Positions 1-38,071 of a DNA stretch of 38,071 nt are shown here, in pieces. The notes under the pieces are model-generated. The model was given only the letters and a program-made list of their open reading frames with translations, did no database searches and was not told the DNA's origin. Numbering within the stretch: position 1 is the first letter of the stretch; the number at the start of each line of letters is the position of its first letter. A program made the translations under genes and the position numbers. This stretch comes from an uncultured Cellvibrio sp. (GTDB taxonomy: Bacteria; Pseudomonadota; Gammaproteobacteria; Pseudomonadales; Cellvibrionaceae). The DNA is taken from positions 1-38,071 of the forward strand of contig CAMLOU010000025.1 of the NCBI GenBank assembly GCA_946481735.1, in the 5' to 3' direction.

Positions 1-49
1 CGACGACGAATCACTTTTTGCATGAAAAAAATCCGCTAACAATTTTCGA

Positions 50-94
50 TAACAATAAAAACAAAACGCTGCTTCAGTGGCCCAAAGCAGCGTT
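50..94 (-). terminator. Intrinsic terminator after thrC
   Basis: On the minus strand a perfect 10-bp stem (arms at 85-94 and 65-74, 10-nt loop) is followed by a T-rich tract (plus-strand A-rich 50-64). It begins about 24 nt past the thrC stop and probably ends the hom-thrC transcript. The first 50 bases of the window hold nothing I can recognise. Confidence 0.85.
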
Positions 95-117
95 CACGGA
101 TTGCGTTGCAAGAGGGA

Positions 118-1515
118 TCAGCGACGCAAATTTTCAGCCATAAATTGCTGCACTTTTTCCAGGTCTTGTGGCAATACGGTATAACGCTCTTCGCGCTCAA
201 ACAGATCAGCCATGTGATGCGGCAAATGGGGATCGGCGGCCTGCCCGGCCTTGCGGACGGCTTCCGGGAATTTGGCCGGGTGTGCCGTAGCCAGGCAAAT
301 CATCGGAATATCCTGGCGGCGACGTGTTTGTCGCGCGGCTTCAACACCGATAGCCGTGTGTGGGTCCAACAAGTATTCGCAGTGATCAAACACCTCACTG
401 ATCACCTTGATGGTTGTATCATCGTCTACGCGGTAACTGCTGAACAACTCACGTGCACGCCCCAGAGCCGTTTCGCTCAGCGTCATTTCACCGGATTTAA
501 AATTATCCATCAATTGGCGAATGGCATTGCCGTCGCGGTCGTACAAATCAAACAGCATGCGCTCAAAGTTGCTTGATACCATGATGTCCATACTGGGCGA
601 CAAGGTATGTTCCAACTGGTGTTTGCTGTGATCATTGCTGCTGATACAACGGTGCAAGATATCATTGCTGTTAGTCGCAATTACTAACTGGTCGATCGGT
701 AAACCCATACGCTTGGCAAGATAACCGGCAAAGATATCACCGAAATTTCCGGTCGGTACGGAGAAAGACACCGGGCGGTGCGGCGCACCCAAAGCGATGG
801 CAGCGTAAAAATAATAAACGATCTGGGCCATGATCCGCGCCCAGTTAATGGAATTAACCGCAACGAGCTGGCGACCTTCAGGCAGGAACGACTGGTTACC
901 GAAGCTGGCTTTCACCATGTTCTGGCAATCATCAAAATTCCCTTCGAGTGCGATGTTATGAACGTTGGCTTCCAACACTGTGGTCATCTGCCGACGCTGC
1001 ACATTGGACACGCGATTGTGCGGATGCAAGATAAAGATATCGATGTTATCGCAACGCCGACAGCCTTCAATTGCCGCTGACCCGGTATCACCGGATGTCG
1101 CGCCCATCACGACTACTTTCTGGTTACGCTTCTTCAGCAAATGATCTAACAAATGACCAAGGAATTGCAGCGCAAAATCTTTGAATGCCAGCGTTGGACC
1201 CTGGAATAACTCCAGTACCCACTCGTTGTGGCCGGTTTGCACCAAGGGTGCGATGGCATCATGACGAAAGACATCATAAGACGATGCAATGATGTGTTTC
1301 AGTTCATCATCTGCCAAGGCACCAGCCACGAACGGGTTGATGACCTTGAACGCCAGCTCCTGGTAAGACAAACCAGCCCAGGAGGCAATTTCCTCGGCAG
1401 AAAATGTCGGCAAGCTCTCCGGGACATAGAGGCCGCCATCCGGCGCCAGGCCGGTAAGAACCACTTCTTCAAATGTCAGTGCCGGTGCCTGACCGCGAGT
1501 ACTGATATATTTCAC
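118..1515 (-). CDS. thrC: Threonine synthase
   Basis: PLP enzyme that converts O-phospho-L-homoserine to L-threonine and phosphate, the last step of threonine synthesis, in the cytosol. The 465-aa product starts at GTG with the family N-terminus MKYISTRG. The PLP lysine is K112 in the PTLAFKDFALQ motif, and the phosphate-binding loop GATSGDTGSA lies at about 138-147. Length is typical for the long proteobacterial class of the enzyme. It lies 30 bp downstream of hom in the same direction, so the two probably form an operon. Homoserine kinase (thrB) is not in the window. The GTG has only a weak AGG upstream, so translation may depend partly on coupling to hom. Confidence 0.97.
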   Translation of the reverse strand: MKYISTRGQAPALTFEEVVLTGLAPDGGLYVPESLPTFSAEEIASWAGLSYQELAFKVINPFVAGALADDELKHIIASSYDVFRHDAIAPLVQTGHNEWVLELFQGPTLAFKDFALQFLGHLLDHLLKKRNQKVVVMGATSGDTGSAAIEGCRRCDNIDIFILHPHNRVSNVQRRQMTTVLEANVHNIALEGNFDDCQNMVKASFGNQSFLPEGRQLVAVNSINWARIMAQIVYYFYAAIALGAPHRPVSFSVPTGNFGDIFAGYLAKRMGLPIDQLVIATNSNDILHRCISSNDHSKHQLEHTLSPSMDIMVSSNFERMLFDLYDRDGNAIRQLMDNFKSGEMTLSETALGRARELFSSYRVDDDTTIKVISEVFDHCEYLLDPHTAIGVEAARQTRRRQDIPMICLATAHPAKFPEAVRKAGQAADPHLPHHMADLFEREERYTVLPQDLEKVQQFMAENLRR

Positions 1516-1545
1516 GCTAATAACCTGTGCTAAAAAATTGATAAA

Positions 1546-2850
1546 TTATTTTAAGGATTCCATACGGATGCGCGTGACCGGCGCGGTGATTGAATCTAGG
1601 GTTTCAATCGTGGTGATCGCTGCCACTATATGTTTTTCGAGCGCGCGATTGGTCAATAAGATCAAGGGTACAGTTTCCTCATCATCTTTGGCTTCTTTTT
1701 GAATTAACGCCTCGATACTGATGCCGGAGTCACTGAGGATTTGCGCTACCTTTGATAGCACACCCGGCTTATCAAGTGCCTGCATCCGCAAGTAGTAAGC
1801 CGTTTCCACCTCTTCAATAGGCAGTATGGCTTTATCGCGCAGATTTTCCTGTTGGAAACCGAGGTAGGGAACGCGGTGTTCAGGGTCGGCAGTCAAGGTT
1901 CTTGCTACATCCACGATATCGGCAATCACGGACGAGGCGGTAGGCTCCGCACCCGCACCCGCGCCGTAATAAAGCGTCGGGCCCACAGCATCACCCTTGA
2001 CGACAATCGCATTCATCACACCATCGACGTTGGCGATTAAACGCTTCTCCGGAATTAACGTCGGGTGAACACGCAACTCAATTCCGTTGGGGCTGCGGCG
2101 CGCAATACCCAGATGTTTGATGCGATACCCCAGCTCTTCTGCATAGGTCACATCCTGTGGGGATACGCGGGTAATACCTTCGGTAAAGACTTTATCGAAT
2201 TGCAAGGGAATGCCAAATGCCAGCGAAGCGAGAATCACCAATTTATGGGCCGCATCAATCCCCTCGACGTCAAACGTAGGATCGGCTTCTGCATAACCCA
2301 GCGCCTGGGCTTCCTTTAACACATCCTCAAAGGCGCGGCCTTTGTCGCGCATTTCTGTGAGGATAAAGTTGCCGGTTCCATTGATGATACCCGCCAGCCA
2401 TTCGATTTTGTTGGCCGACAAGCCTTCGCGGATCGCTTTAATAATTGGAATACCGCCAGCCACGGCGGCTTCAAATGCAACGGTGACACCCTTGGCATTG
2501 GCAGCGGCGAAGATCTCATTGCCATGATGGGCAATCAGCGCTTTATTTGCCGTAATAACGTGCTTGCCATTAGCAATCGCACGCAGCACCAGATCTTTCG
2601 CCACGGTAGTGCCACCGATCAGCTCAACCAGGATATCAATTTCGGGGTTATCCGCTACCGCGAAGATATCGCGGGTAACATTAAACGAAGCGGTATCGCA
2701 ATTAGGGTTATCACGACGGGCGGCAATCTGGGTAATCGTAATATCACAACCGGCTCTGGCATTAATAACGCGCCCATTGCGCGTCAATACATTAACGGTG
2801 CCACTGCCTACGGTCCCAAGACCGCAGATACCTATTTTGACCGGTTTCAA
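1546..2850 (-). CDS. hom: Homoserine dehydrogenase
   Basis: Reduces L-aspartate-4-semialdehyde to L-homoserine with NAD(P)H, the branch-point step to threonine and methionine. The Rossmann motif GLGTVG is at residues 10-15, the family motif NGTGNF at 157-162, and a conserved lysine (K203) follows the DPTFDVEG segment. A C-terminal ACT domain (about 350-430, from YYLRMQALDKPGVLSKVAQI) implies allosteric control by threonine. The frame is open to 2940, but I chose the TTG at 2850: it has an AGGGGA ribosome binding site about 8 nt upstream and gives KPVKIGICGLG and 434 aa, the length I recall for the Pseudomonas enzyme. The monofunctional form has no aspartokinase fusion. First gene of hom-thrC. 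Confidence 0.95.
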   Translation of the reverse strand: MKPVKIGICGLGTVGSGTVNVLTRNGRVINARAGCDITITQIAARRDNPNCDTASFNVTRDIFAVADNPEIDILVELIGGTTVAKDLVLRAIANGKHVITANKALIAHHGNEIFAAANAKGVTVAFEAAVAGGIPIIKAIREGLSANKIEWLAGIINGTGNFILTEMRDKGRAFEDVLKEAQALGYAEADPTFDVEGIDAAHKLVILASLAFGIPLQFDKVFTEGITRVSPQDVTYAEELGYRIKHLGIARRSPNGIELRVHPTLIPEKRLIANVDGVMNAIVVKGDAVGPTLYYGAGAGAEPTASSVIADIVDVARTLTADPEHRVPYLGFQQENLRDKAILPIEEVETAYYLRMQALDKPGVLSKVAQILSDSGISIEALIQKEAKDDEETVPLILLTNRALEKHIVAAITTIETLDSITAPVTRIRMESLK

Positions 2851-2943
2851 GATGGTGTCCCCTGCGAATAGAAATTGAACAGAAATGCGCTCAACTGAGC
2901 AAAAGACGGCAACCTTACTGAGCTGTATCGAGAGTGTCAATCA

Positions 2944-2986
2944 GCCAATAGAAATCTCCCGCTTCGCCTGATGGCAAAGCGGGAGA
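2944..2986 (-). terminator. Stem-loop terminator after dsbC
   Basis: A perfect 10-bp stem (arms 2977-2986 and 2955-2964, 12-nt loop) lies about 20 nt past the dsbC stop on the minus strand. Only a short T run (TTTCTATT) follows, so termination may be partial. An 11-nt direct repeat (GCAAAGCGGGA) occurs at 2974-2984 and 2992-3002, the first copy overlapping one stem arm. Confidence 0.6.
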
Positions 2987-3006
2987 AGCTTGCAAAGCGG
3001 GATTAA

Positions 3007-3804
3007 TTAAATACCCAGAGCCTGGGCCATCTGCTCCGGCGGCATATAACCAGGCATCAGCCGTCCGTCAGGAAACCATACCGCAGGGGTACCGTTGACG
3101 CCAATCTGGCCACCCAGCTTGAAATCCGCCGCCACGGGGTTTTTGTCACATTTCGCCGGCGGCACCTGCTGATCATTCTTCAATGCAGTCAACGCACCCT
3201 GCTGATCTTTGGAGCACCAGGCGGTGACCAGCTTGTCTGCCGATGCACTGGGGATACCGGCACGTGGATAAGCCAGGTAGCGGATCTCTATACCCAGGTC
3301 GTTGTAGCCGGGCTTCTTCTGACCCTGGTCTTCATAGGCATGAATTTGCTTGTGCAGCAGCCGGCAGTAACCGCAATCGATGTCGGTGAAGACATAGACC
3401 ACAGCCTTGGTCTTCTCTTTGGGCTTGAAGATGATGGTATCTTTCGGATCAATTTTGGCCAGCAACCGCTTACGCTCTTCCACTACGTAGGGATCCTCAA
3501 AGCGAGAGAAGCCATTTGCATCGATGGAAAAGATTTCGCCGGCAATAAATTTGTCGCCTTCAGGGGTAACGTACAGCGTGGGACCACCCGTCACTTGCAC
3601 CTGATACAAACCTTTAACAGGTGCCGGGCGGGGCTCACCAAATTGAATCTCGGGGCGCGCCTGTTTTAAACGCTCGCTGATAATTTTTTCAGGCGATTTG
3701 CGCGCAAGCATTCCAGCATCACCAGCCTCTTCAGCCATAGACAACACCGGGACAGACAACAGAGCCCCTGCGCTTAACAGGCCGATAATCGTTTTTCTAA
3801 TCAT
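3007..3804 (-). CDS. dsbC: Thiol:disulfide interchange protein DsbC
   Basis: Periplasmic disulfide isomerase, kept reduced by DsbD, that reshuffles wrong disulfides. With the start used here it has 265 aa. A signal peptide (about 1-24, ending VLSMAEE) is followed by a DsbC-type dimerisation domain (about 35-110) and a thioredoxin-like domain with CGYC at 144-147 and the cis-proline loop GTPA near 238. A second cysteine pair (about 197 and 219) probably forms the structural disulfide known in E. coli DsbC. I chose the second ATG (3804) because AGGA lies 7 nt before it but only 1 nt before the first ATG (3808-3810). It sits between xerD and hom, the order I recall from Pseudomonas. Confidence 0.95.
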   Translation of the reverse strand: MIRKTIIGLLSAGALLSVPVLSMAEEAGDAGMLARKSPEKIISERLKQARPEIQFGEPRPAPVKGLYQVQVTGGPTLYVTPEGDKFIAGEIFSIDANGFSRFEDPYVVEERKRLLAKIDPKDTIIFKPKEKTKAVVYVFTDIDCGYCRLLHKQIHAYEDQGQKKPGYNDLGIEIRYLAYPRAGIPSASADKLVTAWCSKDQQGALTALKNDQQVPPAKCDKNPVAADFKLGGQIGVNGTPAVWFPDGRLMPGYMPPEQMAQALGI

Positions 3805-3865
3805 AATCATGTCCTAATTGCGGCTAAAAATATTAAGTTTGCCAATTGTAACGTCTTGTTTATTG

Positions 3866-4765
3866 TTAACCTCGAGGATGATGCTCGGCATGCTGAGCTT
3901 TCATCCGGGTGCGCGCCACATGGGTGTATATCTGGGTCGTCGATAAATCACTATGCCCCAACAGCAGCTGCACCACCCGCAAATCTGCACCATGATTCAA
4001 AAGGTGCGTGGCGAAGGCATGGCGCAGCGTGTGCGGCGACAAGGGTTTATCAATCCCCGCCACCTGTGCCCAATACTTGATGCGATGCCAGAAGGTCTGG
4101 CGAGTCATCGGCTGTGCACGCGTACTGGGGAAGACTATCTCATCCGGACAATTATGCAACAACACAGGTCTCGCTTCACGCAAATAGCGTATCAACCAGG
4201 CCGCCGCTTCTTCCCCCATCGGAATTAACCGCTCCTTGCTACCCTTGCCCATCACTCTCACGACGTTCTGGCGTAAATTGATCTGGGACATCTGCAAACT
4301 TACCAGTTCGGTTACGCGCAAACCACAGGCGTATAACACTTCCAGCATGGTGCGATCGCGCAGCCCGACCGGGTCGTCCAATACCGGCGCGGCCAATAAA
4401 CTCTCTACATCTGCCTCGGTCAAGGATTTTGGCAAGGCGCGGGGTAACTTGGGGTTTTCCACTAACGCCAGGGGGTTTTCTGTAATCGCACCCTCACGCA
4501 ACTGGAAACGGTAAAAACCACGCACACAGGACAGAAACCTGGCCGTCGAGCGGCTGGAAATTTTTTGCTCATGGCGATATGCCAGATAATGTAACAGGGT
4601 TTGCGCATCAGCCTTCAGGAGCCGCTTTTCGTTTTTATGTAACCACTGCGCAAAAGCTGTCAAATCCGCGCGATAGGATTCCAGCGTATTTTGGCTTAAA
4701 CCTTTTTCCATCCAGACCGAGTCGAGATAGCGTTCAAGTAATAAAGAGTCTTCATTCGATAACAT
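3866..4765 (-). CDS. xerD: Site-specific tyrosine recombinase XerD
   Basis: With XerC it resolves chromosome dimers at dif near FtsK at the division septum. The 299-aa protein has an N-terminal SAM-like core-binding domain (about 8-95) and a C-terminal catalytic domain with every active-site residue visible: R150, K174, H245, R248, H271 and nucleophile Y280 (TQIYTHV). The frame opens at a TTG at 4780, but the ATG at 4765 has AAGG 6 nt upstream and matches the usual 298-300 aa. XerD is preferred over XerC from its position beside dsbC and from the short C-terminus after the tyrosine; the two paralogs are similar, so the letter is slightly less certain than the family. Confidence 0.93.
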   Translation of the reverse strand: MLSNEDSLLLERYLDSVWMEKGLSQNTLESYRADLTAFAQWLHKNEKRLLKADAQTLLHYLAYRHEQKISSRSTARFLSCVRGFYRFQLREGAITENPLALVENPKLPRALPKSLTEADVESLLAAPVLDDPVGLRDRTMLEVLYACGLRVTELVSLQMSQINLRQNVVRVMGKGSKERLIPMGEEAAAWLIRYLREARPVLLHNCPDEIVFPSTRAQPMTRQTFWHRIKYWAQVAGIDKPLSPHTLRHAFATHLLNHGADLRVVQLLLGHSDLSTTQIYTHVARTRMKAQHAEHHPRG

Positions 4766-4872
4766 CAGGGACCTTATCAATCAGTGACAACCATGCCTGA
4801 GGGATAGCGGCCCTATTATTGCCAGCAGATAGGACAAACAACAACCGGATAAATTCAACTTGGGCACATAAC

Positions 4873-4904
4873 GAAAAGGCCGAAGCAGTTTCCCACTCCG
4901 GCCT
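4873..4904 (-). terminator. Probable terminator after rplS
   Basis: Downstream of rplS on the minus strand, CGGCCT-like arms (4899-4904 with 4877-4882) can pair around an imperfect loop and are followed by TTTTCG. This would end the rpsP-rimM-trmD-rplS transcript before xerD. Confidence 0.6.
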
Positions 4905-4933
4905 CTTCATTATCAGGCGATATCCAGTAAGGA

Positions 4934-5290
4934 TTACACCAGCTTCTCTTTAATACGAGCAGCTTTACCAGTGAGGTCGCGCAAGTAATACAACTTGGCT
5001 TGACGCACATCACCGCGACGCTTCAGAGCCACGCTCTCTACTTGCGGGCTGTGGGTCTGGAAGGTCCGCTCTACACCAACACCATGGGAGATCTTACGCA
5101 CAGTAAAGGCAGAGTTAAGGCCGCGATTGCGCTTGGCAATAACGACACCTTCAAATGCCTGCAAACGCTCACGGTTGCCTTCGATAACTTTTACCTGAAC
5201 AACAACGGTGTCACCGGGAGAAAATTCGGTAACTTCTTTTTTCAGTTGTTCGTTTTCCAATGCCTGGATAATGGGATTTTTACTACTCAT
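4934..5290 (-). CDS. rplS: 50S ribosomal protein L19
   Basis: L19 lies at the interface of the 30S and 50S subunits. The 118-aa protein begins [12 protein letters not shown] and has the family signature around [18 protein letters not shown] and the conserved [15 protein letters not shown] segment. I chose the ATG at 5290, with CAGGAG 8 nt upstream, over a longer frame from 5320. It is the last gene of the conserved rpsP-rimM-trmD-rplS operon; only 32 nt separate it from trmD. Confidence 0.97.
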
Positions 5291-5322
5291 TGCTTTGCTC
5301 CTGAGAGTCTGTAGCTTCACAG

Positions 5323-6147
5323 CTAGAGTTTGTCGTTTTCAAGGTCTCGACGAAAGTCCGTCAGCAGCGCCTGCTGCTCCTCGGTTAATGTTATTGCCTG
5401 TAATAAATCTGGCCGTTTAAGCCAGGTTCGCCCCAGCGCCTGTTTGAGGCGCCAGCGCCGAATCTGTTCATGGTTGCCAGACAACAATACATCCGGCACC
5501 CGCATATCTTCATAGACTTCCGGGCGGGTGTAGTGCGGACAGTCCAGCAAGCCATCGGTAAACGAATCCTGCTCAGCGGATTGAGCGTGATTCAAAGCAC
5601 CGGGAATCAACCGGGTCACTGCATCAATCAACACCATGGCTGGCAATTCACCACCGCTGACCACGTAATCACCGATGGACCATTCCTCATCCACCATGGT
5701 CTGAATCAAGCGCTCATCAATCCCTTCATAACGCCCGGCAATCAATACCATGTTGGTGTAATACGATAATTCCACGACACCTTTTTGATCCAGAGGCCGC
5801 CCCTGGGGCGACAGATAGATCGTTTTTGCCGTGTCCCCAGCCCAGCGCTTTGCAGCCAGGATGGCGTCACGCAACGGCTGGACCATCATCACCATTCCGG
5901 GACCACCGCCGTAAGGGCGGTCATCCACCGTACTGTGACGGTCCGAGGTAAACTCGCGCGGGTTCCAGCACTTGATCGAAACCAACCCCTGCTTTACCGC
6001 TCGCGCCGTTATGCCATGACGGGTAATTGCGTCAAACATCTCCGGAAAGAGCGTGATAACCGCAATCTTCAGCGGCGCTATTGCCTCCCGGTCTGTTGAG
6101 TGGTCGTCCGGCATTGAGGTAGAAGGCTGCTGTTCTGGATGCACCAA
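5323..6147 (-). CDS. trmD: tRNA (guanine-N1-)-methyltransferase TrmD
   Basis: SPOUT-class enzyme that makes m1G37 in tRNAs reading CNN codons and so prevents +1 frameshifting. The catalytic body begins at [16 protein letters not shown] (about residue 26). The SAM-binding trefoil knot is visible in [14 protein letters not shown] and [15 protein letters not shown], and the C-terminal part holds [19 protein letters not shown]. The start is uncertain: TTG 6147 and GTG 6144 follow an AGAGGGT ribosome binding site, while the ATG at codon 12 has none. The N-terminal ~25 residues before the core are poorly conserved in kind. It lies 21 nt after rimM in the same operon. Confidence 0.95.
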
Positions 6148-6168
6148 ACTACCCTCTTCTCACGCTTG

Positions 6169-6711
6169 CTAAAATTCCGGGTCCCAATCTACCCGCATTT
6201 CCCCCGCAGCCAGATCAATTGCAAGGATAAATTGCTCGGGGACATAAGGGATCAATCGTTCACGTTGATCAATGCTTTGATCATCCGGTGCGACGACCAA
6301 AACGTCGTTTGCGCCGGTCTCCATCAATTTGATTACACGCCCCAGTCGCTGGGCTTCACCATTAAATGTAGTGATGACTGACAACCCTTCCAATTGACTC
6401 CAGTAATACTCACCTTCGTCAAGGTCCGGCAGAAGATCTCGCTCAACGGCGATATCCACACTGGTGAGCGAGGCTGCCTGATCACGATCATCAATACCTT
6501 TGATGTGCGCTACAAAGCCTTTGCCGTGAGGCCTGGCCTCATCGACTTCGACCTGCTTCACCCCATGCGCCGTCTTTAGCCACCAGGGGTTATAGGCAAA
6601 TACATCCTCGGCAATTTCGGTGTAAGAGTGGATCTTTACCCACCCTTTCACGCCATAAACCGCTGTGATGCGCCCAATATTAACCAAATCTAATGATTTA
6701 ACGGCACTCAT
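6169..6711 (-). CDS. rimM: Ribosome maturation factor RimM
   Basis: Binds ribosomal protein S19 in the 30S head during small-subunit assembly. The 180-aa protein has the RimM N-terminal beta-barrel (VNIGRITAVYGVKGWVKIHSYTE, about 9-31) and a PRC-barrel C-terminal half (LGRVIKLMETGANDVLVV, then LIPYVPEQFI). The frame extends to 6798, but the extension overlaps rpsP and is not family-like; the ATG at 6711 gives MSAVKSLDLVNIG and starts 14 nt after the rpsP stop. Its ribosome binding site is weak, which suggests coupling to rpsP. Confidence 0.95.
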   Translation of the reverse strand: MSAVKSLDLVNIGRITAVYGVKGWVKIHSYTEIAEDVFAYNPWWLKTAHGVKQVEVDEARPHGKGFVAHIKGIDDRDQAASLTSVDIAVERDLLPDLDEGEYYWSQLEGLSVITTFNGEAQRLGRVIKLMETGANDVLVVAPDDQSIDQRERLIPYVPEQFILAIDLAAGEMRVDWDPEF

Positions 6712-6725
6712 CAGGCGCAAGCTGC

Positions 6726-6974
6726 TTAGGCGGCCTTTTTGCTGTCTTTGATCAATTGCGCCACACGCTCGCTCATTTGCGCACCTTGACCGATCCAATG
6801 CTCAAGACGTTCGGTGTTAACACGCAGACGCTCTTCCTGACCACGGGCAACGGGGTTGAAGAAGCCCACTCGCTCGATAAAACGACCATTACGGGCGCTA
6901 CGGCTGTTAGTGACAGTCAGATGATAAAACGGACGTGCTTTGGAACCGCCGCGAGACAGACGAATAGTTACCAT
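6726..6974 (-). CDS. rpsP: 30S ribosomal protein S16
   Basis: Small-subunit protein of the 30S body, needed in assembly. The 82-aa sequence has the S16 signature [19 protein letters not shown] and the [10 protein letters not shown] segment. I chose the ATG at 6974 because it gives exactly the S16 N-terminus and has AGGAAG upstream; a longer frame reaching 7121 codes for nothing recognisable. First gene of the rpsP-rimM-trmD-rplS operon. Confidence 0.97.
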
Positions 6975-7065
6975 TGAGGTTTTCTTCCTGTTTAGAAAAA
7001 TATCGGTACCGATCAAGGCGGTACCCTGGTTAAAAATCGTTACGCGCACATGAGTGCTGCGAAAG

Positions 7066-7078
7066 GCGCGGTATTCTA
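7066..7078 (-). promoter_or_regulatory. Candidate rpsP operon promoter (-10)
   Basis: On the minus strand a TAGAAT hexamer (7073-7078, 5 of 6 matches to the sigma-70 -10) is followed by the GC-rich discriminator ACCGCGCC, as in stringently controlled ribosomal promoters. About 90 nt of leader would follow before rpsP. I see no good -35 at 16-18 nt, so this is tentative. Confidence 0.35.
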
Positions 7079-7120
7079 AGGGAAAGGATAAGGTTTGTAT
7101 AGCCTGAGGATTAACCACCA

Positions 7121-7142
7121 CGGCTAGCCTGAAAGCTAGCCG
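7121..7142 (-). terminator. Stem-loop after fabY
   Basis: A perfect 8-bp inverted repeat (CGGCTAGC at 7121-7128, GCTAGCCG at 7135-7142, 6-nt loop) sits 20 nt past the fabY stop and upstream of rpsP. There is no T tract on either strand. It may be a weak terminator, an RNA-stabilising hairpin or a protein site. Confidence 0.4.
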
Positions 7143-7162
7143 CAGTGACTAACAACCTGTTG

Positions 7163-9082
7163 TTAAACCATATCGTCGAAACGGTTGGTGAATCTGAGAT
7201 CAATGGGTTGCGCAAAGCCCGGGAGCGTCACCGAGGTGCTGTCCATGCCGATCTGGCTTTCGTCAATCAGCCCTTCGCCGAAATGGTATATGGTCTGGAA
7301 ATGGCCCTTAAGCGCAGCGGCATCGTAAGCTGCTGCGGTGGCGCGCGTTTTCTCGCGCCGCTGCACATATTCGCTGATTCGCTCTGCGCCATAACGGCGA
7401 GCCAACATTTTTTCCACGACTTGGGGTGCAATCACACCCGCTGTTGCGTTGTTGCCGCCAAAACCTTTGGAGTTCAAAAAAATGACATCGAAGGGGGTTT
7501 CACGGCGATCCATATCCCTTACAGGAAGCTGCAGTCGCTCAGCAAATACATCGTCCGCCACCTTATCAATCGTCTTGATCCCCGGCACTATGCCATATTT
7601 GAAGATCCCCAAGGATGTAATGAGCTGTTCCCCGCTAGCCGGTGAAAGCGAGTGACCAACATAGGCTTTCACTGCCGATACGGGCCAATTCTCGATATCA
7701 AACACCTTGGCAACCTGATCAAAAATTTGTGATTCAGTCACACGGTTTTGCGGCGTGCTGGAGCCATGCGCCTGAACCATAGAGCGTTGGCGAATCGCTT
7801 CATCACCCACAATTGCCCGCGCCGCCGCGACGGCTTTTGCCATGGTAATGTAGTTACCGGGGCCGGGCGCTGAAATAGACTTTTTAAAGCCATCTGCATT
7901 GATAAAGACATCACTGACCGCACCGTGAATATCCGCACCCAGCTCAAGTGCGAGCGCATCATCCATCAGCACAATATATTGGCTTGCCTCCGCAATGGTA
8001 AAACCGCAGTTTTCACCAAAGGGACGACTCGTACGGCGTGGATCGGCGGTGTCGGAGTCATCGAGCTTTTTCAGCTTGTCTTCACTGGCCAGAGCGCCCA
8101 TGGTGGCATAGCCATCGATAATTTCCGGGGTGATCGGCGCCTCCGCATTACCTACGATGGCCACCCGGCACTTGCCGCTGTTGATGTCTTCAACAGCGGC
8201 ACGAAGATTGTACAAAAAGGAAGCACACGCACCAGCGATAGCGCCGGTATGACCCACGCTCCCAAGAATATAAGCATTGACGAAGTCAGCCGGCATGCTG
8301 CTCAAGCCGAGGGGGCATTGCTTGGTGCTAACGCGACCGCCTTTCAAGCGGGATTGCAACAACCCTCCGAAGCCATTCTCATCCATCTGGCTCATCACGT
8401 TGCTGGCATAGACACCCACTTCGTCCGGTTTGACCGCATCCACGATCCTCGACCATTCAATACCCACGGAACGCACCGCATCTGAGGCACCAATAACAGC
8501 CAATTGCAGAGCGCGAGGATGGAAATGGGAGTTATACAGTGCACTCGGATCAAACCCGCGCGGCAGCTGCCCTGCGGACTTTACCGGCATATCGCGGTAA
8601 CTATCGAGCTTGACGGCGAGACTGTCCGCCAGCGTTACCCTGACACGACCTGCTTCCAGCTCCTCTATGTCCCATTGCGCGGGAATGGGCTCCGGGAGAT
8701 CCCTCCGGCTCATTTCAACAACCAGAGGCTGGGTAGCAGTATTGAGCAGTGCACTCTTTTGCCAGTGAACTGCGTCCACATCGAAGAAGGTCTTTTCAAT
8801 GCGGCGAATCAGCGTGCCATCCAGGACGGCGGGGCCAAACTCCCTCTCAATCTGGTCAAGGGTAAGGGGTTGATCATTATCCAGACGGGTGTACTGGTCC
8901 TCAGCTACACCGATCAAGCCCATCATCACCGCCAATCCTGCCAGCGTTTCTTGCCGGTCTTTAGCCGGCAAACTCTCAATAACCATCCGCCGATAGGCAT
9001 GATGGGCTGAGGCGCGCCCGGCAGCATTAAAACCACCGAAGCCGACGATGACAGGTAAACGTGATAGGGAAGGATGAGCCAT
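7163..9082 (-). CDS. fabY: Beta-ketoacyl-ACP synthase, FabY type
   Basis: Condensing enzyme of fatty acid synthesis. The 639-aa protein is far longer than FabB/FabF (about 410 aa) and resembles the FabY class that starts fatty acid synthesis in P. aeruginosa. An N-terminal extension of about 180 residues (start MAHPSLSRLPVIVGFGGFNAAGR) precedes a thiolase-fold domain with the Cys-His-His triad: C286 in GACASFLYN, H439 in QAHGSSTP and H477 in YVGHSLSP. The C-terminal tail (about 570-639) is FabY-like, ending in a TRFDDMV-type sequence. The ATG at 9082 has GGAG 7 nt upstream; a longer frame to 9151 lacks support. It diverges from an AraC-type regulator. The FabY assignment rests on recalled similarity of motifs and length. 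Confidence 0.85.
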   Translation of the reverse strand: MAHPSLSRLPVIVGFGGFNAAGRASAHHAYRRMVIESLPAKDRQETLAGLAVMMGLIGVAEDQYTRLDNDQPLTLDQIEREFGPAVLDGTLIRRIEKTFFDVDAVHWQKSALLNTATQPLVVEMSRRDLPEPIPAQWDIEELEAGRVRVTLADSLAVKLDSYRDMPVKSAGQLPRGFDPSALYNSHFHPRALQLAVIGASDAVRSVGIEWSRIVDAVKPDEVGVYASNVMSQMDENGFGGLLQSRLKGGRVSTKQCPLGLSSMPADFVNAYILGSVGHTGAIAGACASFLYNLRAAVEDINSGKCRVAIVGNAEAPITPEIIDGYATMGALASEDKLKKLDDSDTADPRRTSRPFGENCGFTIAEASQYIVLMDDALALELGADIHGAVSDVFINADGFKKSISAPGPGNYITMAKAVAAARAIVGDEAIRQRSMVQAHGSSTPQNRVTESQIFDQVAKVFDIENWPVSAVKAYVGHSLSPASGEQLITSLGIFKYGIVPGIKTIDKVADDVFAERLQLPVRDMDRRETPFDVIFLNSKGFGGNNATAGVIAPQVVEKMLARRYGAERISEYVQRREKTRATAAAYDAAALKGHFQTIYHFGEGLIDESQIGMDSTSVTLPGFAQPIDLRFTNRFDDMV

Positions 9083-9136
9083 AGAACACTCCGCAACAGC
9101 AATCGAATAAACGCCAGAATGGGAGCAAAGTGTATT

Positions 9137-9162
9137 AACAATAAGTGACAAGTGTTATTGTT
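9137..9162. promoter_or_regulatory. Inverted repeat between fabY and the AraC-type gene
   Basis: AACAATAA (9137-9144) and TTATTGTT (9155-9162) form a perfect 8-10-8 inverted repeat in the middle of the 129-bp divergent intergenic region. The spacer contains a repeated AAGTG. It is a candidate operator for the adjacent regulator or another factor. I could not place confident promoters for either gene. Confidence 0.4.
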
Positions 9163-9211
9163 GATTCAGCCAATATCCGTGTTAATTTGGCCACATTACG
9201 AGAATCACGCC

Positions 9212-10225
9212 ATGAACCCACCAAGTTCCCAAGCCACGCAGATCACTTTTCTGTTATGCGAGAATATGCTGGCTACCAGTAGCACGCTTCCGATGGAGAT
9301 GTTATTGGCGGCTGAGAGCGCATCACATGGGGCTCAACGCCCCTCGACTCCACACCTCAAACTGCGTACCGCAGCTCTGTATGCAGAGGCAGTGACAACC
9401 CGCTCCGGATTTACCTGGCAGCCCGATTGCTCACTGGAGCAAGCGGCCCACAACGATATTATTTATCTACCTGGATTGTGGCGTAACCCTCGCCCCCTCA
9501 TCCGGCGTAGCGGATACCTGCTTGATTGGCTGCGCGAACAGTACCAGAACGGTGCCCTGATAAGTGCCGTAGGCACGGGGTGTTGCTTTCTCGCGGAGGC
9601 GGGTTTGCTGGATGGAAAACCCGCTACGACCCACTGGCATTATTTCGACCAATTCCAGCGGGATTATCCCAAGGTCGACCTAAAGCGGCAGTACTTTATC
9701 ACCCAGGCTGGCAACCTGTATTGCGCAGCCAGCGTCAACTCGTTAGCGGACCTCACCGTGCATTTTATTCACCGCTTACTGGGCAAGACGATAGCGAGCC
9801 ATGTTGAACGTCATTTTTCCCATGAAATCCGCCGCTCCTACGAGAGCAGCGGTTATTTTGAACAGGATCACAGCCGCCATCCTGATGAGGAGATCGTCCA
9901 GGTACAAATCTGGCTTCAGGACAACTACCATCGAAATATTTCGTTTGAGCAGGTAGCTGACCGCTTCAGCTTAAGTACCAGGACCTTGAACCGACGTTTC
10001 AAGACCGCAACCGGTCAAACACCACTTCAATATCTACAGGAAGTTCGTATCAATACTGCACGGGATTTATTAAAAACCAGCAACCTTTCCATTAATGAAG
10101 TGGCCGAAAAAGTGGGGTATCAAGACGCGGGTTATTTCACCGCCCTGTTTAAAAAACAGTTAGCCACTACCCCCAAAGAATATCGGGCCACGGTGCGGGC
10201 AAAATTATTCAGCAGTGATCACTAG
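9212..10225 (+). CDS. GlxA-family AraC-type transcriptional regulator
   Basis: Predicted cytosolic DNA-binding regulator of 337 aa. The N-terminal half (about 10-195) is a DJ-1/PfpI (class I glutamine amidotransferase-like) domain with the elbow AVGTGCCFLAEAG, cysteines at 124-125 and a following THW. The C-terminal half (about 228-330) is an AraC/XylS domain with two helix-turn-helix units (ISFEQVADRFSLSTRTLNRRF and LSINEVAEKVGYQDAGYFTALFKK). The amidotransferase-like part usually serves for ligand sensing in this family. The ATG at 9212 is preferred to GTG 9152, which lies inside the intergenic repeat. It is divergent from fabY, which suggests but does not prove that it controls fabY. The ligand is unknown. 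Confidence 0.87.
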   Translation: MNPPSSQATQITFLLCENMLATSSTLPMEMLLAAESASHGAQRPSTPHLKLRTAALYAEAVTTRSGFTWQPDCSLEQAAHNDIIYLPGLWRNPRPLIRRSGYLLDWLREQYQNGALISAVGTGCCFLAEAGLLDGKPATTHWHYFDQFQRDYPKVDLKRQYFITQAGNLYCAASVNSLADLTVHFIHRLLGKTIASHVERHFSHEIRRSYESSGYFEQDHSRHPDEEIVQVQIWLQDNYHRNISFEQVADRFSLSTRTLNRRFKTATGQTPLQYLQEVRINTARDLLKTSNLSINEVAEKVGYQDAGYFTALFKKQLATTPKEYRATVRAKLFSSDH

Positions 10226-10230
10226 AAACG

Positions 10231-10260
10231 AAGACGCCGATCTCATTGGACCGGCGTCTT
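10231..10260. terminator. Bidirectional terminator between AraC-type gene and ibpA
   Basis: AAGACGCCG (10231-10239) and CGGCGTCTT (10252-10260) form a perfect 9-bp stem with a 12-nt loop between convergent genes. It is followed by GTTATT on plus and CGTTTCT on minus, so it can serve both. Confidence 0.75.
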
Positions 10261-10286
10261 GTTATTACACAGCAATGAAAGGTGAA

Positions 10287-10778
10287 TTAAGCAGCCGCTG
10301 AATCCAATGGTTTGGCTGCCGTTAATTTTTCCTGCGGTTTACCGCTGTTAATTTGGCTGCTATTAATCTGAATGGTACGAGGTTTCATAGCCTCGGGAAT
10401 TTCACGCTGCAAATCAATATGCAATAAACCATTTCCGATCGTTGCCGATTTAACCTGCACATGATCCGCCAGCTGGAAGCGACGTTCGAAACTGCGTGCC
10501 GCTATACCCTGATGCAAATAGGTTCTGGGTTTTTCTTCGGTTGGTTTGCTAGCTGAAACCGTCAAGTTATTTTGATTAACCTCGATATTCAACTCAGTCT
10601 GATCAAAACCCGCCACAGCCATGGTAATGCGGTATTGGTCTTCGCCGGTCAATTCAATATTGTAGGGTGGGTAACTGGGTTGAGCTTGCTCAGTGCGGCT
10701 TAAACTATCAAGCAGGTTAGCCATACGATCAAAACCGATGGCGGTACGATACAGCGGAGAAAAATCAAAGTTACGCAT
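10287..10778 (-). CDS. ibpA: Small heat shock protein (IbpA/Hsp20 family)
   Basis: ATP-independent chaperone that binds unfolding proteins and hands them to DnaK/ClpB. The 163-aa protein starts with the IbpA-type sequence MRNFDFSPLYRTAIGFDRM and has an alpha-crystallin domain (about 35-128: AVAGFDQTELNIEV, YLHQGIAARSFERRFQLADHV, GLLHIDLQREIPE) with the C-terminal IxI-like motif TIQI. The tail after about 140 is Lys/Ala rich and longer than in E. coli IbpA (137 aa). The gene is transcribed alone from a clear sigma-32 promoter, and the leader can fold over the ribosome binding site (separate entries). Confidence 0.95.
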   Translation of the reverse strand: MRNFDFSPLYRTAIGFDRMANLLDSLSRTEQAQPSYPPYNIELTGEDQYRITMAVAGFDQTELNIEVNQNNLTVSASKPTEEKPRTYLHQGIAARSFERRFQLADHVQVKSATIGNGLLHIDLQREIPEAMKPRTIQINSSQINSGKPQEKLTAAKPLDSAAA

Positions 10779-10870
10779 AAAAATATATCCTCATTTGAGC
10801 AATATAAAGATTGGACTTATCAAAAGATCAAGTCAGATAAAGTTTGCATCCCTCTTTAAGAGCGGCTGCA
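10779..10870 (-). promoter_or_regulatory. ROSE-like RNA thermometer in the ibpA leader
   Basis: Just before the start codon on the minus strand, AUAUUGCU (10805-10798) faces AGGAUAU (10791-10785) across the 6-nt loop CAAAUG. Pairing gives A-U, U-A, A-U, U-A, U-G, a bulged G, C-G and U-A. That is the U(U/C)GCU / SD arrangement with one bulged G described for ROSE elements of small heat shock genes. The Shine-Dalgarno sequence (GAGGA) is inside the stem. The predicted leader from the sigma-32 start is about 90 nt, a normal ROSE size. The upstream hairpins expected in ROSE were not verified. Confidence 0.65.
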
Positions 10871-10876
10871 AAGACA

Positions 10877-10904
10877 AAATGAGGATCACCAAACTATTTT
10901 CAAG
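10877..10904 (-). promoter_or_regulatory. Sigma-32 (RpoH) promoter of ibpA
   Basis: On the minus strand CTTGAAA (10898-10904) and CCTCATTT (10877-10884) are separated by 13 nt. The RpoH consensus is CTTGAAA, 13-17 nt, CCCCATNT, so the -35 is perfect and the -10 differs at one position. Transcription should start near 10870. Confidence 0.88.
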
Positions 10905-10912
10905 CCTGGCGA

Positions 10913-11824
10913 TTAATTATTTTTAAGAATCTTCGTTAACGCCCTCTTCAAGTCGGGATAATCAAATGCAAAACCTTGCTGCTCACTAGCCTGGGGGATA
11001 ACGCGCTGACTCGCCAACAACAGCTCCTCAGCCATCTCACCGAATAACAGACGCAACGCCAACGCAGGCATTGGCAACAGTGCTGGCCGGTGCAGCACCC
11101 GAGCTAACTGCTGCGCAAAAACGTCATTCCTTACCGGTTGTGGAGCAACCCCGTTAACCGGCCCCGTCAGGGTTTGATGTTCCAGGCAAAAAATAATTAT
11201 CCGTATCAGGTCATCTCTGTGAACCCATGACATCCACTGCTGCCCGTCGCCCAAGCGACCACCCAAGCCCAGTCTGAAAGCGGGCAACATTTTATGTAAG
11301 GCGCCACCGTCCGGCCCCAGGACAATACCTGTACGAAGCAGACATACTCGCGAACCCAAGGTTGAAAAGCGCAACGCCTCTGCTTCCCAATCCCGGCACA
11401 ACATGGCCGCATATCCCTCTCCCGCCGGACTCGCTTCCGTTAATACTTCGTCATGCCGGTGACCATAGATACCGATAGCACTGCCGCTTACCACCACCTC
11501 AGGATGTGCATGGTTGGACTGGAAGAAATCTACCAATTGTTTGGTCAACCCGATTCGGCTGGCATAAAATTCATTTTTTCGCGTTTCATTCCAACGACCA
11601 TTTGCCAGCGGCTCGCCAGCGAGATTCACCACGTGAGAAAAATCCGCCTCAACGCGTGTTAGCGACGCAATCACCCGAACATCTCTCGGCAACACTTTGG
11701 CTGCGCGCTCCGGATTCCTGGAGAGTACGGTGACGGCATAGCCCCGCGCAGCCAACTGCTTACACAATGGAATCCCGATGAAGCCGGTTCCGCCCGTCAC
11801 TAGCAGTTGCTTATCTTGCGACAT
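10913..11824 (-). CDS. SDR39U1-type NAD(P)-binding epimerase (YfcH-like)
   Basis: The 303-aa protein belongs to the TIGR01777/SDR39U1 family of atypical extended short-chain dehydrogenases. The dinucleotide-binding motif TGGTGFIG is at 10-17, NLAGEPLANGRW at about 67-78, an SGSAIGIYG substrate loop at about 114-122, and a C-terminal DUF1731-like part (from about 250, PALALRLLFGEMAEELLLASQRVIPQ). Physiological substrates are unknown; some relatives affect cell division in cyanobacteria and plastids. The ATG has a strong GGAGG. It ends 9 nt beyond the ibpA -35 element, so the ibpA promoter abuts the end of this gene. Confidence 0.87.
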   Translation of the reverse strand: MSQDKQLLVTGGTGFIGIPLCKQLAARGYAVTVLSRNPERAAKVLPRDVRVIASLTRVEADFSHVVNLAGEPLANGRWNETRKNEFYASRIGLTKQLVDFFQSNHAHPEVVVSGSAIGIYGHRHDEVLTEASPAGEGYAAMLCRDWEAEALRFSTLGSRVCLLRTGIVLGPDGGALHKMLPAFRLGLGGRLGDGQQWMSWVHRDDLIRIIIFCLEHQTLTGPVNGVAPQPVRNDVFAQQLARVLHRPALLPMPALALRLLFGEMAEELLLASQRVIPQASEQQGFAFDYPDLKRALTKILKNN

Positions 11825-12135
11825 GTTTCCTCCGGTCGGCTTAGCACAAAACTATCATCCAATATCCAATAATAAATCCGTAACTATTTTTAACATCATA
11901 CGTAGGAATTCAGCGGGTAGTTCTATTTCGACACTTTCGCAAGTCTTATATGACTATTGATGAACAACCGCACATATTCATTTTTCAGATGAAAATGTTC
12001 TTATCAAAAAAGGGGCTTTCACCTTGATATTTTCCTGAGAATCATCAATATAGTTAATGAGAGTATACGAAAAACTGTGCTGACACAGACCGCTTTTCAA
12101 GTCCTCGTTCATCGCACCGTTAAGGAGGTTAACGA
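11825..12135. other. Intergenic region between the epimerase gene and hpf
   Basis: This 311-bp AT-rich stretch separates divergent genes and must hold both promoters. For hpf, TTGATA (about 12026) and TATAGT (about 12051) are possible -35/-10 boxes, but their 19-nt spacing is long. A short hairpin CTGTG-CTGA-CACAG (12075-12088) lies in the likely hpf leader. No convincing gene or RNA was found. Confidence 0.4.
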
Positions 12136-12459
12136 ATGAAACCTGCAGTCGATGTTATTTATCGTGATCTGGATTCATCTGCCGCACTAAACGAAGTCAT
12201 TTCCCGAAAAGTTGAAAAACTTAATCGCTTTACCGATCAAATTATCCACAGTCGTGTTGTCCTGGATACACCCCATAATCACAAGCACAAAGGCAAACAG
12301 TACCGTGCCTCTATTGAGCTGGACATTAAAGGCGGTGCCGTAACAGTGGCGCGGGATGACGAATCCATTCATGTAGCAGTACGCGATGCCTTTTTAACGG
12401 CTGAGCGAAAAATCAAGCAGATGAATGCCAAGCATCGGGATATTCGGCAAGCACATTAA
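12136..12459 (+). CDS. hpf: Ribosome hibernation promoting factor (HPF/RaiA family)
   Basis: The 107-aa protein has the sigma-54 modulation / S30AE fold. It binds the 30S decoding region in stationary phase and stops translation, either dimerising (short HPF) or blocking (RaiA) ribosomes. Visible family features are the basic helix VISRKVEKLNRFTDQI, the strand SRVVLDTPHNHKHKGKQYRASI and DDESIHVAVRDAFLTAERKI. It lacks the long-HPF C-terminal domain. TAAGGAGG 7 nt before the ATG is an excellent ribosome binding site. It is not beside rpoN or ptsN, the usual hpf neighbours, and has its own terminator, so it may be a second paralog. Confidence 0.9.
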   Translation: MKPAVDVIYRDLDSSAALNEVISRKVEKLNRFTDQIIHSRVVLDTPHNHKHKGKQYRASIELDIKGGAVTVARDDESIHVAVRDAFLTAERKIKQMNAKHRDIRQAH

Positions 12460-12496
12460 ACTTTATTGCTAATCACTATCCAAATTGATAACCAAC

Positions 12497-12530
12497 AAAA
12501 AAGCCGGAACCTTTCGGTCCCGGCTTTTTC
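12497..12530. terminator. Bidirectional intrinsic terminator between hpf and sapC
   Basis: A 10-bp stem AAAAAGCCGG (12498-12507) with CCGGCTTTTT (12520-12529), loop 12 nt, has A tracts on one side and T tracts on the other. It can terminate hpf on plus and the SapC gene on minus. Confidence 0.88.
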
Positions 12531-12550
12531 GATGAACAGTAAATGTATTC

Positions 12551-13297
12551 TTAAGACTTTGTAACCATTTGCCCTGACATTTTATTAATTAAATCATTCA
12601 GGTTTGAAAGCGACTGCATGTGGCTATAGATCAACTCCATACCATCTTTCTTGAATAAATCCAGAATATCTGCATCACCGATTTTCTTCAGTTTCTCACG
12701 CTTAACCACATAAAAACCGGTAAGGTTCATATTGGCAGCCTGGTTATCCTTGAAGGTGATGGTGGCTTGCATAGGTTCCAACAAATCCAGCTCGTGCAGC
12801 TTTCTGCAAAATGCCTTGGTCATTTCCGCGCGGTATTGATAATCCTTAAGGAATTCCACCACTTCTTTGAGATGGGCAGATTGTTCACCATTGTCGTCGA
12901 ACAAGCGCTTGCCTTGGGTACCGTCGGGAATGCATGCTTTGCTGTTCTCATCAATACACAACGTCAAGGTCTCAGCATCTTTTGCTCCCGCCAACACAAA
13001 AGGATAGCGACGAATAAAAGCGGGAATGTAACGCGCTGAAAATTTTCCATTGGCGTCAATAAATAAATTCTGACCTTCCTTTAAACCCATTACCGCCAGC
13101 GGGAGATATTCACCTTCTGTCGCGGTAGCAGAAAAAATAATGGGGTACTCGCCTGCCGCAAAGGGGATTTCAGTCGCCAACAGAGGGGATGAATTCAAAT
13201 GCGCGGCAAAATCATAGCTGGATACATTAACAGCCCAGGTACGGTGCTTATCGGACAGTGGTTGAATGTTTTCGTAAATCATCAATTGCTTTGACAC
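12551..13297 (-). CDS. SapC family protein
   Basis: The 248-aa protein resembles the SapC family, named after an S-layer-associated protein of Campylobacter. Family-like features are SYDFAAHLNSSPLLATEIPFAAGEYPIIF, GENLFIDANGKF-type strand and YIPAFIRRYPFVLA. No signal peptide or membrane segment is visible. The biochemical function is unknown. It starts at GTG (13297) with AGAGG 7 nt upstream, giving MSKQLMIYENIQPL. In many gammaproteobacteria such genes lie near TonB receptors or tryptophan halogenases; no such neighbour is present here. It lies downstream of tRNA-Pro on the same strand and could be read from it, as I see no terminator between them. Confidence 0.82.
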   Translation of the reverse strand: MSKQLMIYENIQPLSDKHRTWAVNVSSYDFAAHLNSSPLLATEIPFAAGEYPIIFSATATEGEYLPLAVMGLKEGQNLFIDANGKFSARYIPAFIRRYPFVLAGAKDAETLTLCIDENSKACIPDGTQGKRLFDDNGEQSAHLKEVVEFLKDYQYRAEMTKAFCRKLHELDLLEPMQATITFKDNQAANMNLTGFYVVKREKLKKIGDADILDLFKKDGMELIYSHMQSLSNLNDLINKMSGQMVTKS

Positions 13298-13464
13298 AAG
13301 TATACCTCTTGTTATTTTGAAGAACGCACCTTAACTGAAGAAACAGGAGCGAGACCAAAGAAGGTTTACATAGTAGCACTTTGATCGGAATGTGCCAGTA
13401 GCGGAAAAGCAACATAGATGAAGCGAAGAAGATGGAAAACAAGCAGAAAGGATATGCTGAAAAA

Positions 13465-13541
13465 TGGTCGGAACGGCGGGATTTGAACCCACGACCCCCA
13501 CACCCCCAGTATGGTGCGCTACCTGGCTGCGCTACGCTCCG
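13465..13541 (-). tRNA. proL: tRNA-Pro (anticodon GGG)
   Basis: A 77-nt tRNA with all stems intact. The acceptor CGGAGCG pairs with CGTTCCG, the D stem is GCGC/GCGC, the anticodon stem CCATA/TGTGG holds the loop CTGGGGG (anticodon GGG, reading CCC/CCU), and the T arm is GTGGG-TTCAAAT-CCCGC. CCA is encoded. It sits just downstream of the merR-like gene, the position I remember from P. aeruginosa. The symbol follows E. coli usage for the GGG isoacceptor. Confidence 0.95.
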
Positions 13542-13607
13542 ACGAGACATCAAAACTTGATGTTGCAGCAATGGCTTGGCTTACACCATCAGCTGCGAGG
13601 GACCGGC

Positions 13608-13635
13608 ATAATACCGCAATTTATCGAGATTGCAA
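13608..13635 (-). promoter_or_regulatory. tRNA-Pro promoter with GC-rich discriminator
   Basis: TTGCAA (13630-13635), a 16-nt spacer and TATTAT (13608-13613, 5 of 6) on the minus strand, followed by GCCGGTCCC. GC-rich discriminators are typical of stringently controlled stable-RNA promoters. The start near 13601 gives a 60-nt 5' leader before the tRNA. Confidence 0.7.
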
Positions 13636-13653
13636 CTGCCGGTGACACGGAAA

Positions 13654-14013
13654 TTATCTGGCCTTCAATACATCCAACAATTGTTCTAACTCCACAATCA
13701 TTTGGGAAACCAGATGGGTGAATTGATTGGATTCGTTTTGCTGCGAGTCACTGCTCATTTGCAAACGTGCGCCGCCAATCGTAAAACCCTGATCGTATAA
13801 CAGGGTGCGAATCTGGCGGATGGTCAGTACATCCTGACGCTGGTAATAACGACGATTTCCCCGGCGTTTTACCGGCTTCAATTGGGGGAATTCCTGCTCC
13901 CAATAGCGCAGAACATGTGGCTTTACTGCGCATAGCTCGCTGACTTCACCAATCGTAAAGTAGCGCTTACCGGGAATGACCGGCAGTTCGTCGTTATGAC
14001 TTGGTTCCAGCAT
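13654..14013 (-). CDS. MerR family transcriptional regulator next to ihfA
   Basis: The 119-aa protein has an N-terminal MerR winged-helix domain (about 17-85: [28 protein letters not shown], then [30 protein letters not shown]) and a short, probably coiled-coil C-terminal helix ([19 protein letters not shown]). No cysteine metal-binding loop is seen, so a metal sensor is unlikely; regulon unknown. It overlaps the end of ihfA by 20 nt in another frame, so the two are very likely co-translated. The pairing of ihfA with such a gene is common in gammaproteobacteria (PA2737 in P. aeruginosa, from memory). Confidence 0.9.
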
Positions 14014-14302
14014 ATGCTTCTACTCTGGCCTTGAGTTTTTGTCCCGGGCGGAAAGTAACTACCCGACGCGCACTGATCGGGATTTCCTCTCCCGTCTTGG
14101 GGTTGCGTCCCGGACGTTGGCTTTTGTCGCGTAGATCGAAATTTCCAAAGCCAGATAACTTTACCTGCTCGTTATTTTCGAGAGCGTGACGAATTTCTTC
14201 AAAAAAGAGTTCAACAAGCTCTTTGGCTTCGCGTTTATTGAGGCCGAGATCCTCATACAGCTTCTCGGCCAAGTCTGCTTTCGTCAGAGCACCATCCGGC
14301 AT
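13994..14302 (-). CDS. ihfA: Integration host factor subunit alpha
   Basis: DNA-bending nucleoid protein that works as a heterodimer with IhfB. The 102-aa sequence has helices [20 protein letters not shown] and [13 protein letters not shown], the [17 protein letters not shown] signature (about 52-68) and the beta-arm [17 protein letters not shown], whose proline inserts between base pairs. AGGGA lies 8 nt before the ATG. It starts 11 nt after the pheT stop, so it belongs to the pheST operon as in E. coli, and overlaps the merR-like gene. Confidence 0.97.
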
Positions 14303-14313
14303 ATTTATTATCC

Positions 14314-16689
14314 CTATCTGAGGGTGGCTGCAAAGTTTGCCTCCAGATATCGAACAACATTGTCTATAGAGGCGCTGATCTCATCCTCTGTAAGAGTGCG
14401 TGATGGATGCTGAAAGGTCAACCCCATCGCCACACTTTTTCTATGTGGATCAATACCTTTGCCCATATATACGTCAAATACCTTTAAGTCGACAAGCTGT
14501 TCCCCAGCTTTATTTTTAACGGCATCCAGTAGTGCATCTGCAGCCAGGTTGCGATCCACCACGACAGCCAGATCGCGGCGCACCTCGGGGAACCGGGACA
14601 ACGGACTGAAACCAGGCACTCGCGCCGCCAATAAACTGCTCAGGGCGATCTCAAAGACATACACAGCCTTGGGAATATCCAACGCCTGTTGCAGTGTCGG
14701 GTGCAGGGCGCCCAGGTAACCTTGCAATTCACCATCGCGATAGATGGCAGCGGTTTGCCCGGGATGCAGCGCAGGATGGACAGCCGCTTTAAATGTGAAT
14801 CCGGCCGCATGACCCGTAACGCCAATTAATGATTCCAGGTCCCCCTTGAGGTCATAAAAATCCACCCAATCACTCGGGTTTGCCCAGGATTCCGGATTCC
14901 GGGGACCATAGATCAAGCCCGCCAGCATGGCCTGTTGATTAAACCCGTCCGAAGCCGGTAAAAAACGCAAGCCACTTTCAAAAAGACGCGCCCGCTCCTG
15001 CTGACGATTAAGGTTGTAGCGCAACGCACTCACCAAGCCCGGCAAGAGGCTGGTGCGCATAGCCGACATGTCAGCACTGATAGGATTGCGCAGGACAATC
15101 GCCTCTGTCTGCGGGTCAAATAACGAAGCCAGTTTGGGTTCAATAAAGCTGTAGGTAATAGCTTCCTGATAACCCCTGGAGACCAGGTGGCGCCGCAGCA
15201 CGGGCAATCCCAGTTGTACTTCCGGATGAGGCTGAATAGCCATTGGCTTGGCCAGACTGCGTGTGGGCAAGCGGTTATAACCGTAAATCCTGGCTAACTC
15301 TTCCAGCAAATCAGCTTCAATGGCAATGTCAAAACGGTAGGACGGCGCAGAAAAGGTCCAGCCCTCGGCGTGTTCTTCCGTCAAGGCCAGGCCGAGGCGG
15401 CCCAGAATATCAACCACTTCAGCACTCGCCATATCAAGGCTCAAGCCACTCTGAATACGGGCACGGCGCAAATTGATCTCGCGCTTTTTCGGCAAATGGT
15501 CGTTGGTAACATGTATTACCGGGCCTGCTTGGCCACCCACGATCTCAAGGAGTAATGCAGTCGCACGCTCCATCGCTTCTACCTGCAGCTCATAGTCCAC
15601 ACCCCGCTCAAACCGGTGTGAGGAATCCGTATGCAATCCATAGGAACGCGCCCGACCCGCAATGGCGATCGGATTGAAGAAAGCACTTTCCAGGAAAATA
15701 TCACGGGTAGCATTGCTGACAGAGGTCGCTTTACCGCCCATAACACCGGCGATGGCTAAAGCCTCCTGATCGTCTGCAATTACCAGGGTATCGGCATTGA
15801 GTTTGATCTCCTGCCCATCCAGCAGCGTCAGCGGTTCGTCCTGCTGCGCCATCCGAACATGGATGGCACCCTGTAATTTCTGTAAGTCGAACGCATGCAT
15901 GGGCTGCCCCAACTCCATCAGGACATAGTTGGTGACATCAACCACAGCATCAATGGAGCGTAAGCCAGCACGGGTCAATTTATCCTGCAGCCAGGCAGGC
16001 GAAGGACGAGAGATATCAATGTTGCGAAGAACCCGTCCCACATAACGGCTGCAAGCAGCGTCAGCCTCAAGGTGAACAGCAAAGGTATCGCTCAGTACCG
16101 GCGCAACCGCAGGGATAGCGGGCGACTCAACCGAGGTCCGATTCAGTACCCCAATCTCCCGCGCAAGGCCTTTTACGCTCAAGCAATCACTACGATTGGG
16201 CGTAAGATCTACTTCGATCAACTTGTCATCAAGCTTGAGGTATTCACGCAAGTCAGCGCCAACAGGCGCGTCCGCGGCCAATTCCCACAGACCGGTATCG
16301 TCATCGCCCGCTTCCAGTTCTGTCTGCCCGCACAACATGCCGAAAGACTCAACGCCCCGCAATTTGGCTTTCTTGATCTGGAAGTCACCGGGTAATTTAG
16401 CGCCAATGGTGGCAAATGGTGCCTTAAGGCCCACGCGCGCATTCGGCGCTCCACAAACGACCTGCATTTGCCCTTCCGGCAAACCAGCCACTTGGCAAAC
16501 ACGCAATTTGTCCGCGTCCGGGTGCTGCTCGACAGCAACAATTTCACCGACAATCACACCGGAAAACTCACCGGCAACGGACTCTACGCCGTCCACTTCC
16601 AGGCCAGCCATGGTCAGTTGCGCCACCAACTCATCAGTGGAAATAGCCGGGTTAACCCACTCGCGCAACCAGGATTCACTTACTTTCAT
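14314..16689 (-). CDS. pheT: Phenylalanyl-tRNA synthetase beta subunit
   Basis: Large subunit of the alpha2-beta2 PheRS; it holds the tRNA-binding and editing functions. The 791-aa protein (usual about 795) starts [14 protein letters not shown] and has the EMAP-II-like tRNA-binding domain (about 39-150, [21 protein letters not shown]), the B3/B4 editing region (about 210-390, including [12 protein letters not shown]), B5 (about 405-475) and a C-terminal FDX-ACB anticodon-binding domain (about 697-791, [15 protein letters not shown]). Upstream of the ATG only a weak GAG is seen. It lies 74 nt after pheS. Confidence 0.97.
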
Positions 16690-16763
16690 AGTATTCAGTC
16701 TCTAGGAGCTAATAATAGTCTCTAGTGGTTTCTCTCCACCGCCGGAAGGCCGTGGCTGCTTGA

Positions 16764-17780
<1,017 letters not shown>

Positions 17781-17823
17781 TTATTCCACAATTTAAGTTG
17801 TTATAGAAAAACAAATACACCAT

Positions 17824-17860
17824 AAAAAAAGGGAAGGAACTTAAACAGCCCCTTCCCTTT
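17824..17860 (-). terminator. Intrinsic terminator between rplT and pheS
   Basis: AAAGGGAAGG (plus 17828-17837) and CCTTCCCTTT (17851-17860) form a perfect 10-bp stem with a 13-nt loop; on the minus strand it runs into seven or more T (17824-17830). It lies 49 nt past the rplT stop. A smaller hairpin (GGTGTTT/AAACACC, 17876-17892) precedes it. In E. coli an attenuator controls pheST at this place, but I find no Phe-rich leader peptide here. Confidence 0.9.
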
Positions 17861-17909
17861 CATCGCGTTCGCATCGGTGTTTTACAAACACCTGACAGTC
17901 ATTGGACGA

Positions 17910-18269
17910 TTAAGCAGCCAGAGCTGATTTAGCCTTCGCAACAACTGCAGCAAAAGCTGCCTTATCGTATACCGCCAGATCAGCCAGTACGCGACGGTCA
18001 AGCACGATATTGGCTTTCTTCAAGCCAGCAATCAGTTGACTGTAGGTCATGCCTTCAGCGCGAGACTGGGCATTGATACGAGTGATCCACAATGCACGGA
18101 AGTTACGCTTCTTGACGCGACGGTCGCGGTAAGCATATTGACCGGCTTTGATAACAGCCTGCTTGGCTACGCGGAATACGCGTGAGCGTGCACCGTAATA
18201 ACCTTTTGCAGCTTTTAAAACTTTCTTGTGACGACGACGCGCCTCTACACCACGCTTAACACGGGCCAT
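17910..18269 (-). CDS. rplT: 50S ribosomal protein L20
   Basis: Early 50S assembly protein; in E. coli it also represses rpmI-rplT translation by binding its own mRNA. The 119-aa sequence has the basic N-terminal tail [20 protein letters not shown], the [26 protein letters not shown] segment and the globular C-terminal domain (from about 60). AGAGGA lies upstream of the ATG. It follows rpmI by 36 nt. Confidence 0.98.
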
Positions 18270-18305
18270 AATTCAATCCTCTCAAAATTCTCAATGAAGC
18301 CAATA

Positions 18306-18503
18306 TTAGTTGGCGCGAAGCATACGCTTTACAGCTGGTACATCGACATCAGCAATAATGCTGGTGCCACGCAACTGGCGCTTACGCTTGGTGGTCATTT
18401 TGGTCAGGATGTGGCTCTTGTTGGCGTGCTTGTGCTTGTAGCCAGCGCCGGTCTTCTTGAAGCGCTTGGAGGCGCCACTGTGTACTTTAGCTTTTGTTGC
18501 CAT
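18306..18503 (-). CDS. rpmI: 50S ribosomal protein L35
   Basis: Small basic 50S protein of 65 aa, [21 protein letters not shown] to MLRAN, with the L35 signature [14 protein letters not shown]. The ATG at 18503 has GGAG 8 nt upstream; the longer frame to 18566 is not family-like. It lies between infC and rplT, in the standard order. Confidence 0.98.
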
Positions 18504-18622
18504 GGGAAAAACTCCGCATTTGTAGTGATTAATGAGAGACACCGCGTTATTGCTGGCCATACGCAAAACTACTGCCTATGACGATGTCTCTTTAAAGTAG
18601 CCTGAGGCAGCTAAAAGCCCGG

Positions 18623-19171
18623 TTACTTTTTCTTTTTCGGGGCGATTACCATAGTCAACTGGCGGCCTTCCATCTTTGCCGATTGCTCTACAGTACCCAT
18701 CTCAGCCAGGTCTTGCTCGATGCGTTGCATCATCTCCATGCCAAGCTCCTGGTGAGCCAGTTCGCGGCCGCGGAACTTTAACGTTACCTTGGCCTTGTCC
18801 CCGTGTTCAAGGAAACGTATCAGGTTGCGTAGTTTGACCTGATAATCCCCTTCTTCCGTCCCTGGTCGAAATTTCATTTCTTTGATTTGCTGCTGCTTTT
18901 GCTTCTTCTTGGCAGCCGCTTTGGTTTTCTTCAATTCAAACAGATGTTTACCGTAATCCATGATCTTACAGACCACGGGGTCGCTATCAGCAACAATCTC
19001 TACCAGGTCAAGGGTGGCCGCCTGGGCTCGCGCCAGAGCGTCAGACAAGGGAACAATGCCAACCTGCTCACCACTTGCATCGATTAAGCGAACTTCTTTT
19101 GCTTCGATTTGATCGTTGATCCGCGCCTTTTTGGAATTACCTTTATTCGCGGTAGCGTTATCTCGTTTGAT
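18623..19171 (-). CDS. infC: Translation initiation factor IF-3 (AUC start)
   Basis: IF-3 keeps 30S subunits free and checks start-codon/initiator-tRNA pairing. The 182-aa protein has an N domain (about 10-80: [38 protein letters not shown]), a lysine-rich linker ([15 protein letters not shown]) and a C domain (from about 95: [42 protein letters not shown]). The N domain needs sequence upstream of the first normal start (ATG at 19048). In frame, the only start-like codon behind a Shine-Dalgarno (GGAG, 8-nt spacing) is ATC at 19169-19171; a stop lies six codons upstream of it. The resulting length matches the family. Confidence 0.95.
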
Positions 19172-19203
19172 AGTTTTATCTCCAGTTCATTAATAGAAAC
19201 AAG

Positions 19204-21126
19204 TCAGGAAGAAATACGTCCCCGGCGCGCTACATCAGCAGCCAGCAGGTCAATAAAGGCTTCCAGGCTCATTACACCCAAATCATTTCCGTCCCTTGTG
19301 CGAACCGCAACAGATTGATTTTCAACCTCTTTGTCGCCAATGACGAGCAGGTAGGGGACCCGCTGAATCGTGTGCTCGCGGATTTTAAAGCCGATCTTCT
19401 CGTTTCTCAAGTCCGAAATGACACGGAAGCCCTTATCACGCAAGGTTTTTTCCACTTTGCCGACATATTCCGCTTGATTGTCGGTGATATTGAGAACCAC
19501 CGCCTGCTCCGGCGCCAGCCAGGCCGGGAAAGAGCCTTCGTAATGTTCGATCAGGATACCGATGAAACGCTCAAAGGAACCAAGGATCGCCCGATGCAGC
19601 ATAACCGGCACCTGGCGCGAGCCATCTTCCGCCACATATTGCGCATCCAGACGGCCGGGCATGGAGAAATCCACCTGAATAGTACCGCACTGCCATACCC
19701 GGCCAATGCAATCTTTCAGGGAGAATTCAATCTTCGGACCGTAGAAGGCACCCTCGCCCGGTAAAAGTTCATAGGGCAATCCCTTACTCTGCAAGGCATC
19801 CATCAGGGCTTTTTCGGCCTTATCCCAGACTTCATCACTACCGACACGCTGCTCGGGGCGAGTAGAGATGCGGATAATGACATCACTGAAACCAAAGTCC
19901 GCATAAACCTGATAAAGCAAATCAGTAAAGGTTGAAACCTCGTCCTGGATCTGCGCTTCGGTACAAAAGATGTGCGCATCATCCTGCACGAAGGCGCGCA
20001 CACGCATCAAACCCTGCAAGGTTCCTGACGCTTCATTGCGGTGACAGGAGCCAAACTCGGCCAGGCGCAAAGGCAGCTCGCGGTAGCTCTTCAACCCTTG
20101 GTTGAATACCTGGATATGACACGGGCAATTCATCGGCTTCACGGCAAAATCCCGATCTTCCGATGCGACCGTGAACATATTCGCCCGGAATTTATCCCAG
20201 TGACCTGAACGCTCCCACAATGTGCGGTCCACCACTTGCGGAGTCTTGATCTCGCTATAACCATTGTTGCGTTGCACATCGCGCATATAGGATTCGAGCG
20301 TGGAATAGATGGTCCAGCCGCGCGGGTGCCAGAACACCATGCCCGGCGCTTCTTCCTGTAAATGGAAGAAATTGAATTTCTTGCCGAGCTTGCGGTGGTC
20401 GCGCTTGACCGCCTCTTCCAGCATTTGCAGATGCGCCGCTAATTGCTTTTTATCCGCAAAGGCCGTGCCGTAGATACGTTGCAACATCTTGTTGTTGGAA
20501 TCGCCGCGCCAATAGGCACCGGACACGCGCATTAATTTAAAGTGCGCACAAAAACGCATATTCGGCACATGCGGACCACGACACATGTCGATGTATTCTT
20601 CGTGGTGATACAAACCCGGTGTGGCATCACGGGGAATATCGCGTTCGAGGATTTCAAGTTTGTAGGGTTCGCCGCGCGCAGCAAACGTATCGTGTGCCTC
20701 TTGCCAGGACACTTTCTTTTTCACGACATCGTATTCTGTTTTCGCCAGCTCCAGCATCCGCTGTTCAAGGGCTGCGATGTCCTCATCCGTCAACATATGG
20801 TCGAGGTCGACATCGTAATAAAAGCCATTTTCGATGGTCGGGCCGATAGCCATCTTCACATCGGGCCACATCTGTTTGATGGCATGGCCGAGCAAGTGAG
20901 CGCAGGAGTGACGAATAATCTCCAGACCATCTTCGTCTTTCGCCGTAAAGATCACCAATTCAGCGTCGTCAGTGATCAGGTCGTGCGCATCGACACGCTC
21001 GCCATTCACGCGGCCTGCAATGGTGGCCTTGGCCAAACCGGGACCAATATCAGCAGCAACATCATAGACAGAGACGGGTTTATCAAACTGGCGCTTGGAG
21101 CCATCGGGAAGTGTAATAACAGGCAT
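19204..21126 (-). CDS. thrS: Threonyl-tRNA synthetase
   Basis: Charges tRNA-Thr and removes mischarged serine. The 640-aa protein has a TGS domain (1-61), an editing domain with HSCAH (H73, H77) and C181/H185 in DMCRGPHVP, a class II core with the zinc ligands C333 (PMNCPCH), H384 and H510, motif 2 near [22 protein letters not shown], and a C-terminal anticodon-binding domain (about 535-640). The editing and zinc residues are complete. AAGGA lies about 7 nt before the ATG. infC follows after 32 nt, giving the thrS-infC-rpmI-rplT order. A tRNA-like hairpin upstream of the ribosome binding site suggests translational autoregulation (separate entry). Confidence 0.98.
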
Positions 21127-21140
21127 GATCGATCCTTTTC

Positions 21141-21168
21141 AGTGGTGACCCCTACCAAAGGCCACTTG
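21141..21168 (-). promoter_or_regulatory. Candidate ThrRS operator mimicking the tRNA-Thr anticodon arm
   Basis: On the minus strand GTGGCCT (21165-21159) and GGGTCAC (21151-21145) form a continuous 7-bp stem with two G-U wobbles around a 7-nt loop, TTGGTAG (21158-21152). Numbered as an anticodon loop this gives U33, anticodon G34-G35-U36 (threonine) and A37. It ends 18 nt before the thrS start and just ahead of its Shine-Dalgarno sequence. In E. coli, ThrRS binds a similar anticodon-arm mimic in its mRNA leader and blocks translation. A second hairpin (CTTCCT/AGGAAG, 21192-21208) lies upstream. Confidence 0.65.
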
Positions 21169-21252
21169 AGTTAATTAATGCAGGGAAATGCCTTCCTATC
21201 GAAGGAAGCTGAAATATAAGAGGCGGGAGTATATAAAAGCGGGCGCCCCCAT

Positions 21253-21282
21253 ACCAGACTTTTTTGGACCAGGCTTTTTTGG
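21253..21282. repeat. Tandem 15-bp repeat upstream of doxX/thrS
   Basis: ACCAGACTTTTTTGG (21253-21267) is followed directly by ACCAGGCTTTTTTGG (21268-21282), differing at one base. It lies between the divergent thrS and DoxX genes. The role is unknown; it may be a local duplication. Confidence 0.7.
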
Positions 21283-21377
21283 GATATGCGAAAGCAATAA
21301 CGTGAAATGGACTGCGCCTGTAACAAAAGCGGCGACTGCGCATCTGTATCGCAACACCACACCAAGGATAAATTGCC

Positions 21378-22019
21378 ATGCCCCAGACCCGCTTGCTGCA
21401 AACACAACACCTGTTTGAGCAATACCTGCAAAAACTGCGACATATCGATGGCCTGGCCACCTTGGCATTGCGCTTTATCCTGGTACCGGTTTTCTGGATG
21501 GCGGGTATGCAGAAGCTCCTTCATTTCAACAGTACCGTTGAGTGGTTTGGCAATCCAGACTGGGGATTGGGATTACCGCTGCCGTGGCTGCTGGCGTTAC
21601 TGGCCACCGCCACCGAGCTGATCGGTGCAGCACTGTTAACCTTGGGCCTCTTTACCCGACTGATCACACTGCCACTGATTATTACCATGTTGGTCGCCAT
21701 CGCCAGTGTGCATTGGGAGCAGGGATGGCAAGCTATTGCAGATCCACAAGCACCTTTCGCTACAGAATCTGTTATCGCCTCCAGCGAAAAATTGGAGCGC
21801 GCCCGCGACATCCTGCGCGAACACGGTAATTACACCTGGCTAACATCCAGCGGCAAGTTCGTCATTCTCAATAACGGTATCGAATTTGCGGCCATCTACC
21901 TGAGTATGTTGCTGGCCCTGCTGTTTTTGGGTGGCGGGCGCTATGTCAGTCTGGATTATTGGTTGATGTATTGGTTGCGTCGCAAGAACGCAAGACACAC
22001 TGCAAATACGGCTGATTAA
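21378..22019 (+). CDS. DoxX family membrane protein
   Basis: Predicted inner-membrane protein of 213 aa with about four hydrophobic segments (near 27-44, 67-88, 90-108 and 168-185). The first carries the DoxX pattern LALRFILVPVFWMAGMQKLLHF. About 60 residues between the last two membrane segments (HWEQGWQAIADPQAP to LTSSGKFVILNNGIE) probably form a periplasmic loop or amphipathic part. The C-terminus RYVSLDYWLMYWLRRKN recalls DoxX proteins of copper-RiPP (bufferin/HvfX) operons, but this is from memory. AAGGA lies 9 nt before the ATG. It lies 45 bp upstream of an ECF sigma/anti-sigma pair in the same direction, so it is probably co-transcribed with them. Substrate unknown. Confidence 0.82.
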   Translation: MPQTRLLQTQHLFEQYLQKLRHIDGLATLALRFILVPVFWMAGMQKLLHFNSTVEWFGNPDWGLGLPLPWLLALLATATELIGAALLTLGLFTRLITLPLIITMLVAIASVHWEQGWQAIADPQAPFATESVIASSEKLERARDILREHGNYTWLTSSGKFVILNNGIEFAAIYLSMLLALLFLGGGRYVSLDYWLMYWLRRKNARHTANTAD

Positions 22020-22064
22020 CGGTGATTGATTACCCCATAAGACGAACGCGGAACCAGAGAATTG

Positions 22065-22769
22065 ATGCTAACCTTGGAGCACGATGATCAGCAGTGTGCA
22101 GCCCTTTCAATGCATCTTTCGATAACTGACAACGTCTCACCCAAGGTGCCGGATGATATCCCGTTGATTGAGCGCCTGCTCCGGCGCGATGAGCAGGCGT
22201 TCCGTGAACTAATCAGCAGCTATCAGCGTTTGATGCTGACGATTGCCCGTGCCATTGTCGGTGATGTCTTTGCCGAGGATGTAGTGCAGGACGCCTGGGC
22301 TTCGATATATACCGCCCTGCCCCGCTTTGAACGTCGATCATCCTTGAAGACCTGGATACTCACTATCGTCAGCAACGAAGCCAAAGCACGATTGCGACGG
22401 GAATCACGCATGGTGTCGCTGGAGATGTTGGATGGCGATACGCCAGGGAGTTATCTGGACAGTTATCTGGATGCAGCCAATTTCAGACCTGACGGTCATT
22501 GGCGTCACGCACCGGCGCACTGGAGCCAGGAATCACCGGAAGCATTGATGGAAGAGCAACAATTGCAAATCTGTATTACCAACGCACTTGATCTTTTGCC
22601 GCCCATGCAGAAAGCAGCCTTTATCTTACGCGATATAGAGCAACAAACGTTTGATGATATGTGTCATATTCTACAAGTGAGCAGCGCGAATATTCGGGTA
22701 TTGATACACCGTGCACGCCTGAGCCTGATGCAGGCGATTGATCGTTACCAGGAGACGGGCCAATGCTAA
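22065..22769 (+). CDS. ECF-type RNA polymerase sigma factor
   Basis: The 234-aa extracytoplasmic-function sigma factor has region 2 (about 35-110: IERLLRRDEQAFRELISSYQRLML, then DVVQDAWASIYTALPRFERRSSLKTWILTIVSNEAKARLRRE) and region 4 (about 172-225: LPPMQKAAFILRDIEQQTFDDMCHILQVSSANIRVLIHRARLSLMQ). A linker of about 60 residues between the regions is longer than usual. The ATG at 22065 is used; the preceding TTG is possible and the ribosome binding site is weak. Its stop overlaps the start of the zinc-finger anti-sigma gene by 7 nt, a typical sigma/anti-sigma arrangement. Target promoters are unknown. Confidence 0.9.
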   Translation: MLTLEHDDQQCAALSMHLSITDNVSPKVPDDIPLIERLLRRDEQAFRELISSYQRLMLTIARAIVGDVFAEDVVQDAWASIYTALPRFERRSSLKTWILTIVSNEAKARLRRESRMVSLEMLDGDTPGSYLDSYLDAANFRPDGHWRHAPAHWSQESPEALMEEQQLQICITNALDLLPPMQKAAFILRDIEQQTFDDMCHILQVSSANIRVLIHRARLSLMQAIDRYQETGQC

Positions 22770-23008
22770 GTTGTAAAGACGTAGCCAACCGTGCCAGTGA
22801 TTATCTGGATAACCAAACCAATACCAATCTGCGTTGGCAAATGCGTTTGCACCTGATGATGTGCAGCCATTGCCGCCGTTTTATGCGGCACCTGCGTCTG
22901 ACCCGCCACCTGGTAAAAACCACCGTTCAGCAAGAAAAAAATGATGTGGACACCGAAGCGATTTACCGGCGGGTTTTGCAAAAAATTGAAGCCGGGAAAA
23001 AAACCTGA
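22763..23008 (+). CDS. Zinc-finger (zf-HC2) anti-sigma factor, soluble
   Basis: Small protein of 81 aa with the anti-sigma zinc motif H-x3-C-x2-C (HLMMCSHC, about residues 30-37) and a further cysteine at position 4 (MLSCKDV), as in zf-HC2 domains. No transmembrane segment or periplasmic domain follows, so it would act in the cytosol, perhaps as a redox or metal sensor. It starts inside the sigma gene (ATGCTAA overlap) with AGGAG 8 nt upstream, which implies coupled translation and a direct partnership. Confidence 0.88.
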   Translation: MLSCKDVANRASDYLDNQTNTNLRWQMRLHLMMCSHCRRFMRHLRLTRHLVKTTVQQEKNDVDTEAIYRRVLQKIEAGKKT

Positions 23009-23029
23009 TGGCACCGGCATGGCCGGTGC
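22994..23029. terminator. Stem-loop between anti-sigma and RND genes
   Basis: GCACCGGC (23011-23018) and GCCGGTGC (23022-23029) form a perfect 8-bp stem with a 3-nt loop between convergent genes. On the minus strand a T7 run follows after a short gap (plus 22997-23003), so it best fits a terminator of the RND gene. Confidence 0.55.
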
Positions 23030-23040
23030 ACATCGTATGA

Positions 23041-26000
23041 TTAATGCGATTCGGTATGCGGCGCGTTTTCGTCAAACACTTGCAGAGGTTTGTGGCTGGA
23101 AGCCAAAAAGGTATACACCACCGGCAACACAAACAAGGTGAATAAAGTCCCTATCGACAACCCCGCCACCAATACCAGGCCAATACTGTAACGACTCATG
23201 GCACCAGCGCCGGTCGCTAACAATAAAGGAATCAGGCCGGCCACCATGGCCGCTGTGGTCATCAGAATCGGGCGCAAGCGAATCCGCGCAGCGAGACGGA
23301 TCGCCTCGAAACGATCAAGGCCATGATGCAGTTGCTGTTCTTTGGCCACTTCGCACATCAGGATGCCGTGTTTACTGATCAAACCCACCAGGGTAATCAA
23401 ACCCACTTGCGTATAAATATTCATACTCGCCAATCCGAAGCCCAGCATCAACAGGGCGCCGCACACTGCCATAGGCACCGACACCAGAATCACCAAGGGA
23501 TCGCGCAGACTTTCGAATTGCGCCGCAAGCACCAGATAAATAATCAGCAAGGCGAGCAGGAAGGTCATATACAGCGCAGAACCTTCTTCGACGTATTGGC
23601 GTGACTCGCCGAGAAAATCATAGCTGAACCCTTTGGGTAAGGATTTTTCAGCCTGCGCTTGCAAAAAGGCTACCGCCTCACCCATGCCGGTGCCGGGAAA
23701 TAGCACCGCACTCATGGTCACTGCATTCACCTGGTTGTATTGCGGCAAACTGCGCGGTTTGCCGGTGAGATCGAAATCAATCAGATTTTTTAACGGCACC
23801 GGCGTACCGGTTGCCGACATGACATGGTATTCGCCTATCGATTCCGGGGTCAGGCGGTCGATACGCTCAACCTGGGGAATCACCTCGTAGCTGCGACTTT
23901 CAATATTGATGCGATTGACATAACCATCACCCATCAACAGTGCCAGGGTTGAACCGATTTCTTCCATGGTGACGCCGTAGGCACCGGCTTTTTCGCGATT
24001 GACACTGACATTGATATTGGCCGCACTGAAATTCAGATCGAGCATACTAAAAATAAACAGGCCACTGGCTTTAGCTGCCGCCTGTACTTCCTGTGCAACC
24101 GCATACAGCGTTGGATAATCCCCGGGACTGGTGATAACAAATTGCACCGGCAATCCACTCGACGCGCCTGGCAATGGTGGCAAGGCAAAGGGCGTTGCAG
24201 AAACACCCGGCATACTTTGTATCGGTGGCGATAGACGTTTTAATAAATCCTGATCGCTCGCTTCGCGCTGACTCCAGGGCACCATGGGCGCAATGGCCAA
24301 CCCCTGGTTAGAGGCTGGCACGCCGGAAATGGTCAACGCGGTGACCACTTCCGGTTCTTTGGTCGCCATGGCACTGGCTTTGGCCATGTGCGTTTCGATG
24401 TAGTCCAGGTTGGCATTATCCGGTGCTGTAGCCATCACGAACACAACACCATTATCTTCCGCCGGCGCCAATTCATTGGTGATGATGTTGAATAAAAACG
24501 GCAAGCTACCCAGCACAATCAAGGCAAATACGACGAACACCGGGCGCTTGGCCAACACGGCGTCCAACATGCCTGAATATTTTTGATCGAGTTTATCCAG
24601 AACCCGGTGCACCTTCGCTTCAAAATTATTGTCCTGGTTAGTGTGCCGCAATAACTTTGAGCTCATCATCGGCGATAAGGTGAGCGCCACAATACCGGAG
24701 ATAAAAACCGCTCCAGCCAGGGTTAACGCAAATTCCCGTAACAGGGCGCCGGTTAAACCGTCAAGCAACGCGATAGGTGCATATACCGCCGCGAGCGTGA
24801 TTGTCATAGTGATAACCGGCACCGCAATTTCGCGCGTGCCGATGATCGCTGCGCGAAACGGTGTTTCTCCCATCTTTAGATAGCGGTCAACATTTTCCAC
24901 CACCACAATCGCATCATCGACCACCAGGCCAATAGCCAGGACCATCGCCAACAAGGTAAGCAGGTTGATCGAAAAACCCATGAGTTGCATCAACATCGCA
25001 ACGCCAACCAGTGACAAGGGAATGGTAACCACCGGAATCAGTACTGCACGCAATGAACCCATAAACAGGAAGATCACCACCACCACGATGATGACGGCTT
25101 CTGCGATTGTCTTTACCACTTCATAGATAGATTCTTCGATCACGAGTGTTGCGTCATAGAGCAACTTCATTTCAATGGTATCGGGCATATTGCGTTGTAA
25201 TTCCGGCAGCTTTTCGCGGACCGCGTGAGCAATATCGAGCGGATTGCCTTTGGGAGTGGGATCGATGCCGATGAGCACCGCTTCTTTTCCATCCGCCGTC
25301 GCACTTAATGACACTCGTCCTGCGGCCATTTCTACGGTAGCGATATCACGCAAGCGCACCACGCCATTGTCCCGGGTGGCTACTATCAAACTGGAAAATT
25401 CTTCCACACTGGTGAGGCTGGTCTGCACATCAACGCTATATAAAAACCAGTCGCTTTTTATTTCACCCGGTGCCGCCTGGTAATTATTGGCGCGCAGCGC
25501 GCCCAGCACTTCCCGCGCACTGAGGTTCAGCGCTGACATGCGTTGCGGGTCGAGCCAGATGCGCATCGCAAAGGCACTGCCACCCATTAAATTGGCTTTG
25601 GCCACACCGGGAATGGTGACCAGCTGTGGTTGGACCACACGATTGAGGTAATCGGTAATTTGACTGGCGTTGAGTTTGTCACTGGAAAACGACAGGTAAA
25701 CAATAGAGGTGGTTGATCCGGTGCTGCGGGTAATCACCGGATCTTGCACATCGGCCGGCAAGGTAGCGCGCACACTGTTTACTTTAGCGAGTGTGGCGGC
25801 GAGCGCGGCGTCCGGGTCTGAATCCAGCTGCATATGCACGGTGACGGTACTGACGCCCTGCATACTTTGCGATTGCACAAAGTTGATATTTTCCACTTCC
25901 GCCACCGCTTGTTGCAGCGGTTGCGTCACAAAGCCCTGGATCAGATCGGCGCTCGCGCCATAGTATGCCGTGGTCACGGTAATGACCGTGTTGGTCAGCT

Positions 26001-26115
26001 CCGGGTATTGCCGCACCTGCATCTTGAACAACGCCTGGGTACCCAGCAACAGGATCAACAAACTCACCGTCACCGCCAGCACCGGGCGGCGAATAAATAT
26101 ATCCGTAAAACGCAT
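23041..26115 (-). CDS. RND multidrug efflux permease (HAE1 family)
   Basis: Inner-membrane proton/drug antiporter of 1024 aa, the usual HAE1 length. It has an N-terminal membrane helix (about 9-28), a large periplasmic porter domain, six helices from about 335, a second periplasmic domain and a final helix bundle. Proton-relay residues D400/D401 ([13 protein letters not shown], helix 4) and the helix 10 lysine (GLISKHGILM) are present. AGGAGG lies 5 nt before the ATG. It follows its membrane fusion protein by 15 nt in a tetR-MFP-RND operon without an outer-membrane gene, so it probably borrows the nearby OprM-like channel. The substrate cannot be told from sequence. Confidence 0.95.
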   Translation of the reverse strand: MRFTDIFIRRPVLAVTVSLLILLLGTQALFKMQVRQYPELTNTVITVTTAYYGASADLIQGFVTQPLQQAVAEVENINFVQSQSMQGVSTVTVHMQLDSDPDAALAATLAKVNSVRATLPADVQDPVITRSTGSTTSIVYLSFSSDKLNASQITDYLNRVVQPQLVTIPGVAKANLMGGSAFAMRIWLDPQRMSALNLSAREVLGALRANNYQAAPGEIKSDWFLYSVDVQTSLTSVEEFSSLIVATRDNGVVRLRDIATVEMAAGRVSLSATADGKEAVLIGIDPTPKGNPLDIAHAVREKLPELQRNMPDTIEMKLLYDATLVIEESIYEVVKTIAEAVIIVVVVIFLFMGSLRAVLIPVVTIPLSLVGVAMLMQLMGFSINLLTLLAMVLAIGLVVDDAIVVVENVDRYLKMGETPFRAAIIGTREIAVPVITMTITLAAVYAPIALLDGLTGALLREFALTLAGAVFISGIVALTLSPMMSSKLLRHTNQDNNFEAKVHRVLDKLDQKYSGMLDAVLAKRPVFVVFALIVLGSLPFLFNIITNELAPAEDNGVVFVMATAPDNANLDYIETHMAKASAMATKEPEVVTALTISGVPASNQGLAIAPMVPWSQREASDQDLLKRLSPPIQSMPGVSATPFALPPLPGASSGLPVQFVITSPGDYPTLYAVAQEVQAAAKASGLFIFSMLDLNFSAANINVSVNREKAGAYGVTMEEIGSTLALLMGDGYVNRINIESRSYEVIPQVERIDRLTPESIGEYHVMSATGTPVPLKNLIDFDLTGKPRSLPQYNQVNAVTMSAVLFPGTGMGEAVAFLQAQAEKSLPKGFSYDFLGESRQYVEEGSALYMTFLLALLIIYLVLAAQFESLRDPLVILVSVPMAVCGALLMLGFGLASMNIYTQVGLITLVGLISKHGILMCEVAKEQQLHHGLDRFEAIRLAARIRLRPILMTTAAMVAGLIPLLLATGAGAMSRYSIGLVLVAGLSIGTLFTLFVLPVVYTFLASSHKPLQVFDENAPHTESH

Positions 26116-26130
26116 GTCGACCTCCTGGCC

Positions 26131-27255
26131 TTAACGCCGCGGTAATTGTTCGCGGGGTGCCAGCGTATCGTCTTGCACAATACTGACGCGCGCACCGTTG
26201 GAGAGTTTTAACTGGCCTGACGTTACAACCTGATCACCAATCGATAATCCGTCGGTAATCAACGCATCACTGCCACTGCGCTCATCGACCACGACTGTCG
26301 CCAGGCGCACTGCGTCGTATGCTTCACCGCCCTCTTCCGGCGTAACGGTTTCAATCACATACACCGTTTCGCCGTAGAGCGTGAAGGTAATGGCGCTTTG
26401 TGGGATAACGATCTGATTGCTGAGCGTCGGTTGAAAGATTTTGACTTTGGCGTACATGCCCGCGCGCAATAATTGATCGGTATTCGGAATGGTAGCCTGC
26501 ACTTGTACCACACCGGATTTGTAATCCACCGCTGGCTCAATGGCGGTGATGGTGCCTTCAAACTGTCGTCCGGGAAAGGCCGATATATCCAGACTGATGG
26601 GCATGCCCGACTGGATACGCGGATAATCCTGCTCCGCCACAATAAAACGAATGCGCATTACATCAATATTTTCCAGGCGCACCACTTCGGCACCGGGCTG
26701 GAGATACTGGCCGAGATTAACCTGGCGAATGCCGGTAATACCGCTGAACGGGGCACGGATTTCCCGCCGTGCAATGGTCGCCTTGAGACTATCAATGTCC
26801 GCCAGCAACGCATCGTAAGTAGCCTCGGCTTGGTCAGCCTGGCTGCGCGACGCCATGGATTTTTGCGCAAGCTGCACAAGGCGATCACGCTCGCTTTTTA
26901 CCGAGGCCAGGCGACTCTGGGCACTTTGTAGATCAGCGCGTTCTTTATCCGCGTCCAGTTGCACCAGCAGGTCGCCTTCGTTAACCGTCTGACCCGATTC
27001 AAATAAGACATTACTCACCAGGCCAGCAAGCGAGGCACTGAGCGTAACCCCGCGATCCGGCTCGATAAAACCTATGCCGTCAATCGTCGGCGTCCAGTCA
27101 CTCGCCCTGACTTCCACAGCCGTAACGGGCACGGTGGGAACCGGCAAGGAGGCAAAATACTTACCGATCATGACTTGTTTGAACGCGTAAAATCCGAACA
27201 CACTGCCAAAGATCACAGTGGCGCCGACCAACATCCACAACATCCATTTCTTCAT
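26131..27255 (-). CDS. RND efflux membrane fusion protein (periplasmic adaptor)
   Basis: The 374-aa adaptor links the RND pump to an outer-membrane channel. An N-terminal membrane anchor (about 5-22, WMLWMLVGATVIFGSVFGFYAF) replaces a lipobox, as there is no LxxC. Then come the lipoyl domain halves (LSASLAGLVSNVLFESGQTVNEGDLLVQLD and IRAPFSGITGIRQVNLGQYL), an alpha-hairpin (about 95-155), a beta-barrel and a membrane-proximal domain. The ATG at 27255 has AGGGG 8 nt upstream; the longer frame to 27297 overlaps tetR. It starts 11 nt after tetR and is followed by the RND gene. Confidence 0.94.
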   Translation of the reverse strand: MKKWMLWMLVGATVIFGSVFGFYAFKQVMIGKYFASLPVPTVPVTAVEVRASDWTPTIDGIGFIEPDRGVTLSASLAGLVSNVLFESGQTVNEGDLLVQLDADKERADLQSAQSRLASVKSERDRLVQLAQKSMASRSQADQAEATYDALLADIDSLKATIARREIRAPFSGITGIRQVNLGQYLQPGAEVVRLENIDVMRIRFIVAEQDYPRIQSGMPISLDISAFPGRQFEGTITAIEPAVDYKSGVVQVQATIPNTDQLLRAGMYAKVKIFQPTLSNQIVIPQSAITFTLYGETVYVIETVTPEEGGEAYDAVRLATVVVDERSGSDALITDGLSIGDQVVTSGQLKLSNGARVSIVQDDTLAPREQLPRR

Positions 27256-27266
27256 GATGGTTCCCC

Positions 27267-27836
27267 TCAGGATTTCACTGTTGTTATCGCGTCCCAACTG
27301 GCCAGGATGATGCTTTTGAGCATCTCATCATCAACATTCAGGAGGCCGATCATGGCATTACGTGCCAAAGCAAAAAAATGTTCAAAGGCAAGCGAAAATA
27401 AAACCTCATTGGGAAGGCTTTTTAACGCACCACTGTCTCGCCCACTTTCAAAGAAGCTCACTAAAGGATAGAAGATTGTTTTGGCATCTGCGTGGCGATT
27501 ACGCAATACATCCGGAGGCAAGTGATCAAATTGGTTTTTGCTCAACAGGATTTCCGGATTTTGTTTAAAGAAGTGCCAAAAGCTCAGGCACAACTGTTGA
27601 AATTGATCAAACAAGGGCTGACGGGGATTGTGGTTCGCAAAAATATACTGGGCGACCTGCTCCATAATCTGCGCATCCAGTTGCAGGATAAGATCTTCGC
27701 GATCATTAAAGTAAAGGTAAACCGTTCCCGCCGCCACGCCCGCCTGATCGGCTACCTGTTTAATGGAAAAGCCGTGAAAACCCTTGTGGGCAAGCAAGTG
27801 CAGTGTGGCTTGCAAAATAGCTTCGCGTTTATTCAT
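27267..27836 (-). CDS. TetR/AcrR family transcriptional regulator
   Basis: The 189-aa repressor has an N-terminal helix-turn-helix (about 4-50: REAILQATLHLLAHKGFHGFSIKQVADQAGVAAGTVYLYFNDREDLI) and an all-helical ligand domain (about 55-185) rich in Phe, His and Leu. It is first in the operon with the MFP and RND genes, so repression would include itself. An 18-bp perfect palindrome 43 bp upstream is the likely operator. The inducer is probably a pump substrate, but this is inference. Confidence 0.92.
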   Translation of the reverse strand: MNKREAILQATLHLLAHKGFHGFSIKQVADQAGVAAGTVYLYFNDREDLILQLDAQIMEQVAQYIFANHNPRQPLFDQFQQLCLSFWHFFKQNPEILLSKNQFDHLPPDVLRNRHADAKTIFYPLVSFFESGRDSGALKSLPNEVLFSLAFEHFFALARNAMIGLLNVDDEMLKSIILASWDAITTVKS

Positions 27837-27879
27837 AGAAAATCCGATGTACTCAAACTCATGGTGACCACTTTTGCTG

Positions 27880-27897
27880 TGAATGAATCTTCATTCA
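27880..27897. promoter_or_regulatory. Likely operator of the tetR-MFP-RND operon
   Basis: TGAATGAA (27880-27887), TC, TTCATTCA (27890-27897): a perfect 18-bp palindrome 43 bp upstream of the tetR start. Size, symmetry and position fit a TetR-family dimer site. Confidence 0.65.
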
Positions 27898-27954
27898 GAT
27901 AGTAGTCGAGCCTTGGCAAAAGACATAATTGGTGACAGGGAAAATACGTGATTT

Positions 27955-27984
27955 GCCATGCCCGCCTGACACGGCGGGCATGGC
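27955..27984. terminator. Strong stem-loop after oprM
   Basis: GCCATGCCCGCC (27955-27966) and GGCGGGCATGGC (27973-27984) form a perfect 12-bp GC-rich stem with a 6-nt loop, 22 nt past the oprM stop on the minus strand. There is no proper T run (AAATCACGTATTTT follows), so it may slow polymerase or protect the mRNA 3' end rather than terminate fully. Confidence 0.6.
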
Positions 27985-28006
27985 TATCGGACCTCAAAGG
28001 AAGGTA

Positions 28007-29440
28007 TCAAGGGATAAAACTGACCTGCGGGGTTTGCGACTCGACTGAAGCCTCGCGCAGCCCACCGCCCAATGCCTTGTATAACGTTAGCTGATTGCGC
28101 GACTTAGCCAGGCGCATATTGATCAGAGCTTGCTGGGCCGTATTCAGGCTGCGTTGGGAATCCAATACTTCAAGGTAGGAATCCACTCCACGCTCGTAGC
28201 GCAATTCCGCCAGTTCAAAACTGCGCGCCGCTGCCATCACCAGATCCTGTTGGGCTTCGAGTTGAGCCTCCAGGGTTGATTGAGATTGCAAGCTGTCGCG
28301 CACTTCCTTGAACGCGGTCTGAATGGTTTTTTCGTAGACGGCGATATTCACATCCTTTTGCAACTGCGCCACATCCAGGTTAGCCGCGTTGGCTCCCCAG
28401 GCGAAGATCGGCAAGGTAACTTGCGGTGAGAAACTCCAGGCACGGGTTCCACTATCGAATAAATTATCCAACGCCGGGCTGGCATTACCGTAGGTTCCCG
28501 TCAAGGAAATGCGTGGGAAAAAGGCGGCGCGCGCAGCGCCGATATTCGCGTTAGCAGCGCGCAAACGGTATTCCGCTTGCAAGATGTCAGGACGCTGCAA
28601 CAACACCTCGGAGGTTACCATCTCGGGTAACTCGGCCAGCATGGCTTCATCATTCCAGAGCGCCTGCACATTACTGGCATCAAGCGGCGTACCCACCAAC
28701 ACTTCCAGCGCAGTAAAACTCGTCGCAAGTTGCCGTTGGTAAAGCGCTGCATCCACCCGCGCCGTGTGCAATGCCGTGGCAGCCTGGCTTAAATCCAGCT
28801 CTGATGCGAGGCCGGAATCATAACGACGCTGCACCATAGCGTATGAGTCCTGGCGCGCCTTTAAGGTGCTTTCTGTCAACGACAGCAGTTCCGTATTGGC
28901 AACCCAGGTGAAATACGCATCGGCCACTTCCGCCACCAGACTCAGCTGTGCACTTTTACGGGCTTCGGCGGTGGCGAGATATTCTTCCAGCGCTGCATTT
29001 TTTAAACTTTGCACACGACCAAACAAATCGAGTTCGTAGGCTGCAATGCCCACACCCGCGCTGTATTGTTCGGCAATATAGCTTTCGCCAGTTTCAGATA
29101 GCGCCTCCGACACACGTTGCCGTGTGCCGCTGCCGGTGAGATTTAACGTCGGCAATAACTGGGCGCGCTGGATACGGTACTGCGCGCGCACTTGTTCAAC
29201 GGTCAAGGTCGCTACGCGCAGATCGCGATTATTTTCCAGCGCCTGCTCAATCAATGTCTGCAATTGCTGGTTGCGATAAAAATCCCGCCAGCCGATGTCA
29301 GCCGCTATCACGTCGGCCTGTCCTGTCTCATTTATTGTTACCGGGGTAGTCGGGCGCTCATACTGCGGCGCCATAGTACAGGCGCCCAGTGCGAGCAAAC
29401 TGCCCGCACACATCAGGGATATCAACACGCGTTGCATCAT
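28007..29440 (-). CDS. oprM: Outer-membrane efflux channel lipoprotein (OprM/TolC family)
   Basis: The 477-aa NodT-type outer membrane factor forms the exit duct of the RND pump. It has a lipoprotein signal peptide with lipobox LGAC (C21), the typical start APQYERP, two tandem OEP repeats (about 60-260 and 270-455) with long alpha-hairpins, and conserved RPDI and [14 protein letters not shown] segments. AGGAG lies 7 nt before the first ATG. The ATGA at 29440-29437 overlaps the acrB stop, so the two are translationally coupled. It is the only outer-membrane channel in the window and may serve both pumps. The symbol follows the P. aeruginosa name for this class. Confidence 0.93.
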
Positions 29441-32400
29441 ACTTGCGCTCCTGAATCTTTATCCGCGGGCGCCGCTGTTGCGTCGGTTTTGCCGAACCAG
29501 CGGTGCGACAAACGGAATACCACAACGAAGAATACAGGCACGAAGAAGATGGCCAGGACAGTGCCGGATAACATGCCGCCGAAGACGCCGGTACCAATAG
29601 CATTCTGGCTGCCGGAGCCGGCACCGGTACTGATCACCAACGGTGTAACGCCGAGCATAAAGGCCATGGATGTCATGATGATCGGACGTAAACGCATACG
29701 CACCGCTTCCATCGTTGCCTTGATCAAATCCATTCCGTCTTCGTAAAGCGATTTGGCAAATTCCACAATCAGAATCGCGTTCTTGGAAGCGAGACCGATG
29801 GTGGTTAACAAGCCCACCTGGAAATAAACGTCGTTGGACAAGCCACGCGTCATCGCAAATAACACCGCGCCCAGAACACCGAGCGGAACCACCAGCATCA
29901 CCGCAAAGGGCACCGACCAGCTCTCATACAACGCCGCCAGACAGAGGAACACCACTAAAATGGACAGCGCATACAACAGCGGCGCCTGGTTGCCAGATTC
30001 ACGCTCCTGCAAGGACATTCCCGTCCACTGATAACCGATACCTTGCGGCAGCTTTTCCATGATCTCTTCGACAGCCAGCATTGCATCACCGGAACTCACA
30101 CCCGGAGCGCCCTGCCCCAGAATATTCAGGGACGGCACGCCGTTATAACGCTCCAGACGCGGCGAACCGTAGATCCAGCGCCCCGACGTAAACGCAGATA
30201 AAGGCACCATCTCACCCTGGTTATTGCGTACATACCAGTTACCCACATCCTCCGGCACCATGCGGAAGCGCGCATCACCCTGCACATACACGCGCTTGAC
30301 CCGGCCTTTATCAATAAAGTCATTGACGTAGCTCGGCGCCCAGGCAGTGGTGAAGATATTATTGACGTCCGCAATCGATACACCCAGGGCAGCTGCTTTT
30401 TCCTGATTCACGTCCAGTTTGTATTGCGGATTATCTTCCTGGCCATTGGGACGCACACCCACCAGGCGTGGATCCTGCGCAGCCAAACCGAGGAATTGAT
30501 TGCGCGCCTCCATGAGTGCGTCGTGCCCTAACCCACCCAGGTCCTGCAGCTGCAAATTGAAGCCGGATGACGTGCCTAATTGCGTAATCGCCGGCGGAAC
30601 AAACGGGAAAACCATTGCATCCTTGATTTGTGAAAATGCACCCATGGCCCGACCGGCAATGCTCTGCACATCCTGGCCTTCTTCTTCGCGCTCGCTCCAA
30701 TCTTTCATGCCCACGAACGCAATGCCGTTGTTCTGGCCACGGCCACTGAAGCTGAAACCGATCACTGAAAACACAGAACGCACAGTGTCTTTTTCATTTT
30801 CAAGGTAATGATTTTCGATTTGATCCATCACACCCATTGAGCGTTCTTTGGTTGCGCCTACCGGCAGCGTCATCTGGGTAAACATAATGCCCTGGTCTTC
30901 ATCCGGTAAGAATGAGGTAGGCAAGCGGGTGAATAAAAAGCCCAGCAACAACACGATCACACCGTAGACAAGCATGTAACGCCCGGTCCGGCCGATCATA
31001 CTGCGTACACCGGATTGGTATTTATTGGTCGCGCGATTGAAGTTACGATTAAACCAACCGAAGAAGCCGCCTTTTTCATAGTGATCATGACTGACCGGTT
31101 TCAACATGGACGCGCAGAGGGCGGGAGTCAGGGTCAAAGCAACGATCACCGAAAGCACCATGGCCGACACGATAGTGATGGAGAATTGCCGATAAATAAC
31201 CCCGGTCGATCCACCAAAAAATGCCATGGGAACAAATACGGCCGACAACACCAACGCAATACCAATCAATGCGCCGGTGATTTGTTCCATGGATTTTCGC
31301 GTCGCTTCGCGAGGCGACAGCCCGTCTTCAGCCATCACCCGTTCAACGTTTTCCACCACCACAATGGCATCGTCCACCAGCAAGCCGATGGCAAGTACCA
31401 TCGCGAACATGGTGAGCGTGTTAATCGAAAAACCGAACGCCGATAACACCGCAAAGGTCCCCAGCAATACCACCGGTACCGCAATGGTAGGGATCAAGGT
31501 CGCACGGAAATTCTGCAAAAAGAGATACATCACGAAGAACACCAGGATGATCGCTTCGATCAATGTCTGCACGACCGCATTGATCGACAGCTTCACAAAA
31601 GGTGTTGTGTCGTAGGGATAAACAATTTCCAGATTAGGCGGGAAAAACTCTGATAATTCACCGATACGCTCACGCACCGCATTAGCGGTATCCAATGCGT
31701 TAGCGCCCGAGGCCAGCGTGATGGCCATACCGGCGGCAGGCTGTCCGTTGTATTCCGTTTCAAATGAATAGTTTTCACCACCCAGCTCGACTCGCGCGAC
31801 ATCTTTGAGGCGTATCTGCGAACCATCCTGATTGACGCGCAACAGGATGTTGCCGAATTCTTCCGGCGTCGAAAGACGTGTTTGCACCACGATACTGGAA
31901 TTGATTTCCTGGCCTGGAACTGCCGGAGCTCCACCCAACTCACCTGCAGCAATCTGAGCATTCTGCGCCTGGATAGCACCGGTGATATCACTGGTGATCA
32001 GGCCATAGGTAGCGAGTTTGTTCGCATCCAACCAGATACGCATCGCGTATTGGGAACCAAACAGCGTAATTTGCCCTACACCGTTGACACGGCTTAACTG
32101 GTCCTGGACGTTAGCGGCGACATAATCAGCAATGTCGTATTTATCCATGCTGCCATCAGCGGATACAAAGCCGATTACCATCAGGAAGCCTGCCGATGAC
32201 TTGGTGACCCGTACCCCCTGCTGCTGAACTTCCTGCGGCAGCAGCGGCATCACCGTCTGTAATTTGTTCTGTACCTGTACCTGTGCAATATCCGGATCAG
32301 TGCCAGCCAGGAAGGTAATGGTGACCTCACCGGTCCCGCTGGACTCACTGGTCGATGACATGTACTGCACATTATCGATACCGGTCAAACCCTGCTCGAT

Positions 32401-32592
32401 AATTTGAATCACCGTATCCTGCACAGTTTGCGCAGAAGCACCCGGATAGGTGGCGCGGATACTAACCGACGGCGGTGCGATGTCGGGATACTGGGCCACA
32501 GGCAGCTTCACAATAGAAAGCGTACCGGCCAGCATGATGATGATCGAGATAACCCAGGCAAAGACCGGGCGATCAATAAAAAACTTCGCCAT
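29437..32592 (-). CDS. acrB: RND multidrug efflux permease AcrB/MexB type
   Basis: Inner-membrane drug/proton antiporter of 1051 aa, very close in length to AcrB (1049). It starts [23 protein letters not shown] and has twelve predicted membrane helices with two large periplasmic loops. The proton-relay residues D407/D408 keep AcrB numbering ([13 protein letters not shown]), and the helix 10 lysine is in [15 protein letters not shown]. The [20 protein letters not shown] segment near the C-terminus is typical. GAGGAG overlapping the end of acrA precedes the ATG, 6 nt after acrA. It forms acrA-acrB-oprM with a divergent acrR; the class exports dyes, detergents, solvents and antibiotics. Confidence 0.96.
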
Positions 32593-32598
32593 ACTGCG

Positions 32599-33759
32599 TT
32601 ACTCCTCGGTCTTGTTGGCAGCGATCTGTGCGGGAACAGCTTTAACCTGCGCACCCGGACGTACTTTTTGCAAACCTTCCACAATCACCTGGTCACCGAC
32701 CGCCAGACCTTCTTCAACCAGCCATTGATCGCCCACCGTACGGACGGTCTTCAACTGGCGCATTTCAACGGTGCCGTCCTTGCCCACGACCAGCGCCGTG
32801 GCATTACCGGAACGATCGCGCGTGACACCGCGCTGGGATACGAGGATGGCATTATTGCGCACACCTTCCTGCAATTCGGTACGTACAAACATACCGGGTA
32901 ACAGCAGGCGATCCGGATTCGGGAACAAGGCACGCAACGTCACGGTGCCGGTGGTTTCGTTAACGCCGACCTCCGAAAACTGCAACACACCTTCGTGCTC
33001 GTACACCGAGCCGTTCTCCAGCACCAGGCGAACTTTCGCCTCGTCAACACTGGCCACGTTGCCTTTGATCATCTGGCGGCGCAGGGCCAATAAATCGTCA
33101 ACGGATTGGGAGACATCCACATAAATGGGATCGAGTTGCTGGATTGTGGCTAATACATCCGCCTGGCCGGCGGTCACCAAGGCACCTTCGGTCACGGAAG
33201 ACTTGCCGATGATGCCGCTGATAGGGGCCATCACTCTGGTGTACTTCAGGTTGATAGTGGCCGTTTCCACCGCCGCCTTACCGGCGGCGAGGTTAGCGCG
33301 GGCCTGGCCGAGGCTGGCCAGTGCATCGTCGTAGTCCTGTTGGCTGATCGCCTTGACAGCCACCAGGTCTTTGTAACGTTTTTCACGGGCTTCAGCGGCC
33401 AGCAGGTTGGCCTCTGCACGCGCCAATTCAGCTTTGGCTGTGGCGTGGGCTGCGCGGTAAGTCGCGTCATCAATCTGATATAGCTGCGTACCGGCTTTAA
33501 TTTCAGACCCTTCCTCAAATAAACGTTTCTGGATAATGCCCGTCACCTGCGGACGAACTTCTGCCCGTCGAAACGCAGTTGTCCGACCCGGCAAGTCGGC
33601 TACGAGCGGAACATCTGCCGTCGCAATGGTCACTACCCCAACTTCAACAGGCCCTTGGCCAGCCCCGGCGTTAGCAGACTCTTGCGAGTCACACGCGGAC
33701 AAAAATAACCCTAGAAGTCCTAAAGCCAAAAGCGTCAGGTTTCTGCTGCGTAACAACAT
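32599..33759 (-). CDS. acrA: RND efflux membrane fusion lipoprotein AcrA/MexA type
   Basis: Periplasmic adaptor of 386 aa anchored to the inner membrane by a lipid (lipobox FLSAC, C23). Domains in order are lipoyl (PGRTTAFRRAEVRPQVTGIIQKRLFEEGSEIKAGTQLYQID and YTRVMAPISGIIGKS), alpha-hairpin with many Ala/Glu (about 95-165), beta-barrel (about 200-290) and membrane-proximal domain. The frame opens at 33867, but the ATG at 33759 has AGAGG 7 nt upstream and the lipoprotein signal begins there; the extension would run through the promoter. First gene of acrA-acrB-oprM. Confidence 0.95.
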   Translation of the reverse strand: MLLRSRNLTLLALGLLGLFLSACDSQESANAGAGQGPVEVGVVTIATADVPLVADLPGRTTAFRRAEVRPQVTGIIQKRLFEEGSEIKAGTQLYQIDDATYRAAHATAKAELARAEANLLAAEAREKRYKDLVAVKAISQQDYDDALASLGQARANLAAGKAAVETATINLKYTRVMAPISGIIGKSSVTEGALVTAGQADVLATIQQLDPIYVDVSQSVDDLLALRRQMIKGNVASVDEAKVRLVLENGSVYEHEGVLQFSEVGVNETTGTVTLRALFPNPDRLLLPGMFVRTELQEGVRNNAILVSQRGVTRDRSGNATALVVGKDGTVEMRQLKTVRTVGDQWLVEEGLAVGDQVIVEGLQKVRPGAQVKAVPAQIAANKTEE

Positions 33760-33813
33760 GGTGAACCTCTCCAAACATGATCCGTGAGAAATGTGGGGCT
33801 TGAAAAAAGCGGA

Positions 33814-33835
33814 AAACATACAAACGTGTATGTTT
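33814..33835. promoter_or_regulatory. Inverted repeat in the acrA leader, AcrR/TtgR-like
   Basis: AAACATAC (33814-33821), 6 nt, GTATGTTT (33828-33835): a perfect 8-6-8 inverted repeat just downstream of the acrA -10. It recalls the ACATAC/GTATGT arms of the E. coli acrAB operator bound by AcrR (recalled, not searched). Confidence 0.6.
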
Positions 33836-33838
33836 CTG

Positions 33839-33867
33839 ATTAAAACTGAATGACCATTCAGTTTCAA
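33839..33867 (-). promoter_or_regulatory. acrA promoter with a 22-bp palindrome in its spacer
   Basis: On the minus strand TTGAAA (33862-33867, 5 of 6) and TTTAAT (33839-33844, 5 of 6) are spaced exactly 17 nt. AAACTGAATG (33843-33852), AC, CATTCAGTTT (33855-33864) is a perfect 22-bp palindrome that fills the spacer and overlaps both boxes. A repressor bound here would directly exclude RNA polymerase. Confidence 0.78.
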
Positions 33868-33946
33868 CCGCCAAAAACAAAAAAGCGTTCAAAACCACCT
33901 TTTCTTTGCAAAAATTAACCTACAAATGAAGGTTTTCAAAAACGGC

Positions 33947-33974
33947 TTGACAGGCCCGTGCCTTTTTGTACAAA
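33947..33974 (+). promoter_or_regulatory. acrR promoter
   Basis: TTGACA (33947-33952, perfect -35), 16 nt, TACAAA (33969-33974, 4 of 6). Transcription would start near 33981, about 50 nt before the acrR start. Confidence 0.65.
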
Positions 33975-33988
33975 TTCTCCACCCACAT

Positions 33989-34006
33989 ACATTCACGACT
34001 GAATGT
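33989..34006. promoter_or_regulatory. Candidate operator downstream of the acrR promoter
   Basis: ACATTCA (33989-33995), CGAC, TGAATGT (34000-34006): perfect 7-4-7 inverted repeat immediately after the predicted acrR start site. It has the same CATTCA/TGAATG words as the acrA spacer palindrome, in inverted order, and fits autorepression. Confidence 0.55.
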
Positions 34007-34030
34007 TAAATTAACCGGGACAAGATGCTT

Positions 34031-34681
34031 ATGGCACGCAAAACCAAAGAAAATGCATTGGAAACCCGCAGCCAGTTACTGGACGCGGCGGAAAAGGTGT
34101 TCTTTGAGAAAGGCTTCTCCCATACCAGCCTGATGGACGTGGCAGAAGCAGCCAACATGACCCGCGGCGCTATTTACTGGCACTTCAAAAACAAGGGCGA
34201 CCTCTTCGAAGCCATGGCTGATCGGATTCGCCTGCCACTGGAAACGCTGTCGGAAGCCTGCAGCGACCCCAATGAAAAAGACCCATTGGGCAAACTGCGG
34301 GACTTTTTCGTCCAGGTGCTGAAAGAAAGCGCGCGCAACCCCAGAAGGCGGCGGGTCCTCACTATCCTGCTCCATAAATGCGAACTCAACGAGGAGACAC
34401 GGCAAGTAGAACTGCGCCGGCAAGCAGCTTGTATTGAATACCTGCACCACACCGAGCAGTGCCTGCAAAAAGCAATAGTCCTCAAGCAGTTACCACCAGA
34501 CCTTGATGTTCAACAGGCAGCCATTGCCAAACTGGGCCTGGTCATGGGGCTTATCAGCCACTGGTTATTCCTGCCCGGCAGTTTCGACCTTGAAAATACA
34601 GCTGAGACTATGGTGGACAGTTATTTCTCCATGCTGCAACACAGCCCGCACCTGCGCCGGAAATCAGCGCCTGTCGAGTGA
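34031..34681 (+). CDS. acrR: TetR family repressor AcrR/TtgR type
   Basis: The 216-aa repressor has an N-terminal helix-turn-helix (about 10-55: TRSQLLDAAEKVFFEKGFSHTSLMDVAEAANMTRGAIYWHFKNKGDLF) with the AcrR/TtgR hallmark TRGAIYWHFKNK, then a TetR_C_2-type ligand domain with RRRRVLTILLHKCEL and ISHWLFLPGSFDL, as in E. coli AcrR. I chose the second ATG (34031) because MARKTKENALETR aligns with the AcrR N-terminus (MARKTKQEALETR); the ATG at 34025 is also possible. It is divergent from acrA-acrB-oprM, with three inverted repeats between them, so it very likely represses the pump and itself until a pump substrate binds. Confidence 0.94.
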   Translation: MARKTKENALETRSQLLDAAEKVFFEKGFSHTSLMDVAEAANMTRGAIYWHFKNKGDLFEAMADRIRLPLETLSEACSDPNEKDPLGKLRDFFVQVLKESARNPRRRRVLTILLHKCELNEETRQVELRRQAACIEYLHHTEQCLQKAIVLKQLPPDLDVQQAAIAKLGLVMGLISHWLFLPGSFDLENTAETMVDSYFSMLQHSPHLRRKSAPVE

Positions 34682-35061
34682 GCGGTGCTTGAGTAAAAAA
34701 ATGTTAGCTAACGAGAGAAATCATCCTGCTTCGGCCAGGGCAGTGAATTTATGAAATTCAAGGCGGTCTATTGGCCAAGCTGATCATCACTTCGCGAGTT
34801 TCCGTATAACCTGTTACCTGGAATTATTACAGTCGGTATCGGCGGGCCATAATTGTGAACAAATCGGCTGTGCAAATATCAGCCAGTTCCCCCTATTGCT
34901 GGCCTGCATAATGCCAACTGAGCTATAGTAAGGACTGTTTTACGAAGGCATTCGCTGTTCAGACACGTGCCCATCAAGAAGTGAATGATTGTATTGTGGG
35001 ATACAGCCTGGGTGAACATTCACCGGCGCTACCCGGCATGCCCAACCATGAGACCCTGTCT
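34682..35061. other. Intergenic region between acrR and prc
   Basis: This 380-bp stretch has no gene I can support. It holds a 10-bp palindrome GTTAGCTAAC (34703-34712), an inverted repeat GAATTT-ATG-AAATTC (34745-34759), a TATAGT -10-like box near 34925 without a good -35, and GGTGAA-CA-TTCACC (35011-35024) shortly before prc. No strong terminator for acrR is seen. Confidence 0.4.
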
Positions 35062-37179
35062 ATGTACACCGCTTTTACAAGAAATATTGTTAAACCCTTT
35101 CTGTTCTCCCTGTTTTTAGCAACCTATGGCGCAAGCACCCTGGCCTTGCCGGCCTTGAAACAAACGCCCGAACAGGAAAAAGCAGCGGTTGAAATTGTCA
35201 CGCAACTACAAAAAAAACATTACCGCGACCAGGAATTAAATGATGCATTGTCGGTGCGCTTTCTCGATGATTATTTAGCAGCACTCGACCCCGCCAAGAA
35301 TTATTTCCTGCAAACTGATATTGATGAGTTTGAAAAACACCGCAAGAAGTTTGACGATTATTTGAAGAAAGGCGACCTCAGCCAGGGCTTCGCCATCTTT
35401 AATCGTTATAACGAGCGGGTAGAAAAACGCCTTGAGGCCATACTCGCCCAGTTAGCTGACGACAAAGTGAAATATAACTTTGATGTCGAAGAATCCATCT
35501 CTACCGATTGGGAAAACGCCCAATGGCCGGCCAACCAGAAAGAAGCCGATGCACTGTGGCAGAAGCGCATCAAGTTTAACCTGCTTAACCTGATGCTCAC
35601 TGGCAAAACGATTGAAGAGAGCAAAACGACGCTGGAGAAACGTTTTAAAAATCAATTGCGCCGGGTCAAGCAACAGGATTCCGAAGAAGTCTTCAGCGTG
35701 ATGATGAACTCGCTGACCATGCTGTACGATCCGCACACCAATTATCTGTCACCACGCAATGCAGAAAACTTCAATATCAATATGGCGCTTTCATTGGAAG
35801 GCATCGGTGCCGTGCTGCAAAGTGAAGATGAATACACCAAAGTCATGCGTCTGGTTCCAGCAGGGCCGGCAGCCAAGCAAGGTGAATTAAAACCGGCAGA
35901 CCGTATCATTGCGATCGGCCAGGGTACCGAAGGCGAAATGGTCGATGTGGTGGGCTGGCGTCTTGATGAAGTGGTCGATCTGATTCGCGGTAAAAAAGAT
36001 ACCATCGTGCGTCTTGAAGTCCTGCCGGCCAAAGCGAATCCCGGCAACAGTAAAGTCATCAGTATCAAACGCGAAAAAGTCAAATTGGAAGAACAGGCGG
36101 CGAAGAAACACATCTTCAATGTCGGTGAAGGCGAGCACATCTTTAAGGTAGGTGTTATCAAGGTTCCTACTTTCTATATGGATTTTGAAGCCTATCGTAA
36201 TCGCGACCCGAACTATAAAAGCACCACCCGCGACGTATTCAATTTGTTGGGGGAGCTCAGCGAAGAAAATGTTGACGGTGTCATCATAGACTTGCGTGAA
36301 AATGGTGGCGGCTCCTTGCAGGAAGCTGCCGCATTAACTGACCTGTTTGTTGATCCGGGCCCCGTGGTTCAGATTCGCCAAAGCAATGAAGTCATCTCGC
36401 GCAGCTATCGCTCCTATTCACCGGCGGTGTACCGCGGCCCCGTAGTGATTCTTGTGGATCGTCTCAGTGCGTCTGCATCAGAAATTTTTGCCGGTGCCAT
36501 CCAGGATTACAGCCGCGGCATTATCATCGGCACCCAATCCTTTGGTAAAGGCACTGTGCAATCCATGTTGCCGCTGAAGCATGGCGATTTAAAGATTACT
36601 GAGTCGAAGTTTTACCGGATTTCCGGTGATAGCACCCAACATCGTGGCGTGGTGCCGGATATTGAATTACCGACCCTGATCGACACCGAAGAAGTGGGCG
36701 AAAGCAGTTACGATAACGCCCTGCCTTGGGACCGCATCCACGCAGTGAAGCACGATAAGTATTTTGATATTCCGGCACTGCTGCCAGCAATTAACCAACG
36801 CCACAATGCCCGTATCAAAACTGATCCTGACTTCGTGTTCCTGCGCGAACAAATGGCCATGGCAGAAGAAAATAAAGAGAAAAAGAGTGTTTCATTACGC
36901 AAGGCAACCCGTGAGCTGGAACAAAAGCAAATGGAACAACGGGTACTGGAGATGGAAAACCGTCGGCGTAAGGCCAAGGGCCTGGAGCCCTATGCATCTT
37001 ATGAGGATATTGAAGATACCGATGCGGCCGTTGATGAAGACAGCGAAGAAATTGCCAGCGCTGAGCCAGACAAGATTGACCCGGCTAACGATCCCTTCCT
37101 GAGTGAGGCGGGCCAGGTATTGGCCGACTTCATCCTCGAATTACAGAAGAATGAAAAAACCCGGCTAGCGAATTTTTAA
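35062..37179 (+). CDS. prc: Carboxy-terminal (tail-specific) protease Prc
   Basis: Periplasmic serine protease of the S41 family that degrades proteins with nonpolar C-termini and trims cell-wall enzymes and lipoproteins. The 705-aa protein (E. coli 682) has a signal peptide (about 1-29), an N-terminal helical domain (about 33-235), a PDZ domain (about 240-335: MALSLEGIGAVLQSED, VPAGPAAKQGELKPADRIIAIG), the protease core with S471 in RLSASASEIF, D482 and K496 in FGKGTVQ, and a C-terminal helical DUF3340-like domain. Near the end an acidic stretch (about 650-685) is rich in Glu and Asp. The ATG at 35062 is chosen because the signal peptide starts there; the frame is open from 34981. The ribosome binding site is weak. 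Confidence 0.95.
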   Translation: MYTAFTRNIVKPFLFSLFLATYGASTLALPALKQTPEQEKAAVEIVTQLQKKHYRDQELNDALSVRFLDDYLAALDPAKNYFLQTDIDEFEKHRKKFDDYLKKGDLSQGFAIFNRYNERVEKRLEAILAQLADDKVKYNFDVEESISTDWENAQWPANQKEADALWQKRIKFNLLNLMLTGKTIEESKTTLEKRFKNQLRRVKQQDSEEVFSVMMNSLTMLYDPHTNYLSPRNAENFNINMALSLEGIGAVLQSEDEYTKVMRLVPAGPAAKQGELKPADRIIAIGQGTEGEMVDVVGWRLDEVVDLIRGKKDTIVRLEVLPAKANPGNSKVISIKREKVKLEEQAAKKHIFNVGEGEHIFKVGVIKVPTFYMDFEAYRNRDPNYKSTTRDVFNLLGELSEENVDGVIIDLRENGGGSLQEAAALTDLFVDPGPVVQIRQSNEVISRSYRSYSPAVYRGPVVILVDRLSASASEIFAGAIQDYSRGIIIGTQSFGKGTVQSMLPLKHGDLKITESKFYRISGDSTQHRGVVPDIELPTLIDTEEVGESSYDNALPWDRIHAVKHDKYFDIPALLPAINQRHNARIKTDPDFVFLREQMAMAEENKEKKSVSLRKATRELEQKQMEQRVLEMENRRRKAKGLEPYASYEDIEDTDAAVDEDSEEIASAEPDKIDPANDPFLSEAGQVLADFILELQKNEKTRLANF

Positions 37180-37200
37180 TTCCAATAAGCATCCACCTGA

Positions 37201-37233
37201 ACCCGGATAGCAATATCCGGGTTTTTACTTTTT
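37201..37233 (+). terminator. Intrinsic terminator after prc
   Basis: ACCCGGATA (37201-37209) and TATCCGGGT (37214-37222) form a perfect 9-bp stem closed by a GCAA tetraloop (GNRA type), followed by TTTTTACTTTTT. It ends 26 nt before xthA, so xthA may be read through it or from a promoter I cannot see. Confidence 0.9.
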
Positions 37234-37258
37234 AACCTACTGATTAGTCTTAACCACT

Positions 37259-38071
37259 ATGAAAGTCGTTTCGTTTAATATCAACAGCATTCGCTCACGC
37301 CCCCACCAATTACAAGCCGTCGTCGATAAATACGCACCGGATTTTATCGGCTTGCAAGAAACCAAAGTCAACGACCCGGATTTTCCCCTGGCAGACATCG
37401 AAGCCTTGGGTTATCACGTGGCCTTTCATGGGCAGAAAACTCATTACGGCGTCGCCCTGTTATCCAAGCACCCGTTTTTAAGTGTCATTAAAGGCTTTCC
37501 TGAAGATGGCGAAGACGCGCAACGGCGTTTTATCGGTGGCACCTTCGCGTCTCCTTTGGGTGGCGAAATTACCGTATTGAATGGTTATTTCCCCCAGGGC
37601 GAAAGCCGCGACCATCCGATCAAATTCCCCGCCAAACAAAAGTATTATGCAGATTTGTTTGCTTACCTTAACAGCGCGCACAAACCGGAAAACCAGATAC
37701 TGGTGATGGGCGATATGAATATCTCGCACCAGGATTGTGATATCGGCATCGGCGAAGAAAATCGTAAACGTTGGTTGCGCACCGGCAAATGCAGTTTCTT
37801 GCCGGAGGAACGCGAGTGGCTGGCGCAATTGATGAGTTGGGGTTTGAAAGATACCTTCCGCGAATTAATGCCGGACGATAACAGTTTGTTCAGCTGGTTT
37901 GATTACCGCAGTCGCGGTTTTGAAGATAACCCACGCCGGGGTTTGCGTATCGATTTGATCCTGGCTTCGCATAATTTGCAGGATCGTTGTGTGGAAGCCG
38001 GGATTGATTATGAAATCCGCAGTATGGAACGGCCTTCTGATCATTGTCCGATTTGGGCCAGGTTTCAATAA
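37259..38071 (+). CDS. xthA: Exodeoxyribonuclease III
   Basis: AP endonuclease and 3'-5' exonuclease of base-excision repair. The 270-aa protein (E. coli 268) has the EEP-fold residues: E34 in LQETKV, Y110 in NGYFPQG, D152 and N154 in MGDMNIS, D232 in RIDLIL and the D261-H262 pair in SDHCPI. It is complete, since its TAA is the last codon of the window. No clear ribosome binding site precedes the ATG. It follows the prc terminator by 26 nt. Confidence 0.97.

What the first reader, a model, noticed from the sequence alone, without database searches (positions are those of the whole stretch)
21127..21208. thrS leader hairpin copies a tRNA-Thr(GGU) anticodon arm
Seen: minus-strand 21165-21145 folds into a 7-bp stem with a 7-nt loop TTGGTAG. 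Loop positions match a real anticodon loop: U33, GGU at 34-36 and A37. It lies just before the Shine-Dalgarno sequence and 18 nt from the start codon; a second hairpin lies upstream (21192-21208). Established: E. coli ThrRS represses its own mRNA by binding an anticodon-arm mimic in the leader, using G35 and U36. Inference: the same feedback exists here, with a GGU anticodon in place of the CGU of E. coli. The chance of a threonine anticodon in exact register in this place is small but not zero.
Basis: partly seen in the sequence, partly recalled or inferred. Interest (0 to 1): 0.7.

Follow-up and report, generated by a model that had tools for sequence, protein, structure and literature searches.

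The report
One-armed thrS feedback operator
Just before the gene for the enzyme that loads threonine onto its tRNA, the messenger RNA folds into a conserved copy of the threonine tRNA's reading loop, which very likely lets the enzyme hold down its own production; the trick is known from E. coli, but here only one of the two copies seems to be present.

Summary
Minus strand 21165-21145 is a 7-bp hairpin with loop UUGGUAG, 18 nt before the thrS ATG. It is homologous to domain 2 of the E. coli thrS operator: a covariance model built without the window and its named Cellvibrionales relatives finds it as the only match in the window (45.5 bits, E 2.7e-12). In 80 leaders (66 distinct) 98% of stem cells are paired, against 28-57% in slid controls. 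Loop bases G35 and U36 never change, while base 34 changes at least 20 times on the ThrRS tree; so GGU instead of CGU is no real distinction. The CACUG flank is also conserved, and a published mutation from a ceftazidime-borrelidin evolution experiment falls in it. ThrRS autorepression is the best explanation; it is inferred, not measured. In the family, 10 of 71 leaders with a -10-like box have a second mimic after it; E. coli has two arms. I call this a probable one-armed variant of a known operator.

The parts
19204..21126 (-). thrS, threonyl-tRNA synthetase, 640 aa, full length (TGS, SAD, class II core and anticodon-binding domains)
   Evidence: alignment to E. coli ThrRS 1qf6_A over residues 1-635 of both, 1018 bits, no gaps
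21145..21165 (-). domain 2-like hairpin, the anticodon-arm mimic: GTGGCCT-TTGGTAG-GGGTCAC
21152..21158 (-). 7-nt loop UUGGUAG; position 34 = 21156 (G), 35 = 21155 (G), 36 = 21154 (U)
21140..21144 (-). CACUG 3' flank; its UG can pair with CA at 21168-21167 across an internal loop
   Evidence: the leaders were anchored on CCACTG, so its invariance there is by construction; position of a published E. coli SNP
21167..21168 (-). CA of the 5' flank (CANGU), can pair with UG of CACUG
   Evidence: 66 of 66 distinct sequences form both pairs (64 C-G and 2 U-G; 66 A-U)
21133..21137 (-). Shine-Dalgarno-like AAGGA
   Evidence: by eye
21192..21208 (-). upstream hairpin CTTCC-TTCGATA-GGAAG; no NGU loop; in the place of the E. 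coli domain 4
21171..21191 (-). linker between the hairpins, mostly unpaired in the prediction apart from a 3-bp hairpin (counterpart of E. coli domain 3)
21228..21233 (-). -10-like hexamer TATACT followed by a G+C-rich stretch; presumed start of the mRNA near 21221
   Evidence: TATAAT or TATACT in 71 of 115 family leaders, shuffled mean 6.3, maximum 14; the sigma-70 scan itself found nothing in 21100-21500

Best explanation
The hairpin is the operator of thrS, homologous to domain 2 of the E. coli thrS operator. When ThrRS exceeds its tRNA-Thr substrate, the free enzyme binds the anticodon-like loop through G35 and U36 with its anticodon-binding domain. So bound, it keeps the 30S subunit off the adjacent Shine-Dalgarno sequence and represses its own translation; tRNA-Thr competes and relieves the repression. 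In this organism, and in most of the related leaders examined, there appears to be one such arm instead of the two of E. coli. Shown here: homology, covariation, fixed G35/U36 with free base 34, position before the thrS start, a full-length ThrRS. Inferred: binding, repression, release by tRNA, and that one arm suffices.
For: Model R2, from 66 sequences that leave out the window, the named Cellvibrionales loci and also L024 and L054, finds the window hairpin as the only match (45.5 bits, E 2.7e-12). Covariation on 66 distinct rows: 98.0% of cells paired against 84.8% shuffled and 28-57% slid; five pairs with changes on both sides, 67 such cells. G35 and U36 are fixed in 80 of 80 anchored leaders; Fitch changes 0 and 0, against 20 at base 34; of 11 third codon positions (codons 2-12) ten change 16-24 times and one changes 3 times. 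Specificity: 68 of 229 class genomes have a match, one each, and 66 of the 68 lie directly before thrS. Family: 114 of 120 genomes, one match each. The E. coli K-12 record shows the same element, GTGATCT-TTCGTGT-GGGTCAC-CACTG. Mechanism in E. coli: PMC3858243 (section 7 and passages), PMC7373986 and PMC9976931 (passages). The enzyme keeps N575, E600 and R609 of E. coli ThrRS (alignment; that these contact the anticodon is recalled).
Against: No binding or expression data for this organism. The leader's folding energy is ordinary. RNAfold pairs part of the Shine-Dalgarno region with the 5' end of the mRNA even without ThrRS. The element is far from universal: 158 of the 226 class genomes with a thrS-query match have no R1 match (12 of the 226 matches are weaker than E 1e-30, so may not be thrS; strict filters lose weak R1 matches), and in 52 R1-negative thrS leaders NGU hairpins are not enriched (3 against 1.2 shuffled, or 2 against 1.1 with other stem limits). 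One family genome with an intact thrS (G024, L132) has no R1 match and no such hairpin that I could see. The second arm, part of the E. coli operator, is missing.
Confidence: 0.88

Rival explanations
1. Two-armed operator as in E. coli: the upstream hairpin 21208-21192 is a diverged domain 4 that still binds the second ThrRS subunit.
For: The hairpin lies where domain 4 would; it is predicted firmly (0.96-0.99) and its stem is kept in L146. Loop UUCGAUA keeps G35. Cellvibrio-type relatives have a CGU loop there (10 of 71 leaders with a -10-like hexamer).
Against: Positions 35-36 are GA in the window and AA in L146. Among upstream hairpins of the 115 family leaders GU is not the commonest dinucleotide (AA 15, GT 12), and 10 of the 12 are Cellvibrio-type.
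Confidence: 0.2
2. The hairpin is a vestige, or a ribosome-standby or RNA-stability element, kept for a reason other than ThrRS binding.
For: No direct binding data; the CACUG flank is conserved as well and is not part of an anticodon arm.
Against: Exactly the two ThrRS identity bases are frozen while the third anticodon base is free, which a generic structural role does not predict; the E. coli homologue is an established operator (PMC9976931 passages).
Confidence: 0.06
3. T-box or threonine attenuation leader.
For: Both are known ways to control thrS or thr genes elsewhere (recalled; B. subtilis thrS leader terminator in PMC3997798 passages).
Against: No Rfam match of such a family at gathering score in the window, or up to E 10 in 21050-21500; no terminator-like site in 21100-21500.
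Confidence: 0.01

Closest known systems
E. coli thrS translational operator, domain 2
   Same: Same gene, same place before the Shine-Dalgarno sequence, 7-bp stem, 7-nt loop with G35 U36; 3' arm and flank GGGTCACCACTG identical over 12 nt.
   Different: Loop UUGGUAG here, UUCGUGU in E. coli; two 5'-arm bases differ (GC here, AU in E. coli).
E. coli thrS operator, second arm (domain 4)
   Same: A hairpin lies upstream of a mostly unpaired linker in both.
   Different: In the K-12 record the upstream hairpin has an 8-nt apical loop AUUUGUUG, which can be read as UGU at 34-36 (the review PMC7373986 speaks of CGU in both arms); here the loop is UUCGAUA, without NGU.
Cellvibrio-type thrS leaders (L005 and, by likeness, L094, L107, L109, L151, L156, L157, L165, L166, L168)
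   Same: Same domain 2 and the same type of -10-like box.
   Different: They carry a second mimic, CCGCAC-A-(AUC/UUC/CUC)GUA(G/A)-GUG(C/U)GG, with a CGU loop.
Yeast AspRS mRNA and other aminoacyl-tRNA synthetase mRNA mimics
   Same: A synthetase binds an anticodon-like hairpin in its own mRNA (PMC7373986 and PMC9976931, passages).
   Different: Different enzymes and domain of life; no homology claimed.

Membership tests
thrS operator with a domain 2-type anticodon-arm mimic | Hairpin with 7-nt loop and G35 U36 directly before the thrS Shine-Dalgarno sequence | tested here: met
thrS operator with a domain 2-type anticodon-arm mimic | Homology to other leaders with compensatory stem changes | tested here: met
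thrS operator with a domain 2-type anticodon-arm mimic | Full-length ThrRS with N-terminal and anticodon-binding domains | tested here: met
thrS operator with a domain 2-type anticodon-arm mimic | ThrRS binds the hairpin and excludes the 30S subunit; tRNA-Thr competes | not testable with these tools
   no binding or expression assay available
E. coli-type two-armed (symmetrical) thrS operator | Second anticodon-like arm (domain 4) upstream | tested here: not met
   in 150 nt upstream (loops of 5-9 nt, uninterrupted stems of at least 5 bp with 2 G-C) only one hairpin, in three registers, none with GU at 35-36; L146 has loop UGCAAUA. Bulged or weaker arms were not searched in the window
E. coli-type two-armed (symmetrical) thrS operator | Unstructured linker (domain 3) between the arms | tested here: inconclusive
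   linker mostly unpaired in the prediction, with one 3-bp hairpin
T-box leader | Match to the Rfam T-box model | tested here: not met
   no match
Threonine attenuation leader | Terminator hairpin between leader and gene | tested here: not met
   no terminator-like site in 21100-21500; a leader peptide was not searched for

The most novel reading that the evidence does not exclude
A single anticodon-arm mimic is enough for ThrRS autorepression: in many Cellvibrionaceae the thrS mRNA seems to begin too close to domain 2 to hold a second arm, so the symmetrical two-arm, two-subunit operator of E. coli would be one form of a simpler, older or independently reduced one-armed operator.
Probability: 0.45. 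Interest if true: 0.5.

Novelty: new variant of a known kind. Interest (0 to 1): 0.42.

Why it matters
The E. coli thrS operator is a classic case of an mRNA that mimics a tRNA. The leaders collected here act as a natural mutagenesis of it: base 34 has changed at least 20 times on the ThrRS tree while G35 and U36 did not change, which is what ThrRS recognition of tRNA-Thr predicts. They also raise a question that can be tested directly: whether the second arm, and with it the symmetrical binding to both subunits, is needed at all.

Tried and rejected
Whole-genome work on the window itself: none held. Leader folding energy as evidence: uninformative. Rfam: no family. A sigma-70 scan found no promoter in 21100-21500; the -10-like box rests on its recurrence in relatives. 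The upstream hairpin as a second NGU mimic: rejected for the window. Searches allowed only uninterrupted stems and 7-nt or 7- and 8-nt loops (5-9 nt for the window), so bulged arms are missed; their shuffles, where run, keep base composition only. An attempt to show NGU hairpins in thrS leaders without an R1 match gave no enrichment (52 leaders, last 80 nt, 3 against 1.2 or 2 against 1.1 shuffled). Those 52 are not a random sample: they come from the better-scoring thrS rows listed, and two (L127, L130) are from genomes with an R1 match elsewhere. Several of the 52 look to the eye like intact or degenerate copies (L119, L120, L256, L258, L260, L289), so R1 misses some; I did not count them. 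The 38 R1 matches in 249 phylum genomes were not checked for position. Six paper searches (listings and abstract openings seen) showed no description of one-armed thrS operators or of a survey of thrS leaders. The founding E. coli papers (Springer 1989, Brunel 1993, Caillet 2003, Torres-Larios 2002 as cited; Romby 1996 recalled) were not read and may hold alignments of other species.

Caveats on counts: the leaders were aligned on CCACTG, so that flank is fixed by construction; L032, which lacks it, was dropped (80 of 81 leaders counted), and L054 has one extra base before the loop, so its stem is out of register (one search aligns it). In one search I required GU at 35-36 when locating domain 2, so the 115 of 115 there is not an independent count; bases 34, 37 and 38 are.

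Full report
What is there. The minus strand of the window carries thrS (19204-21126, 640 aa), followed by genes whose products match IF3, L35, L20 and the PheRS alpha chain in Pfam; thrS, infC, rpmI and rplT stand in the same order in the E. coli K-12 record. The thrS product has the TGS, SAD, class II core and anticodon-binding domains and aligns without gaps to E. coli ThrRS (1qf6_A, residues 1-635, 1018 bits). RNAfold gives its pairs probabilities of 0.96-0.98 in a transcript from 21221. Neither the leader nor the hairpin is unusually stable against shuffles, so energy alone proves nothing.

Is it chance? No. One genome-contig scan returned 80 thrS loci (66-83% identical in the best segment, Gammaproteobacteria by those titles that tell; the best 80 of 586 or more). 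In 79 of the 80 plus the window the same element sits before the start codon, 11-20 nt counted from the end of CACTG. L032 lacks the CCACTG anchor and was dropped, though it shows ATGGCCC-TTTGTAT-GGGTCGC. On 66 distinct sequences 98.0% of cells are paired, against a shuffled mean of 84.8% and 28-57% when the partner is slid; five pairs change on both sides, 67 cells in all. Pair 4 is the weak spot: 12 of 66 distinct sequences have no standard pair there, mostly A-C, which is A-C in 10 of 80. A model from 66 sequences without the window, the named Cellvibrionales loci, L024 and L054 finds the window element as the only match, 45.5 bits, E 2.7e-12.

What the loop says. In 80 leaders position 35 is G and position 36 is U without exception; neither base was part of the anchor. 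Position 34 is G 43, C 23, U 8, A 6; position 33 is U 70, G 5, A 5; position 37 is A 53, G 24, U 3. On a ThrRS tree of the 80, parsimony needs 20 changes at position 34 and none at 35 and 36; of the third positions of codons 2-12, ten need 16-24 and one needs 3. This is the pattern expected if ThrRS reads G35 and U36 and ignores base 34, as it must to charge all threonine isoacceptors (PMC7373986 passages name the G and U as identity elements). It also means that the GGU of the window is one of four permitted spellings rather than a difference in kind from E. coli. The real tRNA-Thr(GGU) anticodon arm in three relatives reads CACCC-TTGGTAA-GGGTG (a fourth genome had no pattern match): the loop differs from the window's in one base, the stem does not match.

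The flanks. Of the 80 sequences 77 have CA, 2 UA and 1 AA before the hairpin (the last is the out-of-register L054), and the CA can pair with the UG of CACUG across an internal loop: 66 of 66 distinct sequences form both pairs (the CACUG side is favoured by the anchor). A 2026 E. coli study reports a G-to-A change at 1,802,589 in three strains of a ceftazidime-borrelidin A evolution experiment and hypothesises that it weakens thrS autoregulation (PMC13148393, passage). If the coordinate is that of NC_000913.3, where the base is G as stated, it is the second C of CACUG. So an independent experiment points at the same flank; the authors' interpretation is itself untested.

How widespread. In the family of L002's genome (Simiduia aestuariiviva, Cellvibrionaceae by NCBI) 114 of 120 sampled genomes have one match each. 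Of the six misses, two (G046, G083) show no full thrS, one thrS match is truncated (G070), one starts at residue 19 (G036), one is split and 57-59% identical (G111), and one (G024) has an intact thrS without the element as far as I could see. In the class 68 of 229 genomes match, one each; 60 lie 7-20 nt before a thrS match on the same strand by coordinates, six more were read directly before thrS, and two are elsewhere (L111, L112). Of the 229, 226 have a match to the thrS query, 12 of them weaker than E 1e-30; so many class members lack a recognisable copy, and 52 R1-negative leaders show no excess of NGU hairpins (3 against 1.2, or 2 against 1.1), although a few of them look like copies the model missed. 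In the phylum 38 of 249 match (positions not checked). Rfam gave no match for it.

The second arm. E. coli's operator has two anticodon-like arms (PMC9976931 and PMC7373986 passages; ThrRS binds both hairpins, PMC3858243 figure legend). In the K-12 record the upstream arm folds with an 8-nt loop AUUUGUUG. Scanning 150 nt upstream of domain 2 for 7-nt or 8-nt loops with GU at 35-36 finds one in 25 of 80 leaders, against 4.4 on average and at most 10 in 200 shuffles; the next commonest dinucleotide occurs in 13. So a second mimic is real in part of the set. In the window the only upstream hairpin of at least 5 bp is CTTCC-TTCGATA-GGAAG, without NGU, and the closest leader found, L146 (93.4% over 151 nt), has CTTCC-TGCAATA-GGAAG: same stem, different loop. 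Among 115 family leaders (114 plus the window) a GU hairpin occurs in 12, ten of them of the Cellvibrio type, such as CCCGCAC-A-AUCGUAG-GUGCGGG in L107, while AA occurs in 15.

A TATAAT or TATACT hexamer lies within 95 nt upstream of domain 2 in 71 of 115 family leaders, against a shuffled mean of 6.3 and a maximum of 14 in 300; the 8 nt after it are 82% G+C against 49% for the leaders overall. Taken as the -10 box, with a start 7 nt further on, it leaves at most 20 nt before the CANGU flank in 14 of 71 leaders, too little for another such arm; one of the 14 (L188) also has a tRNA end just upstream. Only 10 of the 71 have an NGU hairpin after the hexamer, 14 with laxer stems. In 27 of 115 a tRNA 3' end lies in the leader; 18 have neither sign. 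The window's own hexamer is at 21233-21228. The reading that most of these leaders, including the window's, form one-armed operators follows on the condition that the hexamer is the promoter, which is not shown.

Mechanism. Shown: homology to the E. coli operator, conserved pairing, frozen G35/U36, place before thrS, intact enzyme. Inferred from E. coli: ThrRS binds the arm, its bulk keeps the 30S subunit off the Shine-Dalgarno sequence, and tRNA-Thr competes. Open: whether one arm gives full repression, and what the upstream hairpin does; a 5'-end stabiliser is a guess.

Verdict. The finding is correct in its core, corrected in its details, and known in kind. What is added is the comparative evidence and the probable one-armed form.

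Noticed in passing
window 19171-19169 (minus), infC start: infC seems to start with AUC (GGAGATAAAACT-ATC-AAACGAGAT; reading frame), a rare start codon like the AUU recalled for E. coli infC, which underlies IF3 autoregulation.
   Followed up: partly
window about 17860-17824 (minus), between rplT and pheS: A G+C-rich hairpin followed by a T run precedes pheS; by eye no Phe-rich leader peptide like E. coli pheM is evident (one short ATG frame reads MTVRCL).
   Followed up: no
L001, L008, L173, L217 and other thrS leaders: A tRNA-Val(GAC) gene ends shortly upstream of the thrS leader in these four; a tRNA 3' end motif occurs in 27 of 115 family leaders. The mRNA 5' end may there come from tRNA processing.
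   Followed up: partly
family thrS leaders, 8 nt after the -10-like hexamer: The stretch is 82% G+C against 49% in the leaders overall, like the discriminators of stringently controlled promoters (recalled); thrS transcription may be under ppGpp control.
   Followed up: no
L111 (G347:C8:71092-71122): A 31.3-bit match, GCGCCAC-TTTGTAT-GTGGCGC-CACTC, lies before an ORF of 193 aa that is not thrS; chance or another ThrRS target.
   Followed up: no
L127 (G347 thrS leader): Two NGU hairpins seem to stand in tandem just before thrS, GGU then CGU, without the CACUG flank; the first was found by the scan, the second by eye.
   Followed up: no
window 21214-21209 with 21142-21137 (minus): RNAfold pairs UUUCAG near the mRNA 5' end with CUGAAA next to the Shine-Dalgarno sequence, bracketing both hairpins; the letters are the same in L146, so there is no covariation to judge it by.
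   Followed up: no
upstream arms in L005, L007, L038, L044, L057, L060 and E. coli L226: Second arms with an 8-nt loop mostly carry an extra A on the 5' side of the seven anticodon-like bases (6 of the 7 such arms, L027 having G; E. coli).
   Followed up: no
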